This document shows positions 1 through 64,000 of a DNA stretch of 64,000 nt, piece by piece. The notes below the pieces were generated by a model. That model worked only from the letters and a program-made list of their open reading frames with translations. It had not been told where the DNA came from and did not search any database. Made by a program: the position numbers and the translations under genes. Each line of letters starts with the position of its first letter. Positions within the stretch are counted from its first letter, which is position 1. The DNA is from Virgibacillus natechei (lineage in GTDB: Bacteria; Bacillota; Bacilli; Bacillales; Amphibacillaceae). The stretch spans positions 3,658,001 through 3,722,000 of the forward strand of contig NZ_CP110224.1 in assembly GCF_026013645.1 (NCBI RefSeq). Direction: 5' to 3'.

Positions 1-503
1 GTATGACGGGTGTTCTCTAATGACTTGTCCATCTCATTGGTTTTCGATGGCTGCTCGGATAGATAAGCATACTTTTCGGTTAATGCTACAAGGGAATCCA
101 AATGTTCATAGTAAAAGGCTTCTGCTTTATAAAAGCGCTTCGGCTCCTTTTTTGTGTTCGAGTAAATCTTTCGTACCGTGACCAGAATTTCAAAATTTTG
201 CTTTGCATGCCCGAAACTACCAACTTTCCGTAATGACCGATTCAGGCGTGTTATCTTTTCTTTTGCTTCCTTCAAGTTTTTATCAATATATTTATACTCG
301 CTACGACTGAGACCATTTTCTCGCCGATAGCGAAAATTCGTAAGCTGTTTCATGGAAATATAGACAGCAACACCACTGATCATGGCATATAGAGTAGCCA
401 TCCAGATTGTCTGATCCAAGGCCAACAGACTAATCAGCCCTATCAATACAACTACAGAAGTAGCGGACATCGTTCGTAATACAAATTGAAGAAATGCTTT
501 CAT
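1..503 (-). CDS. xpaC: XpaC family protein (3' end outside the window)
   Basis: The reading frame runs from an ATG at 503 leftwards off the window edge, so about 167 N-terminal residues are present and the C-terminus is missing. A GGGAG ribosome binding site lies just upstream. The N-terminus has two hydrophobic segments (about residues 8-28 and 34-48), followed by a basic, helix-rich cytoplasmic part with a YKYIDKNLKEAKEKI segment. This is the layout of XpaC, named from phosphatase-substrate hydrolysis in B. subtilis and usually paired with the toxic-anion-resistance gene telA; the telA partner would lie outside the window. Family recognition is from memory of its sequence; biochemical role is unknown. 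Confidence 0.72.
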   Translation of the reverse strand, partial: MKAFLQFVLRTMSATSVVVLIGLISLLALDQTIWMATLYAMISGVAVYISMKQLTNFRYRRENGLSRSEYKYIDKNLKEAKEKITRLNRSLRKVGSFGHAKQNFEILVTVRKIYSNTKKEPKRFYKAEAFYYEHLDSLVALTEKYAYLSEQPSKTNEMDKSLENTRH

Positions 504-552
504 ATCTCCCAGCTCCTATATTAGATCGTAATTAGATCGAAAAAATTCACAC

Positions 553-706
553 CTTATAGTCCGTGTTCAAAAAGGAGGATAAAAAGGACCGCGTCGGCTA
601 AAGTCACAGGCGTCCTGCCTGTAACGCCGACACTAGCACGTCCTGTGCGTCGAAAGTTCGAGGCGGCGTAGCTTTGAGTACCGGGCTTTTTGAACATCCT
701 CTTATA
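553..706. repeat. MITE-like element R1, copy 1, with 6-bp target duplication
   Basis: The element occupies 559-700 and is flanked by the direct repeat CTTATA (553-558 and 701-706). Its ends are inverted: GTGTTCAAAAAG at 563-574 and CTTTTTGAACAT at 686-697, 11 of 12 positions complementary. Inside is a GTCGG/CCGAC stem holding a small hairpin, then ACTAGCACG. A second copy at 52694-52866 has a different flanking duplication. No open frame in it looks like a gene. It sits in the 660-base gap between xpaC and the next gene. Confidence 0.75.
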
Positions 707-788
707 TACGATAAAAGTCGACAAAAGGTTTCACCTTTATTGTAAGGGAGAAACAGACCTGATGCAAAGCAGAAAGAAAAAAACGATC

Positions 789-826
789 GATAAAGTAGAG
801 CTTCATTCAGTGGGGGTTTGTTGTCC
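789..826 (-). repeat. Short repeat R5, copy 1
   Basis: On the minus strand this reads GGACAA, a few bases, then CCCCCACTGAATGAAG and a CTACTTTATC tail. Near-identical stretches occur at 46050-46080 and 50978-51004. At the third site it is one arm of a terminator-like hairpin; here only one arm is present, so it looks like a remnant. Confidence 0.5.
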
Positions 827-844
827 GTTAAACTGCGATAAATA

Positions 845-1121
845 AACAAAAGCGCAAGCGCCGGTTTAGCAACGTACAAACTGGAGCACTTCGCAATGAG
901 ATAAAGGAAACACGACGAACGAAGGGAGTCGATGTTGACTTTCACCACAAGGGTATAAGTGCGACTTTACTTCTGCCTACGCCTGCCGGCTTGGCAATCA
1001 GTAAGTCTTCTTTATCGTAGTGGAGGAGTGTGAAGTTTGATAGTTGCTGGGCGCTGGAGCTGGACGTGGCTATTCCAGTATATAAGTTATCCACTGCATT
1101 TAAATTTTATAGTTTCCTATG
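845..1121. repeat. Modular repeat R2, copy 1 (short form)
   Basis: Starts with AACAAAAGCGCAAGCGCC, whose GCGCAAGCGC is a GNRA-loop hairpin, and ends with ATAGTTTCCTATG. Near the right end is a CTGGA...TCCAG hairpin. Copies 2 (2403-2727) and 3 (20826-21282) share both ends but carry extra hairpin modules after the first 35 bases, which this copy lacks. There are no terminal inverted repeats; subterminal hairpins at both ends resemble the organisation of non-autonomous IS200/IS605-like elements, which is an inference. Confidence 0.7.
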
Positions 1122-1123
1122 CA

Positions 1124-1166
1124 TAAACAAAGGCAAACAGCAGCACTGTTTGCCTTTGTTTATTTA
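1124..1166. terminator. Bidirectional terminator-like hairpin
   Basis: A stem of about 15 bp, AACAAAGGCAAACAG paired with CTGTTTGCCTTTGTT, with a five-base loop and T-rich flanks. It overlaps the stop codon of the minus-strand reductase gene and so probably terminates it. Confidence 0.7.
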
Positions 1167-1808
1167 TACGTTTTTCAAAGCTTCTGCAATCTCCGTCTCG
1201 CCTGAAATGAGGTCAAATGCGCGCTTTTGCGTGTTTTCCTCGGTTAAGGCTGATATAGCTGTTCGTGCAACGTCCTCACGTGGAATGTCACCTCTGCTCA
1301 AGCTATCTGCTACTGCAATTTTTCCAGTGCCCGGTTCGTTTAAAAGGCCACCCGGTCGGAGGATCGTATAGTTTAAATTGCTTGCTTCTAGCATTCTATC
1401 TGCATAATGCTTGGCTGCCGAATAATGGGCAATCTTTTCCGGCCAATTTTCTCTGTTATTGGACTGGATCGCGCTAATCATGATAAAACGTTTCGCTCCA
1501 ACTTGCTCTGCGGCTTCCACAGATTTAACTGCACCATCAAGATCGATTAAAATGGTTTTATCCGCTCCCGTACTACCCCCGGATCCAGCTGTAAATATAA
1601 CCGCATCACAACCTTTGGCTGCTTCTGTAATTCCGTCCACACTGCCTTCCAGGTTCGTCACAACGGCTTCTATACCAGACTCTTTTAAGGTCTCTGCCTG
1701 TTCAATTTTGCGTACCATTGCTTTAACTGTATGATCATTACTGCTTTGCAGTTGATCGACGATATGTTTCCCAATTTGTCCGTTTGCACCAATTACAAGA
1801 ACTTTCAC
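1164..1808 (-). CDS. NAD(P)-binding atypical short-chain reductase (YhfK-like)
   Basis: A 214-residue single-domain Rossmann protein. The N-terminus KVLVIGANGQIG carries the GxxGxxG dinucleotide-binding motif of atypical SDR/NmrA-like proteins; MISAIQSNN and a YSAAKHYAD segment lie where the usual catalytic Tyr-x-x-x-Lys would be, and ILRPGGLLNEP is the conserved strand near the C-terminal half. Length matches B. subtilis YhfK (about 214 aa). Substrate is unknown; members are oxidoreductases or redox-sensing proteins in the cytosol. An ATG at 1808 has an AAAAGGAGAT binding site. Monocistronic, ending in the hairpin at 1124-1166 beside repeat R2. Confidence 0.8.
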   Translation of the reverse strand: MKVLVIGANGQIGKHIVDQLQSSNDHTVKAMVRKIEQAETLKESGIEAVVTNLEGSVDGITEAAKGCDAVIFTAGSGGSTGADKTILIDLDGAVKSVEAAEQVGAKRFIMISAIQSNNRENWPEKIAHYSAAKHYADRMLEASNLNYTILRPGGLLNEPGTGKIAVADSLSRGDIPREDVARTAISALTEENTQKRAFDLISGETEIAEALKNV

Positions 1809-1955
1809 GTGGCATATCTCCTTTTATATTGGTCTATATTTTCAATTATTTCACAATAGTAACCCCCTATCAAGCAAAGGGTTTCGAATAAGGCTGTTTT
1901 CTAAAAGACTGAAACTGGGACTGCACTTACTCGTCCCAACGAAAAGAGCCTTCAA

Positions 1956-2291
1956 TTAAGGAGTATCTCCTTCATCTAAAATCACATCCGGATGAAATTG
2001 GTACGTACCCAAATCCACGTTTCCTGTCTCGCTAACCTCTATGCCTTCATCCTCCAGCATCGACTTCTGATTCATGATTCCTTCCTCACTTTTCAACGCA
2101 ATCTGCCCCTTCACGTTAATGACACGATGCCATGGCAAGTCATGTTTTCGGCTCATGGAATGTAGAATGCGAACGACCTGACGTGCCGCGCGTGGGCTAC
2201 CCGCAGCACGGGCCACTTGCCCATATGTCATCACCAGTCCTTCGGGGATTTGCTGGAGTACTGTAATGACGTTCTCTGTGAATGGTTTCAT
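1956..2291 (-). CDS. Alkyltransferase-like (ATL) protein, MGMT family
   Basis: A 111-residue protein with the O6-methylguanine-DNA methyltransferase C-terminal DNA-binding fold: MTYGQVARAAGSPRAARQV is the helix-turn-helix with the arginine finger. The active-site motif is PWHRVI (about residues 52-57) instead of PCHRV, so the alkyl-accepting cysteine is replaced by tryptophan. That makes it an alkyltransferase-like protein: these bind O6-alkylguanine without repairing it and are known to hand the lesion to nucleotide excision repair. GGAG lies 9 bases before the ATG. Single gene, cytosolic. Confidence 0.88.
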   Translation of the reverse strand: MKPFTENVITVLQQIPEGLVMTYGQVARAAGSPRAARQVVRILHSMSRKHDLPWHRVINVKGQIALKSEEGIMNQKSMLEDEGIEVSETGNVDLGTYQFHPDVILDEGDTP

Positions 2292-2402
2292 ATCTTCAAA
2301 CTCCTACTTGGTCTATGTATACAGGATAACCTTCCTATCTATTATATCTTGATGTGAATCCAGCGCAATCCCCCCCTAGGTAAAATCCGATAACCAAAAA
2401 GG

Positions 2403-2727
2403 AACAAAAGCGCAAGCGCCCGTTTAGCAACGTACAAACTGCGCCCGCACATCGCGGGTGGTTCAACGTTGCCACGCAAAGTGGCGGTTTTAGTTGAACT
2501 TCCACTGCCGCAATGAGATAAAGGAAACACGACGAACGAAGCGAGTCGATGTTGACTTTCACCACAAGGGTATAAGTGCGACTAAGCCTCTGGCAGAGCC
2601 AATCGGCAAGTCTTCTTTATCGTAGTGGAGGAGTGTGAAGTTTGATAGTTGCTGGGCGCTGGAGCTGGACGTGGCTATTCCAGTGTATAAGTTATCCACA
2701 GCTTTTAAATTCTATAGTTTCCTGGTG
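2403..2727. repeat. Modular repeat R2, copy 2 (with hairpin module)
   Basis: Same ends as copies 1 and 3. After the left GCGCAAGCGC hairpin it contains an inserted two-hairpin module (about 2442-2510): a CCCGC/GCGGG hairpin, then a GTTCAAC/GTTGAAC stem enclosing an inner hairpin with a GCAA loop, followed by TTTTA. Copy 1 lacks this module. Fills most of the gap between the ATL gene and the CoA-transferase gene. Confidence 0.72.
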
Positions 2728-2734
2728 TACGAGT

Positions 2735-2772
2735 AAAAGCCGATTTCCCCTCTCCAGAAAGAAAATCGGCTC
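2735..2772 (-). terminator. Terminator of the CoA-transferase gene
   Basis: On the minus strand a 9-bp stem AGCCGATTT...AAATCGGCT is followed by TTTT, 34 bases after the stop codon of the CoA-transferase gene. Confidence 0.65.
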
Positions 2773-2805
2773 TCGTGGATCTGTCCAGGACAGCCCCTAC
2801 ATTAT

Positions 2806-4320
2806 CTACTTCTGTTCTACTAGCGTTCGCATCGTTCCTTTTTCTGCAAAATTTGTATGCCAGGATAGTGCCTTTTCAAGCACATGTGGTGTCTGCCCTC
2901 CGCGTTCGAGTGCTTCTTGGTAATAGTCCCATAATTGACCGCGATAGGAAGGATGCGCACAATTTTCAATAATCATTGGCACACGCTCCCTTGGCGCAAG
3001 CCCCCGTAAATCTGCATAACCTTGCTCTGTAACTACAATATCCACATCATGTTCCGTATGGTCGATATGAGAAGCAAATGGAACGATACTTGAAATGTCC
3101 CCACCTTTTGCAATCGATTTCGTTACGAAAATAGCCAAGCGCGCATTCCGGGCAAAGTCTCCTGAACCACCAATGCCGTTCATCATTTTTGTCCCGCTCA
3201 CATGCGTGGAATTCACATTTCCGTAAATATCAAACTCCAATGCGGTATTGATGGAAATCAAACCAAGCCTGCGGATAATTTCCGGATGGTTTGACATTTC
3301 CTGTGGACGCATAATCAATTTGTCACGATATTTTTCAAAATTGCTGAATACCTGATTCATTTTGTCTTCTGAAAGCGTGATCGAACAGCAGGAAGCATGC
3401 TTTACCTTTCCTGCATCGATTAAATCAAACACAGCATCCTGCAGTACCTCGGAATATACCTCCAGGTCCTTAAACTCTGACCCCACCATGCCATGGAGCA
3501 CCGCGTTAGCTACAGATCCGATACCTGATTGTAATGGTGCAAGCTGCTTAGTTAATCTGCCGGAATCAATCTCACTACGCAAAAAGTCCAGCAAATGATC
3601 AGCCATTATTTTCGTTTCTTCATCTGGTGCCGTGATCGTTGACGGTGAGTCCAGCTGGTTGGTAAAAACAATCCCCTGTACTTTCTCCCAGTCAACTGAA
3701 ATTCCTTTTTGACCAATTCGCTCATGCCCTCTTGTTAATGGAATTGGCGCACGATTTCCTTGCTTACCAGGGCTGTATAAGTCATGCATCCCTTCCAGTA
3801 ACTCCGATTGTGCCAAATTAATTTCAACAATAATGGATTTCGCATTTTCCGCAAATGCCAGCGAGTTTCCAATGGATGTTGACGGAATAATCACGCCATC
3901 CTCTTTAATCGAAATCGCTTCCAAAATCGCGTAATCAACAGTCTCCAGTACATCTCCGCGCAGTAATTCAGCGGTATGTGATAAATGGTGATCCACAAAT
4001 AAATGCCCGCCTGTATTTATTTCTTTTCTCATTGTTGCATCCGCCTGGAACGGCAACCGTTTATTGATGATACCGGCTTCTGCAAAAAGTTTATCAATAT
4101 CAGATCCCATGGATGCCCCTGTATACATGTTCACTTTAAAATCTTCTCCATTATTCGCTCGCTTTACAAGAGCTGTTGGCACTGCCTTCGCATCACCTGC
4201 ACGTGTAAAACCACTCAACCCCAAATTCATTCCATCATGAATCCAGGATGCTGCTTCCTCTGCTGTAACAACCCGGTCATGAAGGCGAGAATCTTTAATC
4301 CGATTATTTTTATTCTCCAT
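2806..4320 (-). CDS. Acetyl-CoA hydrolase/CoA-transferase family protein (succinate CoA-transferase-like)
   Basis: A cytosolic enzyme of about 504 residues, the usual length of the AarC/Cat1 family, which moves CoA between acetyl-CoA and carboxylates such as succinate, or hydrolyses acetyl-CoA. Visible landmarks are an N-terminal GLSGFTRAGDAKAVP substrate loop, SGIGSVANAV, VYSEVLQD with the likely thioester-forming glutamate, NGIGGSGDFARNA and the C-terminal TEQGYADLRG. The start is ATG at 4320, 6 bases after GAGGG; an open extension to 4515 lacks such a site and runs into the neighbouring gene. A cre-like site lies upstream at 4361. The LytTR regulator just upstream is a likely regulator. 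Exact acceptor is not decidable from sequence. Confidence 0.85.
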   Translation of the reverse strand: MENKNNRIKDSRLHDRVVTAEEAASWIHDGMNLGLSGFTRAGDAKAVPTALVKRANNGEDFKVNMYTGASMGSDIDKLFAEAGIINKRLPFQADATMRKEINTGGHLFVDHHLSHTAELLRGDVLETVDYAILEAISIKEDGVIIPSTSIGNSLAFAENAKSIIVEINLAQSELLEGMHDLYSPGKQGNRAPIPLTRGHERIGQKGISVDWEKVQGIVFTNQLDSPSTITAPDEETKIMADHLLDFLRSEIDSGRLTKQLAPLQSGIGSVANAVLHGMVGSEFKDLEVYSEVLQDAVFDLIDAGKVKHASCCSITLSEDKMNQVFSNFEKYRDKLIMRPQEMSNHPEIIRRLGLISINTALEFDIYGNVNSTHVSGTKMMNGIGGSGDFARNARLAIFVTKSIAKGGDISSIVPFASHIDHTEHDVDIVVTEQGYADLRGLAPRERVPMIIENCAHPSYRGQLWDYYQEALERGGQTPHVLEKALSWHTNFAEKGTMRTLVEQK

Positions 4321-4360
4321 GCTCATCCCTCTTTCATAATGTGTGTAACACCCATTATAA

Positions 4361-4374
4361 AGTAAACGCTTACT
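4361..4374. promoter_or_regulatory. Possible cre (CcpA) site
   Basis: AGTAAACGCTTACT fits the cre consensus except for its first and last base, and is palindromic in its core. It lies about 40 bases upstream of the CoA-transferase start, the right place for catabolite control of an acetate-metabolism gene. Inference only. Confidence 0.35.
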
Positions 4375-4406
4375 TATTTGCGTTTTTATGAGGGAAAAAG
4401 CGAATA

Positions 4407-4442
4407 GCTGTTTGAAACAGAAAATTTTATGTTTCAAACAGC
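4407..4442 (-). terminator. Hairpin after the LytTR gene
   Basis: A 13-bp perfect stem GCTGTTTGAAACA / TGTTTCAAACAGC with a 10-base loop lies directly beyond the stop codon of the LytTR gene. It has only a weak T-run, so it could be a terminator or an attenuating structure between the two genes. Confidence 0.5.
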
Positions 4443-4450
4443 ATATCCAC

Positions 4451-5095
4451 TCAAAAGTCCAATAGTTTTCTAAAATAACTTGAATAGGATTGACTGACGG
4501 GAATTTGGTCTCCATTATTCATTTTTAAAATAAAGGTGGAATGGGTATCTGGAAAAATGTCATCAATATGGGTAACATTGACGATAAATGAGCGGTGACA
4601 GCGGATAAACAACTCGCTTGGCAAAATGTACTCAAATTCCTGTAACGTTTTATTATGTACTCCCCAATAATCATCAGCAATTACGTTGGTTTTCCGTTCC
4701 TTTACCTCTAAATACGTTACCTGATCGAAGGGGATCGGCTTCCATCCGTCATCTGACTTTACCGTCACAACCGATTTTCCCTTCGTAAAAGCAGGATATA
4801 TCGCCAGAACGCAGCCCTCCAGCTTCCCATCATAATGAAACGGCACAGCCATCCCATGATAAGGGACACCAAGTACATTGCGGTTGATGAATTCTGACAC
4901 CTTTTGTTCGGTCGATAATGCTTTATATGCAAGCGTACTTTCTTTTATTGGATCTCCTGCACGAATCTTTAAGTCAATTCGCTTGCTAGGTCGGTAATAA
5001 ATATATTCAATCGTATTGGTCACAGCAATCGATATCTCATCCGAAAAAAGCTCACCAATAACATCTAAGAGCGCTCCAATCGTTAGTTTCTCCAT
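4451..5095 (-). CDS. LytTR-domain transcriptional regulator with N-terminal sensor-like domain
   Basis: A 214-residue protein without a response-regulator receiver domain. Residues about 1-110 form a PAS-like part (EYIYYRPSKRIDLK, GVPYHGMAVPFHYDGKLEGCVLAIYPAF), and residues about 115-214 are a LytTR DNA-binding domain: ITYLEVKERK-like strand (VTYLEVKERKTNVI), TLQEFEYILPSELFIRCHRSFIVNV with the conserved HRSFIVN, and a closing SYSSYFRKLLDF. The N-terminal domain presumably binds a small ligand. AAAGGAG precedes the ATG. It lies immediately upstream of, and in the same direction as, the CoA-transferase gene, which it probably controls. Confidence 0.82.
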   Translation of the reverse strand: MEKLTIGALLDVIGELFSDEISIAVTNTIEYIYYRPSKRIDLKIRAGDPIKESTLAYKALSTEQKVSEFINRNVLGVPYHGMAVPFHYDGKLEGCVLAIYPAFTKGKSVVTVKSDDGWKPIPFDQVTYLEVKERKTNVIADDYWGVHNKTLQEFEYILPSELFIRCHRSFIVNVTHIDDIFPDTHSTFILKMNNGDQIPVSQSYSSYFRKLLDF

Positions 5096-5116
5096 CCTAA
5101 TCTCCTTTCCAGTTGT

Positions 5117-5171
5117 GGGGGTGGCTGTCTCGCGCTACGCTAAAGTGATATAGCGATGGGGGACAGCCCCC
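5117..5171. repeat. Palindromic repeat R7, copy 1
   Basis: Arms GGGGGTGGCTGTC and GGACAGCCCCC enclose a conserved core, CGCGCTACGCTAAAGTGATA, and a TAGCG that pairs with CGCTA. The related copy is at 6443-6496. The minus-strand glycosylase gene ends inside this repeat: the last 12 codons or so, including its stop, come from it. Confidence 0.65.
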
Positions 5172-6385
5172 TCTGGCTCCATCCGTTCTATCATGATATC
5201 ACTTGCATGGTGAAATGCTGCAAAAGCCTCCAGTGCTTGTCCTATGTTTTTCCGAAGGTGGGGCGTTACCTTAACCTCAGGTTCTAGCTGCAGCAAGCGA
5301 ATATGCAGTCGATTGTTCTCTCTATCTAATCCAGGGTCTAGCCGGCCAATCAAACGGTCACCGGCTAGAATTGGCATGGCATAATAACCATAGCGACGTT
5401 TGACCTTTGGTGTGTATACCTCCCATTTGTAGGTGAAGTCAAAAAGATCGACTAATCGCTCCCGGCGCCAGAGTAAGTTATCCAGTGGTGGAAGAAATCG
5501 GATTGGTGCCTCGTCTGTCGAAAACGCTTGAACATTTCGTTCATGTTCTTTTAACCTATCAAGGTCTGTGGCCAATATGAAATAGGGCCGGCGAACGCCC
5601 TCCATTTCCAATGGGATAACCTTTCCTGAATCAACACGTTTCGTGATGGCCGCGCGACGTTCCTTAGCGCTTAACTTTTGCCAACCGAATCGAGCGTCCC
5701 CGGTATCAAACACACGATATGCTCGCAGGTATTTTTCTAAAAGTGCTTCACTGGATGTAGTTTCGTCCGTCATTTCAGCTTCTTCCAACAACTCCGGTGG
5801 TATGGTACGTGCTGTAAGATCAAAGAACCGCTCGCTGCCCTCTCTTCTGACGACCCGTATCTTCCCTATGTCTAGAAGCAGATTTAAGGCACGGGACGTT
5901 GCTTTGGTTTTGGGTATTTTGTTATCCCACCCACCACGAACACGCTCTGTAGAACGGAAGGCCCGGGAAGGAAGCGAACCCTCCACCTGTAATCTTTCCA
6001 GCACATCACGCACAGCAGGTTCAAGTTTATCCAGTTCCGCTTGTGACCGCGTTCGAAATCGACTTCGCGTTGCTTCAAATATCAGATAATCCTCCATTGG
6101 AATCGTACAAGCTGCATTCGCCCAATACTCAAATAATTGCCCTTGAGATAACAGCTCATTTAGCATTCCAGACTGGTAACCAGGAATTCGCGCTGCCAGC
6201 ACAAGATGCTGATTACGCTCCACAGAGGCAATGGGATCAAGTTGAACACATTCCAGTTGCCGAATCATCTGTGACGTGCTTTCCAAAACAGAGCGATGTC
6301 CGGTATCATCACCAGGAGAAAGAAGGTGTTGGGTTTCCAGTAAAAAGCGACGAACAGCAAGTCGGCTTACATGGAAGGCTTTCAT
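5135..6385 (-). CDS. YcaQ/AlkX-like winged-helix DNA glycosylase (HTH_42 family)
   Basis: A protein of 416 residues made of tandem winged-helix domains. VQLDP (Gln48-Leu-Asp50) matches the Q-x-D catalytic motif of E. coli YcaQ, which unhooks interstrand crosslinks; the ERNQHLVLAARIPGY segment that follows is also typical. Further C-terminal are FLPPLDNLLWRRER and the YGYYAMPILAGDRLIGRLD signature. The preferred ATG at 6385 has GGTGGAG 6 bases upstream; a GTG at 6397 is inside that site. The final residues PHRYITLA are encoded by palindromic repeat R7, so the native C-terminus has been replaced or extended. Crosslink-repair activity is inferred from the family. Confidence 0.85.
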   Translation of the reverse strand: MKAFHVSRLAVRRFLLETQHLLSPGDDTGHRSVLESTSQMIRQLECVQLDPIASVERNQHLVLAARIPGYQSGMLNELLSQGQLFEYWANAACTIPMEDYLIFEATRSRFRTRSQAELDKLEPAVRDVLERLQVEGSLPSRAFRSTERVRGGWDNKIPKTKATSRALNLLLDIGKIRVVRREGSERFFDLTARTIPPELLEEAEMTDETTSSEALLEKYLRAYRVFDTGDARFGWQKLSAKERRAAITKRVDSGKVIPLEMEGVRRPYFILATDLDRLKEHERNVQAFSTDEAPIRFLPPLDNLLWRRERLVDLFDFTYKWEVYTPKVKRRYGYYAMPILAGDRLIGRLDPGLDRENNRLHIRLLQLEPEVKVTPHLRKNIGQALEAFAAFHHASDIMIERMEPEGAVPHRYITLA

Positions 6386-6442
6386 AGGTATCTCCACCTT
6401 ATGTTAATTAGTAAGTTGTCTCTATTGTTCATTATATCGTAT

Positions 6443-6496
6443 GGGGGCTGTTCCGCGCTACGCTAAAGTGATAAAGCGGTGAGGGGCAGGCTCCTC
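6443..6496. repeat. Palindromic repeat R7, copy 2
   Basis: Shares the core GCGCTACGCTAAAGTGATA and GGGGCTGT/GGGCAGGCTCC arms with copy 1. It lies between the divergent starts of the glycosylase and the amine oxidase, just before the latter's ribosome binding site. Confidence 0.6.
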
Positions 6497-6548
6497 CATG
6501 CATATCCTACCATCTATTTTCATAATGTAAAAAAAAGGAGGTAAGCAT

Positions 6549-8015
6549 TTGCATAGACATTCCGTATCTTCACTCACGTATCCTGATGATATGCTCGCCA
6601 TTATAAGAAACGGATTAAACAGAAGCACCTCGCCGAAAAAAATAATTATTGCAGGAGCTGGCATGTCTGGACTTGTGGCCGCATCCTTATTGAAACAAGC
6701 TGGACATAGCGTCACCATCCTGGAAGGAAACAACCGCTTAGGAGGAAGAGTCTTCACCATTAGACAGCCATTCACCCAGGGAAATTATTTAGATGCAGGG
6801 GCGATGCGAATACCCGACGACCATTTCCTCGTAGCTGAATATATTCGCCGCTTCCATCTCCGCACCAATCGTTTTATCAACACTTCGCCGCATGATTTAA
6901 TCTTTGTTAATAACGTACGAACCACACTTGCATCTTATGATCAGAACCCAGATATAATAGAATTCCCGGTTAAGAACTGGGAAAAAGGAAAAACAGCGAC
7001 AGAACTCTTTCTCTTAGCAGTACAACCCTTTATCGACCTCTACTCAACCAGCAGCCCTGAGCAACAAGATCAATTAGAAAAACAATATGATCGTTATTCC
7101 ATGCAGGATTTTTTGCGTTATAACCCGATAGGTCCTTCCTTGTCAGTGAATGCAATCAGTGAGATCAATGTGATATTTGGAATTGAAGGGCTAACGGCGC
7201 TTTCTTTCGTTGATATTTTAAAAATTATTCTCCCTATTTTTGATACGGACGCTGCATTTTATGAAGTTACAGGTGGCAATGACCAAATTCCATTAGCCTT
7301 TCTGCCAGAGCTTTATAAAGACATTTTGTATGGCGAAAAGGTGGAAAAAATTATACAAAACGAGGCAGATATACGTGTTATAACAAAAAACCAGTTCACT
7401 CAGGAGTCGCATGAATTTTCAGGAGACTTTGCTATCACCACGATTCCCTTTCCTGTATTCCAATTGATCGATGTCGTTCCCTATCATTCTATTTCCTTTA
7501 AGAAACGGCAGGCGATCCGCGAGCTTAAAAATGTATCCGCGATAAAGGTCGGAATTGAATTCAAACACCGTTTCTGGGAGAGGTTTCAGATGGGCAATAG
7601 TGTGTCAGATTTACCCATAAGAGCTACCTACATCCCTAGTCATCAGATTGGCAGTAAAGGACCGGGTGTGCTTCTGGCAAGCTATAGCTGGGGGCAAAAC
7701 GCGTTGTTGTGGAATGGATTGGCGAAAGAAGACATCATTTATTATGTACTGGAGGACTTGGCAAAAATTTATGGGGATCAAGTTTACCACGAATATTTGC
7801 AAGGTGTAGTAATTAATTGGAGCCAGGATCCCTTCTCCACTGGGTGCTTCACCATGTACGCCCCGGGACAGGAAACCGACTTTGCAGACTCTATTCCCCG
7901 TCCTGAAGGAAGGCTGCATTTCGCTGGAGAGCACACATCGTCCTTTCACGGATGGATTGAAGGAGCGATTGAATCCGGAATCCGCGCGGCTTATGAGGTA
8001 AACAAGAGGACATAG
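6549..8015 (+). CDS. Flavin-containing amine oxidase, paralogue 1
   Basis: A 488-residue FAD oxidoreductase. The N-terminal dinucleotide-binding motif IIIAGAGMSGLVAAS (GxGxxG at about 36-41) is followed by LEGNNRLGGRV, the second FAD strand, and YLDAGAMRIP. The C-terminus has RLHFAGEHTSSFHGWIEGAI, the FAD-contacting end typical of monoamine and L-amino-acid oxidases. Such enzymes oxidatively deaminate an amine or amino acid, releasing ammonia and H2O2. The start is TTG, with AAAGGAGG 7 bases before. No signal peptide is evident. A close paralogue lies at 13016-14488; substrate is unknown. Confidence 0.85.
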   Translation: MHRHSVSSLTYPDDMLAIIRNGLNRSTSPKKIIIAGAGMSGLVAASLLKQAGHSVTILEGNNRLGGRVFTIRQPFTQGNYLDAGAMRIPDDHFLVAEYIRRFHLRTNRFINTSPHDLIFVNNVRTTLASYDQNPDIIEFPVKNWEKGKTATELFLLAVQPFIDLYSTSSPEQQDQLEKQYDRYSMQDFLRYNPIGPSLSVNAISEINVIFGIEGLTALSFVDILKIILPIFDTDAAFYEVTGGNDQIPLAFLPELYKDILYGEKVEKIIQNEADIRVITKNQFTQESHEFSGDFAITTIPFPVFQLIDVVPYHSISFKKRQAIRELKNVSAIKVGIEFKHRFWERFQMGNSVSDLPIRATYIPSHQIGSKGPGVLLASYSWGQNALLWNGLAKEDIIYYVLEDLAKIYGDQVYHEYLQGVVINWSQDPFSTGCFTMYAPGQETDFADSIPRPEGRLHFAGEHTSSFHGWIEGAIESGIRAAYEVNKRT

Positions 8016-8018
8016 TGC

Positions 8019-8051
8019 TCGGGACAGGGGGACAGGTTTCTTGTCCCCCTG
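8019..8051. repeat. REP-like palindrome R6, copy 1
   Basis: GGGACAGG, then GGGGACAGG TTTC TTGTCCCC arms: a stem-loop directly after the amine oxidase stop codon. First of nine copies of the GGGACAGG/CCTGTCCC family, seven of which cluster around the RAYT gene. May double as the terminator of the preceding gene. Confidence 0.65.
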
Positions 8052-8154
8052 CTATAAAATAATGGTTTAAGAAAAGGAGAATTTATATTAAAATAAGTAA
8101 TATAATTCTGAAATAACTACACATAAGCAGGTAATCCAAAACGGAGGTACCTAA

Positions 8155-8706
8155 ATGAACACACTCATTGATTTCTTATTACAATTCGGTGATTTATTTC
8201 TTATTGGAAATGCAATTATTCTTTTAACATTTTTCCTGAGCTTATTGTTCAAAAAAAGAAGTACACTCATTGTTGCGGTGGCTATAGTAGTCGTTGGAAC
8301 CATCTTTATCGTTTATCAATCAAAATATACAACTTTTCAAGAGCTTGTTTCCAACCAAATTAATGAAGAAAATACGGTTCGAGACATTTCCATCACGATT
8401 AATGATCTTTCCAGCGATATACCAGAGAGAAAAGCGAGTGTAACCATAGGAGATGAGGAAATTACCGAACGTATTTTAGAGGATTTTTCAGAAGTAGAGC
8501 TCCGTGAAGACCAAGAAGCTCGTCCTATTGATAGAAAATATCGAATAAGCATTCGTACGACCAATGAGATTGAAGAAAATGTATTAAAAACAGACAGTTT
8601 CACGTTGAGCGTGAACGATAATTACATCGATGACTATGAAATAATTAGTGAGACTGATCATTTAAAAACAATTGAATCCCTTGTTGAAAGTGAGGAAGCC
8701 GATTAG
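8155..8706 (+). CDS. Hypothetical membrane-anchored protein
   Basis: A 183-residue protein I do not recognise. Two hydrophobic segments (about residues 14-31 and 39-55) are followed by a hydrophilic, acidic, beta-rich tail of about 125 residues (VTIGDEEITERILEDF, ISIRTTNEIEENVLKTDSFTLSVND) that would face outside the membrane if the first segments form a hairpin in reverse orientation, or the cytosol otherwise. GGAGGT precedes the ATG. It is followed immediately by an R6 palindrome and preceded by another, so it is probably transcribed alone. Confidence 0.65.
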   Translation: MNTLIDFLLQFGDLFLIGNAIILLTFFLSLLFKKRSTLIVAVAIVVVGTIFIVYQSKYTTFQELVSNQINEENTVRDISITINDLSSDIPERKASVTIGDEEITERILEDFSEVELREDQEARPIDRKYRISIRTTNEIEENVLKTDSFTLSVNDNYIDDYEIISETDHLKTIESLVESEEAD

Positions 8707-8710
8707 GAGA

Positions 8711-8743
8711 TCGGGACAGGGGGACAGGTTCCTTGTCCCCCTT
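8711..8743. repeat. REP-like palindrome R6, copy 2
   Basis: GGGACAGG followed by GGGGACAGG TTCC TTGTCCCC arms and TTT, five bases after the stop codon of the hypothetical membrane protein. Nearly identical to copy 1. Confidence 0.65.
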
Positions 8744-8822
8744 TCATAAATCCGACTCGACTGGCAATCCAAGATAGGTTATACTACAATTGGAAAATTA
8801 TGCTGTTAAGGTGGGAACTGTT

Positions 8823-10040
8823 ATGCGACCAAATACGATTGCACCGCATGAACGCATTCATTCGCTTGATATAATACGGGGGTTAGCCTTATTTGGCATT
8901 CTGTTGGCCAATATGGTTGCGTTTAAAACACTTACTTTTACGGATATAGAAGTTTTCCTTAATGGAGCCACGCTACCCGAGAGCACCTTAAATGCAGGTG
9001 TTACCTTATTCACAGAGTTTTTTATCGTGGGAAAGTTCTATCCCATGTTTTCATTGCTATTTGGTCTTGGTTTCTATATTTTCTACCAACGATTAGAAGC
9101 TCAAGCGTTTTCCCCTAGAGCGGTTTTCTATAGAAGATTAGTCTTTCTGCTCGTGCTCGGACTTTTTCATCTCTTTTTTATTTGGAGTGGCGATATTTTG
9201 CATGTGTATGCGATCACCGGTTTCTTATTACCATTCTTCTTTCATCGTGCTGGAAAAACGATTGTTTTTTGGATTGTCGGGCTATTGCTAGTCACCTCAC
9301 TAGTGACAGGAGCCTTTATAATGCTTAGCGGCTTTGGCCTGCAATACAGCATGGATGAAGGGATGATGAGTGCAGCCGAAATGAAACAAGAGACGGAGGC
9401 TGGCTCGGCAATCATGCGTAGTGGTAGCCTGGGTGAAATCCTGTCGTTCCGGATTACAAACGAGGCTTTGCCAGTCCTCATGCAGGTTTTGTTTGTTGTC
9501 CCTTCCATTTTGCCGCTTTTTCTGATCGGTTTATATATGGGTAAGAATCAAATGTTTCATGACGTTGAAAAAAATTTAAAGAAATGGAAGGTTCTGTGCC
9601 TAGTCGGCCTCATCGTCGGCATTCCTTTGACATTTCTCGGAGTAGCTATTTCCTATCATGGGCTTGGCCTGCCTGCTTATCTGACGCAAGGAATCTATCA
9701 AGGTATCAACATGGTTTCGGGGCCATTTCTGATGCTGTTCTATGTATCGGCAGTAGTCCTACTTTTGCGCAATGGGAAAATACAACAACTGTTCATGCCC
9801 TTTGCTTCAGTAGGTCGGATGGCGCTGACCAATTATTTACTTCAGTCCCTCATCGCTGTTGGCATATTCTATGGCTATGGAGCAGGTCTTTTTGGCCAAG
9901 TATCTAGCAGCGTAGCTTTTCTCATCGCTCTCGTTATCTATATTCTTCAAGTCTTTGTAAGCCATTTTTATTTAAAGCGATTTAAACAAGGGCCGATGGA
10001 GAGCTTGTGGCGTAATTGGACGTATGCCAAGGGGGCGTAG
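8823..10040 (+). CDS. DUF418 family membrane protein (YeiB-like)
   Basis: A polytopic protein of about 405 residues. RIHSLDIIRGLALFGILLANM at the N-terminus is the family hallmark, and ten or so hydrophobic helices follow, ending in the C-terminal DUF418 part (VGRMALTNYLLQSL, FKQGPMESLWRNWTY with the conserved GPxExLWR). DUF418 proteins are putative transporters or acyltransferase-like membrane proteins of unknown function. ATG at 8823 follows AAGGTGGG by 7 bases, better than the TTG at 8790. Its stop codon lies within an R6 palindrome. Confidence 0.85.
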   Translation: MRPNTIAPHERIHSLDIIRGLALFGILLANMVAFKTLTFTDIEVFLNGATLPESTLNAGVTLFTEFFIVGKFYPMFSLLFGLGFYIFYQRLEAQAFSPRAVFYRRLVFLLVLGLFHLFFIWSGDILHVYAITGFLLPFFFHRAGKTIVFWIVGLLLVTSLVTGAFIMLSGFGLQYSMDEGMMSAAEMKQETEAGSAIMRSGSLGEILSFRITNEALPVLMQVLFVVPSILPLFLIGLYMGKNQMFHDVEKNLKKWKVLCLVGLIVGIPLTFLGVAISYHGLGLPAYLTQGIYQGINMVSGPFLMLFYVSAVVLLLRNGKIQQLFMPFASVGRMALTNYLLQSLIAVGIFYGYGAGLFGQVSSSVAFLIALVIYILQVFVSHFYLKRFKQGPMESLWRNWTYAKGA

Positions 10041-10061
10041 GGACAGGAACCTCGTCCCCCT
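10031..10061. repeat. REP-like palindrome R6, copy 3
   Basis: GGGACAGGAACCTCGTCCCCC, with an outer GGGGG arm, overlapping the last codons and the stop of the DUF418 gene. The overlap means the repeat inserted at or just inside the gene's end. Confidence 0.6.
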
Positions 10062-10197
10062 TGTTCATAAATGAATAATGTGAATACCGAAATAGGGTTT
10101 GAATTAGCCAGTTTTATTAAGGTTTATAAACCTAATTTGGATTTAATGGCAGGGAGCCATTTTGTTATTGATTAGAAACACTCTATCCATTTAGGTG

Positions 10198-10230
10198 CTG
10201 GGACAGGGAACCTGTCCCTATGTCCCCCTG
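10198..10230. repeat. REP-like palindrome R6, copy 4
   Basis: GGGACAGGGAACCTGTCCC followed by TATGTCCCCC, in the 406-base gap upstream of the RAYT gene. The palindrome plus an extra GTCCC half-arm is the same arrangement as in copies 5-7. Apart from copies 3 and 4, I see nothing else in this gap. Confidence 0.7.
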
Positions 10231-10446
10231 TATGTAAAATACTATAAAATTAACTTTCACCCCGCTGGTTGCAATGAGACTTTCCAATTTCATGATAATA
10301 AGGCAAATGAATTTACATTTTCAATATAGGGAGCATCTAAAAAATCCATTTTAGTGTGAATGGGTGTTCTTGACCTTTAAATCTAAATAGCTTATCTTGT
10401 AATTGTTAGAAAGGTGTGAAAATATTGGTTTTGAGGTGATTCATAT

Positions 10447-11208
10447 ATGCCAAGAAAAGCAAGAAGGGCTAGCCGTAATGGAATCTATCATATTATGTTG
10501 AGAGGAGTAAATAGACAAACTATATTTGAAGATGATGAAGACAGATTAAGGCTTTTAGAAACGATAAAAAGGTTTAAAAATATAAGTAAAATTAAGATTT
10601 ATTCATACTGTTTAATGGATAATCATGTTCACTTATTGATAAAAGAGACTGAAGAGACAGTGTCAAAGGCTATTCAAAGGATTAGCTCAAGTTATGTATA
10701 TTGGTACAACAACAAGTATGAGCGTTCTGGGCATTTATTTCAGGATAGATTTAAAAGTGAAAATGTAGAGACTATCTCTTACTTTTTAACCGTTTTACGC
10801 TATATACACCATAACCCCCTAAAAGCCGGTCTAGAGAACAGTGTATTCGACTGTAAATGGACAAGCATGAATGAGTATTTAGATCCTACAAACGTAGTTG
10901 ATATTGATTTTGCGCTCCAATTATTTTCCTCAAACAGAAGCAAAGCCATCCAACTATTCACCGATTATATGCAAGAGTCTAATGATGATCAATGTTTAGA
11001 TGATCACTTAAAAGTGAAAACATCAGATAGTGAAGTAAGAAGTCATTTGGTTGCATTGGGGATTCCAAATAATAGTATATTGCAGCAGATGGAAAAGAAA
11101 AACAGAGATGAAATTATTTCCAAACTAAAAGGAATGAATGGTGTATCTGTTAGACAATTATCAAGAATAATAGGAATATCGAAAAGTGTTATCGATCGCG
11201 TTCGCTAA
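10447..11208 (+). CDS. REP-associated tyrosine transposase (RAYT), Y1/HUH family
   Basis: A 253-residue single-strand transposase-like protein. Residues 1-125 form the Y1 domain: GIYHIMLRGVNRQTIFEDD, the metal-binding HUH motif as DNHVHLLI (His60, His62), and a tyrosine-rich helix YVYWYNNKY supplying the catalytic Tyr, then GHLFQDRFKSE and YIHHNPLKAG. The C-terminal 25 residues (SVRQLSRIIGISKSVIDRV) are a DnaA-like helix-turn-helix, a fusion known in some Firmicute RAYTs. RAYTs cut and join DNA at REP palindromes; seven GGGACAGG palindromes lie within 3 kb. GAGGTG precedes the ATG. Single gene without flanking IS ends. Confidence 0.88.
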   Translation: MPRKARRASRNGIYHIMLRGVNRQTIFEDDEDRLRLLETIKRFKNISKIKIYSYCLMDNHVHLLIKETEETVSKAIQRISSSYVYWYNNKYERSGHLFQDRFKSENVETISYFLTVLRYIHHNPLKAGLENSVFDCKWTSMNEYLDPTNVVDIDFALQLFSSNRSKAIQLFTDYMQESNDDQCLDDHLKVKTSDSEVRSHLVALGIPNNSILQQMEKKNRDEIISKLKGMNGVSVRQLSRIIGISKSVIDRVR

Positions 11209-11372
11209 ATTTACAGGGAACAACCCAGTCTTTCAGTTTACCTGGGACAAGGTACCTGTCCCTATGTCCCTCATAGGAATATCGAAAAGTGTTATCGATC
11301 GCGTTCGCTAAATTTACAGGGAATAGCCCAGTCTTTCAGTTTACCTGGGACAAGGTGCCTGTCCCTATGTCC
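11171..11372 (+). repeat. 103-bp tandem duplication spanning the RAYT 3' end
   Basis: The unit 11171-11273 (last 12 codons of the RAYT gene, its stop, a linker and an R6 palindrome) is repeated at 11274-11372 with a few substitutions. The second unit is a stranded copy of the gene's 3' end and is not translated as part of it. Confidence 0.9.
11241..11270. repeat. REP-like palindrome R6, copy 5
   Basis: GGGACAAGGTACCTGTCCC followed by TATGTCCC, 33 bases after the RAYT stop codon, in the first unit of the tandem duplication. Confidence 0.7.
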
Positions 11373-11373
11373 C
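11344..11373. repeat. REP-like palindrome R6, copy 6
   Basis: GGGACAAGGTGCCTGTCCC followed by TATGTCCC in the second duplicated unit; it differs from copy 5 by one base in the loop. Confidence 0.7.
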
Positions 11374-11404
11374 ACTAAATGTTTTTCGGGAAGGATTGTT
11401 GATT

Positions 11405-12850
11405 TTGAATATAGATATTGAGACCCTAATATTTTTACTTGCATTCATGTTGCTCATTGGCGTATTTGCCACGAAATTCTCTTCTCGACTTGGTTTGCCT
11501 GCACTTGTATTATTCCTGTTAGCGGGCATGTTGCTTAATAACTTTCTATACTTTGATAATGTTGAGCTTACCCAATTCATCGGAATCATGGCGTTGATTA
11601 TTATTCTATTTGACGGGGGTTCACAGACGGAATGGAAGAGTATTCGCCCCGTTCTTGGAGCAGCAGGTACTTTAGCTACATTAGGAGTCTTGATCACCTC
11701 TGCCGTAACTGGGTTAGCTGCCGTATACATCCTGGACTTCAGCCTATTAGAAGGGATGCTTCTGGGTGCTATCGTTGGCTCAACAGATGCTGCAGCTGTG
11801 TTTGCCGTTTTAGGTAATAAAAACTTTAAGAAACGGTTAACTGCTACTTTGGAAGCAGAATCCGGTTCCAATGACCCAATGGCTGTCTTTTTAACGGTTG
11901 CCTTAATTGAGTTGATTCAAATACCAGATGCTTCTATTTGGTCCACTGTCGGCAGTTTCTTTATTCAAATGGGACTAGGACTTGCGCTTGGGTTACTACT
12001 TGGAAAAGTTACCGTACTGATAATTAATCATATTAAACTCGACACATACGGTTTATATCCGGTTTTTGCTATGGGTTTTGCCATTCTCACCTACGCTTTA
12101 ACCGACTTTCTAGGTGGTAGCGGACTCCTAGCAGTCTATGTAATGGCTGTCTTTGTGGGGAATAGTGACTTAACATACCGATTCTCAATTTTACGTTTCA
12201 ATGAAGGTTTTGCCTGGATGATGCAAATCGTTATGTTTACCTTAATGGGGTTGCTCGTCTTCCCTAGCCAAATACTTGACGTCTTCTGGCAGGGCATCCT
12301 CCTAGCCGTCATCTTAATGTTTATCGCACGTCCCATCGCTGTCTTTATTAGCATGGCATTCATGAAGTATACCTTTAATCAAAAGGTGTTTATTTCCTGG
12401 GCAGGGCTTAAGGGCGCTGTACCGATCGTGTTATCCATATACCCTGTTATGGCAGGTGTGGAAAATAGTGGCGTCATTTTTAATGCGGTCTTTTTCGTTG
12501 TCTTGATTTCCGCCTTGACACAAGGTAGTACACTATCATGGCTTGCAACCAAGTTAGGATTAACAGACAACGATGACAAGGATGCAAATACGAGTATGGA
12601 GTTAATTAACCTAGGAGAAACAGATTCAGAAATTATGCAGGTGAAAATAACGAAGCAATCACCAGCTATTGGCACTTCCTTGACCGACCTAAAATTACCC
12701 GATAATACATTGATTATCGGCATTACTAGGGAAAGAAAGTTAATAACACCAACTGGAAATTCTGTCATAGAAAATGGGGATACCTTGTATGTACTAAGTG
12801 ACAAAGAAGACAGAAAGAAGGCGAAAGAAGTGCTAGTGAAAAGCAGGTAA
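11405..12850 (+). CDS. Potassium/proton antiporter, CPA1 family with RCK_C domain (NhaP2/CvrA-like)
   Basis: About 481 residues. The first 380 hold roughly 12 membrane helices of a monovalent cation:proton antiporter, with the conserved FDGG (about residue 73), GSTDAAAVF, and LEAESGSNDPMAVF segments that carry the ion-binding acidic residues. Residues about 395-480 form a cytosolic TrkA-C/RCK_C regulatory domain (QVKITKQSPAIGTSLTDLKLP, ENGDTLYVLSDKED). It probably exports K+ or Na+ in exchange for H+, useful under alkaline or saline stress. The chosen TTG at 11405 lies 9 bases after GGAAGGA; an in-frame TTG at 11396 abuts that site. Confidence 0.85.
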   Translation: MNIDIETLIFLLAFMLLIGVFATKFSSRLGLPALVLFLLAGMLLNNFLYFDNVELTQFIGIMALIIILFDGGSQTEWKSIRPVLGAAGTLATLGVLITSAVTGLAAVYILDFSLLEGMLLGAIVGSTDAAAVFAVLGNKNFKKRLTATLEAESGSNDPMAVFLTVALIELIQIPDASIWSTVGSFFIQMGLGLALGLLLGKVTVLIINHIKLDTYGLYPVFAMGFAILTYALTDFLGGSGLLAVYVMAVFVGNSDLTYRFSILRFNEGFAWMMQIVMFTLMGLLVFPSQILDVFWQGILLAVILMFIARPIAVFISMAFMKYTFNQKVFISWAGLKGAVPIVLSIYPVMAGVENSGVIFNAVFFVVLISALTQGSTLSWLATKLGLTDNDDKDANTSMELINLGETDSEIMQVKITKQSPAIGTSLTDLKLPDNTLIIGITRERKLITPTGNSVIENGDTLYVLSDKEDRKKAKEVLVKSR

Positions 12851-12907
12851 AAAGAGAGACGAAGACGATAACAATTAAGCCAGCTAACAGCCCAGGGTCT
12901 CCGTTCA

Positions 12908-12938
12908 CCTGAGACAAGGAACCTGTCCCTATGTCCCA
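12908..12938. repeat. REP-like palindrome R6, copy 7
   Basis: GAGACAAGGAACCTGTCCC followed by TATGTCCC; the preceding CAGCCCAGG...CACCT also resembles the linker of the RAYT tandem unit, so this is a diverged copy of the same longer unit, after the antiporter gene. Confidence 0.65.
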
Positions 12939-13015
12939 TTCCGGTTGATTTCTGGGTAGATAGTCGTAACATATCATGCCTCAACACCTCATATTATAAC
13001 AAGGGAGGTGGAGAT

Positions 13016-14488
13016 ATGAATAGTTATTCAGCGAGCGCTTCCTCGCTTGCTTATCCTGATGATATGCTCCCTATTATAAAAAATGGGTTAAGACAAAGCA
13101 GTTCTTTGAAAAAAGTAATTATTGTAGGGGCTGGAATGGCTGGGTTAGTGGCAGCATCTTTATTGAAACAAGCTGGACATAACGTTACGATTCTTGAAGG
13201 AAACAATCGCATTGGCGGAAGAATTCTCACAATAAGACAACCATTTTTCCAAGGGAATTACTTAGACGTAGGAGCCATGCGATTACCAGATAATCATGTT
13301 CTCCTATCCGAATACATTCGTCATTTTAAACTGCGTACAAATCCATTTATTCAACCCTCGCCAAATGATTTAACATTTGCTAACAACAAGCTGACCACCC
13401 GTTCAACTTATGAGCAGAATCCTGATATATTGGGATTTCCATTACAGGGATGGGAGAAAGGAAAAACAGCGGCTGAACTTTTCTTCCTAGCAGTCCAACC
13501 CTATATCGATCTATATTCCACTAGCACACCCAAGCAACAAGCAGAATTAAGAAAAAAATATGATCATTATTCCATACGAAACTTTTTACGACATAACCCA
13601 CTAGGACCATCCTTATCCGCAAACGCCATCCGTAAAATTAATGTACTATTTGGTATTAGCGGAATAACAGAGCATTCTTTTGTTGATGCCTTAACCGTTA
13701 TTCTCCCGATTATTACGCAAGAGACATTTTATGAACTTAGCGGTGGGAATGACTCCCTCCCTTTCTCTTTCTTGCCAGCGCTTTATAACGACATTTTATA
13801 CGGGCAAAAGGTAGAAAAAATAATACAAAAAGAAAAAGAGGTAAGTCTTATAACAAAAGATCGGGTAACTGGAGATTTACATGAATTTTCAGGTGATTTT
13901 TCCGTGATCACTGTTCCCTTCTCCTTATTTAAGTTCATCGACGTCGTTCCTCATCACTCTATTTCTTCTAAGAAATGGCGAGCCATTCGAGAACTCAACT
14001 ATGTTCCAGCTGTAAAAATTGGAATAGAATTCAAACATCGTTTTTGGGAGTACGATCAAGTAGGTAATAGCACGTCAGACCTTCCGATACAGTTTTCGAT
14101 TACGCCTAGTCCAACGAATGGAAGTCACGAATCAGGCGTACTTCTTGCCAGCTATAGTTGGGGGCAGGATGCTATGTTATGGAATAGTTTAGCGAAGGAA
14201 GACATTATTCGTTATGTTCTTAAAGACCTAGCAAATGTATATGGGAAGCAGGTTTACGATGAATACTTACAGGCGGTATCATTCAATTGGAGCCAAAACC
14301 CTTTCTCTGCGGGGTGCTTTACCTTGTACACCCCTGGTCAGGAGACTGCTTTTGGCGACAGCATTCCACGGCCTGAAGGGAGGCTACACTTCGCAGGTGA
14401 ACACGCTTCTTCCTTTCATGGGTGGGTCGAAGGAGCTATTGAATCTGGCATCCGTGCAGCTTATGACGTGAATACGATACGGGAATAA
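13016..14488 (+). CDS. Flavin-containing amine oxidase, paralogue 2
   Basis: A 490-residue protein aligned end to end with the amine oxidase at 6549, with most motifs identical: SLAYPDDMLPIIKNGL, VIIVGAGMAGLVAAS (FAD-binding GxGxxG), LEGNNRIGGRI, YLDVGAMRLPD and RLHFAGEHASSFHGWVEGAI at the FAD-contacting C-terminus. The two clearly arose by duplication and have since diverged throughout. AAGGGAGGTG precedes the ATG. Function is inferred as oxidative deamination of an unknown amine or amino acid. It ends the + strand cluster; the following gene converges. Confidence 0.85.
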   Translation: MNSYSASASSLAYPDDMLPIIKNGLRQSSSLKKVIIVGAGMAGLVAASLLKQAGHNVTILEGNNRIGGRILTIRQPFFQGNYLDVGAMRLPDNHVLLSEYIRHFKLRTNPFIQPSPNDLTFANNKLTTRSTYEQNPDILGFPLQGWEKGKTAAELFFLAVQPYIDLYSTSTPKQQAELRKKYDHYSIRNFLRHNPLGPSLSANAIRKINVLFGISGITEHSFVDALTVILPIITQETFYELSGGNDSLPFSFLPALYNDILYGQKVEKIIQKEKEVSLITKDRVTGDLHEFSGDFSVITVPFSLFKFIDVVPHHSISSKKWRAIRELNYVPAVKIGIEFKHRFWEYDQVGNSTSDLPIQFSITPSPTNGSHESGVLLASYSWGQDAMLWNSLAKEDIIRYVLKDLANVYGKQVYDEYLQAVSFNWSQNPFSAGCFTLYTPGQETAFGDSIPRPEGRLHFAGEHASSFHGWVEGAIESGIRAAYDVNTIRE

Positions 14489-14541
14489 TCGCCCGTGCAC
14501 TTCCCGAGGACTTCCACCATTATCCGTAATAAGTATTCGCT

Positions 14542-15195
14542 CTATTGTTCCTTCGTACTTATGATTTCAATTCCATTTAAGGATTGGGAAGCTAATTGAT
14601 CGGCTTCCTGATTGTTTTTTCGTGGAATTCGTTTGTATGTTGGGTTGATTCCTAATCGGTCTAGTTTACGTTCAATTCGTTCTATCCATTTCAGTAAACT
14701 GTCTTCATAACACACCCATTCCTCGTCCAATTGATTGATAACAACCTTAGAGTCACCAGCAAATGTGACGGCTATATGATGAACGCCTAAGCATTCTAAT
14801 TCTTGTACACCGAGATGAATGGCAGCATATTCTGCTTCGTTATTGTTGTCCATCTCCTCGATTAATGCATTTCTACGCAGTCGAAAAGATTTGTTATTTT
14901 GTTCATAATAAATCACACAACCTAATCCAGATTTCTTTGTTTTTGGATCAAAACCACCATCAAAATAAACCATCACGTTATGAGGTTCTGTTTGAATTTC
15001 CTCCATCATTTTCTTAAGTTCCTTCAACGTCCATGTATTTCCATAGCTATCGATAAAGGCGACATGTTTCGTTCGCCCTGTCTTATTTAAATCGTCAGCT
15101 ATCACGATTGCTTCTTCTGCAGCCATTACGTCTGAGCTAAATGTTGTGCCTAATCCTTTGGGTGTCTGATACATGAACTCTATTCTGACTTCCAT
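14542..15195 (-). CDS. RNase H-like protein (reverse-transcriptase-like/RNase HI family)
   Basis: A 217-residue protein. The first 70 residues are a small extra N-terminal domain; residues about 75-210 are an RNase HI fold with all four acidic catalytic positions visible: MVYFDGGFDPK, NNNEAEYAAIHLGV, VTFAGDSKVVINQL and NNQEADQLAS. It should cleave the RNA strand of RNA:DNA hybrids with two metal ions. The architecture recalls the additional RNase HI-like proteins of Bacillus such as YpeP. Monocistronic between a convergent oxidase gene and a small gene. Confidence 0.82.
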   Translation of the reverse strand: MEVRIEFMYQTPKGLGTTFSSDVMAAEEAIVIADDLNKTGRTKHVAFIDSYGNTWTLKELKKMMEEIQTEPHNVMVYFDGGFDPKTKKSGLGCVIYYEQNNKSFRLRRNALIEEMDNNNEAEYAAIHLGVQELECLGVHHIAVTFAGDSKVVINQLDEEWVCYEDSLLKWIERIERKLDRLGINPTYKRIPRKNNQEADQLASQSLNGIEIISTKEQ

Positions 15196-15260
15196 CTTTC
15201 TACCACCCTTACTTAAATTGTATGAGGGGGGAATGATATCAAGTCACTCCCCCTACACGA

Positions 15261-15410
15261 TCACTGTCGTTTTTTCGTTTTCTTGTTATTTAATTTTTCA
15301 TTTTCTGTTAGAGGTTCATTTGCCATCTCATGATCAAAATCCTTCGGTAATTTCTTTCTAACAGCTTGTTCATCGCTAACGCCATTATCATTTTTCCTTC
15401 TTTTTCCCAT
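15261..15410 (-). CDS. Small basic hypothetical protein (49 aa)
   Basis: GGAGGTG lies 7 bases before an ATG at 15410, giving a 49-residue, highly charged protein that starts MGKRRKNDNG and ends in lysines. A longer in-frame start at 15494 would fall inside the terminator of mvaS and is rejected. No domain is recognised; the size and composition resemble small Bacillaceae proteins of the YfhD kind, without enough similarity to name it. Confidence 0.6.
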   Translation of the reverse strand: MGKRRKNDNGVSDEQAVRKKLPKDFDHEMANEPLTENEKLNNKKTKKRQ

Positions 15411-15474
15411 ATAAAAACACCTCCACTCGTTTAGGTTGGCTAGAATAGGTGGTTTATATGTATCGGCCGAGACG

Positions 15475-15509
15475 TAAAAGCGCTGAGAAGACACCTCTTC
15501 CCAGCGCTC
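15475..15509 (-). terminator. Terminator of mvaS
   Basis: On the minus strand AGCGCTGGGAAGAG pairs with CTTCTCAGCGCT around a short loop and is followed by TTTT, ten bases after the mvaS stop codon. Confidence 0.7.
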
Positions 15510-15518
15510 ATCAAACGC

Positions 15519-16694
15519 TTATTTATTTCGTTTATTCACATATTGACGCTGGTCAGCTGTTATTCCTGCTAAACAAATTGTCGCTGGATCGTTGTCAATA
15601 TCCAGTTCCATGGTTGATCCATCCATTGGCAACGTATCTTCATAAGTCTCTTCATATTCGGAAACCGATACTGCTGTTCGAGATTGGAATAGTTCCGTAT
15701 GGTTATCGACGTATAAATGATCCCTATAATTTGGTTGCAGAATACCTGTAAAGAATTCCCCTACGGCTCCAGAACCATAGCTGAATAAACCGATTCTTGA
15801 ACCAGCTTTTAAATCTTCTTTGTTCTCAAGCAGGGACAGTACGCTTAAATACAAGGAACCAGTATAAATATTTCCAACAATTCTGTTATACTTGGCGCTA
15901 AATGTATAGTTTTCTTCTAGACGCTCTTTGTCATTATCTGAACCTTCATCCCAAATCGTTCGTAAGGCTTTGAGCCCCATTTTTGTATATGGTAAATGGT
16001 AACAAATGGCATCAAAATCTTTTAGCCCCAGACCTGACTTCTCTTTGAATTGGCCCCATACTTTTGAAAAGAATGCAATGTACTGTTCATTTGATAATTT
16101 TCCGTCAACAAACGCTTTATCCGAATAGACTGGACGCCAAAAGTCCATAATATCAGAGGTGAAATAGGCACTTTTATCTTCCAACGCCATAATAGTAGGA
16201 TCTGCACTCATCAATAATGCAACCGCTCCTGCTCCTTGCGTTGCTTCCCCCGAGGTATTCAAGCCATATCTCGCAATATCCGAACCTAATACCAATACCT
16301 TACTTTCTGGATTCAATGCAATATGACCTTTTGCCATTTGAATACCTGCAGTGGCTCCATAACAAGCCTGCTTCACCTCAATGGTCCGAGCTTGTGGGTT
16401 CAATCCTAATAATTCGTGGACATAAACCCCTGCAGATTTAGAACTATCGACGCCTGTCTCTGTTCCAAAAATAACAAAGTCAATCTTGTCCTTATCTTCT
16501 TCATCTAAAATCTCCAATGCTGCATTCGCTGCTAGCGTAACGGAATCCTGTGTGATTGGAGCAATCGCCATCTTTTCCTGACCAATACCGACCGTGAATT
16601 TTCCAGGGTCTATATCTCTTGCTACAGCTAATTCGTTCATATCAACATATAGATGTGGTGTATAAAATCCTATCTTATCAATTCCAATTTTCAA
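15519..16694 (-). CDS. mvaS: Hydroxymethylglutaryl-CoA synthase
   Basis: A 391-residue thiolase-fold enzyme, the normal length of bacterial HMG-CoA synthase, that condenses acetyl-CoA with acetoacetyl-CoA in the mevalonate route to isoprenoids. The catalytic set is present: Glu79 in FGTETGVDSS, the acyl-accepting Cys111 in VKQACYGATAG, and the histidine in CYHLPYTKMG. The C-terminal NIYTGSLYLSVLSLL and LFSYGSGAVGEFF are also typical. The start is TTG at 16694 with AGAGGA 6 bases upstream. It stands alone, with no other mevalonate gene in the window. Confidence 0.92.
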   Translation of the reverse strand: MKIGIDKIGFYTPHLYVDMNELAVARDIDPGKFTVGIGQEKMAIAPITQDSVTLAANAALEILDEEDKDKIDFVIFGTETGVDSSKSAGVYVHELLGLNPQARTIEVKQACYGATAGIQMAKGHIALNPESKVLVLGSDIARYGLNTSGEATQGAGAVALLMSADPTIMALEDKSAYFTSDIMDFWRPVYSDKAFVDGKLSNEQYIAFFSKVWGQFKEKSGLGLKDFDAICYHLPYTKMGLKALRTIWDEGSDNDKERLEENYTFSAKYNRIVGNIYTGSLYLSVLSLLENKEDLKAGSRIGLFSYGSGAVGEFFTGILQPNYRDHLYVDNHTELFQSRTAVSVSEYEETYEDTLPMDGSTMELDIDNDPATICLAGITADQRQYVNKRNK

Positions 16695-16748
16695 CGTTAT
16701 TCCTCTTTTCTCACCATATATTTTACATATGCACAGCGAATTCATTCC

Positions 16749-16895
16749 TTAGAAAACTTGGCTTTTGTTAAAGGGATTCTTAAAAAGCGTTCTTCGCTTT
16801 GTTAGAATCTCTTATGCTTTGGAGTGCAAGCCTTTATGGCACAGGCCTTAATTGCACTTATGCAGTTAAGAAAGTAGTTATACTTTCTTAACTGC
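16749..16895. repeat. Dispersed repeat R4, copy 1 (long form)
   Basis: Starts TTAGAAAACTTGGC and ends in a hairpin GCAGTTAAGAAAGT...ACTTTCTTAACTGC. Compared with copy 3 (50856-50940) the CTTGGC/GCCAAG-type stem here carries an extra stem-loop insert. It fills the 470-base gap upstream of mvaS; the rest of that gap is AT-rich with no other clear feature. Confidence 0.6.
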
Positions 16896-17023
16896 CAAAC
16901 AATACATAACTGTTTCTCACTAGGTAAAATATTGCACAAAAATACACTCAATACTATAAATGATAATATAATCTTACACTAAAAACAATTAAGAGAAAGC
17001 AAAAGTGGTTTGTTTTTAGGATA

Positions 17024-17076
17024 TTAGAAAACTTGGCTTATCGCCAAGCTTTTGACGTTAGCCTTAGTTGCAATAG
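17024..17076. repeat. Dispersed repeat R4, copy 2 (partial)
   Basis: TTAGAAAACTTGGC, a TTATC loop, GCCAAGC, then CCTTAGTTGCA as in copy 3; it lacks the right-hand AAGAAAGT hairpin. Confidence 0.55.
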
Positions 17077-17116
17077 GAAACCAACAGAAGCTCCTGGGTT
17101 AATTAACTTTGACAAA

Positions 17117-17160
17117 TAAGAAACAAGCATCTGCTTTTTAGTAGATGCTTGTTTCTTTTA
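17117..17160. terminator. Bidirectional terminator
   Basis: A 17-bp near-perfect stem AAGAAACAAGCATCTGC / GTAGATGCTTGTTTCTT with a six-base loop, ending in TTTT, just beyond the stop codon of the 17167-17541 gene. Confidence 0.75.
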
Positions 17161-17166
17161 ACCAAT

Positions 17167-17541
17167 TCAGTCTTCATTTTGACTTAACTGTTTTCTGAGC
17201 TGCTTGTTTTCCTCTTCTAACCTGTCCATGTACGCACGCTGCTCGTTTGCCTTGAGGGCGTCCTCAGCCCCAACTTTAGTTATAAATCCATAGATGAGAA
17301 AAACAAGCGGAAGCCACGTAAGAACACTCCATTCAAAGAAAAAAGAAAAAGGAAACACAATAATAGCAAGTATATAATAAACCTTAGACTGACCAATATC
17401 GATGGACCAAACGTCTGTATAAGCGTTTCGTTTGTACGCCAAAATGTAAAAAATATGTTTAACAATAGCGATGAACAAAATAATATAAGTACTTAAAACA
17501 ACGAAATGAACCACTGTAGACAACCAATGTTTCAGCCCCAA
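17167..17541 (-). CDS. Hypothetical membrane protein with C-terminal coiled coil
   Basis: A 124-residue protein: three hydrophobic helices (about residues 8-33, 51-68 and 70-86) followed by a charged amphipathic stretch, MDRLEEENKQLRKQLSQ, that should form a coiled coil in the cytosol. No family recognised. The upstream region has no strong ribosome binding site that I can point to, so the start at 17541 is tentative. It ends at a strong hairpin terminator. Confidence 0.55.
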   Translation of the reverse strand: MGLKHWLSTVVHFVVLSTYIILFIAIVKHIFYILAYKRNAYTDVWSIDIGQSKVYYILAIIVFPFSFFFEWSVLTWLPLVFLIYGFITKVGAEDALKANEQRAYMDRLEEENKQLRKQLSQNED

Positions 17542-17967
17542 ACCGTTTTATTCGTTTGATGCCTTACATCCTAAGAAAGAGAAGTTGAATGAATAAAAAC
17601 AAATAGGTCCGCTCTTTTTTTAATTTCTTTCTATAATCCGTTCACGCTTGCATTTTCTACAGTAATTGGAAGGAATTCGATAGGGGAAGAGGTCCAAGGA
17701 TGAAGTTGGTTTAATGAGAATGGTGCGTCCAAATTTTGCCCCAAAGGATATGGCGAGCACTAAAGGTATCAGCTAAAAAGATTCGCCCCGTACAAAAAGA
17801 AGTGCTATCTTACTCGATTATAAGTGGCTTGAAAGAACAAAGAAATTGCAACCTTCCTAGATACTGCCATAGATGCTGCCAAATAAAGGTTCTTATACAA
17901 AAGCCCGCAATGGACAATATAAAGAAAATACGACGCGTCTACTATTTTTCAAGAGGAGAGATATAAA
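17542..17967. other. 426-base gap with no recognised content
   Basis: Upstream region of the aspartase-family gene. Several short frames are open, including one with 76 codons from 17736, but none has a ribosome binding site or recognisable protein. AAGAGGAGAG directly before 17968 is the binding site for the downstream gene. It may hold that gene's promoter and a long leader. Confidence 0.4.
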
Positions 17968-19353
17968 ATGAACTCTGCTACGCAATATCGTACCGAAAAA
18001 GATCCAATGGGACGAATTTTAGTTCCTAAGACAGCTTATTATGGGCCTCAAACGCAGCGTGCTGTAGAAAATTTCCAGATTAGTGGGTTGCGCCTACCAC
18101 GATCGTTTATTAAAGCACAGGGGATAATAAAGGCTTCCGCTGCAACCGCCAACATGAATCTCGGAATGCTCGAGCGTGATATAGGACAAGCCATTGTACA
18201 AGCTTCTGAGGAAGTCATAGAAGGAAAATGGGATAATCATTTTGTAGTTGATGTGTATCAAGCCGGAGCAGGAACATCACAGAACATGAATGCCAATGAG
18301 GTCATAGCAAATCGAGCGTCCGAAATTTTAACTGGTTCATTAGAATCTTATAAAGTACATGCTAACGACCATGTAAATATGGCGCAATCAACCAATGATA
18401 CCTTTCCTGCCGCTATTCATATCGCAGCTTTGGAAAACATGGAGCACAGACTTCTTCCAGCTATCTCCAACTTACAAAAAGAACTAGAAAGAAAGTCAGA
18501 AGCGTTTATGCCTATTTTGAAAAGTGGCCGAACCCACTTACACGATGCTGTTCCAATCCGATTGGGACAAGAATTCGCAGGGTATGCGCAAACAATAGAA
18601 TCTGTATATCATCAGATCGAAGCAACCCTTGATCCATTTTATGAAATTGGTTTAGGTGGAAATGCAATTGGTACGATTATCAACACGCATCCTGATTATC
18701 CACAAACAGTGATTGCAGAAATTGCAAATCGCACAAATTTCCCTTTCCGCCAACCAGCAAGCATGTTCAGCTATATGCAAAACAGAAATGCTCCGATTCG
18801 TTCCATACTAGCATTAAAAGAACTTGCCGTTCATTTAATAAAAATCACAAGTGACTTGCGTTTGCTGGCCTCAGGCCCCAGAACAGGAATTACAGAAATC
18901 TCACTACCGAATGCTCAACCTGGCTCAACGATTATGCCTGGTAAAGTAAATCCAGCTATCTTAGAGATGACGCATATGGTATGTTGCCAAATCATTGGGT
19001 ACGAAGAAGCAATAGCTACAGCAGGAATGGCTAGCCAATTGGAAATTAATGTGATGTCTCCAGTAATCGCTCATACCTTGCTGGAATCAATTGAAATCCT
19101 ATCCAACGCTATCCCGACGCTTACCACAAAATGCGTCAGCGGCATAGAGGCAAACGAAGTAATCTGCAAGGATTGGATGGAATCAAGTCTGTCTGTGGTC
19201 ACGGGCTTAAGTCCACTTTTTGGATACGATTTAGCTTCAGACATTGGCGGAGCAGCAGACGATAAAGATATAACCATAGAACAAGAGCTTGAAGAAAGAG
19301 GGTTACTAACAGAAGATGTGAGAAATCTAATTGACCCTAGAGGAATGGTTTAA
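17968..19353 (+). CDS. Aspartate ammonia-lyase/fumarase family lyase (aspartase-like)
   Basis: A 461-residue homotetrameric-type lyase. The superfamily signature appears as GSTIMPGKVNPAI, whose loop carries the catalytic serine; HVNMAQSTNDTFPAA and GRTHLHDAVPIRLGQEF form the other conserved regions. VDVYQAGAGTSQNMNANEV is closer to aspartases than to the VxWQTGSGTQSNMN of fumarases as I recall them, while NDTFPAAIHIA leans to fumarase, so aspartate deamination to fumarate is the favoured but not proven reaction. AAGAGGAGAG precedes the ATG. Apparently monocistronic. Confidence 0.75.
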   Translation: MNSATQYRTEKDPMGRILVPKTAYYGPQTQRAVENFQISGLRLPRSFIKAQGIIKASAATANMNLGMLERDIGQAIVQASEEVIEGKWDNHFVVDVYQAGAGTSQNMNANEVIANRASEILTGSLESYKVHANDHVNMAQSTNDTFPAAIHIAALENMEHRLLPAISNLQKELERKSEAFMPILKSGRTHLHDAVPIRLGQEFAGYAQTIESVYHQIEATLDPFYEIGLGGNAIGTIINTHPDYPQTVIAEIANRTNFPFRQPASMFSYMQNRNAPIRSILALKELAVHLIKITSDLRLLASGPRTGITEISLPNAQPGSTIMPGKVNPAILEMTHMVCCQIIGYEEAIATAGMASQLEINVMSPVIAHTLLESIEILSNAIPTLTTKCVSGIEANEVICKDWMESSLSVVTGLSPLFGYDLASDIGGAADDKDITIEQELEERGLLTEDVRNLIDPRGMV

Positions 19354-19493
19354 TACGGATTAACCTCCATGAAATAACACCCCCAGAATTTTGTTTTGTT
19401 TCGATTGTAGTTGTAAGGAAAGGTGACAGTTTGTAAGGATTCTTTCACCTGACTTTTATCGCAATAGAAACCAAAACATGGAGGGAATAATGT

Positions 19494-20282
19494 ATGAAAC
19501 TTTATTTAGATCCAGGGCACGGCGGCACAGACCCAGGGGGACAAGGTAATGGAATGAAGGAAAAAGATATTGTTTTGGATATCGCACGTCGAATACGCAA
19601 GCTTTTGAATCAAGATTATGAAAACGTTGAAATTAGGATGAGTCGTACAGATGACAGCAGTAAATCCTTATCTCAACGGACAGACGAGGCTAACTCTTGG
19701 GGTGCGGATTATTTTTTATCTATTCATTGTAATGCTTTCAATGGTTCTGCTCAAGGATATGAGGACTATATCCACAGCAGCTTGTCCGATTCCTCTCAGA
19801 CTGCTGATTTTCAGGCTATTATGCACAATGAAATCACAGAAATAAATCAATTGAGCAACCGAGGAAAGAAAAAGGCAAATTTTCATGTTCTACGCGAAAC
19901 TTCCATGTCGGCACTTTTAACAGAAAATGGATTTATTGATAACGAGAATGATGCTGCATTATTGATGAATCCGTCATGGCGTCAGGAAGTAGCTAAGGGG
20001 CATGTATTTGGTTTGGCAAGCGCTTTTAACCTAGAGCGTAATTCGGATGATTCTCCCGCAATTTTCAAGGTGATTGCTGGTTCTTTTAAATCAAAAGATA
20101 ACGCAGAAAACCGCGTATATTTCCTGCAAACGAAAGACATCGATGCATTTGTACATGCTGCTTCTCGTGAGCAATGGTATCGTGTTCAAGCAGGAGCATT
20201 CTCAACACTTGAAAATGCAAAAAGACATGTCACGACACTTCAAAACATCGGGATAGAAGACGCTTATGTTAGCACGGATTAA
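19494..20282 (+). CDS. cwlC: N-acetylmuramoyl-L-alanine amidase, CwlC type, with SPOR domain
   Basis: A 262-residue amidase that starts directly with its catalytic domain and has no signal peptide, as in B. subtilis CwlC, which is made in the mother cell and lyses it to release the spore. Amidase_3 residues 1-180: zinc ligands in LDPGHGG, EKDIVLDIA and FLSIHCNAF, catalytic Glu in LLTENGFIDN, with NFHVLRETSMSALLTENGF very close to CwlC. Residues about 190-262 form a SPOR peptidoglycan-binding repeat pair (FKVIAGSFKSKDNAE, YRVQAGAFSTLENAK). GGAGGG precedes the ATG. Expression late in sporulation from a sigma-K promoter is expected from the family, not seen here. Confidence 0.9.
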   Translation: MKLYLDPGHGGTDPGGQGNGMKEKDIVLDIARRIRKLLNQDYENVEIRMSRTDDSSKSLSQRTDEANSWGADYFLSIHCNAFNGSAQGYEDYIHSSLSDSSQTADFQAIMHNEITEINQLSNRGKKKANFHVLRETSMSALLTENGFIDNENDAALLMNPSWRQEVAKGHVFGLASAFNLERNSDDSPAIFKVIAGSFKSKDNAENRVYFLQTKDIDAFVHAASREQWYRVQAGAFSTLENAKRHVTTLQNIGIEDAYVSTD

Positions 20283-20365
20283 TACGATTTTCCTCTGAAT
20301 AGTTACAGAATAGATGTATACGGATAGAGATTCTGTAAATTATAAACCTAAAGGAGGAGTATTAA

Positions 20366-20824
20366 TTGAATCATTTTAGATTATTCGCCGTTAAGTTTAT
20401 TGGATCCTTGCTCTTATTGTATCTAATACTCAGTTTTGGTTACGGCGTGACCTTTGGTAGCGTCTTTCTCATCACATTAGTACTAAGTCTCAGTTATATT
20501 GGTGATGCCTTTCTATTGCCTCGATTAAATAATACGCTTGGAACCATTGGCGATTTTGTATTTGCCTTTCTGGTCATTTATTTTATGGGTGTCGGGCTCA
20601 CAACTGGAATGGAATGGTTTACGGCTTCATTAATTGCTGCGATTGGAATAGGCGTATTTGAATATTTCTTTCATAAATATGTTCAAAACGAATTCGATGA
20701 TGCGCATAAAAATGAAAGAACACCAAATCGTAACCTTGAAGCACAAACAGAAGCTTCTAAAGAGACACACCCTTTTAACTCCGAGTATCTAGATGTAGAC
20801 CCAGAAGATTTCGACAGAAGGTAA
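20366..20824 (+). CDS. DUF2512 (YndM-like) membrane protein
   Basis: A 152-residue protein with four hydrophobic helices within the first 105 residues (from about 10, 32, 58 and 82) and a hydrophilic tail of about 45 residues rich in Asp, Glu and Asn. The pattern SYIGDAFLLPRLNN and GEF-type loop around TIGDFVFAFLVIY fits the YndM/DUF2512 family found in spore-formers; function is unknown. The start is TTG, with AAGGAGGAG 6 bases upstream. Repeat R2 copy 3 begins directly after its stop codon. Confidence 0.75.
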   Translation: MNHFRLFAVKFIGSLLLLYLILSFGYGVTFGSVFLITLVLSLSYIGDAFLLPRLNNTLGTIGDFVFAFLVIYFMGVGLTTGMEWFTASLIAAIGIGVFEYFFHKYVQNEFDDAHKNERTPNRNLEAQTEASKETHPFNSEYLDVDPEDFDRR

Positions 20825-20825
20825 G

Positions 20826-21282
20826 AACAAAAGCGCAAGCGCCCGTTTAGCAACGTACGGACTGCGCCCGCGCATCGCGGGTGGTTCAACGTTGCCACGC
20901 AAAGTGGCGGTTTTAGTTGAACTTCCACTCCGCAATGAGATTAGATGAACTTGACTTATCGCCAGTAGTGGCGAAAGTCAAAGTGAATCTTATGCTTGGA
21001 AAGCGAAAAGGAAACATGCCCCTTCATAGGGGTATGCCGACGCCTGAGCGCAAGCCCGGTTTTAGTCGGCCTTCCTTAAGCCTAGTGAGCCGATGTTGAC
21101 TTTCACCACAAGGGTATAAGTGCGACTTTACTTCTGCCTACGCCTGCCGGCTTGGCAATCAGTAAGTCTTCTTTATCGTACGGAGGTGAAGGAAGTCGCG
21201 CTAGTTGCTGGGCGCTGGAGCTGGACGTAGCTACTCCAGTATATAAGTTATCCCCAGCGTTTAAATTCTATAGTTTCCTATG
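20826..21282. repeat. Modular repeat R2, copy 3 (longest form)
   Basis: Begins two bases after the stop codon of the DUF2512 gene. It shares both ends with copies 1 and 2 but has two nested modules: one (about 20866-20930) like that of copy 2, and a second, 21012-21080, with a CCCC/GGGG hairpin, a GCCGAC/GTCGGC stem, a GCAA loop and TTTTA, which copy 2 lacks and which reappears in the unrelated repeat R3 at 49588-49650. The right end carries the common CTGGA...TCCAG hairpin. Confidence 0.75.
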
Positions 21283-21289
21283 TCATCAG

Positions 21290-21330
21290 AGAAGCCTGTA
21301 TCACATATACGTTGATACAGGTTTCTTTCA
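21290..21330. terminator. Terminator of the LrgAB operon
   Basis: GAAGCCTGTATCA pairs with TGATACAGGTTTC around a nine-base loop; it lies just beyond the lrgB stop codon, beside repeat R2. Confidence 0.65.
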
Positions 21331-21335
21331 TATCC

Positions 21336-22025
21336 TTACATCAACAACATCACGAGCCACGGTGCAATAATCGAGACCGTTACTGCACTTACCACCATGG
21401 CGATCGTGCTCACCGAACCTTCCAGGTGACTGCGCTCTATTGCTGATGCTGTTCCAATTCCGTGACTAGCACTTCCTAAGCCAACACCTCGCCCAAGGTA
21501 GTGCGTAATTCCGCAATACTTGAAAACAAATGAACTAACAAAGACCCCACCGATACCAGCAATCATAACAAATATAGCAGCCAGTGATTCTGATCCCTCT
21601 AACGTACCTGAAATGTCCATCGCTACCGGGGTAGTTGCATTTTTGGGTGTCAGTGAGTAAATGATTTCTTCTTCAAACCCCGCCCACTTTGCAAGTAACA
21701 CACCTGTAGAGACGCCTACAACTGCTCCGACACTCGTTCCACTGAGAATTGGCACCGTTAACTTCTTCAATGTTTCGTAATGCCGATAAAGCGGATAAGC
21801 TAATGCTACTACCGCAGGGCCAAGCAATTGATTGATCCAATCGCCGCCAATCATGTATGTTTCATAAGGTATATTAAAGATAAGTAAAATCACCACAATG
21901 ACAATTGTTCCTGTAATAGCCGGCATCGTAAACGTATATCCCCATTTTATATGTAGGAGTCGTAATACGAGATAAATAGATACCGTACCACCAATTGCCG
22001 CTAATCCAATTAGAAAATCAATCAT
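21336..22025 (-). CDS. lrgB: LrgB/CidB family membrane protein (antiholin-like)
   Basis: A 229-residue polytopic membrane protein with seven or so helices. PAVVALAYPLYRH, SLTPKNATTPVAMDISG and SHGIGTASAIE are hallmarks of LrgB/CidB/YohK. In Staphylococcus these proteins modulate murein hydrolase export and cell death; related plant and bacterial members transport glycolate or pyruvate, so either role is possible here. Its start overlaps the end of lrgA by 8 bases, so the two are translationally coupled. Confidence 0.87.
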   Translation of the reverse strand: MIDFLIGLAAIGGTVSIYLVLRLLHIKWGYTFTMPAITGTIVIVVILLIFNIPYETYMIGGDWINQLLGPAVVALAYPLYRHYETLKKLTVPILSGTSVGAVVGVSTGVLLAKWAGFEEEIIYSLTPKNATTPVAMDISGTLEGSESLAAIFVMIAGIGGVFVSSFVFKYCGITHYLGRGVGLGSASHGIGTASAIERSHLEGSVSTIAMVVSAVTVSIIAPWLVMLLM

Positions 22026-22389
22026 GGTCCAACTCCTTCGTGCGAACGAGCAACTGCGTAATATAACCTGACGTAGCCATGACCATCATTGTACTCACCA
22101 AAGCAATAATAACAAGCAGAAATCCCCAACCAGCAAACAAATAAAAATAATTGATGATCCCAACCGTGACAGGGATGTAAAACAATGTTAAGTGATTGAT
22201 AAAAAATCGCGCACCTTCCTCAACCCACGTGACCTTTACTATCCCAGTCATCAATAAAATAAAAAGGAGAACCATTCCAATCACACTTCCAGGTATTAAA
22301 AGATCAAACGCACGCTGTATCCAACTACCTAGTTCATAAATGACGTATAATACTGCGATATGAATTATTGCCTTCATGACCTTAAGCAT
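22018..22389 (-). CDS. lrgA: LrgA/CidA family holin-like membrane protein
   Basis: A 123-residue protein with four membrane helices and the LrgA signature LLIPGSVIGMVLLFILLM (about residues 28-45), followed by EEGARFFINHLTLFYIPVTVGI. Such proteins form the small, holin-like partner of LrgB. ATG at 22389 has GGAGTG 6 bases upstream; the GTG at 22398 is part of that binding site. No LytSR-type regulator is adjacent. Regulation cannot be read from the sequence. Confidence 0.87.
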   Translation of the reverse strand: MLKVMKAIIHIAVLYVIYELGSWIQRAFDLLIPGSVIGMVLLFILLMTGIVKVTWVEEGARFFINHLTLFYIPVTVGIINYFYLFAGWGFLLVIIALVSTMMVMATSGYITQLLVRTKELDHD

Positions 22390-22526
22390 ATAAATCACTC
22401 CAATACATGCAACAATTATAGCAAAGATTGGGTTTGTCTGAGGAGAAATCGCGAAAAAGATTTTTAAGATGAAGAAAACCGAACAGTATGAGGAGATACT
22501 GTTCGGCAGGTAAGGTAACTACTATT

Positions 22527-22890
22527 TTATGCAACAGTTGACATTCTTTTCTTATTTTTCATTGCAACTATCAATAGTACAATAATGATTCCTATTCCAT
22601 CCGTAATGGTCTCCGGTATAATCAGCATGAACGCTCCAGCACCTAGGGTTTCGTGAGACAGCATGTAAATTCGTCTTAAGGAAGCCTTCTAAGGCTGAGC
22701 TAAGTCCAATAATTCCGACCAGAGACGTAATAGCAATTATAATTATTTCCATCACCGGTGAGAATTCCGTCGCAGTAACCGCTATATCTGTTGTATCGAT
22801 CATTAACATAGCCGCATTGTAAACAAATAGATATGGAATGAAAAATCCTGCCCAATGATAATTTTAATGCATCGAAACTCCTTGGTATAA
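22527..22890 (-). pseudogene. Remnant of a fused TRAP transporter permease (TAXI-associated type)
   Basis: Three reading frames on the minus strand together give the C-terminus of a TRAP permease: SFDALKLSLG, then after a frameshift near 22847 GFFIPYLFVYNAAMLMID and a membrane segment ending LSSALEGFLKTNL, then after another shift near 22672 GAGAFMLIIPETITDGIGI and a stop at 22527. The N-terminal several hundred residues are absent. This is a decayed fragment, with no intact transporter nearby. The remaining gap to 23058 shows nothing else. Confidence 0.7.
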
Positions 22891-23058
22891 AGGTGCTACA
22901 AGTCCTTCCTTTATTGCTTCTAAGGAAATGTCAGTAGCTTTCTGTTGTTAATACTTCAAACCATCCAATTTATCGAGAAACATTTCTTTAATTGAAAAAC
23001 ACTTTTATAACTTCCTTCCACTAATTGATTTAATTCTAAAAATGAAGGTTATTTGAGT

Positions 23059-24093
23059 TTAAATAGTAACAACTTTATTGGTTTCTGCCGCTTCCATCAC
23101 GCCCAGGATCACTTTTAACGAAAGTAACGCATCCTGTCCAGACACAATTGGTTCTGTATCAAGACGTACACAATCAATAAAAGCATCGATTACACCTGTG
23201 TTTGTCTGGGAATCGTTCGTTTGGATCGATTCCAATTTATAGTTAATCTGTTCACCATCTTTGGTGAACACTTCTAATTGATAAGTAGAATTATGATAGA
23301 TTTTTAGTATACCCTTTTCACAGTAGATAATCGTGCTATTGTCTTCTTGACCGTAATAGGTCCATGAAAAGGAAGCTGTACCTAGGCGCCCTTGATTGGT
23401 CTTTAAACTACAGACAACGTTATCGCATACTTCTATAGGTTCACCATTTTCATCAACTTTGTCTAAAGCCGCTTGAAAGGCACTTACTTGCTCAATCTGA
23501 TCATCTAATAAATAATGTATTAGATCCAACTTATGAATACCCAAATCACCAACTACACCAAATCCTGACCTATCTTTCTTAAAGAACCATGTTGAATTTG
23601 TTTTATTCACCCCCCAATACTCTGGCCCCTGATGACCAAAAGTGGTTTGAAACGTGAGCACATTTCCAAGTTCTTTATTTTCAATTATTTCCTTCGCTTT
23701 TTGATGCGCACGGGTGAATCGCTGATTATGATCAACCATTAATTTTCTGCCTGATTCCTTTTGTGCATCCACTACTTGATTTGCGTGTTCAATCGTCAAT
23801 GATATAGGCTTTTCGCACAAGACATGCTTTCCACTTTTCAATGCCTTCGTTGAAAATAGGTGATGGTTTTCATTTGATGAACAATCACTGATAACCTCAA
23901 TTTCCGGATCAGCCAATAATTTATCAACACTTTTTGCCACGCTTCCACCAAATAGAGTTGCCAGTTCTTCTGCCCGTTCTAAATTCCTGTCATAAAAAAC
24001 AATTTCACTCACATATGGATTCGCTCTATATTCGGGTGCATGGCGAAACTTGGCGATAGACCCACATCCGATGATACCAGCTTTTATATCCAA
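23059..24093 (-). CDS. Gfo/Idh/MocA family oxidoreductase
   Basis: A 344-residue NAD(P)-dependent sugar or polyol dehydrogenase. Residues 1-120 are a Rossmann domain (AGIIGCGSIAKFRHAP with GxGxxA; HVLCEKPISLT with the EKP motif), and the rest is the beta-sheet substrate domain with GDLGIHKLDLIHYL, where the catalytic D-x-x-x-H occurs. Substrate is probably the sugar imported by the ABC transporter whose permease gene ends 11 bases upstream. Last gene of the LacI-controlled operon. Confidence 0.87.
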   Translation of the reverse strand: MDIKAGIIGCGSIAKFRHAPEYRANPYVSEIVFYDRNLERAEELATLFGGSVAKSVDKLLADPEIEVISDCSSNENHHLFSTKALKSGKHVLCEKPISLTIEHANQVVDAQKESGRKLMVDHNQRFTRAHQKAKEIIENKELGNVLTFQTTFGHQGPEYWGVNKTNSTWFFKKDRSGFGVVGDLGIHKLDLIHYLLDDQIEQVSAFQAALDKVDENGEPIEVCDNVVCSLKTNQGRLGTASFSWTYYGQEDNSTIIYCEKGILKIYHNSTYQLEVFTKDGEQINYKLESIQTNDSQTNTGVIDAFIDCVRLDTEPIVSGQDALLSLKVILGVMEAAETNKVVTI

Positions 24094-24104
24094 TTAGACC
24101 CCTC

Positions 24105-25085
24105 CTATACTCTTTTTTGGAATAAAACCGCAATGACTATAATTAACCCTTTCACAAACCCTTGAAGGTGTGGAGAAACATTCATTAGATTCATCATGTT
24201 ATTTAGAATTCCTAATATGAGTACACCAAATACCGTCCCGATAATCTTACCTCGTCCTCCAGTCATTCTAGTACCACCAATAATGACAGCGGCAATCGCA
24301 TCTAGCTCATAGGCCATTCCAGAGCTGGATGAAGAAATGGAGTTCAAACGAGATGTTTCGACAATAGCAGCCACACTTACGAGTAAACCAGCTAAACCAT
24401 AAACACCCAATTTCACGCGATCCACTCGTATTCCTGACAAGAGAGCAGCTTTCTCATTACTCCCAATTGCATATACATAACGTCCGAAACGCGTCTTATG
24501 CATTAATATATATACAAACACTGTCATTACTACGAAAACTATAATTGGATATCGGATACCCCATAAGTCATTATTTGCAATAGCGCTAAAATCTTCTACC
24601 TCACCAGACATACTTCCACCATCAGCAATATACAAGGCAATGGATCTTGCTGCCGCCATCATCCCTAACGTGGCAATAAATGAGGCAATTCTCCCTTTGG
24701 CGACCATTAAGCCATTTAATAATCCTGCAAATGACCCTACAATAAATGCCGTTAAAAGTGCTACCAAAATATTTCCTGTAGCATTTAAGGCGATAACCAT
24801 TATGACACCCACTAAAGCCAGGACAGAACCAACAGATAAATCAATTCCCCCTGAAAGCATAATAACTGTCATGCCTAATGCAATGATTCCTATGATGGAA
24901 ACTTGCATTAATATATTCATCTGGTTACCGATATCCAGAAATCTGGGACTCATAACTGATGCCACTATATAAATAATTAAGAATGCAATCACGACACTAT
25001 ATTCTGACCATAACCAAGAAAGGCGGCTGCTCATAAAAGATTTCTTTTTACGTTCCTCTGATGGTTTAGGTTGTGTATTCGGCAA
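24105..25085 (-). CDS. Sugar ABC transporter permease (RbsC family)
   Basis: A 326-residue membrane protein with 8-10 helices. GMTVIMLSGGIDLSVGSVLALVG is the BPD_transp_2 hallmark, and GSNEKAALLSGIRVDRVKLGVYG near the middle is the loop that contacts the ATPase, followed by LDAIAAVIIGGTRMTGGRG. It transports a monosaccharide-like substrate with the ATPase and lipoprotein encoded upstream. Its start overlaps the ATPase gene by 20 bases, showing translational coupling. Confidence 0.88.
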   Translation of the reverse strand: MPNTQPKPSEERKKKSFMSSRLSWLWSEYSVVIAFLIIYIVASVMSPRFLDIGNQMNILMQVSIIGIIALGMTVIMLSGGIDLSVGSVLALVGVIMVIALNATGNILVALLTAFIVGSFAGLLNGLMVAKGRIASFIATLGMMAAARSIALYIADGGSMSGEVEDFSAIANNDLWGIRYPIIVFVVMTVFVYILMHKTRFGRYVYAIGSNEKAALLSGIRVDRVKLGVYGLAGLLVSVAAIVETSRLNSISSSSSGMAYELDAIAAVIIGGTRMTGGRGKIIGTVFGVLILGILNNMMNLMNVSPHLQGFVKGLIIVIAVLFQKRV

Positions 25086-26592
25086 TGTTCTCGCCCTCCT
25101 TTTTTGAACCTGTTGCGTAACTCATAATCTCATCCTCGGTTGCATCTTCACCATTAAATCTTGCAGTTACTTCCCCTTGATACATCACATTTATTCGATG
25201 ACAGATCTTTCGTACTTCTGGAGCTTCTGAGGATAGAATAATAACCGCCTTGCCTTGTTCCGCCAACGAAACGATATGTTGATATATCTCCCGTTTCGCT
25301 CCAACATCAATTCCCTGGGTAGGGTTATCAAAGATAATAATATCTGTATTGACCTCAAGCCATTTTGCGATAACCACTTTCTGCTGGTTTCCCCCGCTTA
25401 GCTTGTCAATTGTAACCTGTGGGTTATGGACTTTAATGTTTAGCATTTTCTGGTAATAATCAAATTTCTTACGCTCAACTTTACCCTGGAGAAGACCTGA
25501 TTTTTCAAAGTTCCCCATAGAAGATAAGCTCATATTGTGAATAACACTTATATCTTTAATAATTGCATTTTCTTTTCTATCTTTTGGTACGAGACCGACA
25601 CCCGCTTTTAACGCTTTCTTCGGGTGATTTATTTTTGCAATTTGATCATTGATTTTTACCTCACCAGTGTATCGATTTCGATAACCAAATAGACTTTCGA
25701 AAAGTTCGGTTCTCCCATCACCAGCTAATCCAGTGAATCCTAAGATTTCCCCTTTATGAACGGTGAAATTAATATTTTTAAACAACCCTTCACTTGAAAG
25801 GTTTTTAACCTCTAATGCTACGGGTCCAAATACATGATCCTGAACAAAGCGTTCCTCTGATATGGATTTTCCAACCATAAGCTTCGTGAGTGCATCCAGA
25901 CTTTGCTCCTTCATATCCCCAGTCCCAACGACCTGCCCATCGCGTAGCACTGTATAACGGTCACAAACTTCCTCTATTTCCTTCAATTTATGGGAGATAT
26001 AAATGACAGATATACCAGAACCCTTGAGGTTTTTCATTAATCCGAATAAACGTTCTACCTCATGCTCAGCCAGTGCAGACGTGGGTTCATCCATGATAAT
26101 AAGCGTAGATTTATGTAGTAGTGCTTTTGAAATTTCAATCAATTGTTTATAGGAAGTATCCAGTTCACGAACATACTCTTTAGGGTCAATATCCACACCT
26201 AATGTTGCTAGAATTTCATTCGTCTGCTTGCACATTTCCTCTTCTCTAACTATCCCTAGTTTATTTCGCAATTCGAAGCCGAGAAACATATTCTCATAGA
26301 CCCGCAGATCAGAAACCACATTTAATTCCTGATGGATAAAACTAACACCATACTTTTGAGACACCCTCGGGTTCGTCATTTTTACTTCATTTCCATCAAT
26401 TGAAATCTTGCCTTTATCTGATTCAATAACGCCACCGAGTATGTTCATTAATGTCGATTTCCCTGCACCATTTTCACCAAGCAAAGCATGTATTTCCCCA
26501 TACTCCACCTGAAGTGATACATCGTTAAGGACCGGGACACCGTTAAATGACTTATTTATTGACTCCATTTTCATAAATGGATTTGTAGACAT
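25066..26592 (-). CDS. Sugar ABC transporter ATP-binding protein (RbsA/MglA family)
   Basis: A 508-residue protein with two ATPase halves. The first has the Walker A GENGAGKST and Walker B LIIMDEPTSAL with the unusual signature DTSYKQLIEISKAL; the second has a degenerate P-loop, GLAGDGRTELFE, but a proper signature LSGGNQQKVVIAKW and IIFDNPTQGIDVG. This asymmetry is normal for carbohydrate importers of the RbsA class. It powers import through the RbsC-like permease. AGGAGAG precedes the ATG. Confidence 0.9.
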   Translation of the reverse strand: MSTNPFMKMESINKSFNGVPVLNDVSLQVEYGEIHALLGENGAGKSTLMNILGGVIESDKGKISIDGNEVKMTNPRVSQKYGVSFIHQELNVVSDLRVYENMFLGFELRNKLGIVREEEMCKQTNEILATLGVDIDPKEYVRELDTSYKQLIEISKALLHKSTLIIMDEPTSALAEHEVERLFGLMKNLKGSGISVIYISHKLKEIEEVCDRYTVLRDGQVVGTGDMKEQSLDALTKLMVGKSISEERFVQDHVFGPVALEVKNLSSEGLFKNINFTVHKGEILGFTGLAGDGRTELFESLFGYRNRYTGEVKINDQIAKINHPKKALKAGVGLVPKDRKENAIIKDISVIHNMSLSSMGNFEKSGLLQGKVERKKFDYYQKMLNIKVHNPQVTIDKLSGGNQQKVVIAKWLEVNTDIIIFDNPTQGIDVGAKREIYQHIVSLAEQGKAVIILSSEAPEVRKICHRINVMYQGEVTARFNGEDATEDEIMSYATGSKKEGENIAEYTT

Positions 26593-26663
26593 AACATAGC
26601 CTCTCCTTTTAATAAAAGGGGAAATGCAATAACTGCTTTCCCTATTGCATTTCCTTAATCTAA

Positions 26664-27626
26664 TTAGAATTTCGAATCTGGATCATAGTGTTCATCAACA
26701 TTGTCCGAATTTACTTCAGTAGCTTCCAATATAACTTCTTCCTCTTCTGGATCTGATCCATCAGCTATATCAGCAGCAACCTTTATACCATCTTCAATCA
26801 TAGCCGGCGAGTAAAGGAATGTCGCTGAAATCAAACCACCATCTTGGATGTCTTCAAAGATATCTTTGCCACCCCCAGCACCTGTTACAAATTGAATATC
26901 TTCACGTCCTGCTTCATTAATAGCTTGCACAACTCCTACAGCCATACCATCATCCTGTGTGAATACAGCATCAATTTCCGGTTGTGATTGCAAAATATTT
27001 TCCATCACTTCTAACGATGTCTCTGTTGAGAAATCCCCATCTTGAGAAGCCACAATTTCTAAACCATCTTCTCCATCCATTGCTTCTTGAAAACCTGAAC
27101 CACGTTGTTCAGTCACGGAGTTAGGTGGACCTGTAATTTCTACAACTTTTCCGTTACCATTTAACTGATCAACAAAATACTCCCCAGCATTTATCCCAAT
27201 ACCTTCATTGTCACCTTTTACCACAACATCAGCAGCATCATTTTCAAGCTCACGGTCAACCACTACCAACGGAATACCTGCATCTTTTACATTCTGGCCA
27301 ACTGGCGATAATGCCGCAGATTCAATTGGAAGCAGAACAATAACATCTACATCCTGATTAATTAGATCATCCACATCGTTTGCTTGTGAATTTGGATCTT
27401 CCGCATTAGTCATGACATAATCAATACCTTCATTTTCCTGAATTTCCTGCGCTTGATTTTCGGCATTGTCAATCAATGCCCCCATCCATCCATGTGTAGC
27501 TGATGGCAGGGAAATTCCTATTGTCAAATTGCCGTCCCCACTCGCATCTTCGTCACCACAAGCGGTCAAAATTAATGCCGTCATCACCGCTATACTCAAA
27601 ACTAATAGTTTCTTCAAAAACTTCAC
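26664..27626 (-). CDS. Sugar-binding lipoprotein (RbsB-like periplasmic-binding fold)
   Basis: A 320-residue lipoprotein: basic start MKFLKKLL, hydrophobic core and lipobox LTAC (Cys at about residue 23) for anchoring outside the membrane. The mature part is a type I periplasmic-binding fold with IGISLPSATHGWMGA, DVIVLLPIESAALSPV, GIPLVVVDRE and FTQDDGMAVGVVQAI, the pattern of RbsB-type pentose/hexose/inositol binders. First gene of the import operon, with a LacI-type operator 34 bases upstream of its ATG. AGGGGTG serves as the ribosome binding site. Confidence 0.9.
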   Translation of the reverse strand: MKFLKKLLVLSIAVMTALILTACGDEDASGDGNLTIGISLPSATHGWMGALIDNAENQAQEIQENEGIDYVMTNAEDPNSQANDVDDLINQDVDVIVLLPIESAALSPVGQNVKDAGIPLVVVDRELENDAADVVVKGDNEGIGINAGEYFVDQLNGNGKVVEITGPPNSVTEQRGSGFQEAMDGEDGLEIVASQDGDFSTETSLEVMENILQSQPEIDAVFTQDDGMAVGVVQAINEAGREDIQFVTGAGGGKDIFEDIQDGGLISATFLYSPAMIEDGIKVAADIADGSDPEEEEVILEATEVNSDNVDEHYDPDSKF

Positions 27627-27659
27627 CCCTTTGTTTTTTGTAAAAAAGCTCCCCTCGAA

Positions 27660-27673
27660 TGTAATCGATTACA
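27660..27673. promoter_or_regulatory. LacI-family operator upstream of the sugar-binding protein
   Basis: Perfect palindrome TGTAATCGATTACA in the 122-base region between the lipoprotein gene and the upstream LacI regulator gene, also within cre consensus. The same sequence occurs at 28781 and, with one change, at 28890. Confidence 0.8.
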
Positions 27674-27748
27674 TTTACATCTAAGGCCAGCGCTCTACTA
27701 TTAAACCAGTTTACTATTTTAATAACAGAGCGCTAATCTTAGTTGTAT

Positions 27749-28738
27749 TTATCCTGAGGTTGATTCGCGAATTACCAACTCGTGCTCAAGCACAACACTC
27801 TCTACTGTTTCACCTTTTATCTTATTCATTAGCATCTTTGCAGCTATCGTACCCATCTGATACATCGGTTGCCCAATGGTCGTCAAGGTAGGATGTGTCA
27901 TGTTGGAAAAATCAATCTTATCAAACCCTACAATTGCTATATCATTTGGTACTTGCAATCCATTGCTATTGATTTCTTTCAATGCTCCAATTGCCAATAA
28001 ATCAGATACAGCAAAAACCGCAGTTGGACGGTCCTTAAGGCTTAATATCTTCTTCATTGCATGCTGTCCATACTCAAAACCAAGTTCATCCGCACGGCAA
28101 ACATAATCTTCATTTATTGAAATAGAATGCTCTTCTAATGCTTTTTGGTATCCCTTTTTTCGTTGCCTTGCATATAAAAACTTATCATCTGAATTCATTA
28201 ATGCAATTTTCTCATGACCTATACTAATTAAATGCTTCACAGCCCGGTAGGCTGCCTCTTCATTATCAATCGTCACATAAGGGATTCCACTATTAGGGGC
28301 ATATTCACTACACTGAATGATGGCATGTGTTTTGGACAACTCGGTCAACGTCTCCATATTTACAGCCGGATCCATTGATATAATTCCATCAGCCATTTTC
28401 TTTTTGACTAAGTCAAAGTATATATTCTCCCTTGCTGGATTTGAATCTGTCTCACATAAAAGAATGTTATAATTATGGCTTAATGCTGTACTTTCAATCC
28501 CTTTAATTATTTCAAAATAAAATGGATTTGATATCTTCGGTATTAGTATCAAAAGTATTCTGCTTTCTGAATTTCGCAAATTTCTACCAAGCATGCTCGG
28601 CTCATAATTCATCTTTTTTATCGCATCTTCTACTTTTATCCTTGTTTTGGTTGTTACGGTATCTTGTTCATTTAAGACTCTTGAGACTGTTGCGACGGAA
28701 ACACCTGCTTCTCTTGCAACCTGCTGTATATTTGCCAT
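27749..28738 (-). CDS. LacI family transcriptional regulator
   Basis: A 329-residue repressor. Residues 1-50 form the LacI helix-turn-helix (ANIQQVAREAGVSVATVSRVLN) with the hinge helix near residue 50-60; residues 60-329 are the sugar-binding, RbsB-like effector domain (LILIPKISNPFYFEIIKGIE; IAIVGFDKIDFSNMTHPTLTTI). It most likely represses the adjacent importer operon and the divergent isomerase, through three matching palindromes, and is released by a sugar or its derivative. AGGACAT lies before the ATG. Confidence 0.92.
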   Translation of the reverse strand: MANIQQVAREAGVSVATVSRVLNEQDTVTTKTRIKVEDAIKKMNYEPSMLGRNLRNSESRILLILIPKISNPFYFEIIKGIESTALSHNYNILLCETDSNPARENIYFDLVKKKMADGIISMDPAVNMETLTELSKTHAIIQCSEYAPNSGIPYVTIDNEEAAYRAVKHLISIGHEKIALMNSDDKFLYARQRKKGYQKALEEHSISINEDYVCRADELGFEYGQHAMKKILSLKDRPTAVFAVSDLLAIGALKEINSNGLQVPNDIAIVGFDKIDFSNMTHPTLTTIGQPMYQMGTIAAKMLMNKIKGETVESVVLEHELVIRESTSG

Positions 28739-28780
28739 GTTTTTATGTCCTTCTCTCTATAAACCATTAAACACCCTTTT

Positions 28781-28794
28781 TGTAATCGATTACA
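28781..28794. promoter_or_regulatory. LacI-family operator in the regulator's own promoter
   Basis: TGTAATCGATTACA, identical to the site at 27660, lies just downstream of the -10 box of the regulator gene's promoter, consistent with autorepression. Confidence 0.8.
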
Positions 28795-28799
28795 TTATA

Positions 28800-28828
28800 A
28801 TGATAATATATTCTTATTTATCTGTCAA
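28800..28828 (-). promoter_or_regulatory. Sigma-A promoter of the LacI regulator gene
   Basis: On the minus strand TTGACA (28828-28823), 17 bases, then TATCAT (28805-28800). Confidence 0.7.
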
Positions 28829-28854
28829 TACATGAAAAATATTTAAGTAAATGG

Positions 28855-28883
28855 TTGATTTAATACACTAAGTTATATATTGT
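28855..28883 (+). promoter_or_regulatory. Probable sigma-A promoter of the isomerase gene
   Basis: TTGATT, 17 bases, TATTGT, directly followed by the operator at 28890. Confidence 0.5.
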
Positions 28884-28889
28884 TAATAA

Positions 28890-28903
28890 TGTAATGGATT
28901 ACA
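28890..28903. promoter_or_regulatory. LacI-family operator before the isomerase gene
   Basis: TGTAATGGATTACA, one base from the two perfect palindromes, placed between the probable -10 box and the TTG start at 28947. Confidence 0.75.
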
Positions 28904-28946
28904 AGACTTTATTTTCTGATTATTATAATGAAGGGGGTTTCTAAAA

Positions 28947-29915
28947 TTGAAATTAGGAGTTTTTACAGTACTATTCGCTGATAAACAACTTGATGATATG
29001 TTACGCTATGTTTCTTCAAAAGGATTAGAGGCCGTTGAATTAGGTACGGGAGGTTTCCCAGGCGATGCTCACTGCAAAGTGGATGAACTACTAAATGATG
29101 ACAATGCTTTACAGCAATTTAAGCAAAAAGTTGATGAACATGGATTAATGATAAGTGCACTAAGTTGTCATGCAAATGCGCTTCACCCACAAAATAAAAT
29201 TGCTCAACCAGCAGATGAACTGTTGGATAAAACCATACGACTTGCATCCAAATTAGGTGTATCTGTGGTTAATACATTTTCTGGTTGTCCAGGTGACCAT
29301 GAAGGAGCTCTATATCCGAACTGGCCTGTCAGCCCTTGGCCTCATGATTTTCAAGAAGTACTAAAGTGGCAATGGGAAAAGAAACTAATTCCATATTGGA
29401 AAGAAAAAAACGATCTAGCAGAAGCACATAATGTAAAAATCGGCTTAGAACTTCATGGTGGATTTTCTGTCCATACGCCAGCTACGATGTTACGACTACG
29501 CGAGGCATGTGGGCCAGCGATTGGAGCAAATCTAGACCCAAGCCATATGTGGTGGCAAGGAATAGATCCAGTAGAGTCCATTAAAATACTTGGACGTGAA
29601 AATGCGATTCACCATTTTCATGCAAAAGATACGATTATTGACCAACAAAATATGAATAGAAATGGGCTGACTGATATGACTGATTACGAAGAAATGCATA
29701 ACCGCGCATGGTATTTCAGAACGGTCGGTTTCGGACATGACACAAAGACTTGGGCAGATATTATCAGCACATTACGATTAATGAATTATGATCATGCCGT
29801 GAGTATTGAACATGAGGATGGACTAATGTCGATTGATGAAGGCTTTACAAAAGCGGTCGAAAACTTAAAACCCGTTATGGTCAAAGAATCCGTTGGAGAG
29901 ATGTGGTGGAACTAG
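28947..29915 (+). CDS. Sugar phosphate isomerase/epimerase (xylose-isomerase-like TIM barrel)
   Basis: A 322-residue AP_endonuc_2/IolE-like TIM barrel. Candidate metal ligands are the Glu in IGLELHGG, the Asp and His in ANLDPSHMWW, the His in HHFHAKD and the Glu in VSIEHEDG. Such enzymes isomerise or epimerise keto sugars or inosose derivatives and commonly act with Gfo/Idh/MocA dehydrogenases, as here. The start is TTG with AAGGGGG upstream. It is transcribed divergently from the regulator, behind its own operator. Confidence 0.85.
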   Translation: MKLGVFTVLFADKQLDDMLRYVSSKGLEAVELGTGGFPGDAHCKVDELLNDDNALQQFKQKVDEHGLMISALSCHANALHPQNKIAQPADELLDKTIRLASKLGVSVVNTFSGCPGDHEGALYPNWPVSPWPHDFQEVLKWQWEKKLIPYWKEKNDLAEAHNVKIGLELHGGFSVHTPATMLRLREACGPAIGANLDPSHMWWQGIDPVESIKILGRENAIHHFHAKDTIIDQQNMNRNGLTDMTDYEEMHNRAWYFRTVGFGHDTKTWADIISTLRLMNYDHAVSIEHEDGLMSIDEGFTKAVENLKPVMVKESVGEMWWN

Positions 29916-29924
29916 CACTAATCA

Positions 29925-29977
29925 TTATCGATATCCAGATGTTTCCAGTAGATTACCTCTGGATATCGATATTTTTA
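29925..29977 (+). terminator. Terminator of the isomerase gene
   Basis: TATCGATATCCAGA pairs with TCTGGATATCGATA and is followed by TTTTT, 11 bases beyond the stop codon. Confidence 0.75.
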
Positions 29978-30190
29978 CAATAGTAGTGGGTGGATACCCT
30001 TCCCTAGCCATGCAGCGGCAAATCCAAATAGAGATTCCGAAATTGTTGCGGGAAAACAATTGATTCTACCGCCTCAACAGCTCCTTCTAAATTGCATAAA
30101 GGATGTAGACCAGCTACTATTACCTTACCATTTGCCACTAAATCTACTTTTTCACCTTAACAATAAGCAACCTTTATACTCCCTAGTAAA
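29978..30190 (-). pseudogene. Possible decayed coding fragment
   Basis: On the minus strand one frame reads EKVDLVANGKVIVAGLHPLC through GAVEAVES and a second, shifted frame continues CFPATISESLFGFAAAWLGK. The two segments are protein-like and consecutive, as in a gene broken by a frameshift, but there is no start codon with a ribosome binding site and I do not recognise the family. No other feature is seen between the terminator and 30240. Confidence 0.35.
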
Positions 30191-30240
30191 AAAGTTAACC
30201 ACATTGATAAGTGGGTTGCTAATTAGAAAGAATCCTTATG

Positions 30241-30699
30241 TCACTTCACCTTCGCAACACCCAGCGCAAGATGCTCCCAAAGTATATTTTCTATTAACTC
30301 ACCTTGTATTTCTTCACAATCAACAATTAAAATGACTTCAGGGGATTTTCCTCTTGAAAGTCTTTTTCGTTTTTTAAAAACTTTTTCTGTTAACAGTCGA
30401 ATGGCAAACCCTATCATAAATCCAATAAACCCAAAAATAAGTCCCCAAAAAATTGGTCCCCATGCTAATTCGAATCCTATACTGGCTCCGACAACGGAAA
30501 GCGCTGTTCCAAGTGCCACTCCAATATCGATTAGTGTCGTACCATCTGCAGTATGTATGGTATCAAATAACCTGCGCTCTTCCGTTCGATTATCCAGTGG
30601 TACTGCATAGATACTTTCTTTGTTAACTCCCTTTTTTTCCAAGGTTGATATAGCCATTTCTAAGTAAATATCATTATCAAACGTTGAATATAATTGCAT
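30241..30699 (-). CDS. Hypothetical membrane protein with glycine-rich helix pair (general stress protein-like)
   Basis: About 152 residues. The N-terminal 50 residues are soluble and include a STLEKKGVNKESIYAVPLD segment like that of heat-induced stress proteins of the 17M type; residues about 60-110 hold two glycine-rich hydrophobic segments (LIDIGVALGTALSVVGASIG, WGLIFGFIGFMIGFAI), and the tail is basic then acidic. The ATG at 30699 lies after the stop codon of the upstream gene (30705) and has only a weak AAGTGA site, so translation may be coupled. Function unknown. Confidence 0.62.
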   Translation of the reverse strand: MQLYSTFDNDIYLEMAISTLEKKGVNKESIYAVPLDNRTEERRLFDTIHTADGTTLIDIGVALGTALSVVGASIGFELAWGPIFWGLIFGFIGFMIGFAIRLLTEKVFKKRKRLSRGKSPEVILIVDCEEIQGELIENILWEHLALGVAKVK

Positions 30700-30704
30700 A
30701 TTTA

Positions 30705-31493
30705 TCACTTCACTTTTTGTCCTTTTAGGATTCTAAAATCTGGATTTTGGTAATTGTCCTTTAAAAATCTCCGTTGTTCTCTTTCATAAAGCTTATTATT
30801 TTCAACCGTATTCATGTAAGCATCATAAATGGCAAAACCGTATGTTGAAGGTAACATGAGGAACCATTGACCATTTAAAACAGAAGTGGCCTGTTGAACT
30901 TCTCCTAGATATAATAAAACGACCGCTTCCAAAATATGTGAAAAATAAAAGAAGATAACCACCCAGGAAATTATAAAAAAGGCTGTAACAATACGATGAA
31001 TATAAAGTTGTCCAAGTCCAGGTACAAATAGTGACCATATAGCTGCCATCACAGGATTTCTTTTATCCAAGTAGTTTATTTCCAAAGACCCAATGCTAAA
31101 TGTATTAAAAGAATGCTCCTCTCGATCTGCCAATATGTACACCTTATTCATATCTACCGTCGTTCGATAACTATCCCAAATTCCAAAAAAATACACAGGC
31201 AAATATACTAAAAGCCACCTCGTATCCAGTACATCAATTGCCATATCAATGTTACCTTGAAACGAATAAATGATAGCCCAGTTAACATTCGACTGTATAT
31301 TAACAATCACTTCCCAAATAAATAATACAAACCCGCGAAGGTATTTCGATAAAAGAAGATGACCGAATCCCGGAAAAGCCGCACTCCACCAAGCAATAGT
31401 ATAAGGATTTCTTAAATGAATCTGCGTGGTACCCAGAACACTAACATGTGCTACATACCGTCTAGCAGTATTTCTATTCGTGTAATTATTCAT
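30705..31493 (-). CDS. Membrane protein made of two homologous TM2-like halves
   Basis: A 262-residue protein with an internal duplication. Half one (about 25-118) has NPYTIAWWSAAFPGFGHLLL, then VLDTRWLLVYLPVYFFGIWD and YRTTVDMNK; half two (about 145-245) has NPVMAAIWSLFVPGLGQLYI, then VLNGQWFLMLPSTYGFAIYD and YMNTVENNK. Each half begins with the Pro-Gly-hGxGxxhh turn typical of TM2-like domains. A 23-residue polar N-terminus precedes. No known role. It is followed, 5 bases on, by the stress-protein-like gene and forms an operon with it. Confidence 0.7.
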   Translation of the reverse strand: MNNYTNRNTARRYVAHVSVLGTTQIHLRNPYTIAWWSAAFPGFGHLLLSKYLRGFVLFIWEVIVNIQSNVNWAIIYSFQGNIDMAIDVLDTRWLLVYLPVYFFGIWDSYRTTVDMNKVYILADREEHSFNTFSIGSLEINYLDKRNPVMAAIWSLFVPGLGQLYIHRIVTAFFIISWVVIFFYFSHILEAVVLLYLGEVQQATSVLNGQWFLMLPSTYGFAIYDAYMNTVENNKLYEREQRRFLKDNYQNPDFRILKGQKVK

Positions 31494-31669
31494 TTAAGGC
31501 CCCCTATACTTTTTTCGTTTAGCTTCCTTCTAGTTAGAGTTTCCACAAACCATGGTTTTATCCGAGTCAACTAATCGTAATGAACCATGTATATTTTTAT
31601 ATAAAACACAAATCATAAGAGTTCTATATCACAAATAAAATTGGTTAAAATGGGAAGGAAGTTTTCCGT

Positions 31670-32197
31670 TTGAATGAAATGATTGAAACACAACAAACAT
31701 ACGGTCAACTACACATACAGCATTTCTTTGAGACGATTATTTTTACTTATCAATGGTGGCTTTTACTAGTTGTCAGCATTGGTTTATGGGTGATATGGGC
31801 ACTTTTAGTGGATAAAAGAAGGTTGAACGCCATCTTGCTTGTCGGTTTATTGGTCAGCTTAATGGCGCTAGCATTTGATGAAATTGGGATTTTATTAGCT
31901 TTATGGGCTTATGACTACTACCTCGTTCCCTTCACAAGTAAGTTATACCCCGTTGATCTCGCCATCGTCCCCGTATTTTTCATGTTATTATACCAATACG
32001 TAAGGGCGTGGAAACCCTATTTACTTGTGCTCACATTGTTAACTTTGTTTGCAGTTATCGTAGCTGAACCACTCTTTGTCGCATTAGATATTTACATTTT
32101 ACTTGTATGGGAACATTGGTATTCTGCCCCTATTTACATACTGATGGGTATTTTTGTTAAATGGCTGGTTGATAAAGTTGTGGGGGAAAAGCGTTAA
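31670..32197 (+). CDS. CBO0543-like membrane protein
   Basis: A 175-residue protein with five or six hydrophobic helices and conserved acidic and aromatic residues between them (FDEIGILLALWAYDYYLVPF, VWEHWYSAPIYI), the pattern of the CBO0543 family of spore-former membrane proteins of unknown function. The TTG start at 31670 follows AAGGAAG; an ATG lies three codons later. It converges on metA and shares a bidirectional terminator with it. Confidence 0.65.
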   Translation: MNEMIETQQTYGQLHIQHFFETIIFTYQWWLLLVVSIGLWVIWALLVDKRRLNAILLVGLLVSLMALAFDEIGILLALWAYDYYLVPFTSKLYPVDLAIVPVFFMLLYQYVRAWKPYLLVLTLLTLFAVIVAEPLFVALDIYILLVWEHWYSAPIYILMGIFVKWLVDKVVGEKR

Positions 32198-32200
32198 TTT

Positions 32201-32243
32201 TAAAAGGGGAGTGTCTCACTAAGCTGAGACACTCCCCTTTTTA
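32201..32243. terminator. Bidirectional terminator between the membrane gene and metA
   Basis: Perfect stem AAAAGGGGAGTGTCTCA / TGAGACACTCCCCTTTT with a six-base loop, with T-runs on both strands. Confidence 0.85.
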
Positions 32244-32248
32244 TCATG

Positions 32249-33157
32249 CTAATCCCATTGATACGGGGTTTGCTGATATACGTAGTAGTTAAGCCAATTC
32301 GAAAAAAGCAGATGTGTATGGGATCGCCACGTGTTTGGTGGTCGTTCATTTACATCATCATTAGGAAAATAATTTTCCGGCATGCTGGTATCCAGCCCTT
32401 TATGAAGATCACGTGCATATTCCTCAGCAAGTGTTGTTGCGTCATACTCCAAGTGACCCGTAATCATGATGTGTTTTGCATCATTGGACATAATGATAAA
32501 TGCTCCCACCTCCTCCGAAGAAGAAAGTAAGAACAAGCGAGGATCATTTGCAATTTCCTCCATTGAAACCGTTGTATATCTTGAATGTGGGGCATGGAAT
32601 ACTTCATCAAATCCACGGACAAGTTTAATTTTTGGATCGGCTACACGATGTTTGTAAATGCCAAATGTTTTTTCTGGAAGCTCATATTTACCAATCCCAT
32701 AATGATAATATAAGGAGGCCTGAGCACCCCAGCAAATGTTTAAAACAGAGGTCACATTCTGTTTCGTCCACGCCATAATTTCCGTTAACTCTTCCCAATA
32801 ATCCACATCTTCAAATGGTAAGTGCTCAATAGGTGCCCCTGTAATAATCATTCCATCATAACGGTGATTTTTAACATCTTCAAACGTTGTGTAAAATGTA
32901 TTCAAATGAGATCTACTTACGTTTTTAGATTCATGTGTCGTCATCCGAAGGAACGTGATATTCACCTGTAATGGTGTGTTCCCTAATAATCGCAGAAGCT
33001 GTAATTCGGTCGTTTCCTTATCTGGCATTAAATTTAAAATAAGTATATTAAGTGGACGAATGTCTTGGTTCTTAGCCCGATTTTCATCCATCACAAAGAT
33101 TTTCTCCTGTTTTAACACTTCCGTTGCAGGCAACTCTCTCGATATATTGATTGGCAC
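32249..33157 (-). CDS. metA: Homoserine O-acetyltransferase (MetA family)
   Basis: A 302-residue enzyme that activates homoserine for methionine synthesis. Catalytic Cys142 is in NICWGAQA, and the His and Glu of the triad are in TGHLEYD. Residue 111 is Glu ([10 protein letters not shown]), which in characterised MetA enzymes goes with acetyl-CoA rather than succinyl-CoA use. The start is GTG at 33157 (protein begins [10 protein letters not shown]), about 10 bases after GGAGGG. It lies 84 bases behind the MetE-like gene and is presumably in the same SAM-riboswitch-controlled transcript. Confidence 0.92.
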
Positions 33158-33241
33158 TAAGATTTCTCCCTCCTGCATTCCTATTCTTCCTAAAGAAACC
33201 TGCAATCATTAACTGCGATTTCTCTGAAATTTGGTGCCCGC

Positions 33242-34357
33242 TTATTGCCACACTTCTTCAGAAATTTCCACAATATGGCGGATTTTATCCCATTGCTGAT
33301 CTTCCGTTAAATCATTACCCTCTTCAGTTGAAGCAAATCCACATTGCGGACTAAGACATAGATTATCATAGGATAGATATCCAGCCGCTTCGGCAATTCG
33401 CTCTTTTACCAGGTCTTTATTTTCCAGCTCAGCAAATTTGGATGTAACTAAACCTAGTACAACATGCAGATCGTCCCTGTTTACAAATTTCAGCGGTTCA
33501 AATCCGCCTGAACGCCCGTCGTCAAATTCCAGAAAAAGCCCGTCAACATGCAGTCCACCGAATATCGTTTCGGATGCCTTATCATACGAACCTGAACTAA
33601 AATAATGGGAACGATAATTGCCCCGGCAGATATGCATGGTAACCAGAAGGTCATCCGGACGATCGGCTATCGATTCATTGATAGCACGTTTGCATAATTT
33701 TTGCAGTTCGGCAGGCTCATACCCTTTCGCGCGAATCGATTGTTCCCCCTCTTCCGATAAAAAGGAAGCCCATGATGTATCATCAAGCTGTATATAACGG
33801 CATCCTGCATCATAAAAAGCCTGAATCGCTTTTTTATAAGCAGTCGTTAAATCTCCCAACAGTTCCTCGATATCACCATAAACCTCATTATCAATTCCCG
33901 CCCGAACCAGGAGCATATTAGGACTTGGAATGGACTGCTTGGCAACATGATCATCGCCTACCTCCCCTTGCAAAAATCGGAAATGATCCAGAAATGGATG
34001 ATCTTCATTAAAATCAACCTTGCCTGTTACACGAATCGCACGGGCTTTTGTTTCAATGCCATCAAACTTCAATCCAGTGTCTGATTCGAATCCTTCCACA
34101 CCTACCAGACTTTCCAAAAAGTCAAAATGCCACCAGGAACGGCGGAACTCCCCATCCGTAATTGACTTAAGTCCAGTCTTCTTCTGTTTTTCAACAAGTT
34201 TGGTTATTTCTTCATCTTCAATGGTACGCAGCTGCTGGGCAGAAATTTCTCCATTTGTCTTTTGAGCTCTCGCTTGTTTAAGACGTTCCGGTCTTAGAAA
34301 GCTACCCACATGATCTGCTTTAAATGGTGCCTTGCGATCTAATTTTGTTGTTGTCAT
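33242..34357 (-). CDS. MetE C-terminal-domain-like methionine synthase (YxjG/YxjH family)
   Basis: A 371-residue protein matching the C-terminal, catalytic half of cobalamin-independent methionine synthase: ADHVGSFLRPERLKQAR and ITDGEFRRSWWHFDF at the N-terminus, a YIQLDDTSWASF strand, the zinc-site MHICRGN with His and Cys, FLEFDDGRSGGFEPL, and LSPQCGFAST with the second Cys. It lacks the N-terminal duplicate of MetE, as do B. subtilis YxjG and YxjH, which lie in the S-box regulon. It would transfer a methyl group to homocysteine from an uncertain donor. AAAGGAGCG precedes the ATG; expression is controlled by the riboswitch at 34421-34529. Confidence 0.88.
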   Translation of the reverse strand: MTTTKLDRKAPFKADHVGSFLRPERLKQARAQKTNGEISAQQLRTIEDEEITKLVEKQKKTGLKSITDGEFRRSWWHFDFLESLVGVEGFESDTGLKFDGIETKARAIRVTGKVDFNEDHPFLDHFRFLQGEVGDDHVAKQSIPSPNMLLVRAGIDNEVYGDIEELLGDLTTAYKKAIQAFYDAGCRYIQLDDTSWASFLSEEGEQSIRAKGYEPAELQKLCKRAINESIADRPDDLLVTMHICRGNYRSHYFSSGSYDKASETIFGGLHVDGLFLEFDDGRSGGFEPLKFVNRDDLHVVLGLVTSKFAELENKDLVKERIAEAAGYLSYDNLCLSPQCGFASTEEGNDLTEDQQWDKIRHIVEISEEVWQ

Positions 34358-34374
34358 TGTATCCGCTCCTTTTA

Positions 34375-34406
34375 ATCAAAAAAGCCCCTTCGATTAAGAA
34401 GAGGCA
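34375..34406 (-). terminator. Expression-platform terminator of the SAM riboswitch
   Basis: On the minus strand GCCTCTT pairs with AAGGGGC (one G-U) around CTTAATCG and is followed by TTTTTT, between the aptamer and the MetE-like gene. It should form when SAM is bound. Confidence 0.85.
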
Positions 34407-34420
34407 TTATCATGCGATCA

Positions 34421-34529
34421 TCTTCTTATCTCCCAAGTTTCATCAACTTGCTAGAAGTAGCACCTTGTTATCATAACAGGTTGCTGAAGCGTCATCGGGC
34501 TTAGTCCCTCTGCCTCTCTTAATAAGAAT
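34421..34529 (-). ncRNA. SAM-I (S-box) riboswitch aptamer
   Basis: Read on the minus strand the P1 arm CTTATTAAGAG is followed by GAGGCAGAGGGACTAAGCCC, CGATGACGCTTCAGCAACC, AAGGTGCTACTTCTAGCAA and the closing GAGATAAGAAG arm: the core order of the S-box leader, including the kink-turn and the pseudoknot region. It precedes a terminator and the methionine genes, so high S-adenosylmethionine should switch them off. Confidence 0.95.
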
Positions 34530-34600
34530 GTTACTGAATTGTTTGAAATTACTATACCAATGATAGTAGCATTTTTATAGATAAATAGCAAGGGAAGCAT

Positions 34601-34846
34601 AACGTAAGCATCAATGCCATTGCACCAGGTGCGATTATGACCGCGATGGTGGAAGGATCCTTGAAACAAATGGGCGGAGATAATTGGGAAGAAGCTGGCA
34701 GAGAATTTGTCAGTGTTAACCCGATGAAACGATTTGGTCAACCAGAAGAAGTTGGACGTTTGGTTGCCTTCTTATTATCACAGGAATCGCGATTCATCAA
34801 TGCAACCGTCATTCCCATTGATGGCGGACAATCCTCACAATATTAA
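34601..34846 (+). pseudogene. C-terminal remnant of a short-chain dehydrogenase/reductase
   Basis: The frame opens abruptly at NVSINAIAPGAIMTAM, the segment that follows the catalytic Tyr-Lys helix in classical SDRs, and runs through PMKRFGQPEEVGRLVAF to the family C-terminus INATVIPIDGGQSSQY and a stop. The Rossmann half and the active site are missing, and no ribosome binding site leads to the internal ATG at 34637. It lies between the riboswitch leader and a convergent phosphatase gene. Confidence 0.8.
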
Positions 34847-34871
34847 TGACGAAGGGTGGCACGCCTATGTG

Positions 34872-35393
34872 TCACCCTTTTGATTTTGCAAATGAAATAA
34901 GATCCGCAAAGTCCATATCTGCATCAACTGAGCTTTCTTCACGATCGCCTACAAGAACGGTACGTACCCCTGCTCTCTTGCCTGCTTCTATATCGGGTTC
35001 ACGATCCCCTACCATATAACTTTTCTCTAAATCAATTGCATGTTTTTCCGCCAGATCCAAAATCATTTGTGGCTTTGGTTTACGACATGCACAATTTGCA
35101 CGCGGCTTGTGGGGACAATAACGGATGTCATCAATCGTTGCACCATATGTGGCTAGATCATCTTTCATTTTTTTATGTACCTTTTTCAAAGCCGACTCTT
35201 CCATGAATCCGAGTCCAATTCCACCTTGATTGGTTACAACAAAAACCTTAAACCCCAAATCATTGAACCGCCTTATAGCTTGACCGACACCATCCAGTAA
35301 ATGGAAGTCCTTGGGCTTGTTCACGAACTTCACCCGATTGGTGAGTACTTCATTGATTACACCATCGCGGTCTAGGAACATCGCTCGATTCAT
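34872..35393 (-). CDS. gmhB: HAD-IIIA phosphatase, GmhB-like (heptose-bisphosphate phosphatase family)
   Basis: A 173-residue HAD hydrolase: nucleophile motif MFLDRDGVINE (Asp8, Asp10), motif II VVTNQGG, a zinc-binding loop CPHKPRANCACRKP, Lys in RKPKPQM, and motif IV MVGDREPDIEAG. This set is typical of D-glycero-D-manno-heptose 1,7-bisphosphate 7-phosphatases and histidinol-phosphate phosphatases; Gram-positive members may act on other sugar phosphates. The ATG follows AAGGTGATG. It may share a transcript with the YdaG-like gene 39 bases upstream. Confidence 0.82.
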   Translation of the reverse strand: MNRAMFLDRDGVINEVLTNRVKFVNKPKDFHLLDGVGQAIRRFNDLGFKVFVVTNQGGIGLGFMEESALKKVHKKMKDDLATYGATIDDIRYCPHKPRANCACRKPKPQMILDLAEKHAIDLEKSYMVGDREPDIEAGKRAGVRTVLVGDREESSVDADMDFADLISFAKSKG

Positions 35394-35432
35394 ATCATCA
35401 CCTTCAAATAAGCATACTCATTTCTTGGTCTA

Positions 35433-35855
35433 TTAAAACTCCAATTCCTTTGGAGCTTCACCTTGTTTATTCATCACCCGGATGGCGGTTGGATTAATCT
35501 CCAATAAGACAAGTTCTGGATCCTCCGGGCCATCAAAATAAAGTTTCATCTTGTCATTCCACAGCTCCTTTTTCAGTTCTTCCGAATTATTTAAGGAAAC
35601 CTTCCCTTCATATTCCACATATTCATCGCCAAATCCCTCACCCTCGTATCCGAGCAGAATATGAGTGAAAGGATTCGCTTCCGTTTCCTCTGCCTTATCC
35701 GTTTCCTTGCTCGTTAACGTATAGAGTTTCAACCCTTCACTGAAAAATGTCATGTACCTTGAATGGGGTTTATTATTCTTCACTGTTGCCATTGGCCCAA
35801 CATAGTTGCTTTTTAGAATTTCTTCAACGGTTGCTTTGATCTCCTGTTGACTCAT
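35433..35855 (-). CDS. Pyridoxamine 5'-phosphate oxidase-fold general stress protein (YdaG-like)
   Basis: A 140-residue split-barrel flavin-binding protein. VGPMATVKNNKPHSRYMTFF and LYTLTSKETDKAEETEANP match the general stress protein 26/YdaG group; VLLEINPTAIRVMN closes the barrel. YdaG in B. subtilis belongs to the sigma-B general stress response, and the enzyme's substrate is unknown. AGGAGTG lies before the ATG; I could not identify a convincing sigma-B promoter. Confidence 0.82.
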   Translation of the reverse strand: MSQQEIKATVEEILKSNYVGPMATVKNNKPHSRYMTFFSEGLKLYTLTSKETDKAEETEANPFTHILLGYEGEGFGDEYVEYEGKVSLNNSEELKKELWNDKMKLYFDGPEDPELVLLEINPTAIRVMNKQGEAPKELEF

Positions 35856-36036
35856 TTATATGCACTCCTTTTTTATTGCTGGTGAAAATAGTATTCCTTC
35901 CATCTTGAAAAATAAACATCTCTCTGACTTCAAGGATGAAGCACGAGGACGATTCTCGGTTCCTAAGTTTATCTTATAAAATAAATGGGAAGAAAATAAA
36001 TTATGAACGTTAAATCAGAGAAATAGGAGGTATATT

Positions 36037-37686
36037 TTGGGACTACAAAATGGAAAAAATGATTCGTTCTTAGATACAGGCAGGCCTGTAGTGGAAGGGA
36101 AGAATGGAGCCGTCACTTCTCCTCATTATTTAGCTACGCAAACGGGGAAGAGGATTCTTGATCAAGGTGGCCATGCGGTAGAAGCAGCTATCGCAGTTAA
36201 TTCTGTGCTTTGTGTGGTTATTCCGCATATGGCAGGGTTAGGAGGAGATTTATTTGCGTTAGTCTGGGATCAGCATGAAAAAGAAGTCAAATCTTTAAAT
36301 GGAAGCGGGAAGTCTGGAAGTCAAGTAAACCGAGAAGTCTATAAACAAAAGGGGCTTAACGAGATCCCAGAGCGTGGGCCATTAGCGGTGAATACTGTCC
36401 CAGGAACTGTAGACGGATGGTGGAGCCTTCACCAGCATTACGGTAAGTTAGAGTGGTCATTGCTATTTGAAGATGCTATTCACTATGCCAAAGAAGGTTT
36501 TCCAATTACAGAAAAGACAAGTAGCTATGTCCAAGAAAAAGCCGATTTATTAAATGAACAACCGGAGACGGCGAATGTGTTTTTTAAAAATGGACGTCCG
36601 ATTTTATCAGGTGAGCTTCTCGTCCAACCTAATTTAGCATGGGCTTTTGAACAAATTTCCAAAGAGGGTAGAGATGCCTTTTATAAAGGGGATATCGCAG
36701 ACAAAATTATCGCCTCTATGGAAAAGCATGATGGATTAATGGTGAAAGAAGATTTTACCAATCATACAGTTGAGTGGGAAGACCCGATATCAACAAATTA
36801 CAGAGGATATGAAATCTATCAAGTAAAACCAAATACGCAAGGCATTGCTGTATTAATGATGTTAAACATGCTAGAAAAGTATGATTTGACTTCGATTGGT
36901 GATGGCACTCCAGATTATTATCACCTAATGGCAGAAGTAGCCAAACTAAAATTCCGTTTTCGAGATGAATGGGTCACCGATTCACAATCTATTGATTTAC
37001 CCTACGACACCCTCTTATCTAAGTCATTCTCATCTGAAGTTAATGAACATTTTTCTTGGAATAATATATTTCGCCCAGAGGAGTTGGAAGAGCTCCCAAA
37101 AGTTAAAGGAAGCCGTGACACCGCCTACCTGAGTGTTGTTGATAAGGAAGGGAACAGCATTTCTTTAATTCAAAGTATTTTTCATGAATTTGGCTCTGGA
37201 TTTATGCCAGAGGGCGTTGGCTTCTTTTTACAAAATCGGGGCTCCCATTTTAGTTTAGATCCAAATCATCCAAATTCTTTAGAACCAAATAAGCGTACGT
37301 TTCATACAATCATTCCTGGCATGGCACTGAAGGATGGTAAGCCTTATATGTTATTCGGAGCTATGGGAGGAGAAGGACAACCTCAAACGCAATGTGCCAT
37401 GCTTACTAGGGTAATAGACTTTGGCTATAACATACAACAGGCAATAGAAGCACCACGTTGGTTATACGGTAAAACATGGGGAGAAGATAGTTCCTCATTT
37501 AATTTAGAAGGTAGAGTAACAAGTGAAATAATTGATGATTTGAAGAAGCGTGGGCATGAGATTGAAATGGTAGAGAATTATTCGCAAACAATGGGCCATG
37601 CACAAGGGGTTGTCATTGATCACAAAAGAGGAGTGTATAGTGCTGGAGCAGACCTGCGCGGTGATGGAATTGCCTTGTGCTGGTAA
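36037..37686 (+). CDS. Gamma-glutamyltransferase family protein (YwrD-like)
   Basis: A 549-residue Ntn hydrolase precursor. The N-terminal part has GAVTSPHYLATQTGKRIL and GLGGDLFALVWD; the autocleavage site is the Thr of RDTAYLSVVD (about residue 365), which becomes the N-terminal nucleophile of the small subunit; FGAMGGEGQPQTQ and AIEAPRW follow. There is no signal peptide, so it is presumably cytosolic, like YwrD, unlike secreted Ggt. The start is TTG with AGGAGG 7 bases upstream. Followed 36 bases on by an LctP-family permease, in one operon. Confidence 0.88.
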   Translation: MGLQNGKNDSFLDTGRPVVEGKNGAVTSPHYLATQTGKRILDQGGHAVEAAIAVNSVLCVVIPHMAGLGGDLFALVWDQHEKEVKSLNGSGKSGSQVNREVYKQKGLNEIPERGPLAVNTVPGTVDGWWSLHQHYGKLEWSLLFEDAIHYAKEGFPITEKTSSYVQEKADLLNEQPETANVFFKNGRPILSGELLVQPNLAWAFEQISKEGRDAFYKGDIADKIIASMEKHDGLMVKEDFTNHTVEWEDPISTNYRGYEIYQVKPNTQGIAVLMMLNMLEKYDLTSIGDGTPDYYHLMAEVAKLKFRFRDEWVTDSQSIDLPYDTLLSKSFSSEVNEHFSWNNIFRPEELEELPKVKGSRDTAYLSVVDKEGNSISLIQSIFHEFGSGFMPEGVGFFLQNRGSHFSLDPNHPNSLEPNKRTFHTIIPGMALKDGKPYMLFGAMGGEGQPQTQCAMLTRVIDFGYNIQQAIEAPRWLYGKTWGEDSSSFNLEGRVTSEIIDDLKKRGHEIEMVENYSQTMGHAQGVVIDHKRGVYSAGADLRGDGIALCW

Positions 37687-37722
37687 GTAATAGTTATAAA
37701 AGTTAGCTTGGAGGATTTGATA

Positions 37723-39330
37723 ATGGATAACAATTTACCGGTCGATTTATTACATTGGTCTTTAGCGATCTTACCATTGGTACTGCTTCTGCTTATGCTA
37801 GTTGTTTTCAAATGGTCTGGTGGTAGATCAGGTTGGATCGCTATGGCTATTGCGACATTAATCGGTTTTTTCATGTACGAAGCTCCCTTGGATAACCTGG
37901 CTGTTGGATTTGGAAAAGGGCTTTGGGAGGCATTTTTTATACTATTGGTTGTGTGGTTTGCTTTATTACTTTACCACGCCACAGATGAATCTGGCTCATT
38001 TAAAGTCATAAGGGAGAAAATACAAGATCATAGCCAAAATTATTTATTTATTGTACTTGGTTTTGGTTGGGTGTTTGCTTCTTTTCTCCAAGGTGTAGCT
38101 GGATTTGGAGTACCTATTGCAGTAGTAGCTCCCCTTTTACTAGGAATAGGCGTTAAGCCTGTTGCTGCAATTATCATTCCTTTAATTGGCCATGCCTGGG
38201 CAAATATGTTCGGAACACTAGGTGTGGGCTGGATCGCAACTGTAAATACGGTACAAATTGATAATGAGGCATTGACACTTATACTTACAGGAATACTGTT
38301 GTGGATACCGAATATAATAGGTGGGCTCATGATTTGCTGGCTGTTTGCAAGATGGAAAGGTATAAAAGAGGGTTTCCTAGCTGTGATTATTATTTCGCTT
38401 ATTCATGGTGGAGGCCAACTTGCCATCGTCGCATTCAACCCTGAACTTAGCACATTTATACCGGCTATTCTGGCCGTAGGTGCACTTTTTCTACTGTCTA
38501 AACGCAAACAATATAGTGAAAAATCAGAGCTTGAGGATGAAACAGACATTCTTTACGACACGGATTCTAAGGAAGAAGGAAAGCCTGACATATCACTTCA
38601 TAAGGCCTTTATGCCGTATTATGTTTTAACAGGTTTGAGTGTTGTGTTTCTTGGGATACAACCAATACAAAACTTTTTGGATCAATTTCAATTTGGCTTT
38701 TCTTTCCCAGCGGTGGAAACGGGATACGGATTTGAAATGGAGGCTGAAGACCCTTACTCCCCTATTGCTCCGTTGACACATCCAGGCTTCTATTTACTCG
38801 TATCATTTATTTTTGCTTACTTTTGGTACAAGTACTTAGGCCTAAGTCATAAGAATACGGCTAAAAATATATTTTCCGGTATGAAGGAGAATGCTTTAGG
38901 GGCGTCACTCGCGATAACAGGATTTTTAACGATGACAATGATTATGGAAAATTCAGGTCAAACAAATGTACTTGCACTTGGAATTGCAGACGTTTCACCA
39001 CCTGCTGTTTATGTGGCCTTAGCAAACGTAATGGGAATCATTGGTGCATTTATGACTTCATCGAACACCTCATCCAATGTGCTTTTCGCTCCGTTACATG
39101 GATCAGTTGTGAATTCGATGGAAAGTTTATCAATGTCACTAGTGATTGCCGCACAGTCAACTGGTGGAGCTATCGGTAATGTTATTTCACCAGCCAGCAT
39201 TGTCCTAGGAACCAGTACAACGAATATTCTAGGAAGGGAATCCGAAGTGTATAAAGTTACACTTACGTTCGTACTAATCGCAGGTGTTCTAGTATCTGGA
39301 GTAGCTGTATTGATGCACTATATCATTTGA
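37723..39330 (+). CDS. L-lactate permease family transporter (LctP)
   Basis: About 535 residues with 12-14 membrane helices. SFLQGVAGFGVPIAVVAPLLLG, GHAWANMFGTLGVGW, TSSNTSSNVLFAPL and SASIVLGTSTT-type loops (SPASIVLGTSTTNILGRES) are LctP landmarks. A hydrophilic, acidic loop occurs near residues 260-295. The family takes up lactate or glycolate by proton symport; pairing with a gamma-glutamyltransferase suggests another substrate here. ATG at 37723 has GGAGG 8 bases upstream. Confidence 0.87.
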   Translation: MDNNLPVDLLHWSLAILPLVLLLLMLVVFKWSGGRSGWIAMAIATLIGFFMYEAPLDNLAVGFGKGLWEAFFILLVVWFALLLYHATDESGSFKVIREKIQDHSQNYLFIVLGFGWVFASFLQGVAGFGVPIAVVAPLLLGIGVKPVAAIIIPLIGHAWANMFGTLGVGWIATVNTVQIDNEALTLILTGILLWIPNIIGGLMICWLFARWKGIKEGFLAVIIISLIHGGGQLAIVAFNPELSTFIPAILAVGALFLLSKRKQYSEKSELEDETDILYDTDSKEEGKPDISLHKAFMPYYVLTGLSVVFLGIQPIQNFLDQFQFGFSFPAVETGYGFEMEAEDPYSPIAPLTHPGFYLLVSFIFAYFWYKYLGLSHKNTAKNIFSGMKENALGASLAITGFLTMTMIMENSGQTNVLALGIADVSPPAVYVALANVMGIIGAFMTSSNTSSNVLFAPLHGSVVNSMESLSMSLVIAAQSTGGAIGNVISPASIVLGTSTTNILGRESEVYKVTLTFVLIAGVLVSGVAVLMHYII

Positions 39331-39503
39331 TAAACTGTGTAGTAGGCCTGACTTAACCTGTGCAGGTACAAAGAAATAACCATCGATGAAGCATGGCGAA
39401 TCTGCTATGTTTCACCGATTAGGTAGCTAGGAAAGTTTATATTTTAGCATGAAAATAAATCCATTTTCATGCTAAGTGATTGCTATGAGAAGCTAAGACA
39501 TTG

Positions 39504-39534
39504 AAAACGAGAGCAGTATTCTGCTCTCGTTTGT
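39504..39534. terminator. Bidirectional terminator
   Basis: AAACGAGAGCAG / CTGCTCTCGTTT perfect 12-bp stem with a TATT loop, between the LctP gene and the convergent helicase gene. A second perfect hairpin, TTAGCATGAAAAT / ATTTTCATGCTAA, precedes it at 39447-39476. Confidence 0.8.
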
Positions 39535-39577
39535 CTATAGTGCGTGTTTTTAAGCGGGGATGAAGGGGATGAAAGGA

Positions 39578-42481
39578 TCAGTTATCATGTTTCCCATCCA
39601 CAATATAATGATAAAGCTTATTATTCACCGGCTGCTCCATCACCATATTCATATGAACAACTGGAATTTCTTTCCCTTCCTTATCTTCCATCGTATCTTG
39701 TTGAACCGTATTTTTATCAGGCAAAACTTGACCTAAATAATAAAACCCACTTCCTTCGTCATCATCTTTTTTAGTGAAGAAGTGCAGGTCAATATTATTT
39801 TCTTCTGCATGAATAATTTTTTTAACTTCTGCAGATTTTAAGGTTCTATTACTTCTCGTATACCATTTAAAAACATCTGGACTGAGGAGTTCATCTCCAT
39901 AATTAACACTAGATTCTACCTCGCTATTTTTATGGTACGTAACAAATATCGGGCACGTCTGATGTTTTGGTTTGTAACCATACATGGTTGAACTCTCATC
40001 ACTATCCCAGTTTAACAGTTTACAAGCATCTTTTCTCGAATACTTTTCATATAAAGTAAGCTGCTGACTACATTGATATTTCTCGCTTTTTTTTCTTGCA
40101 GTTAGCAAAATATCTTTTATCATATGATTGAAATGTTCATTTGAATTTAATTTTTCCTTTATTTTTCCATTAAACACGTACGTATTGTCTTCCTGCTTCG
40201 TTACGATCGCCTCTTCCCCATACTTCACCTGATCAGGTTGTGTAAAGAAAGATAGATCCAGCACGCGACCGACAGATTGAATTGTTGCGTCATCTATACG
40301 ACATTTAGCTTCACTCAAATGATCAAGATATTCATCATGATCAACTGCGCCACGTTGCAGTAACAGCTCCAACAAAATAAGCTCATGCTTACGCTTTCCA
40401 TTCAACACTTCTGATGACAGCATTGTTAGCACCCTATTTTCATAGTCAGTAATGCTCGAAACTTCTTCTTTCATCTTTATTAAAAATTGATGATAATTTT
40501 TATGCTTACCTGTAATAACAACTGGATCAATAGAATTATTTGTTACAAAATCATACATATAGGGTGTTTTTCCAATTCTATTCTTTAATTCCACAAATGC
40601 CTCTTTTAAAATTTTCATTGCTGTAAGGTTGCTGTTATTAATCGACTTAAAGATTTGCTTTTTAGCTATTTCCTCAAAATTAATGGTTGAAACACCTTTA
40701 ATATAACTTGTTTCCAGTGTACGTCTACGTATATTGTCTTTGTTTTGAGATTTATCTCCTGAAAGGGCTACTGGAATGAGGTAGTTATTTTTATAATTAC
40801 CAATAAAATCAATGACCGTGACGAAGTCTTTTGAATCATGCTTACGGAGGCCACGACCTAGCTGTTGAATAAAAACGATACTAGATTGCGTTTGCCTTAG
40901 CATAACTACTTGATTGATACTCGGAATATCAATCCCCTCATTAAAAATATCCACGGTTAAAATATAATCAAGCGCGCCATTCTCTAATCGGTTTACTTGT
41001 TGTATTCTTTCTTCTTGGGCATTATCTCCAGTTAACGCAACCGTACGATATCCTTTATTATTTAATGCCACAGATAATCTTTTTGCTTCTTCTTTTTTAC
41101 TGCAGAAAATTAATCCTTTTACTCTTTCTCCTGAAAAGCCATAGTAATCAACCTTTTCAATGATATGATTGACGCGATCTTCGGTAACCAGGTTTGATAA
41201 GATAGTTGCGTCATCTATTACTTCACCATTATATTCAAGATCCGTGACCCCAAAATAGTGAAAAGGAGTTAGCATGTTTTCTTCAAGTGCTTCCTGCAAC
41301 CGAATTTCGTATGCAATATGGTAGTCAAATAGCTCATAGATATTAAAATCATCTGTACGTTCAGGTGTAGCAGTCATTCCCATTAAAAACACTGGATTAA
41401 AATAATCAATGACGCGCTGATAGGACGTAGCACCTGCTTTATGTACCTCATCAATTAAAATATAATCAAACTCTTCCGGATCAAAATGGTTTAAGTTTTC
41501 CTCTTTTGAAATAGTCTGGATAGTAGCAAACAAATACTTAGCATCTGTTTGCTTACTTGAACCTGATAAAATTCCATAATCGATGTCGCGACCACCAAGA
41601 ACCCTTTGGAAGTCCATTTTTGCTTTATTTAATATTTGCTCACGATGAACGATAAAGAGTGTTTTCTTCGGTGCAAACCGTCTCACATCAAACGCAGATA
41701 GATATGTCTTGCCAGTCCCTGTAGCTGAAATAACCAAACCTTTTTGATGACCAGCTTCTCGAACTGCTTGTATTTGTTGCAGGGCATCCTGCTGCATCTT
41801 ATTTGGTTTAATTTCCAATGCATCCTTAATAGAATTGGTATTATATTCAGCTGGCATTTCTACTACTCTATCTGCTGCATTAAAATCTAATGGTTGATAT
41901 GTCTTTTCATATTGATATACCCATTCATCATTTAATGGTTGAGCCGCCTCCCAGACATCTTCAAACTGATTTTTAAAGTGATGGATAACTTCTCCGTCTT
42001 CATGCGAAGTAAGTTTTACATTCCATTCATAGTTTACTTTTAATGCCTGTGCAGTTAGATTCGAACTTCCCACAATTAAAGAATAATAGTCTCCATGATT
42101 AAATATATAACCCTTCGCATGGAATCCTTGCATATCCGCTAATCTCACTTCTACATTTGTAATTTTCATCAGTTCTTTAAACACTTTAGGTTGATTAAAA
42201 TTTAAGAATGTAGATGTTAAAATACGACCATGTATCCCTCTTTTTTTAAGATCTAAAAAATGGGATTTTAACGTAGCTAGTCCACTTTCGGTGATAAATG
42301 CAACAGAAAAAATAAAAGACTTACTTGTTTCGAGTTCTTCCAGTAATGGATTTAAAACGTTCTCATTTTGTTTCGTATCATTAACTAACAACTTCGGTGA
42401 AAACCTACTTGATTCTTTATATTTTTGATCGATAAATCCTTTATGTAAAGACGCTTCTAAATTTTGAATGAAATTCTCCAT
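39578..42481 (-). CDS. PLD-nuclease/DEAD-like helicase/DUF3427 protein
   Basis: A 967-residue multidomain protein. Residues about 60-190 are a phospholipase D-type nuclease domain with a single HxK motif (FHAKGYIF...VGSSNLT). Residues about 240-600 are a superfamily 2 helicase: Walker A ISATGTGKTYLSAF, DEVHKAGA (motif II), MGMTATPERT (motif III), and motif VI QQLGRGLRK with FIGNY after it. The last 350 residues are the DUF3427 region, ending at 39578. Such proteins are SSL2-type helicases seen in defence or repair islands; the molecular target is unknown. The ATG at 42481 follows GGTGG. Confidence 0.87.
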   Translation of the reverse strand: MENFIQNLEASLHKGFIDQKYKESSRFSPKLLVNDTKQNENVLNPLLEELETSKSFIFSVAFITESGLATLKSHFLDLKKRGIHGRILTSTFLNFNQPKVFKELMKITNVEVRLADMQGFHAKGYIFNHGDYYSLIVGSSNLTAQALKVNYEWNVKLTSHEDGEVIHHFKNQFEDVWEAAQPLNDEWVYQYEKTYQPLDFNAADRVVEMPAEYNTNSIKDALEIKPNKMQQDALQQIQAVREAGHQKGLVISATGTGKTYLSAFDVRRFAPKKTLFIVHREQILNKAKMDFQRVLGGRDIDYGILSGSSKQTDAKYLFATIQTISKEENLNHFDPEEFDYILIDEVHKAGATSYQRVIDYFNPVFLMGMTATPERTDDFNIYELFDYHIAYEIRLQEALEENMLTPFHYFGVTDLEYNGEVIDDATILSNLVTEDRVNHIIEKVDYYGFSGERVKGLIFCSKKEEAKRLSVALNNKGYRTVALTGDNAQEERIQQVNRLENGALDYILTVDIFNEGIDIPSINQVVMLRQTQSSIVFIQQLGRGLRKHDSKDFVTVIDFIGNYKNNYLIPVALSGDKSQNKDNIRRRTLETSYIKGVSTINFEEIAKKQIFKSINNSNLTAMKILKEAFVELKNRIGKTPYMYDFVTNNSIDPVVITGKHKNYHQFLIKMKEEVSSITDYENRVLTMLSSEVLNGKRKHELILLELLLQRGAVDHDEYLDHLSEAKCRIDDATIQSVGRVLDLSFFTQPDQVKYGEEAIVTKQEDNTYVFNGKIKEKLNSNEHFNHMIKDILLTARKKSEKYQCSQQLTLYEKYSRKDACKLLNWDSDESSTMYGYKPKHQTCPIFVTYHKNSEVESSVNYGDELLSPDVFKWYTRSNRTLKSAEVKKIIHAEENNIDLHFFTKKDDDEGSGFYYLGQVLPDKNTVQQDTMEDKEGKEIPVVHMNMVMEQPVNNKLYHYIVDGKHDN

Positions 42482-42560
42482 GTTAACCACCAATCATTAC
42501 CGATAGATACACGCCAATCTTACTATTCTCTAGTTAGTCTATCAAATTATTTGTTACTAT

Positions 42561-42592
42561 TAAAAAGCCACTCACCCAGTTGCAAGTGGCTA
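42561..42592 (-). terminator. Terminator of the NUDIX gene
   Basis: AGCCACT...AGTGGCT stem followed on the minus strand by TTTTTA, eight bases past the NUDIX stop codon, so that gene is partly insulated from the helicase gene downstream. Confidence 0.65.
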
Positions 42593-42599
42593 AATATTT

Positions 42600-42998
42600 C
42601 TATGAGATTAAATCAGTAGATAGCTTTTCTATGGCCGGAATATCCGCTGGTGCCCAATCAAGGGTTGAAAGTTCACTTGGTGGCAGCCATTTTATTTCTT
42701 TATGTTCTGTTAAAATAGGTTCACCCTCAATTAGTGTACAATAATATGTCGTTAAATGGACGACCCCGAAATCATATTCATAAACGGTATACTCTACTTG
42801 TTCACCAACTTCTATTTTACAATGCATCTCTTCACTAACTTCACGTTTTAATGCATCTTTAGCTGTTTCCTCTTTTTCAATTTTACCACCAGGAAATTCC
42901 CATTTATAAGCTAAGGTTTTAGTTTGCCCTCTTTGTGCACATAATATTTTATTGTTTTCAATAATTACTGCTCCGACGACGTGTATATCTTTTTTCAT
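42600..42998 (-). CDS. NUDIX hydrolase (MutT-like, 8-oxo-dGTP diphosphatase family)
   Basis: A 132-residue single NUDIX domain. The box reads as GGKIEKEETAKDALKREVSE plus EM, fitting Gx5Ex7REUxEExGU; KWEFPGGKIE before it and ALKREVSEEMHC within it are characteristic of MutT. It hydrolyses oxidised nucleoside triphosphates or other nucleotide derivatives. The adjacent helicase suggests a shared repair or defence context. GGAGGC precedes the ATG. Confidence 0.87.
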   Translation of the reverse strand: MKKDIHVVGAVIIENNKILCAQRGQTKTLAYKWEFPGGKIEKEETAKDALKREVSEEMHCKIEVGEQVEYTVYEYDFGVVHLTTYYCTLIEGEPILTEHKEIKWLPPSELSTLDWAPADIPAIEKLSTDLIS

Positions 42999-43191
42999 GG
43001 TATGCCTCCTCTATATACTTTTAACCTTCAAAATGCTCTTGAATTAGACTTTCAAGCATTTTGACTTCTCCGTCCATGTACCTGATTTCCACCATAATTA
43101 ATAGAAGTTCAATCTATCTGTTAGGGACCACCGAAAATTCATGATACGATATATTAAAATCTAAATTTTCTATAATCAGGGTAGGGATGCA

Positions 43192-43551
43192 ATGCGTAAT
43201 AAAAAATTAGACAAAGAATCCTTAAACAGCATTATAAATAATTTTAAAACCTTTTACAGGGATAAATTTGCTACCAAACATATGAGAAATACAGCTCAAC
43301 TAACAAGTTTAAAAGAATTTAACTATGATCATTTTCTTGATAAATACAAAACAAAATTCCTTAATAATAATGATGATACGTTAAGTATAGCAAAATCTTT
43401 AATTTATCAACAAATTTTAGGCCAATCAGTTAACATACTATTTGAGCAGTGATTTCAAGAACATTATAAAATAATTTTCAAGGACTTTTTATCACCTATT
43501 CCTGGAATCGACATTGAATTTATGGACAAACTCGATGGGAGAACAAGTTTT
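43192..43551 (+). pseudogene. N-terminal remnant of a type II restriction endonuclease, with internal stop
   Basis: ATG at 43192 (AGGG upstream) opens a frame of 86 codons that stops at TGA 43450-43452; the same frame continues without a gap for 33 codons up to 43551. SIAKSLIYQQILGQSVNIL before the stop and PGIDIEFMDKLDGR after it resemble, in order, the conserved LGTSINT and DIEFxDxxDGR blocks of PmeII/Eco47II-like restriction enzymes. The rest, including the QxK of the active site, is missing where the glycerate kinase gene begins. It is dead and truncated; no methyltransferase is near. Confidence 0.55.
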
Positions 43552-43570
43552 GACGAAGGAGGACTCTACC

Positions 43571-44701
43571 ATGAATATTATAGTAGCACCAGACTCATTC
43601 AAAGGAAGCTTAACATCCATTCAAGCCGCGACAACCATGAGACGAGCCATTCACTCGATCAATCACAAAGACAACGTTATCTCCAAACCTATGGCTGATG
43701 GCGGTGAAGGAACAGTTGACGCACTCCAATCCTCATCAGACGGGGAACAAATAACACTTTCCTGTACCGGTCCATTGGGCGAAAAAATCGAAACCTATTA
43801 TGCGATAATCGATGGCAACACAGCTGTGATTGAAGTCGCAAACATAGCCGGCCTTGTCCAGGTAACGGAGCAGGAGCGAAATCCAGATACGACCACAACG
43901 TATGGCCTTGGAGAAGTTATCCGCGGGGCATTGGATCGTGGCTGTACTTCTTTCATTATTGGACTTGGTGGTAGCGCAACGAATGACGGTGGACTTGGTA
44001 TGTTGCGCGCGCTCGGAATGAAAGCATGGGATGATAACGGACAGGAAATTGGTATTTTCGGTAAAGACATACGAAAAATAAATAAAGTTAGCTTCGATAA
44101 GATAGACCGGCGATTAAGTGCCGTTTCGATAAAAGTAGCTTGTGATGTGGAAAACCCTCTCTATGGAAATAATGGTGCAAGTGCGGTTTACGGGCCGCAA
44201 AAAGGAGCAACAAGGGAGCAGGTAGTAGCTTACGATAAAGCCTTCGAACGTTTTGCTTTGATTATTGAAAGACAACATGGCGAAAAGTATCACGACGTGG
44301 CAGGAGCAGGAGCTGCTGGGGGACTCGGTTTCGCTTTGCTGATCCTCGGCGCTAAACTCGTCTCAGGTGCAGAGCTAGTCGCAGAAGCCGCTAATCTAAA
44401 ACAGGTGATCAAGCAAGCTGACCTTGTGATTACCGGTGAAGGTCAAAGTGATGAACAAACCTTATACGGGAAGGCTCCAGGGTATATCGCAAATTTGGCG
44501 AACGCATACCATGTTCCAGCCATCTTAGTTTCTGGTTCACTTACAGGCGATCAAGATAAGCTCCGCAGTCAGTTCCAAGGTTGCTTTTCGATTATCACTA
44601 GTCCGATGACGATTCAAGAGTGTATGGAACAGGCAGAAGAACTTCTGTTTAATCAAACGAAACAAGTCATGCATTTCATTCATGCTATGCAAAATAAATA
44701 G
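43571..44701 (+). CDS. glxK: Glycerate 2-kinase (GlxK/GarK family)
   Basis: A 376-residue kinase phosphorylating glycerate with ATP to a phosphoglycerate. The N-terminus MNIIVAPDSFKGSLTS is diagnostic; KPMADGGEGTVDAL, FIIGLGGSATNDGGLGML and DLVITGEGQSDEQTLYGKAP complete the family pattern. ATG at 43571 has GAAGGAGG 9 bases upstream; the open frame to 43514 belongs to the restriction-enzyme remnant. Single gene, cytosolic. Confidence 0.92.
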   Translation: MNIIVAPDSFKGSLTSIQAATTMRRAIHSINHKDNVISKPMADGGEGTVDALQSSSDGEQITLSCTGPLGEKIETYYAIIDGNTAVIEVANIAGLVQVTEQERNPDTTTTYGLGEVIRGALDRGCTSFIIGLGGSATNDGGLGMLRALGMKAWDDNGQEIGIFGKDIRKINKVSFDKIDRRLSAVSIKVACDVENPLYGNNGASAVYGPQKGATREQVVAYDKAFERFALIIERQHGEKYHDVAGAGAAGGLGFALLILGAKLVSGAELVAEAANLKQVIKQADLVITGEGQSDEQTLYGKAPGYIANLANAYHVPAILVSGSLTGDQDKLRSQFQGCFSIITSPMTIQECMEQAEELLFNQTKQVMHFIHAMQNK

Positions 44702-44870
44702 ACAGCACGAATTGGATGTTAGCTTACAGAATATCCAAGCTCGCCAAATTTCAAACGCTCGACCGTCTAATTGTTAGATAATGATTTTCTCCAGCAATGG
44801 ATATGCTAAACTAGCAATATCACTAATTTTCATATTAGTATGACTTAATCTTGTTAAAAGGAGTCCTAAA

Positions 44871-46022
44871 ATGATTACACTGATTAAAAATGGTGAGGTA
44901 TATTCTCCAGATTACCTCGGAAAGCAATCCATCTTAGTTTTCGGAGATGAAATTGTAAAAATAGATGAAGTTGATGAGGATAAGCTACTTGATATTGGGT
45001 TAGATGTGACCATTATTGATGCGGAAAACGCCATTGTAACACCTGGTCTCATTGATCCACATGTTCACTTAATTGGTGGCGGAGGTGAAGGCGGGTTTGC
45101 CACAAGAACACCGGAGATACAATTGAGTGATATCATAAATTCTGGCATCACCACCGTTGTGGGATTATTAGGAACGGATGGAACAACCAGACATATGACC
45201 TCCCTATTAGCCAAAGCAAGGGGGCTAGAGGAAGAGGGGCTGACTACTTATATTTATTCTGGAAATTATCATGTTCCAACACCTTTCATTACGTCCTCTA
45301 TAAAAGATGATGTGATCCTTATTGATAAAGTAATTGGGGCTGGCGAGATTGCCATTTCGGATTCAAGGTCGGCTCAGCCTTCCCTTCATGAATTAGCCAA
45401 ACTAGTGTCAGAAGCAAGAATAGGTGGTTTATTAAGTGGAAAAGCAGGGGTAACCCATTTTCACGTTGGTCCTGGAAAAGAAAAGCTCTCCCTATTGCAT
45501 CAACTTATAGACAACTATGAAATTCCACCTTCCAAGCTTTATGCAACACATATTAATCGAAGTAAGGAATTAATCGATGATGCGATCTCACTTAGCAAAA
45601 AGGGATCCTTCGTTGACATTACTGCTGGAGATGAGACTGGAGAATTGATTCTTTATTTTAAAAATAACGGAGGCGATCTAAACCAATTAACGCTGTCTTC
45701 GGATGGAAATGGGAGTTTACCCAAGTTTAATCTAGAAGGAGAATTAATCGGTTTCGGGATTGCAAGTCCAAAAACATTGTATCAACAAGTCATTTCTGCT
45801 GTAATCGATTATCATGTTCCGCTTTCAGAAGCGCTATCCTTCGTAACAAGTAACACTGCTGAAGCATTGAATCTTCCTAAAAAAGGACAATTAAGAGAAC
45901 ACGGAGATGCAGATATACTAATACTGGATAGAGATACGTTACAAATTGAACACGCATTTGCTAAAGGAAAGCAAATGATTATGAACAAAGAGACGATCGT
46001 AAAAGGTACGTTTGAAATATAA
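44871..46022 (+). CDS. iadA: Isoaspartyl dipeptidase (beta-aspartyl-peptidase)
   Basis: A 383-residue amidohydrolase with a binuclear zinc site: HxH in LIDPHVHLIG (about residue 64-66), further His in THFHVGPG and ATHINRS, and Asp in LSSDGNGS. IGGGGEGGF right after HVH and the conserved Tyr-containing SGNYHVPTP support IadA, which hydrolyses dipeptides with isoaspartyl bonds from damaged proteins. AAAAGGAG precedes the ATG. It may work with the peptide-binding lipoprotein encoded 375 bases further on. Confidence 0.92.
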   Translation: MITLIKNGEVYSPDYLGKQSILVFGDEIVKIDEVDEDKLLDIGLDVTIIDAENAIVTPGLIDPHVHLIGGGGEGGFATRTPEIQLSDIINSGITTVVGLLGTDGTTRHMTSLLAKARGLEEEGLTTYIYSGNYHVPTPFITSSIKDDVILIDKVIGAGEIAISDSRSAQPSLHELAKLVSEARIGGLLSGKAGVTHFHVGPGKEKLSLLHQLIDNYEIPPSKLYATHINRSKELIDDAISLSKKGSFVDITAGDETGELILYFKNNGGDLNQLTLSSDGNGSLPKFNLEGELIGFGIASPKTLYQQVISAVIDYHVPLSEALSFVTSNTAEALNLPKKGQLREHGDADILILDRDTLQIEHAFAKGKQMIMNKETIVKGTFEI

Positions 46023-46049
46023 TACGTTATCGCAGTATAACAGGCAGTA

Positions 46050-46080
46050 AAACCCCCACTGAATGAAATTTTACTTTATC
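46050..46080 (+). repeat. Short repeat R5, copy 2
   Basis: CCCCCACTGAATGAAATTT and TACTTTATC, 27 bases after the iadA stop codon; one arm only, as in copy 1. Confidence 0.5.
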
Positions 46081-46185
46081 ATTCATGGAACTGTTGAACC
46101 TGCTACATAGCATGATTACATGCATTTTTGCATCTCCAATTGGGTAAACTATACATAATGTTGCTCAGCCAAGGAGGGTTAGCGA

Positions 46186-46305
46186 ATGGAAAGCACAGAA
46201 GCATTTGTAAGGAAATTTCAAGAAACCAAGAAGAAAGATGAGCTGAATAGAGCGAAACAAGGTAGTCGTAATCGATCAGATAGATTACCAAGTAAGCGAC
46301 ATTAA
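46186..46305 (+). CDS. DUF4023-like small protein (39 aa)
   Basis: AAGGAGG lies 8 bases before an ATG that opens 39 codons. The product starts MESTEAFVRKFQETKKKDEL and ends SDRLPSKRH, matching the pattern of the DUF4023 family (short, charged, xLPxKxH ending) that occurs in Bacillaceae. Function unknown. Isolated between iadA and a bidirectional terminator. Confidence 0.75.
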   Translation: MESTEAFVRKFQETKKKDELNRAKQGSRNRSDRLPSKRH

Positions 46306-46347
46306 TCCCAATTGTTCACCACAACTGCAATAAGCTGCATAAGCAGA

Positions 46348-46384
46348 TAAAAGCCAAGCTCACATACCGCGAGCCTGGCTTTTA
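46348..46384. terminator. Bidirectional terminator
   Basis: AAAAGCCAAGCTC / GAGCCTGGCTTTT stem (one G-T pair) between the DUF4023 gene and the convergent lipoprotein gene. Confidence 0.75.
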
Positions 46385-46396
46385 CCATTCAACTTA

Positions 46397-47998
46397 TTAA
46401 TTTAATGTAACATCCTGTAATTGATACAAACCTGATGCATCTGCCCAGAATCCTTCTACATTATCTCGATGAGCCATAATATGTGCTGGGTGATACAAGA
46501 ATGCCATTGGTGCTTGTTCGTTCAAGTACTCCGTTGCTTCAACATATAACTCCAATCGAGTATCTTCATCTTGCTCCACACGTGCTTCATGTAGCATTTC
46601 GTCAAATGTTTCATCTTCCATAAATGATCGATTACCTGTTGCTCCAACGTTATGGGAGTGGAACATCATATGCAATGGGTAATCTGCGTCAGCTGTCCCT
46701 AGAGAAAGCCCTAGAATAAACATTTCGTGTTCTCCATTAGCCGTGCTATCTAAATAAGCTCCCCATTCAACAATTTCGATAGAAGCATCGATACCAATTT
46801 CGGCTAATTCATTCTGTGTATATGTTGCAATATCAATACGCTCTTGAGAGTCATTTGTCCATATCTCTGTTTCAAAGCCATCTTCATAGCCTGCTTCAGC
46901 TAATAAATCTTTTGCTTCTTCAATATCATATTCATGTGCTTCTACATCTTCACTATAACCAAATTGTGTTTCGTTGATTGGTCCTACAGCTTCTTCACCA
47001 GTTCCTTCCAAAATTCCCTCAATCATAGCCTCTCTATCAACTACTTTTGAAATAGCTTGACGAACTAATGGATCATCGAATGGTTCTTTTTGCATATTAA
47101 ATCCAAGGTATGTGATACTCGCTGCATCTCGCATGTAAACATGCGCTTCCTCTGCATTTTCTATTTGACCCATATCACTTGCTGTTAGTGGATCAATAAT
47201 ATGCGAATCTCCAGTCTCCATCTCCGCCACACGGGTTAGATCCTCAGGTACCACTTTAAATGTAACAGTATCTACATTAGCGTTGTCACCCCAATAGTCT
47301 TCATTATTTGCAAGAACAATTTCTGCACCAGGGTCCCAACTTTCAAATTCAAACATTCCTGTCCCTACTGGATTTTCGTTAACATACGCACCATGTTGTT
47401 CGCCCTCTTCTACAGCTGCATAATCGGCTTCAATGATTTCTGGACTAAGTATACTGGAAGCATAATGAGCAAAATGTGCTGGAAGAGGCGCAAAAGGATC
47501 CTCTGTTACTAATTGAACTGTATGATCATCCACGACAATAACTTCTTCTATAAGATCAAATAGAACAGCACGCGGTGAGGCAAGTTCCTCATCCAAAATT
47601 CGTTCGACATTCATTTTTACGACTTCTGCATTGAATTCAGATCCGTCATGAAACGTCACGCCTTCCTCAAGCTCAAACTCCCATACGTCATCTTCTATTG
47701 CTTCCCAATCCTTGGCAAGAAGAGGCTCTAGTTCCATATCTTCATCAAATTTCAATAACGTTTCATAAATATTGATTTGAATATTACCCGACGGAACATC
47801 ACTTGATGTATGTGGGTCTAGTGATGCAGCATCTGACCCTGTCCCTATAATTAAATCGTCACCTGCTTCTTCTGCACTATCACCCTCAGTTTCTGCTTCG
47901 CCGCTAGCCTCTTCATCGTCAGGCTCACTAGCACAAGCTATCAATGCAACCGACAATGCTAATAATAATACCAAAATCTTGAATGGATTTTCCTTCAT
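46397..47998 (-). CDS. Peptide/glutathione-type ABC substrate-binding lipoprotein (SBP family 5)
   Basis: A 533-residue lipoprotein: signal peptide and lipobox LIAC (Cys at about 22), then an acidic linker rich in Glu, Asp and Ser (about 25-48), then the SBP_bac_5 fold with SLDPHTSSDVPSGNIQIN, LEEGVTFHDGSEFNAEVVK and NPVGTGMFEFESW. It should bind short peptides, glutathione or nickel-chelate-like ligands outside the membrane. No permease or ATPase genes accompany it, so it must use a transporter encoded elsewhere. The acidic linker and surface suit a salt-tolerant bacterium. Confidence 0.87.
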   Translation of the reverse strand: MKENPFKILVLLLALSVALIACASEPDDEEASGEAETEGDSAEEAGDDLIIGTGSDAASLDPHTSSDVPSGNIQINIYETLLKFDEDMELEPLLAKDWEAIEDDVWEFELEEGVTFHDGSEFNAEVVKMNVERILDEELASPRAVLFDLIEEVIVVDDHTVQLVTEDPFAPLPAHFAHYASSILSPEIIEADYAAVEEGEQHGAYVNENPVGTGMFEFESWDPGAEIVLANNEDYWGDNANVDTVTFKVVPEDLTRVAEMETGDSHIIDPLTASDMGQIENAEEAHVYMRDAASITYLGFNMQKEPFDDPLVRQAISKVVDREAMIEGILEGTGEEAVGPINETQFGYSEDVEAHEYDIEEAKDLLAEAGYEDGFETEIWTNDSQERIDIATYTQNELAEIGIDASIEIVEWGAYLDSTANGEHEMFILGLSLGTADADYPLHMMFHSHNVGATGNRSFMEDETFDEMLHEARVEQDEDTRLELYVEATEYLNEQAPMAFLYHPAHIMAHRDNVEGFWADASGLYQLQDVTLN

Positions 47999-48237
47999 GA
48001 TGTTTCCCCCTTATATAAATGTGTATAATTTGATGAATTTTGTGAAAAATTTGATTAAAATTGTACGTATCACTTTTTTCGACAATTCTTTCATCTAGTA
48101 AAGTTTAGTATACCATATAAGATATCAAAGTATATTAAAAATTCTTAACGTGCAATAAAATAAGCCTAAAGACCTAATTTTAATATAACTTCTACCAAAC
48201 AGACGATAAAAACCCCTAATTATCCAATCTAACAAAA

Positions 48238-48285
48238 TAAAAGACTTATACATCCATTTCACAAATGGTTATAAGTCTTTTTTTA
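48238..48285. terminator. Terminator-like hairpin
   Basis: AAAGACTTATA / TATAAGTCTTT stem with T-runs on both strands, in the 410-base gap between the lipoprotein and the HAD gene. Probably ends the HAD gene transcript. The rest of the gap is AT-rich and shows nothing else clear. Confidence 0.6.
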
Positions 48286-48409
48286 TGGAATTACTCTTGG
48301 TCATTTTTATTTCATTGGAATGCCGTGGCGATAAGCCAGTCAATTCCCCACTTTTATTGAGAACGCGTTGGTAGGGTTTGAGGTTCTTTGGCTCGAGTCA
48401 GGCTTGGAT

Positions 48410-49285
48410 TCACACTCTTTTCTCAGCTATTTCTTCTAGCATTTCTTCAATAGCTGCCGCCACGCCGTGCTCACCGTTTGCTTTTGTTGTATAGTCGCAC
48501 ATTTCCTTTATCTCCTTCTCTGCGTTTCCCATCGCAACACCACGTCCAGCCATTTTCAACATGCTCGAATCATTGAAATTGTCACCAATTGCCATGACAT
48601 CTTTCATTTGAATTCCCATGCTCGCTGCAAGCCCCTCGAGGGCAATACCTTTCTGTGCATTTGGATGATTGAATTCAAGATTTATCTCGCCTGAAGACGT
48701 CACCACAACTCTATCATTATCCTTAAATTGGTTACGCACATTTATCAATTTATCCTTTTTCATCGAAAAACCTAATATCTTATAGATCTCAAGATTTTCC
48801 AAAGCGTAAATTTCATTATAATTTTCAATGAAGGTAACCGATTCCTCCTGTAAGCGATTCTTAGCACCTTCGCGAATTTCTGCCTCCGATAGATTTGGAT
48901 TAGCGGATTGCATCACATCAACCATCACTTCTACAAAATACTCCCTGCTCGTCGAATAGATACCATGATTTGTAAAAAATTCGATATACATATCCGTTGC
49001 CTGACAAGACCGTTGAATGTCCTTGGCAACTTCCAAATCTAACCCCACACTTCGTATTAACTTATTACCTACCTCATATGTCCTCGCTCCATTCAGACAA
49101 ATAAACGGACAATTTATCTCCGCATTCTGAAGCGGTTTGTTTGCAGCACCGTAAGATCTTCCAGTTGCAACAACAAATTTTACTCCCAAATCCATGGCCT
49201 TTTTTATGGCCTCTGCATTCTCTGCACTTATTTCACCTTGTTCATCTAAAAGTGTTCCATCTAAATCGGATGCAATTAATTTCAT
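48410..49285 (-). CDS. Cof-type HAD-IIB phosphatase
   Basis: A 291-residue HAD hydrolase: motif I LIASDLDGTLLDEQG (Asp8, Asp10), motif II VVATGRS, the C2b cap in the middle, Lys in NAQKGIALEGLA, and motif IV VMAIGDNFNDSSML. GVAMGNA follows. Cof/YbdE-like proteins dephosphorylate sugar phosphates or flavin and pyridoxal phosphates; the substrate here is not predictable. AGGAGA lies before the ATG. Confidence 0.87.
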   Translation of the reverse strand: MKLIASDLDGTLLDEQGEISAENAEAIKKAMDLGVKFVVATGRSYGAANKPLQNAEINCPFICLNGARTYEVGNKLIRSVGLDLEVAKDIQRSCQATDMYIEFFTNHGIYSTSREYFVEVMVDVMQSANPNLSEAEIREGAKNRLQEESVTFIENYNEIYALENLEIYKILGFSMKKDKLINVRNQFKDNDRVVVTSSGEINLEFNHPNAQKGIALEGLAASMGIQMKDVMAIGDNFNDSSMLKMAGRGVAMGNAEKEIKEMCDYTTKANGEHGVAAAIEEMLEEIAEKRV

Positions 49286-49473
49286 TATTTTCTCCTATCT
49301 ATAAAACAGCCCACGTTCCTTTAACTAAAGCAGGCTGTATAAAAATTAATTTGGAAAAACTATTTTCGATACTTTTATTGCTTGGTTAAATGCTAAAACG
49401 AAACGGTACCTGCACGCAACCGCGTTACCAGCATCCCCTTTCTTTCCAATTCTCAGCAAGGTAGCTTTAATCC

Positions 49474-49727
49474 TAAAGCTCTTTGCATCAGTATTGTTGT
49501 TTTTAAAATTTCGCAGTTGGTAGAAACTGCGGCGTACCCGTTGGGTTTCTTTTCGCTACGGACCGTTGCTTTCCGCGGGCACGGCTTTGCCCTGGCAAAG
49601 GGTATGTCGACGTTGTTCGCAAAGAACGGTTTTAGTCGACCTTCCTTAGGATATTCATGCGGGGTCTTCAGACACGTGCTATTCCCGCAGGAGTCAACGG
49701 TCCTCCGCTCCAATCAACCATCATAAA
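49474..49727 (-). repeat. Large dispersed repeat R3, copy A
   Basis: Read on the minus strand it starts TTTATGATGGTTGATTGGAG, contains GACTCCTGCGGGAA, ACGTGTCTGAAGACCCCGCA and GCCGTGCCCGCGGAAAGC, and ends AACAACAATACTGATG. Copy B at 55623-55864 matches end to end, except that here the centre holds a two-hairpin module (49588-49650) which is also found in repeat R2 copy 3. GC-rich for this genome. Fills the 820-base gap after the HAD gene together with copy C. Confidence 0.75.
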
Positions 49728-49790
49728 AGTGGATGACTATGTTAGTCATACAATCAAGCAATTTTGATGAAGTTACAACGCACCCTACCA

Positions 49791-49910
49791 GCGGAGGAAA
49801 TACACGGAGACTCCTGCGGGAACAGTGGCCAGAGTGAGACCCCGCAGAACGGAGTTCGAGGAGGCTCACGGGTCACCCGCGGAAAGCGTAGTGTATTTCC
49901 GTAGCGGTAT
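49791..49910 (+). repeat. Large dispersed repeat R3-related, copy C
   Basis: GCGGAGGAAATACACGG, GACTCCTGCGGGAACAG, GACCCCGCAG, GAGGAGGCTCACGG and CCGCGGAAAGCG, closed by GTGTATTTCCGTAGCGG, which pairs with the left end. It shares the internal blocks of R3 but has different ends. A solo piece of its right end recurs inverted at 55549-55573. Confidence 0.6.
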
Positions 49911-50107
49911 TACGTCGCATTCTATGGTTCTCACCCAAAAAGGTAAGTTCAGACAATTGCATACAATATATGATGAATATTATGGTTTATCAAACACTAT
50001 ATATTGTGCTTCTGAAGATTTTTTTGTACGGAGTCGACCTTTTTGGGAACTAACCATTCTATAGATATTGTGCCAAAAACAAACAATCTTTTAAAAAACA
50101 GCCAACC

Positions 50108-50662
50108 CTAAAAAGATTCTGTTTCCATTTCCCCTATTCTGCCACTCATATTTACAACATCATGGGCGAGTTTATGAAGTCGTGACAAAATTTGTTCATC
50201 AACTATTTCTTTTTTATCGTTAAAGTACGTTTCCTCTATAAAAACATACTGTGGTAAAATCATTGCTTTCATATACGAAAGAATAGGTTTTAATTGATGT
50301 TCCATTACTAAATGATGCTTGGCAGATCCAGCGGTTGAAACGATTCCTACTGTTTTGTTGGTTATTGCATCAATTGGAAGTAAATCAAATAAATTCTTCA
50401 GTGTCCCAGGAATAGATGCCTGGTAAATCGGTGTTCCAATTATTAATGCATCTGAGGTGACAATTTTATTGATTAATGCTTTCGTTTCATCTGAATAATC
50501 CTGATAAGCTCGCCCATCACAAAATTCCATTTGGTATGTTTTTAAATCGACTAATTCAACTTCTATGTTCGTATAATTCTCCTTGATATTATTTAAAACC
50601 TTCTCTACCGTAATTTTTGTTTTTGATCCAACGATAGAACCGGCAATTCCTATGACCTTCAT
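50108..50662 (-). CDS. NADPH-dependent FMN reductase family protein
   Basis: A 184-residue flavodoxin-like fold. KVIGIAGSIVGSKTKITVE is the FMN phosphate-binding loop, ALIIGTPIYQASIPGTLKNL the second flavin loop typical of SsuE/azoreductase-like reductases, and VGIVSTAGS the third. It reduces FMN or an electrophile at NAD(P)H cost in the cytosol. ATG at 50662 follows GGGGTG by 6 bases. No partner gene (such as an FMN-dependent monooxygenase) is adjacent. Confidence 0.83.
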   Translation of the reverse strand: MKVIGIAGSIVGSKTKITVEKVLNNIKENYTNIEVELVDLKTYQMEFCDGRAYQDYSDETKALINKIVTSDALIIGTPIYQASIPGTLKNLFDLLPIDAITNKTVGIVSTAGSAKHHLVMEHQLKPILSYMKAMILPQYVFIEETYFNDKKEIVDEQILSRLHKLAHDVVNMSGRIGEMETESF

Positions 50663-50855
50663 TCCATTCACCCCGTATTTTTATCTTCACGATATATCGC
50701 GTGCACGTGAGTTTCTCACTTGTATTCAATCCTATCTAGTTTAACTGATTTCCCGGCTAAAATCTTTCTTCCTGCTTGCACCGAACTGGCCAGTGTATCA
50801 TTACCAATTTTTAGGATAAAAACTAGCATTAATCGTTATTCCTTTGATATTTTTT

Positions 50856-50940
50856 TAGAAAACTTGGCATTTACCAAGCCTTTCGGTTAATGCCTTAGTT
50901 GCACTTATGCAGTAAGAAAGTTTTTATACTTTCTTATCTG
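50856..50940. repeat. Dispersed repeat R4, copy 3
   Basis: TTAGAAAACTTGGCA, a short loop, CCAAGCC, then TGCCTTAGTTGCACTTATGC and a terminal GTAAGAAAGT / ACTTTCTTAT hairpin. Simplest complete copy. Lies in the 333-base gap upstream of the flavin reductase gene, with R5 copy 3 adjoining. Confidence 0.6.
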
Positions 50941-50951
50941 CGGACAAAATA

Positions 50952-50997
50952 AAACTTCATTCAGTAGAGAGTGTTCTCCCCCACTGAATGAAGTTCT
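50952..50997 (-). terminator. Terminator hairpin formed by repeat R5
   Basis: AACTTCATTCAGT / ACTGAATGAAGTT 13-bp stem, overlapping the stop codon of the 94-residue gene; on the minus strand it is followed by TTTTATTTT. Confidence 0.7.
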
Positions 50998-51004
50998 ACT
51001 TTAT
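50978..51004 (+). repeat. Short repeat R5, copy 3
   Basis: CCCCCACTGAATGAAGTTC and TACTTTA, forming the right arm of the terminator at 50952-50997 and supplying the last codons of the gene at 50996. Confidence 0.55.
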
Positions 51005-51280
51005 ATGTGTCTTATATGCCTCGACAAACTCATGCGGTGAGCTTTTCACAGTGTAAGGGAATACCCCCTTATTGGTGTGTACATAAAGGATTCCGCCGCC
51101 ATCTCCGCCAATGGAATGATACGATATATCTAATACTTCATGTATAAGAAATTCGCGATGCTTCGTTACAATTTTTTCATCGTATAAATAGATTGTACGT
51201 TCTTGTTCAATGTCGACTTGTTCTAGGCTGTTTACTTCCCTTTCGACCTTAAAATACGGTTGTTCAGCTAACAAATACAC
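50996..51280 (-). CDS. Hypothetical protein (94 aa, PH-like)
   Basis: A 94-residue soluble protein predicted to be mostly beta strands with a final helix: RTIYLYDEKIVTKHREFLIH, ISYHSIGGDGGGILYVHTNK, then SPHEFVEAYKTHIK. The strand pattern and C-terminal helix resemble the small PH-like domain proteins of Bacillus, without a firm family assignment. GGAGGGATC precedes the ATG. The last codons lie in repeat R5. Confidence 0.62.
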   Translation of the reverse strand: MYLLAEQPYFKVEREVNSLEQVDIEQERTIYLYDEKIVTKHREFLIHEVLDISYHSIGGDGGGILYVHTNKGVFPYTVKSSPHEFVEAYKTHIK

Positions 51281-51328
51281 ATGATCCCTCCGGATTTATC
51301 AATCTTGCTTTTCATTTCGCCTCAATTT

Positions 51329-51739
51329 TCATCCTTCTGCCAGTCTAAGGTGGTTCTTTTGCCACTGTAACCACTGATAATCCCGGGTTTTTCTCGGTAG
51401 AAATTGACGAATGTCTTCCTCATGGTAGCCAATTTGTATTCTTTTTTCGTCCATAATAATTGGACTCTTCAATAACCCTGGGTGCTTATTAATTAACTGT
51501 AGTAATTGCTGTAGAGGAAGTGTATCCAGGTCTAAATTAAGATCCTTGTACGTATTGGATCTTGTCGCAATAATTTCATCTGTTCCATCCAGTGTCATAC
51601 GAAGGACATCATGAAGTTCATTAACGGTTAAAGGATTTTTTAAGATATGTCTCTCCACATAAGATATTCCGTGTTTTGTTAACCATTGCTTAGCTTTTCT
51701 AGTCGATGAACATGGTGCTCCATATACCATTACACTCAT
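51329..51739 (-). CDS. Spx/MgsR-like ArsC-family protein lacking the second redox cysteine
   Basis: A 136-residue protein of the Spx/MgsR (ArsC-like) family: VYGAPCSSTRKAKQWL at the N-terminus, RHILKNPLT, LLKSPIIMDEKRIQIGYHEEDIRQFLPRK near the C-terminus, where RxP-type RPII contacts lie. Spx senses thiol stress with Cys10-x-x-Cys13 and binds the RNA polymerase alpha subunit. Here Cys10 is present but position 13 is Thr, so the disulfide switch cannot form in the usual way. Its role as a polymerase-binding regulator remains plausible. Confidence 0.8.
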   Translation of the reverse strand: MSVMVYGAPCSSTRKAKQWLTKHGISYVERHILKNPLTVNELHDVLRMTLDGTDEIIATRSNTYKDLNLDLDTLPLQQLLQLINKHPGLLKSPIIMDEKRIQIGYHEEDIRQFLPRKTRDYQWLQWQKNHLRLAEG

Positions 51740-51808
51740 TTATCATACCCCACTATTAGTAAATTATTTTAAGGCAATCGTTGTTGATACCTTATTATTT
51801 CGTATTTC

Positions 51809-52435
51809 CTATTTCTGTTCAACTGGCTTGTATAGCCCATTTTTTAAAAGGTTCATTTCTTTCTGATAATTTTCCATCGCTTGTTCATCTGATAAATTTT
51901 TGGCGAATTTCTCTACAAAGTTACGGAAAATAACCGAGGTAATTATTTGCATGATATAGAATAACTCTTCTTCCTCTAAAATATTCAAATTCTGCTTATT
52001 AATTAGTTGGCTAATTTCCTTGCGTTGTTCGGTGGAGTCCGTGTCATTGAAGATTCTCGTGAATGCATCGTCAATTTTATCCGTCATATTTAACATGGCA
52101 TTTTTCATGAAGTTGAGGTCTTCCTCTGTTGTTGGTTCTTGCAGTGTTAATCGAAACATTTCCGTCATCGCATCAAATAAATCACCCTCATATTTTTTCA
52201 GGAGAAACACAAAATTTGCTCTGCGTGCCTTGGTTTGGGCATCTAATATATAGAAAAAAGCATCATCTTTATTCTCAAAGTACTGATAAAAACTTCCTCG
52301 TGGTATTCCTGCCAGATTCACAATATTGGTTATCGAAGCTTTATATAATGGCGCCCTTGAAAATTCCTGCTTGGCTGCATGTATCAATGTTAGTTTCTTA
52401 CTCTCAGGTAGGTTATAAAACGTTCGTTTAGGCAC
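51809..52435 (-). CDS. TetR/AcrR family transcriptional regulator
   Basis: A 208-residue repressor. Residues about 10-55 are the TetR helix-turn-helix: KLTLIHAAKQEFSRAPLYKA, SITNIVNLAGIPRGSFYQYF with the conserved GSFYQYFENKD. The C-terminal part is an all-helical ligand-binding domain of no recognised subclass. GGAGGAAAG precedes the ATG. Two identical-type palindromes in its promoter suggest autoregulation; no exporter or enzyme gene is next to it, so its other targets are elsewhere. Confidence 0.88.
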   Translation of the reverse strand: MPKRTFYNLPESKKLTLIHAAKQEFSRAPLYKASITNIVNLAGIPRGSFYQYFENKDDAFFYILDAQTKARRANFVFLLKKYEGDLFDAMTEMFRLTLQEPTTEEDLNFMKNAMLNMTDKIDDAFTRIFNDTDSTEQRKEISQLINKQNLNILEEEELFYIMQIITSVIFRNFVEKFAKNLSDEQAMENYQKEMNLLKNGLYKPVEQK

Positions 52436-52460
52436 TTTCTTTCCTCCGGTTCTTTAAAAG

Positions 52461-52473
52461 TGACACAATGTCA
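52461..52473. promoter_or_regulatory. Probable TetR operator, site 1
   Basis: TGACACAATGTCA, i.e. TGACA-N3-TGTCA, downstream of the TetR promoter and 26 bases before its start codon. Same half-sites and spacing as site 2. Confidence 0.65.
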
Positions 52474-52488
52474 TTGTTACTGTTTTTT

Positions 52489-52517
52489 ATTTTATATGAC
52501 AACGTGTCACATGTCAA
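52489..52517 (-). promoter_or_regulatory. Sigma-A promoter of the TetR gene
   Basis: On the minus strand TTGACA (52517-52512), 17 bases, then TAAAAT (52494-52489). Operator site 2 lies in the spacer. Confidence 0.75.
52497..52509. promoter_or_regulatory. Probable TetR operator, site 2
   Basis: TGACAACGTGTCA, TGACA-N3-TGTCA, inside the -35/-10 spacer of the TetR promoter; centre-to-centre distance to site 1 is 36 bases. Confidence 0.7.
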
Positions 52518-52687
52518 TCCACTTAGGCCTGTTGTTGCCATATGTTGAATTTTTGTCACTTTTAAATCGTTTTTTCGAATACGCGAGAGACCCCAACCTC
52601 AAGGATGTGAAGGCCGAGAACTCAGACTAGGATAGCTTCACCTATCTCTATTGTTCAACTGAATACAATTTTTTAAACAACAATTTA

Positions 52688-52872
52688 CTATTAGTGCGTG
52701 TTCAAAAGGAGGATAAATAGGACCGCGTCGGTTAAGTTCACCACGTCCTGGGAATGCGCGTAAATGCTCGCCCCACCGAAAACATTTGTGGCAACACCGA
52801 CACTAGCACGTTTTAGCAGAAGATCCCCTACGATGTGTCATTTTTACCGGACTTTTTGAACATCACCTATTA
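52688..52872. repeat. MITE-like element R1, copy 2, with 6-bp target duplication
   Basis: Element 52694-52866 flanked by CTATTA direct repeats (52688-52693 and 52867-52872). Inverted ends GTGTTCAAAAGG and CTTTTTGAACAT, the same ACCGCGTCGG and ACTAGCACG blocks as copy 1. Its central stem carries an extra insert, 52752-52787, which is the reverse complement of a module in repeat R3 copy B. Located upstream of the sirtuin gene. Confidence 0.78.
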
Positions 52873-52917
52873 TGGTATAATGAGAACAAGGGTTTCAGTG
52901 AGACCAAGGAGGAAATT

Positions 52918-53622
52918 ATGCTAAAAAAATGGTTGAATGAATCAAACTATACAGTCGTTTATACAGGAGCAGGCATGTCAACAGAAAGTGGATTGCCTGA
53001 CTTTCGATCTGCAGGTAATGGATTATGGAATAAAAAAGATCCAAGCAAAATAGCAAGCACGGATGCATTAAACCATAATGTCACGGAATTTATAGATTTT
53101 TATCGAGATAGAGTCCTTGGTGTGAAGGATTATAAGCCACATATTGGGCATGATATCTTGGCCAAATGGGAAAGAGAGGGGCTCATCCAGTCAATCATTA
53201 CTCAAAATGTAGATGGATTTCATCAGCGTGCAGGGAGTAACCAGGTTGCGGAGTTACACGGTACATTGCAAAATCTGCATTGTCAGTCATGTGGGAAAGT
53301 CTACAGCAGTGAAGAATATATCAACCGGGATTATTATTGCAGCTGTGGCGGTATATTGCGTCCATCTATTATCTTATTTGGCGAATCCTTACCAGAAGAC
53401 GCCTTTCAATTTGCGCACAAAGAATCTGTAAAAGCTGATTTATTTATCGTATTAGGTTCATCTTTAAGCGTAACACCAGCAAACCATTTCCCACTTATCG
53501 CAAAAGAAAATGGAGCAAAATTAGTAATTATCAATATGGAAGAAACCGATTTTGATATTTACGCAGATGAAGTGATAAACGACAAGGAAATTGGAAAAAT
53601 CTTAGAAGAACTAGACACGTGA
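52918..53622 (+). CDS. NAD-dependent protein deacylase (Sir2 family)
   Basis: A 234-residue sirtuin. VVYTGAGMSTESGLPDFRS binds NAD; TQNVDGFHQRAG and the catalytic His in ELHGTL follow; the zinc ribbon has four cysteines (LHCQSCGK and YYCSCGG); SILFGE-type strand PSIILFGESLPEDAF and VLGSSLSVTPANHF complete the fold. It removes acyl groups from lysines using NAD. AAGGAGG precedes the ATG. Repeat R1 copy 2 ends 46 bases upstream and may carry or separate its promoter. Confidence 0.92.
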   Translation: MLKKWLNESNYTVVYTGAGMSTESGLPDFRSAGNGLWNKKDPSKIASTDALNHNVTEFIDFYRDRVLGVKDYKPHIGHDILAKWEREGLIQSIITQNVDGFHQRAGSNQVAELHGTLQNLHCQSCGKVYSSEEYINRDYYCSCGGILRPSIILFGESLPEDAFQFAHKESVKADLFIVLGSSLSVTPANHFPLIAKENGAKLVIINMEETDFDIYADEVINDKEIGKILEELDT

Positions 53623-53657
53623 AAAAGCACCTGTCTCTTTTCTTCATTCCACTATTT

Positions 53658-53698
53658 AATAACGGGGTAGCTATTTAGCATTTAGCTTCCCCATTATT
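53658..53698 (-). terminator. Terminator of the CNNM transporter gene
   Basis: AATAATGGGGAAGCTA pairs with TAGCTACCCCGTTATT on the minus strand, overlapping the stop codon at 53694. Confidence 0.7.
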
Positions 53699-54917
53699 TC
53701 TTCACGATCTGAACCCGTTTTATCGTTCTTCCTTCGACTTCCAGAATCCTAAAATCCAGATCATACTTCTCCAGTATTTCACCCTCCTCAGGGAAGTGAT
53801 TTAACTCTTTTAACAGGTAACCATTTAAAACATCTTCCTCTTCCGGAATTTTTGTGAGAAAGATTGAATTTAATCGATGAAGCGGAATTTTCCCATCACA
53901 AATTATTTCTTTATCTGTGACTTTTTCCACGAGCGTATCATTTGCATGATCCATTTCGTCTTCAATTTCCAAGCCAATCATAGACTCGATTATATCCTCA
54001 TGTGTGAGTACGCCTTCCGTTCCACCGTACTCATCCAATACAACCGCCATATGCTTCTTCTCTTGAGTCATTTTCCGGAAAACCCACTCAATTGAATGAA
54101 ATTCATAGACAACCATCGGATCCATGTCACTAAAAGATTGAAGCGACTTTTCTGGTTTGATCGACCAGGACAGCAGGTATTTGGAATGAAAAATCCCAAC
54201 AAGTACATCCATATTTCCTTTATAAATTGGGTACCTTGTGTACGGATTCTGAATGGCTATATTTCTCGCCTCTTCATAATCAGCTGTATGCGGAAGGGCT
54301 ACCAATTCGACCCGTGGTGTTTTCATTACATCTTTCACATCTAAATTATAAAAATCAAGTACGCCTTTAATATGATAGGATTCTTCCCGTTTAAAAACCC
54401 CTTCTGTTCTGGCTACCTCAACCATGGACCGTATTTCCGCTTTAGACACAGAAGCATTGTTCTCCTGCCCCTTGGAGAGCAGACGAATGATAAACCCTGT
54501 CATCCCGTTAAGTAAAAGCGTCAGCGGCTTTAAGATAAACATGACACCCCGAATAACAGGGTGAACAAGAAAGGAGATGCGTTCAGGAAATGCAGCAGCT
54601 ACTGACTTTGGAATTACTTCGGAGAAGATGATAATCGCTACTGTCAAAATGGCTGAAGCAAGTGCCACATTAAATCCATATTCAACTGCTAGCATCGTAA
54701 CAAGTGTTGGCAGCACGATGTTGGAGACATTGTTACTGATTAATATAGCAGTAATAAACTCCTCCGGCTTAGACACCACTTTTAATAGCTTCCCGGCTTT
54801 TTTATCTTGATTGTCAGCTCTTGTTTGAAGCTTCATTTTGTTCGTTGCCGTTAATGCTGTTTCACTGCCTGAAAAGAAAAATGAGACGAATAGTAATAGG
54901 ATGATCGCTATGATCAC
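53694..54917 (-). CDS. CNNM/CorC-type hemolysin family membrane protein (possible Mg2+ exporter)
   Basis: A 407-residue protein: DUF21/CNNM membrane domain (residues 1-165) beginning FFSGSETALTATNKMKL, with SNNVSNIVLPTLVTM and IFSEVIPKSVAAAFPE, the ion-site segments; a CBS pair (about 190-320) with VMKTPRVELVAL and AVVLDEYGGTEGVLT; and a C-terminal CorC/HlyC domain (about 330-405). Members such as B. subtilis MpfA export magnesium. GTG start at 54917 with AAGGAGG 9 bases upstream. Monocistronic. Confidence 0.87.
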   Translation of the reverse strand: MIIAIILLLFVSFFFSGSETALTATNKMKLQTRADNQDKKAGKLLKVVSKPEEFITAILISNNVSNIVLPTLVTMLAVEYGFNVALASAILTVAIIIFSEVIPKSVAAAFPERISFLVHPVIRGVMFILKPLTLLLNGMTGFIIRLLSKGQENNASVSKAEIRSMVEVARTEGVFKREESYHIKGVLDFYNLDVKDVMKTPRVELVALPHTADYEEARNIAIQNPYTRYPIYKGNMDVLVGIFHSKYLLSWSIKPEKSLQSFSDMDPMVVYEFHSIEWVFRKMTQEKKHMAVVLDEYGGTEGVLTHEDIIESMIGLEIEDEMDHANDTLVEKVTDKEIICDGKIPLHRLNSIFLTKIPEEEDVLNGYLLKELNHFPEEGEILEKYDLDFRILEVEGRTIKRVQIVKK

Positions 54918-55003
54918 GAGCGTGTTCCTCCTTGAATATTTAACCTAAACTCCTTTTAGTTTATACATAACTTCAATATTAATGAGTTTTTTAGAAAAAT
55001 TGG

Positions 55004-55031
55004 AGGGACAGGGGGACAGGTTCATTGTCCC
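55004..55031. repeat. REP-like palindrome R6, copy 8
   Basis: GGGACAGGGGGACAGGTTC then ATTGTCCC, matching copies 1 and 2; outside the RAYT neighbourhood, between the CNNM gene and arsC. Confidence 0.6.
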
Positions 55032-55064
55032 AGCGCGAGCCGGCATGTTGGACAAGGGGGCCCA

Positions 55065-55484
55065 CTATTCACCCGTTTCCGCAAAGCTTTTTATCCGCTC
55101 GCCGATTTCATCACGCACTCGCTGGAATACTTGCCATTTTTCCACATCTGTTCCTTCAGCTCTGGCCGGATCCTCAAATCCCCAATGCTCTCGCTTTACT
55201 TGAGGAGGCGTCACCGGACATTTATCAGCTGCATCAGCACAAAGCGTGACAGCTAAAGTAGCGTTATTTAAAACTTCTGCATCAATCGTTTCTGATTTTT
55301 GACCCGAAATATCGATGCCCGCTTCACGCATCACTTTCACCGCATTAGGGTTTAAGCCATGCGCTTCAATACCTGCACTTCTAACATCCCAGTCCTCACC
55401 TAGATACTCTTTCGCCCAACCTTCAGCCATTTGACTTCTGCAGGAATTACCAGTACATAAGAAATAGATTGTTTTTTTAGCCAT
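55065..55484 (-). CDS. arsC: Arsenate reductase, thioredoxin-coupled
   Basis: A 139-residue low-molecular-weight-phosphatase-fold enzyme that reduces arsenate to arsenite. The P-loop CTGNSCR (Cys10-Arg16) binds arsenate; Cys82 and Cys89 in [11 protein letters not shown] form the disulfide relay resolved by thioredoxin. The same three cysteines at the same positions are known in S. aureus pI258 and B. subtilis ArsC. The CDS is separated from arsB by 380 bases occupied by repeat R3, so it may need its own promoter. Confidence 0.95.
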
Positions 55485-55548
55485 TATTACATTCTCCTTT
55501 TTTATGTAGTCTGTTTTCGTTTTGACACAAAATCTATGTGACGTTACT

Positions 55549-55573
55549 TACCGCTACGGAAATACACTACGCT
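55549..55573 (-). repeat. Solo end of repeat R3-related element
   Basis: TACCGCTACGGAAATACACTA followed by CGC, the reverse complement of the right end of copy C (49886-49912). A fragment without the rest of the element. Confidence 0.5.
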
Positions 55574-55622
55574 GATATGAACATTGCAATATACTTCATT
55601 TTATCACATAATAGTCATGCAC

Positions 55623-55864
55623 TTTATGATGGTTGATTGGAGCGGAGAACAGTCGACTCCTGCGGGAACAATGTTTTTCGGTGGGGCGAGCATTTACGCG
55701 CAGCCCCAGCACGTGTCTGAAGACCCCGCAGCGGTGGTCTTCCGCGAGGAGGCTGAAGCCGTGCCCGCGGAAAGCGACTGTACGCAGCGAAAATCAACCT
55801 GGCAGGTACATCGCAGTTTATATCAATTCCGAATTTAAAAGCAACAATACTTATGAAAAGAGCC
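55623..55864 (+). repeat. Large dispersed repeat R3, copy B, inside the ars operon
   Basis: TTTATGATGGTTGATTGGAG at the left, GACTCCTGCGGGAACA, AGCACGTGTCTGAAGACCCC, GAGGAGGCTGAAGCCGTGCC, CGCGGAAAGCGACTG, and the GCAACAATACTTATG tail, which stops at the arsB stop codon. Compared with copy A it has a module (about 55672-55710) also seen, inverted, in repeat R1 copy 2. Confidence 0.75.
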
Positions 55865-57169
55865 TTACGTAAATAATAAGGTCAGATACAATCCCAAGAG
55901 TGTGAAAAGCAGGATTGGTACTGTTACAATAATACCTGTTTTAAAATACGTCCCCCACGAAATTTTAACCCCTTTTTGTGATAAAACATGGAGCCATACT
56001 AAGGTGGCCAAGGAACCGATCGGGGTTATTTTCGGCCCTAAATCTGAACCAACCACATTCGCATAGACAAGCGCTTCGCGAATAACACCGGACGTATCCG
56101 TTTCTGCGATCGCCAAGGCATCAATCATAACCGTTGGCATATTATTCATAATGGATGAGAGAAACGCTGCAATAAAGCCCATCACAAACGTAGCAATAAA
56201 TAAGCCCTGTTCAGCTGCTGCCTGGATAACAGTAGCTAACGCATCTGTAAGCCCGGCATTTCCCAGTCCGTATACCACCACATACATCCCGATCGAGAAA
56301 AAAACGATATCCCATGGTGCTCCTTTAATAACCGCTTTGGTATCAACGGCCTTACTCTTTCTGGCCATCATTACAAAGAATATCGCTACAATACCTGCCA
56401 CGATTGAAACTGGGACTTGGATGAATTCACTTAAAAAATAGCCAACAAGCAATACACCAAGCACATACCAGGAAAGACGGAACATTTTTGGATCCTTAAT
56501 GGCTTCTTTCGGTTCACTTAACTTCGATAGATCATATGTTTTCGGGATACTTTTTCGAAAATAAAGGAATAATACGAGAATCGTTGCCGTCAATGAAAAG
56601 AGATTCGGGATCATCATTCGTGATGCATATTCCACAAACCCGATATCAAAAAAGTCTGCTGATACAATATTAACAAGGTTACTCACCACAAACGGCAAGG
56701 ACGTAGTATCTGCTATAAATCCACTTGCCATGATAAACGGAAAGATCATCTTCTCACTAAAGTTCAAATTACGAACCATTGCAAGAACAATCGGTGTAAG
56801 GATCAATGCCGCTCCATCATTTGCGAAAAGCGCAGCCACAACAGCACCTAAAAGACTAATATAGACGAACATTTTTATTCCATTTCCATTTGCAATCCTC
56901 GCCATATGAAGCGCTGCCCATTCAAATAATCCAATTTCATCCAATATTAAGGAGATAAGGATAATAGCTACAAAGGCTAAAGTTGCGTTCCAAACAATTC
57001 CGGTTACTTCGATGACATCATTAAATCCCACCACACCTACGAGTAAGGCGATAACAGCACCGCCAATTGCGGACCAGCCGATTGATAACCCTCTCGGTTG
57101 CCAAATAACGAGAATTAGTGTTACTAAGAAAATAAAAACTGCTAGTACTACTGATAAAGACAAAACCAT
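55865..57169 (-). CDS. arsB: Arsenite efflux permease
   Basis: A 434-residue membrane protein with about 12 helices, standard for ArsB. Recognisable segments: [58 protein letters not shown] and [20 protein letters not shown], the conserved half-motifs of the ArsB/ion-transporter superfamily. It extrudes arsenite (and antimonite) with the proton gradient. Second gene after arsR, 11 bases downstream, with GGGGGTAA before the ATG. Confidence 0.93.
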
Positions 57170-57180
57170 TTACCCCCAAT

Positions 57181-57525
57181 TTAACAACAAGAAATCCGTG
57201 TCCCCTGTTCATCCAGTTCTTTTAATTTAAATGTCTGATCCGGCAGTTGCTGAAGTAGCGCTTGAACAAACGGATAAGATGCATGATTTGTATTGATCGA
57301 GTAAAAGATCCATCGTCCTCTCCTATCTTCTATAACCAATCCGATATCTTTCAATTTACGGAGATGTTGACTGATGGAAGGTTGACTCATTTTAAAAATA
57401 TCCACAAATTCGCAAACACAGCACTCCTGAATCGTAAGTATTTTCATCATGGTTAAGCGCGTTTTATCTCCTAATAACTTCAAAATAGTAGCCGCCTGAT
57501 CCATTTCAATTTCTGTTTTTAACAT
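57181..57525 (-). CDS. arsR: ArsR-family arsenic-responsive repressor
   Basis: A 114-residue winged-helix repressor. LLGDKTRLTMMKIL precedes the metal site: ECCVCEFVDIF contains the CxC of the arsenite-binding ELCVCDL-type motif; MSQPSISQHLRKLKDIGLV is the recognition helix. The C-terminal SCC adds two more cysteines. ATG at 57525 follows TGGAGGTG; upstream in-frame starts lack such a site. It represses the ars operon through the palindrome that overlaps its promoter and is released by arsenite. Confidence 0.92.
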   Translation of the reverse strand: MLKTEIEMDQAATILKLLGDKTRLTMMKILTIQECCVCEFVDIFKMSQPSISQHLRKLKDIGLVIEDRRGRWIFYSINTNHASYPFVQALLQQLPDQTFKLKELDEQGTRISCC

Positions 57526-57553
57526 GATGAACACCTCCATTTTTTCTTTTATA

Positions 57554-57582
57554 ACCATATAAGAATATGCTTATATGTTCAA
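57554..57582 (-). promoter_or_regulatory. ars operon promoter
   Basis: Minus strand TTGAAC (57582-57577), 17 bases, TATGGT (57559-57554). The operator occupies the spacer and touches both boxes. Confidence 0.65.
57556..57577. promoter_or_regulatory. ArsR operator
   Basis: A 22-bp perfect inverted repeat with arms CATATAAG and CTTATATG around AATATG (itself nearly palindromic), as in ArsR/SmtB operators, overlapping the ars promoter. Confidence 0.75.
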
Positions 57583-57589
57583 GAGAAAA

Positions 57590-57604
57590 GGGACAGTGTC
57601 CCTG
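57590..57604. repeat. REP-like palindrome R6, copy 9 (short)
   Basis: GGGACAGTGTCCCTG, a minimal form lacking most of the loop, upstream of arsR. With copy 8 it brackets the ars operon. Confidence 0.45.
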
Positions 57605-57693
57605 CCCCGCGAAATGGGTTTTGCTTCCTCGTATAGTTGCTAAGCCATAGCGAAAAATAAGATATATCCTTTTACAAAGGGGGATTATATCTT

Positions 57694-57897
57694 ATGGACA
57701 AACAAAAAGCAGAGGAAATACTGGATTCCTATGTAATGATCAACGTTAATTACCATGGTATACCCGTATATATACAAGCATTAAATGCCGACGATGAAAC
57801 AGCAACTGTTTTTCCGCTTGATGAAATGGATCATGAACAGGTAGTGGATTTGAATGGGCTAAGAGAAGTGGAACTAGGGAATGTAAATAAGGAATAA
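57694..57897 (+). CDS. sspH: H-type small acid-soluble spore protein
   Basis: A 67-residue acidic protein matching the SspH family: N-terminal KAEEILDSYVMINVNYHGIP, PVYIQALNADDETATVFPLD, and a C-terminal VVDLNGLREVE. Type H proteins are minor spore-coreproteins made in the forespore of spore-formers; role unknown. AAAGGGGG lies 12 bases before the ATG. Forespore-specific expression is expected from the family, but no sigma-G promoter could be assigned with confidence. Confidence 0.85.
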   Translation: MDKQKAEEILDSYVMINVNYHGIPVYIQALNADDETATVFPLDEMDHEQVVDLNGLREVELGNVNKE

Positions 57898-57925
57898 ATG
57901 AACAGATAAGCTCGATAAAACATTT

Positions 57926-57957
57926 AACCCAACCGATACATTCGGTTGGGTTTCTCT
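57926..57957. terminator. Terminator after sspH
   Basis: AACCCAACCGA / TCGGTTGGGTT 11-bp stem with TTTCTCTTCT after it, between sspH and the convergent coiled-coil gene. Confidence 0.8.
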
Positions 57958-57958
57958 T

Positions 57959-58675
57959 CTAGTCGGAATCCTTTTCCTGCTTCCGGTTCGTCATAAAAAA
58001 TGTCATGGGCTGATCCGATCCACTCATTAATTGGTTCACATAAGAAGAGGTGAGGTGATAACCATCCTCCATTTTTTCTGCCAAAAAATTGGTTCGCTCG
58101 AAAAGAATGGAGCGAAAGTGATCAAGCTGCCGCACGACTTTCTCCATTAACGCTTCCTGGTTTTCCAGTCGGCTTAACACTTCTTCATTGCTATTCTCCT
58201 GATTCGAAATTTCTTCGACCATCTGTTTTTGCAGGGCGGTCTGTTCATCCATTTTCACAGATAACTGCTCGTTTGACAGCCCATACGTTTCCAGTTGGTT
58301 TTCAACTGCTTGCTGTGATTGCCTCATCCTGTTAATTTGCTCCATGAATTCCTGTTCGGACACATTTTCATTTTCTAATTTTTGTAGCCGCTCCAACACC
58401 TGACCTTCCAACTTTTCCTGCTGCAAATTCATTTCCTTCAGTTCATTTAAACGGCCACCCACTTCCTGCCATCTACCCGTCTGCACGATTCCTTGCTGTT
58501 CCTGCAGATTTTTCAATCCATGGAACGAGCGATGTAGTGCTTGATTTACTTTTTGCTGCTCCTCAATCATTTCAGCCATATGGTTTCGTATGAAAATACC
58601 CTGATTTGGTTCATTAATCACGGTATTATTTTTAAAGATATCCGTATGATTATCCTGATTGATATACAATCCCAT
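57959..58675 (-). CDS. Hypothetical coiled-coil protein
   Basis: A 238-residue, glutamine- and glutamate-rich protein. From about residue 40 to 195 it is almost continuous heptad-like sequence without proline: NLQEQQGIVQTGRWQEVGGR, LNLQQEKLEGQVLERLQKLE, EVLSRLENQEALMEKVVRQL. A short polar N-terminus and a basic QEKDSD end flank it. No membrane segment or signal peptide. I do not recognise a family; it may be a structural or scaffold protein, perhaps sporulation-linked given its neighbour sspH. Confidence 0.6.
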   Translation of the reverse strand: MGLYINQDNHTDIFKNNTVINEPNQGIFIRNHMAEMIEEQQKVNQALHRSFHGLKNLQEQQGIVQTGRWQEVGGRLNELKEMNLQQEKLEGQVLERLQKLENENVSEQEFMEQINRMRQSQQAVENQLETYGLSNEQLSVKMDEQTALQKQMVEEISNQENSNEEVLSRLENQEALMEKVVRQLDHFRSILFERTNFLAEKMEDGYHLTSSYVNQLMSGSDQPMTFFMTNRKQEKDSD

Positions 58676-58785
58676 TTGATATTACACCCCTTACCTACAT
58701 TACTGCTACTATCCTATGCAATTTTTTAGGTATGCGGGACAATTGCACAGATGAATTGGTTTAAGGTATCTGTAAAATTTTCTAG

Positions 58786-58814
58786 TTGCACAATTCTTTT
58801 CATGTGTATATAAT
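58786..58814 (+). promoter_or_regulatory. Sigma-A promoter of the YtrA-type operon
   Basis: TTGCAC, exactly 17 bases, TATAAT, 38 bases before the GTG at 58852. The -10 box is the left end of the operator palindrome. Confidence 0.8.
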
Positions 58815-58839
58815 GTGCATATAGTATATATACATTATA
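58809..58839. promoter_or_regulatory. Probable GntR/YtrA operator
   Basis: Arms TATAATGT and ACATTATA around a 15-base centre that includes GTATATATAC. It overlaps the -10 box and the expected transcription start, so a bound repressor would block initiation. Confidence 0.65.
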
Positions 58840-58851
58840 TAAAAAGGGCGG

Positions 58852-59166
58852 GTGAGCAGTACGCAAATGTCAGACACTAAAAAAACACCTAAGCTAGCAA
58901 GACGCTGGATCATCACTATTGGTATATTTCTTATCGTCCAATTAATCTTTTTCGTCGTTGATGGCACTTTTCTGGAGCCAAACATTAACGATAGCGGCAA
59001 CTTAGGCGCCAGGCTGGGAAGATGGATTTTGGACTCTAGGCTCTTTACAGAATGGATTACCCCTTACGCTTATCCATTTTTTAATTTGTGCGTGACAATT
59101 CACGTCATTGCTATACTAATTCAAGCCGTACAGGACATTTTTTTTAGAATGTTTTCTAAAAAATAG
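58852..59166 (+). CDS. YfzA-like membrane protein
   Basis: About 104 residues with two hydrophobic helices (about 19-38 and 72-94) joined by a loop containing LEPNINDSGNLGARLGRWIL and FTEWITPYAYPFFNL. This is the layout and loop pattern of the YfzA family of small Bacillus membrane proteins of unknown function. The GTG start at 58852 abuts the AAGGGCGG site; an ATG five codons later (58867) is an alternative. First gene of the repressor/ABC operon. Confidence 0.68.
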   Translation: MSSTQMSDTKKTPKLARRWIITIGIFLIVQLIFFVVDGTFLEPNINDSGNLGARLGRWILDSRLFTEWITPYAYPFFNLCVTIHVIAILIQAVQDIFFRMFSKK

Positions 59167-59193
59167 ACAAAAAAATAAAGAAGAGGGATTGGT

Positions 59194-59565
59194 ATGCAAA
59201 TCATTATTTCCAACAGTTCAAAGGAGCCAATTTATGAACAAATTACGAATCAAATTAAAGCTTCTATTTTAACAGGTGAATTACAGGAGGGGGCGTCTCT
59301 ACCTTCTATACGTCAACTCGCAAAAGATTTAAAAATTAGTGTGATAACGACGAAGCGTGCCTATGAGGAATTGGAGAAGGCGGGCTTTATCTATTCCATT
59401 GTCGGAAAAGGTTCTTTCGTCGCGGAACAAAATTTTGAGGTCATGAGAGAGAAGAAACTGAAGGTCATTGAGGAGCAGCTTAGTGCGGTCATAACGAACA
59501 GTAGAGAAATTGGACTGTCACTTGATGAATTACAGCAATTATTGAAGATTTTATACGAGGAGTGA
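59194..59565 (+). CDS. GntR family regulator, YtrA subfamily
   Basis: A 123-residue repressor. Residues 1-70 form the GntR winged helix: EPIYEQITNQIKASILTGEL, then LPSIRQLAKDLKISVITTKR and YEELEKAGFIYSIVGKGSFV. The short C-terminal part (about 50 residues, EQLSAVITNSREIGLSLDEL) is the YtrA-type dimerisation tail rather than a ligand domain. In B. subtilis YtrA represses the ytrABCDEF ABC-transporter operon, an analogous arrangement to this one. AAGAGGG precedes the ATG. Confidence 0.9.
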   Translation: MQIIISNSSKEPIYEQITNQIKASILTGELQEGASLPSIRQLAKDLKISVITTKRAYEELEKAGFIYSIVGKGSFVAEQNFEVMREKKLKVIEEQLSAVITNSREIGLSLDELQQLLKILYEE

Positions 59566-59570
59566 AAGGA

Positions 59571-60437
59571 ATGGACAATGTGGTTGAATTAAACAACGTA
59601 ACGAAAAATTTCAAAGGGTTTTCCGTTAAAAATATTGATTTACAACTGAAGAAAGGTTTCGTAACGGGATTCATTGGAGCAAACGGTGCTGGCAAGTCGA
59701 CAACAATAAAAATGATGATGAATCTATTAAGGCCGGATTCCGGGGAAGTTAAGCTTTTCGGATTGGACTACAAGACCCATGAGAAGGAAATCAAGGAGCG
59801 TATTGGGTTTGTATACGATGGCAATGTATTTTTTGAAGGGCTGAACTTAAAAGATATAAAACGCATTGTTGGACCAGCATACAAACACTGGGATGATGGA
59901 TTATTTTATCACTATGTGGAGCAATTCGATTTACCGCTAAATAAGGCGATGAAGACTTTGTCAAAAGGGATGCAAATGAAGGCATCATTGGCGATCGCCC
60001 TGTCCCATCATGCAGAGCTGATCATTATGGATGAGCCGACAGCAGGCTTAGACCCTATTTTTAGACGAGAGCTGTTGGATCTCCTGCAGGAATTAATGAT
60101 TGATGGGAATCGTACCATTTTCTTCTCTACGCATATTACAACAGATTTAAATCGTATCGCAGATTATATTGCTTTTATAAATAGAGGGAAATTAATATTT
60201 AATCAGTCCATTCACGACGTAGCTGAAAACTATGCGCTCGTTAAAGGAGGCATGGATCTCTTGGATAGAGACACGGAAAAGGACTTTCTCCATGTTCATC
60301 GTGCACCAACAGGCTTTGAAGCATTAACGGATAATATTCAATCAGTCAAAAGTACATTTGGAGATTCGATTGTGATTGAACAAGCATCATTGGAAGATAT
60401 TATGTATTACTTGAAAGGGGACATACACCATGTTTAA
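59571..60437 (+). CDS. ABC transporter ATP-binding protein (YtrB-like)
   Basis: A 288-residue ATPase: Walker A GANGAGKSTTIKMMM, a Q-loop region GFVYDGNVFFEG, signature LSKGMQMKASLAIAL (a variant of LSGGQ), Walker B ELIIMDEPTAGLDP and the switch His in FFSTHIT. The last 70 residues are an accessory C-terminal domain. It drives export or an extrusion step with the permease whose start overlaps its end by 8 bases. ATG at 59571 has GAGGAG 8 bases upstream, inside the gntR end. Confidence 0.88.
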   Translation: MDNVVELNNVTKNFKGFSVKNIDLQLKKGFVTGFIGANGAGKSTTIKMMMNLLRPDSGEVKLFGLDYKTHEKEIKERIGFVYDGNVFFEGLNLKDIKRIVGPAYKHWDDGLFYHYVEQFDLPLNKAMKTLSKGMQMKASLAIALSHHAELIIMDEPTAGLDPIFRRELLDLLQELMIDGNRTIFFSTHITTDLNRIADYIAFINRGKLIFNQSIHDVAENYALVKGGMDLLDRDTEKDFLHVHRAPTGFEALTDNIQSVKSTFGDSIVIEQASLEDIMYYLKGDIHHV

Positions 60438-61035
60438 TTTGATCCGACGTGATGTCATATTACAGAAATGGCTACTTTTAACCTTTATTCCTGTTATCGT
60501 ATTCTTTGTTATTATGGACTCCCATCCGGTTTTGACTTTTCTCGTTGCCAGTGTTTTTATTCCGTTTAATGCATTTGCTTACGATGAAAAAGCAGAGACG
60601 AATATTTTGTTAAATTCCTTACCTTATACACGGAAGGAAATTATCGCATCACGCTACTTTGGTGCTATTGTTTATATGATTTTAGCTATTGGGGTGACAA
60701 GTCTGGCATTATTTGTTTCGAGTACACCTTTTGCGATTCAAGATATTGCCATTGCTATTGGTTTATTCCTGCTGTTTGCTTCATTCACCTTTCCGCTGTT
60801 TTATATATTTAAGCCAGGCTATATTTTTTATGTTGTTCTCATTAGTTTTCTTCTATTAGCAGGCATAGGACCACCTATTGTGCTGTTTTTGGCAGAGAAT
60901 TTAACAGCAATTACTGATTTTATTTACAGTTTATCCATCCCGGTTATATATACGGGAGCAGCGGTGATTGTTATATTCTTCTATGCTGTTTCCTGGGGAG
61001 TTACCACGATCATTTATCAGCGAAAAGCGTTCTAA
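60430..61035 (+). CDS. ABC-2 type permease (ABC2_membrane_5-like)
   Basis: A 201-residue protein with six hydrophobic helices (from about residues 14, 36, 78, 104, 134 and 168). MFNLIRRDVILQKW and FAYDEKAETNILLNSLPYTR followed by KEIIASRYFGAI are the typical cytoplasmic start and the loop after the second helix of this ABC-2 permease family. It acts with the ATPase as a likely homodimeric exporter; substrate unknown, although YtrA-type systems respond to cell-wall antibiotics. Confidence 0.85.
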   Translation: MFNLIRRDVILQKWLLLTFIPVIVFFVIMDSHPVLTFLVASVFIPFNAFAYDEKAETNILLNSLPYTRKEIIASRYFGAIVYMILAIGVTSLALFVSSTPFAIQDIAIAIGLFLLFASFTFPLFYIFKPGYIFYVVLISFLLLAGIGPPIVLFLAENLTAITDFIYSLSIPVIYTGAAVIVIFFYAVSWGVTTIIYQRKAF

Positions 61036-61064
61036 GATTTTGAACTAGAAGAAAAGCTATCCTT

Positions 61065-61093
61065 TTGACACTTAGACCCCTATACTGTATCTT
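61065..61093 (+). promoter_or_regulatory. Sigma-A promoter of the symporter gene
   Basis: TTGACA, 17 bases, TATCTT, about 93 bases before the ATG at 61186. Confidence 0.65.
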
Positions 61094-61185
61094 AGAAAAT
61101 ATTAATCATACTATTTTCATAAGAATAAAATACTATTTGAATTAATAACCTATACCAAGAACTCTACAGGGGGAGGAGTCCATTA

Positions 61186-62418
61186 ATGAGGAGAATCTGG
61201 AGAGGCTACATCAATGCTTCACTTATTTTGAAAATTACGATTGCTTTAATTCTAGGCGTTATTGTCGGGCTTATCTTTGGTCAAGATGCAGCAGTTTTAG
61301 CACCATTTGGTGATCTTTTACTTCGTTTGCTTACATTTCTTATTATTCCGCTTATTTTATTCACGTTAATCGTCGGGGTAAACCAAACGAATATCAGTAA
61401 CCTGGGTCGCATGGGTGGAAAAGTATTTCTCTATTACCTGCTAACTTCAGCTTTAGCTATTACCGTCGGATTAGCTGTTGCTAGTATCTTTTCCCCGGGA
61501 ACTGGGATGACACTTGATACAAATCAGGAATTCGATGTACCGGATAACCCTGGTATTATTAGCGTTCTGTTGAATATTGTTCCTGAAAATATTGTGACTG
61601 CCTTCAGCGAACTAAATCTGCTCGGGATCATTTTCACTGCACTTGCTTTCGGGATTGCAATAGCTGCTTTGAGGTCTTCGAAAGAACATAACGAGATCGG
61701 CGAACATGTCTATAAAGTCATTTATGGACTAAATGAAGCGACTTTAAACATCATGAAGGTCATCCTACAATATGTTCCAATTGGGATTTTTGCCATCATC
61801 GCAGAAACAGTCGGTAATCAAGGTATGGATACCTTATTATCACTGGGGAGTATGGTTGGTGTCCTCTATATTGCATTAATTGTACAGGTCGGCTTTTATA
61901 TTATTTTTATGCTATTTTCTAAAGTACCACTGAAAACGTTTTTCACTCATGCACGCACACCGATGATCACCGCTTTCGTTACCCAAAGCAGTTCGGGGAC
62001 ATTGCCCCTGACATTGAATGCGGCAAGAAACATGGGTTTGTCAAAAAGTCTCTATGGATTCAGTCTGCCGCTGGGTGCAACGGTAAACATGGATGGAGCA
62101 GCGATGCGTATTGCCGTATCGGCCGTATTTGCTGCCAACATTATTGGGGATCCATTGACTTTTGCGGAGATGCTACAAGTCGTATTGGTCGGAACATTGG
62201 CTTCTATTGGAACAGCTGGCGTCCCGGGAGCAGGCATCGTTATGATTGCCACCGTATTCGTCCAGCTAGGCCTGCCAATGGAAGCAGTCGCCTTACTCAC
62301 CGCAGTCGATGCACTGATTGGAATGGGTTGCACAGCCCTGAATATTACCGGCGACCTTACTGGTACATCGATTATTGATAAATCGGAAAGGAAGAAGGAG
62401 CAGCGAAGTGTGAATTGA
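61186..62418 (+). CDS. Dicarboxylate/amino acid:cation symporter (DAACS, GltP-like)
   Basis: A 410-residue transporter with eight helices and two re-entrant loops. The serine-rich hairpin TQSSSGTLPLTLNAARNMG and the GATVNMDGAAMRIAVSAVF helix are the substrate- and cation-binding landmarks; ADALIGMG-type end AVDALIGMGCTALNITGD contains the conserved Asp and Asn residues that contact the amino acid. It takes up glutamate, aspartate or C4-dicarboxylates with H+ or Na+. GGGGGAGGAG lies before the ATG. Monocistronic. Confidence 0.9.
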   Translation: MRRIWRGYINASLILKITIALILGVIVGLIFGQDAAVLAPFGDLLLRLLTFLIIPLILFTLIVGVNQTNISNLGRMGGKVFLYYLLTSALAITVGLAVASIFSPGTGMTLDTNQEFDVPDNPGIISVLLNIVPENIVTAFSELNLLGIIFTALAFGIAIAALRSSKEHNEIGEHVYKVIYGLNEATLNIMKVILQYVPIGIFAIIAETVGNQGMDTLLSLGSMVGVLYIALIVQVGFYIIFMLFSKVPLKTFFTHARTPMITAFVTQSSSGTLPLTLNAARNMGLSKSLYGFSLPLGATVNMDGAAMRIAVSAVFAANIIGDPLTFAEMLQVVLVGTLASIGTAGVPGAGIVMIATVFVQLGLPMEAVALLTAVDALIGMGCTALNITGDLTGTSIIDKSERKKEQRSVN

Positions 62419-62436
62419 AGAGGTGTATCGAAGGTA

Positions 62437-62492
62437 AGAAATAAGAACCCACTCTTTTCGGCCATCTGGGCGAATGAGGGGTTCTTATTTCA
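62437..62492. terminator. Bidirectional terminator
   Basis: GAAATAAGAACCC / GGGTTCTTATTTC perfect 13-bp stem with a long loop, between the symporter and the converging small-protein operon. Confidence 0.7.
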
Positions 62493-62790
62493 TAAGGCCT
62501 AATGTTGCTGCTTCCTCTGAGGAATTTCTTTTCTTATATTCCTGAGTTAAGATCATTTCAGCTATTTCATCTGGAGAAAAAGTACCACCATATGGCTGAT
62601 CAAGAAATGAACGTATTTCCCTATCGTATTTTGAAAGTAAATATTCAGCGTTATCATCAGCTTGCGATTGTGATCCAATATCATAATAAACATAAAGTTC
62701 TTTTAAACTGTTTAGGATGAAACCTTCCATTTCTAAAAATTCTTTGTTTGTATGATTATTTCTTATTTGGGTCACCTCCGTTATTTCCAT
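62485..62790 (-). CDS. Hypothetical protein (up to 101 aa), third gene of the retropepsin operon
   Basis: Unrecognised acidic, helical protein with SQSQADDNAEYLLSKYDREI and SFLDQPYGGTFSPDEIAEMI. The start is unclear. The ATG at 62790 lies inside the preceding gene with no binding site; a perfect GGAGGTGA occurs at 62774-62781 on the minus strand, 8 bases before an in-frame ATA (62766), with the next in-frame ATG about 40 bases on. Either a rare ATA start or coupling to the upstream stop codon may be used. Overlaps the retropepsin gene by 35 bases if the longer form is real. Confidence 0.55.
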   Translation of the reverse strand: MEITEVTQIRNNHTNKEFLEMEGFILNSLKELYVYYDIGSQSQADDNAEYLLSKYDREIRSFLDQPYGGTFSPDEIAEMILTQEYKKRNSSEEAATLGLMK

Positions 62791-63160
62791 AAACCATCAT
62801 CTTTCTTGTATCGATAACCAAGTTTGAATTACTGATAAAATCAAACCCCAGGATCCCGTCGATATCCATTCCATAGTCCATATTTCCAATTTCAACTTGA
62901 AAGTTTTCTAAATTAAATCTTTCAAAATAAATCTTATCCAAATGCTTTGTATAAACATACTCTACTCCGCCTATTCCTCTTATTCTTTTAACAACATCGT
63001 TGCTTTCCGGAAAGACTCCAATCGACCTAACTATATCAGAATTAAATATTGATCCTGCTGAACCAGTATCCAAAAGAACATTATCCAAAAATAGTTCTTT
63101 TCCACTAAACTCTATTTTAATTTGTACAAAAGGAAGCCCATACCACATGTTTATTTTCAT
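62756..63160 (-). CDS. Retropepsin-like aspartic protease
   Basis: A 134-residue single-domain aspartic protease: LLDTGSAGSIFN (about residues 30-41) is the catalytic Asp-Thr-Gly-Ser, preceded by a hydrophobic strand, and DIDGILGFDFISNSNLVIDT is the hydrophobic-hydrophobic-Gly segment near the C-terminus that packs behind the active site. Length and one catalytic motif imply a homodimer, as in retroviral protease. Substrate unknown. Its start overlaps the stop of the 85-residue gene by 4 bases (ATGA), showing coupling. Confidence 0.82.
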   Translation of the reverse strand: MKINMWYGLPFVQIKIEFSGKELFLDNVLLDTGSAGSIFNSDIVRSIGVFPESNDVVKRIRGIGGVEYVYTKHLDKIYFERFNLENFQVEIGNMDYGMDIDGILGFDFISNSNLVIDTRKMMVYGNNGGDPNKK

Positions 63161-63414
63161 CTAGGCCCTCTAATCCCTGCATACTTCTCCTCTGCAACAA
63201 GCTCTTCACGTGATGTATGGAAAAAGCAGTACTCTTTATGCGGATCTTCTTTGTGTAACGCTTCATACCGATGCATCGCGTTAATAGAATCTTGGAATCG
63301 GTCTACAACAATAACTTCATCAATATATCGTTTTCCTTGTTTTGAGTGTGCCTTGGTTGCTTCAAGCACAACCCACTCGTTAGGGAACCTCTCTTGCACT
63401 TCATCCCAGCGCAT
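63157..63414 (-). CDS. Hypothetical protein (85 aa), first gene of the retropepsin operon
   Basis: An 85-residue protein, MRWDEVQERFPNEWVVLEA at the start, with KRYIDEVIVVDRFQDSINAM, YEALHKEDPHKEYCFFHTSR and a final EEKYAGIRGPR. This small family occurs next to retropepsin-like genes in other Bacilli as I recall it, but has no known function. AAAGGAGAG precedes the ATG. It overlaps the protease gene by 4 bases and is the promoter-proximal gene of the trio. Confidence 0.68.
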   Translation of the reverse strand: MRWDEVQERFPNEWVVLEATKAHSKQGKRYIDEVIVVDRFQDSINAMHRYEALHKEDPHKEYCFFHTSREELVAEEKYAGIRGPR

Positions 63415-63723
63415 ATTATACCTCTCCTTTAGTCATAACCTACTATTATTTTACCATAGAAGTTTAAATATTTAAATTAGTTTAGTCCCATGCTCTATAC
63501 CCAATCCCTACTTTGTTCAACGCACTATACTGCATGCAAATTCTGTTTTCAGGCTTTTTTCGATGGAATATGATACAAAAAGGCAGAACCATTCCAACGG
63601 TTTCATTAAAAGATATACCATATCCGCAGAGCTCTTTGTTTTGATGTGCTTACTAATTGGATAGCCCTATTTATCATAAATAGAGTCATGCTCATTTTTT
63701 CTTCCTCTAACGATAAAGTTACT

Positions 63724-63751
63724 AAAAAAGCACCAGCTACCTGGCGCTTTT
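63724..63751 (-). terminator. Terminator of the partial gene at the window end
   Basis: GCGCCAG / CTGGTGC stem with GTAG loop followed on the minus strand by TTTTTT, six bases past the stop codon at 63757. The rest of 63415-63723 is AT-rich with nothing recognisable. Confidence 0.75.
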
Positions 63752-63756
63752 CGCAT

Positions 63757-64000
63757 TCATGCCATCCACTTTGGTGGCATATTTTTATCCCAATAAATTT
63801 CCCCGATTAAGTGATGCTTTTCAAAGCTATCATCGCTTAAATGATAGTGAAAATTAAACCAGTACCCTTCCAATGGGCGATTCTCACGTCTAACGTGAAA
63901 TTTTGCAATATCTTGTTCCTTGTGATAATCGTGGATGTTAAAAATTCTTTCTCCCTCACCTGAAGCAGGGTGTTCTGTAATACCGTAATATTCAAGCTTG
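63757..64000 (-). CDS. C-terminal part of an unidentified protein (5' end outside the window)
   Basis: A minus-strand frame enters from the right edge and ends at TGA 63757-63759 after 81 codons. It reads KLEYYGITEHPASGEGERIF, FHVRRENRPLEGYWFNFHYH and LIGEIYWDKNMPPKWMA. Aromatic- and histidine-rich, beta-strand-like, strongly coding in appearance, followed by a good terminator. I do not recognise the family. Confidence 0.7.
   Translation of the reverse strand, partial: KLEYYGITEHPASGEGERIFNIHDYHKEQDIAKFHVRRENRPLEGYWFNFHYHLSDDSFEKHHLIGEIYWDKNMPPKWMA

Follow-up and report, generated by a model that had tools for sequence, protein, structure and literature searches.

A two-hairpin unit of about 58 nt related to Rfam RF01690 (Bacillaceae-1) is probably a mobile DNA element nested in larger repeats of Virgibacillus natechei

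The window analysed here, a 64,000-nucleotide stretch of V. natechei DNA, contains several copies of a small folded unit embedded in larger repeats. The unit is separable: it is discrete, has a near-constant net length, occurs in many hosts and in both orientations, and its paired stems are kept by two-sided changes. We propose, with a probability of roughly 0.7, that it is a mobile DNA element, discrete and non-autonomous and about 58 nt long, that inserts in either orientation and spreads further with its host repeats.

Layout and family of the unit

Direct reading of positions 49588-49651 gives, in order, a small hairpin, GGTATG, GTCGAC, an inner hairpin (GTTC-GCAAA-GAAC), GGTTTTA, GTCGAC and CTTCCTTA. 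The layout recurs at 21012-21081, but there the stem is GCCGAC/GTCGGC and the inner hairpin GAGC-GCAA-GCCC. A relative with a GTTCAAC/GTTGAAC stem is read at 2444-2509 and 20867-20932. The initial annotation had noted the layout in repeats R3 (copy A) and R2 (copy 3), and the relative in R2 copies 2 and 3; both are present at these places, and the layout is real.

On the opposite strand, the unit is a match or weak match to Rfam family RF01690 (Bacillaceae-1), with six copies in the window scoring from 53.2 to 21.4 bits. The curated gathering cut-off of 35 bits is reached by three of these: 580-649 (plus strand, within an R1 repeat, 53.2 bits), 2444-2509 (minus strand, site A of R2 copy 2, whose site B is empty, 43.3 bits) and 20867-20932 (minus strand, site A of R2 copy 3, 40.8 bits). 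Below it lie 49590-49651 (minus strand, module A in R3 copy A, P1 stem GTCGAC/GTCGAC, 27.9 bits), 52726-52802 (plus strand, within an R1 repeat, 25.2 bits over model positions 11-49) and 21019-21081 (minus strand, site B of R2 copy 3, P1 stem GCCGAC/GTCGGC, 21.4 bits). The copy at 49590-49651 is a divergent relative of RF01690, while that at 52726-52802 is interrupted, its P2 loop being broken by a 38-nt hairpin at about 52748-52785. Across the whole genome (3.87 Mb) there are at least 106 RF01690 matches at E<=1 and at least 57 above the cut-off, both lower bounds obtained by scoring 150 of 609 candidates, a list outside which the 49590 copy itself falls.

The three helices, core and taxa of RF01690 are as in the unit, and several copies pass its gathering score; it differs in being filed as an sRNA, an orphan one, and the copy at 49590-49651 falls under that score and has no UCCU loops. 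As far as the available parts of the sources go, Bacillaceae-1 was classed in 2010 as certainly RNA, not cis-regulatory, and found in Bacillaceae (PMC2864571), is placed among the most abundant sRNAs (PMC9029176), and is represented in BSGatlas by eight structures in B. subtilis (PMC8208703). The portion available of PMC4333381 proposes CsrA binding on the reverse complement, the discoverers being unsure of the strand. Bacillaceae-1 is not called mobile in the available portions of these four papers (PMC2864571, PMC4333381, PMC9029176, PMC8208703), and the literature searched held no report recognisable as this unit being mobile.

Stems, core and loops

The unit was aligned from 97 copies in its own genome and 31 in relatives, after exclusion of ten of the 107 own copies with internal inserts or partial matches. 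This gave 118 distinct rows, of which 87 belong to the own genome; the other 31 come from eight relatives (G006, G015, G016, G025, G027, G049, G117 and G136). In P1, 687 of 707 cells are paired and two-sided changes occur at 6/6 pairs, which bears out the compensating stem changes proposed earlier; sliding the partner leaves 27-36% pairing. The 31 distinct 5'/3' hexamer combinations of P1 form a mean of 5.65 of 6 pairs; shuffling them 2000 times lowers the mean to 3.72 and never takes it above 4.32. For P2, 555 of 586 cells are paired, five of the six pairs show two-sided changes, and a slid partner gives 15-55% pairing. P1, P2, P3 and the core CUAA...CAACG of RF01690 are all present (by pair counts for P1 and P2, and by reading only for P3), and the core between the stems (CUAA, CG, CAACG) is mostly conserved. 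Folded alone, 49588-49651 does little better than its shuffles (z -0.65 as DNA, -1.35 and -1.62 as RNA). Better values are obtained for those at 580, 2444 and 20867 (z -1.8 to -3.7).

The terminal loops of RF01690, which we take to be RUCCU, appear as GUCCU and aUCCU in the consensus of the match alignment. On the Rfam strand the loops of the unit are likewise mainly GUCCU or AUCCU; the R2, module-A and related subfamilies, which include the R2 and R3 copies of the initial annotation, instead carry UUUGC or UUGC. The loop bases described as conserved in the initial annotation are so within the R2 and module-A subtypes, but in the wider family GCAA(A) is not kept and UCCU prevails. To the eye, the UCCU loops might plausibly kiss AGGA in the flanks or in such targets, but this candidate was discarded after a shuffle test in which 612 of 1000 shuffles did as well.

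These loop counts also bear on the possibility that the unit is an sRNA whose hairpin loops, read on the reverse complement of the Rfam model, bear GGA and sponge CsrA, for which the available part of PMC4333381 offers a published motif match. Among the 87 distinct own-genome rows, TCC (GGA on the other strand) lies in loop 1 in 42, in loop 2 in 37 and in both in 35, and GGA in both reverse-complement loops, as expected of a CsrA-binding sRNA, is not general among these rows; in 43 of them, including the copy at 49590-49651, neither loop has it. CsrA is found in 29 of 31 genomes, but G008 has 26 unit matches and no CsrA match, and the nine genomes without units all have CsrA. Neither the loop counts nor the genome co-occurrence supports a sponge, and we consider this role very improbable.

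Filled and empty sites in the host repeats

R3 copy A (49507..49727, minus strand, approximate ends) is an inverted match (arms I1 and I2) to copy B (55623..55836, plus strand), in which the unit site is empty (GCGAGG then AGGCTG) and which carries a 38-nt hairpin. Where present, the unit is flanked by a variable hairpin on one side and by AGGCTxA on the other. In the loci gathered, a script distinguished 67 R3 copies, 36 empty and 31 filled by one of three subfamilies (13, 12 and 6); these and the other filled/empty fractions are not frequencies, the loci having been partly chosen for holding units. The 32 copies that the script scored as 'other' were called empty by reading, each containing GAGGAGGCT, AAGGAGGCT or GAGAAGGCT, while the window copy at 49590, whose host reads CATG, stands outside the count. 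Four flanking-hairpin types are seen both filled and empty, with inserts of 58, 58, 58 and 59 nt; these lengths cover the two larger subfamilies (13 and 12 copies). At a second R3 site, a 60-nt unit is present in one locus (L112), and 12 loci, of which some overlap, show the site empty. At the counterpart of the window locus in the same-genus genome G001, 76 nt separate the aligned flanking genes versus 804 in the window, so the R3 pair and the unit are absent there; in G002, just one of these two genes could be aligned.

R2 has two unit sites, A and B, both empty in copy 1 (841..1102, plus strand; 82-nt form). Among 26 distinct copies spanning both sites, neither is filled in 6, only A in 5, only B in 2 and both in 13. 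The empty form measures 82 nt, A-only copies 140-141 and B-only copies 138-139; doubly filled copies measure 189-199 in five cases (82 + 59 + 57 = 198) and 260-263 in the other eight, which hold an extra insert of about 63 nt. This third insert, which has its own hairpin, lies between GAGAT and AAAGGAAACA, at about 20941-21008 in the window and in seven further copies. Filling of sites A and B also goes with replacement of a few bases of the empty form, and at site A one B-only copy (L049) is unlike the rest; owing to these short replaced stretches, these are not clean insertions. Within R2 in the genome G049, the unit lies in one orientation in 8 loci and the opposite in 11 (19 of the 20 fetched loci being matched by script), and reading assigns the twentieth, L316, to the second orientation. 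The R2 hairpin loop itself reads both CTCGC-ATCCT-GCGAG and CTCGC-AGGAT-GCGAG in G049 (L314-L333), as if the loop were inverted.

Eight site comparisons, made at two R3 and two R2 sites, in tnpB and in two Rpn-type genes, show the filled form longer by 56-62 nt, close to 58. The precise empty sites that the initial annotation had suggested looking for are thus found in R3 and R2, and with/without sites also occur in the two genes and the tRNA spacer described below.

Units in genes and a tRNA spacer

A PDDEXK_2/Rpn-type gene in G000 is interrupted by the unit, as is its 82% identical homologue in G015. Relatives without the interruption are present in G002 and G015; the gain is a net 62 nt in G000 (in a comparison with another species) and 58 nt in G015. 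In G025, tnpB is interrupted by the unit in both loci read (L277 and L289), while tnpB without a unit at that site was read in G025, G027, G000 and G006. The net gain over two unfilled copies is 58 nt, which shifts the frame. Pneumococcal BOX elements, ERIC with internal inserts and Rickettsia palindromic elements (RPEs) are known cases of modules in larger palindromic repeats or of gene insertions. By description, the unit has these properties in common with them; RPE insertions keep the reading frame, whereas that in tnpB does not.

The tRNA-Glu/tRNA-Val spacer was readable in 29 of 30 loci (ARAGORN was run on one locus), with tRNA-Val next in 19. Three of these 19 hold the unit (two in G016, one in G005), ending flush with tRNA-Val; one (G015) holds what reads as a decayed copy, and 15 have no recognisable unit.

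An alternative, which we consider unlikely, is that a few large non-coding repeats have the unit as an optional structural domain, which spread with them, is swapped between them by recombination or gene conversion and is sometimes precisely lost, with no movement of its own. Most units read in this genome do sit in R1, R2 or R3, and R2 copies are up to 97% alike, which makes gene conversion plausible. Several genera have the unit at one and the same R3 spot, as reading of G000, G015 and G006 shows, and this would also be expected from an ancestral domain with repeated loss. A domain confined to these repeats is harder to reconcile with units in tnpB, the Rpn-type genes and the tRNA spacer, with opposite orientations in one host, or with the second site in R3. 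Precise empty sites, several hosts and both orientations likewise argue against simple shared ancestry of R2 and R3: rather than a single ancestral repeat context, we find several hosts and both orientations within one of them. The earlier suggestion of a separate small element within otherwise unrelated repeats is supported by sites with and without it in R2, R3, the tRNA spacer, an Rpn-type gene and tnpB. We infer that the unit itself moves, though at the R2 and R3 sites gain and precise loss look alike.

Nested hairpins and other features of the window

A smaller hairpin of 37-38 nt (TGGGGCTGCGCGTAAATGCTCGCCCCACCGAAAACATT and variants) is found by an approximate pattern at 68 places in the loci of this genome; in the window it lies at 52748-52785 and 55668-55707. 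By reading, at least 12 of the 68, including that within 52726-52802, lie in loops of the unit, between GTCC and TG; others are in R3, R2 and further repeats. The R2 copy in L065 has an exact 37-nt insert relative to the empty R2 copy in the window. In R1-type repeats, opposite-orientation unit pairs occur 194-196 nt apart, start to start, in a REPIN-like arrangement (G000 2384935/2385129, 2601279/2601473, 3433504/3433699 and 2518115/2518311).

The window also encodes a Y1 transposase at 10447-11208 (Pfam 68.5 bits; NCBIfam REP-associated transposase 71.2 bits, cut-off 80), with hairpin repeats of the form GGGACAGG...CCTGTCCC near 8019, 8711, 10030, 10198, 11242, 11345, 12909 and 55003. We regard this gene as a probable RAYT accompanied by REPs of its own and without relation to the unit. 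Elsewhere in the window, a SAM riboswitch lies at 34423-34528 (minus strand, 87.3 bits), and two similar open frames about 6.5 kb apart (6549-8015 and 13016-14488) are 72-75% identical over repeated stretches.

Distribution and candidate mobilisers

Among 31 genomes, including its own, the unit has matches at E<=0.01 in 22, and the number per genome runs from 0 to 109 (no more than 115 candidates were scored in each). An order-wide draw of 150 genomes gave 78 with matches at E<=1e-4, in 50 of 84 genera. The exact module-A pattern is carried by Ornithinibacillus halophilus, Lentibacillus sediminis, two Oceanobacillus, Aquibacillus albus and a Bacillales MAG (21 stretches). One 91-nt query run against each of plasmids and phages gave no match, and two patterns searched in IMG/VR found one and the same contig, with two matches. 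RF01690 is a family associated with rRNA operons. No such association was seen for the six G011 copies examined, which sit in a repeat of about 350 nt, in 4-kb stretches free of rRNA motifs (script patterns) and tRNA.

We think it improbable, if less so than a CsrA sponge, that an IS200-like Y1 (RAYT) transposase encoded in the same genome moves the unit as a REP-type element. The unit consists of hairpin repeats without terminal inverted repeats, its inverted pairs recall REPINs, and this genome has eight Y1 matches. Across genomes, Y1 genes do not track the unit: G016 and G014 have 32 and 6 unit matches, respectively, and no Y1, G025 has 68 unit matches and one Y1 fragment with a stop, and B. 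subtilis matches RF01690 but not Y1, while G010 has 16 Y1 matches and no unit. Scanning seven of the eight Y1 loci turned up a single unit (E<=1), which belongs to an R2 copy. Elements adjoining and tracking a Y1 gene are a feature of REP/RAYT systems; over the 31 genomes and seven Y1 loci no such link was found for the unit, and a Y1/RAYT mobiliser is rejected as a general answer. As described in the available part of PMC3116915, REP/REPIN elements with RAYT resemble the unit as short, non-autonomous hairpin DNA in many copies, single or in inverted pairs; the unit differs in having about 58 nt and two hairpins, versus one in a REP, and in sitting within other repeats and genes. The mitochondrial double-hairpin or repetitive hairpin-forming elements of PMC2800124 (available in part) are also two short hairpins, scattered, intergenic or sometimes genic, and presumed mobile; the unit is bacterial, and the likeness is one of description, not sequence.

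Proposed mechanism

The ends of four inserts match at 3-4 of 15 positions, so the terminal inverted repeats that characterise DDE-type MITEs are absent. No target-site duplication is needed for the 58-nt inserts (between GAGG and AGGC); AAGG stands on both sides of a 59-nt insert, and there is no consistent pattern. The target is often AGG-rich, as between GAGG and AGG in R3, at GGAGGA of tRNA-Val and at GAGG in the Rpn-type gene, while that in tnpB is not clearly so. IS200/IS605 is an HUH-type system that recognises a folded single strand. A miniature element of this type would have subterminal hairpins, no inverted repeats and an insertion point next to a fixed short target; the unit has hairpins and lacks inverted repeats, but its target, often AGG-rich, is different in tnpB. 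The lack of terminal inverted repeats and of a consistent target duplication, the constrained stems and the two orientations fit an HUH-type mode in which the single strand is recognised in its folded state.

We therefore propose that the unit is a mobile element in which P1 encloses the inner hairpin P2, with the conserved core CUAAnnnCG...CAACG, and a further hairpin, P3, comes after them. The unit would insert in either orientation, without terminal inverted repeats and often at purine-rich sites such as that between GAGG and AGG, its folded single strand probably being moved by an enzyme acting in trans that recognises this fold. Multiplication of the host repeats R1, R2 and R3 would then spread it further. 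A bolder and distinctly tentative extension is that RF01690 as a whole is a class of mobile DNA, among the smallest, and not an RNA gene family. In this case a 58-nt folded strand might insert itself at GGAGG-like (ribosome-binding-site-like) sequences via an enzyme class other than the known Y1, within a hierarchy in which the 38-nt hairpin enters the loops of the unit and the unit enters larger repeats.

An Rfam family filed as an sRNA thus appears to behave like mobile DNA, and sRNA annotations that count RF01690 need review. With its filled and empty sites and its stem covariation, a 58-nt unit offers a direct route to what moves tiny hairpins, a question common to REP-like and double-hairpin elements.
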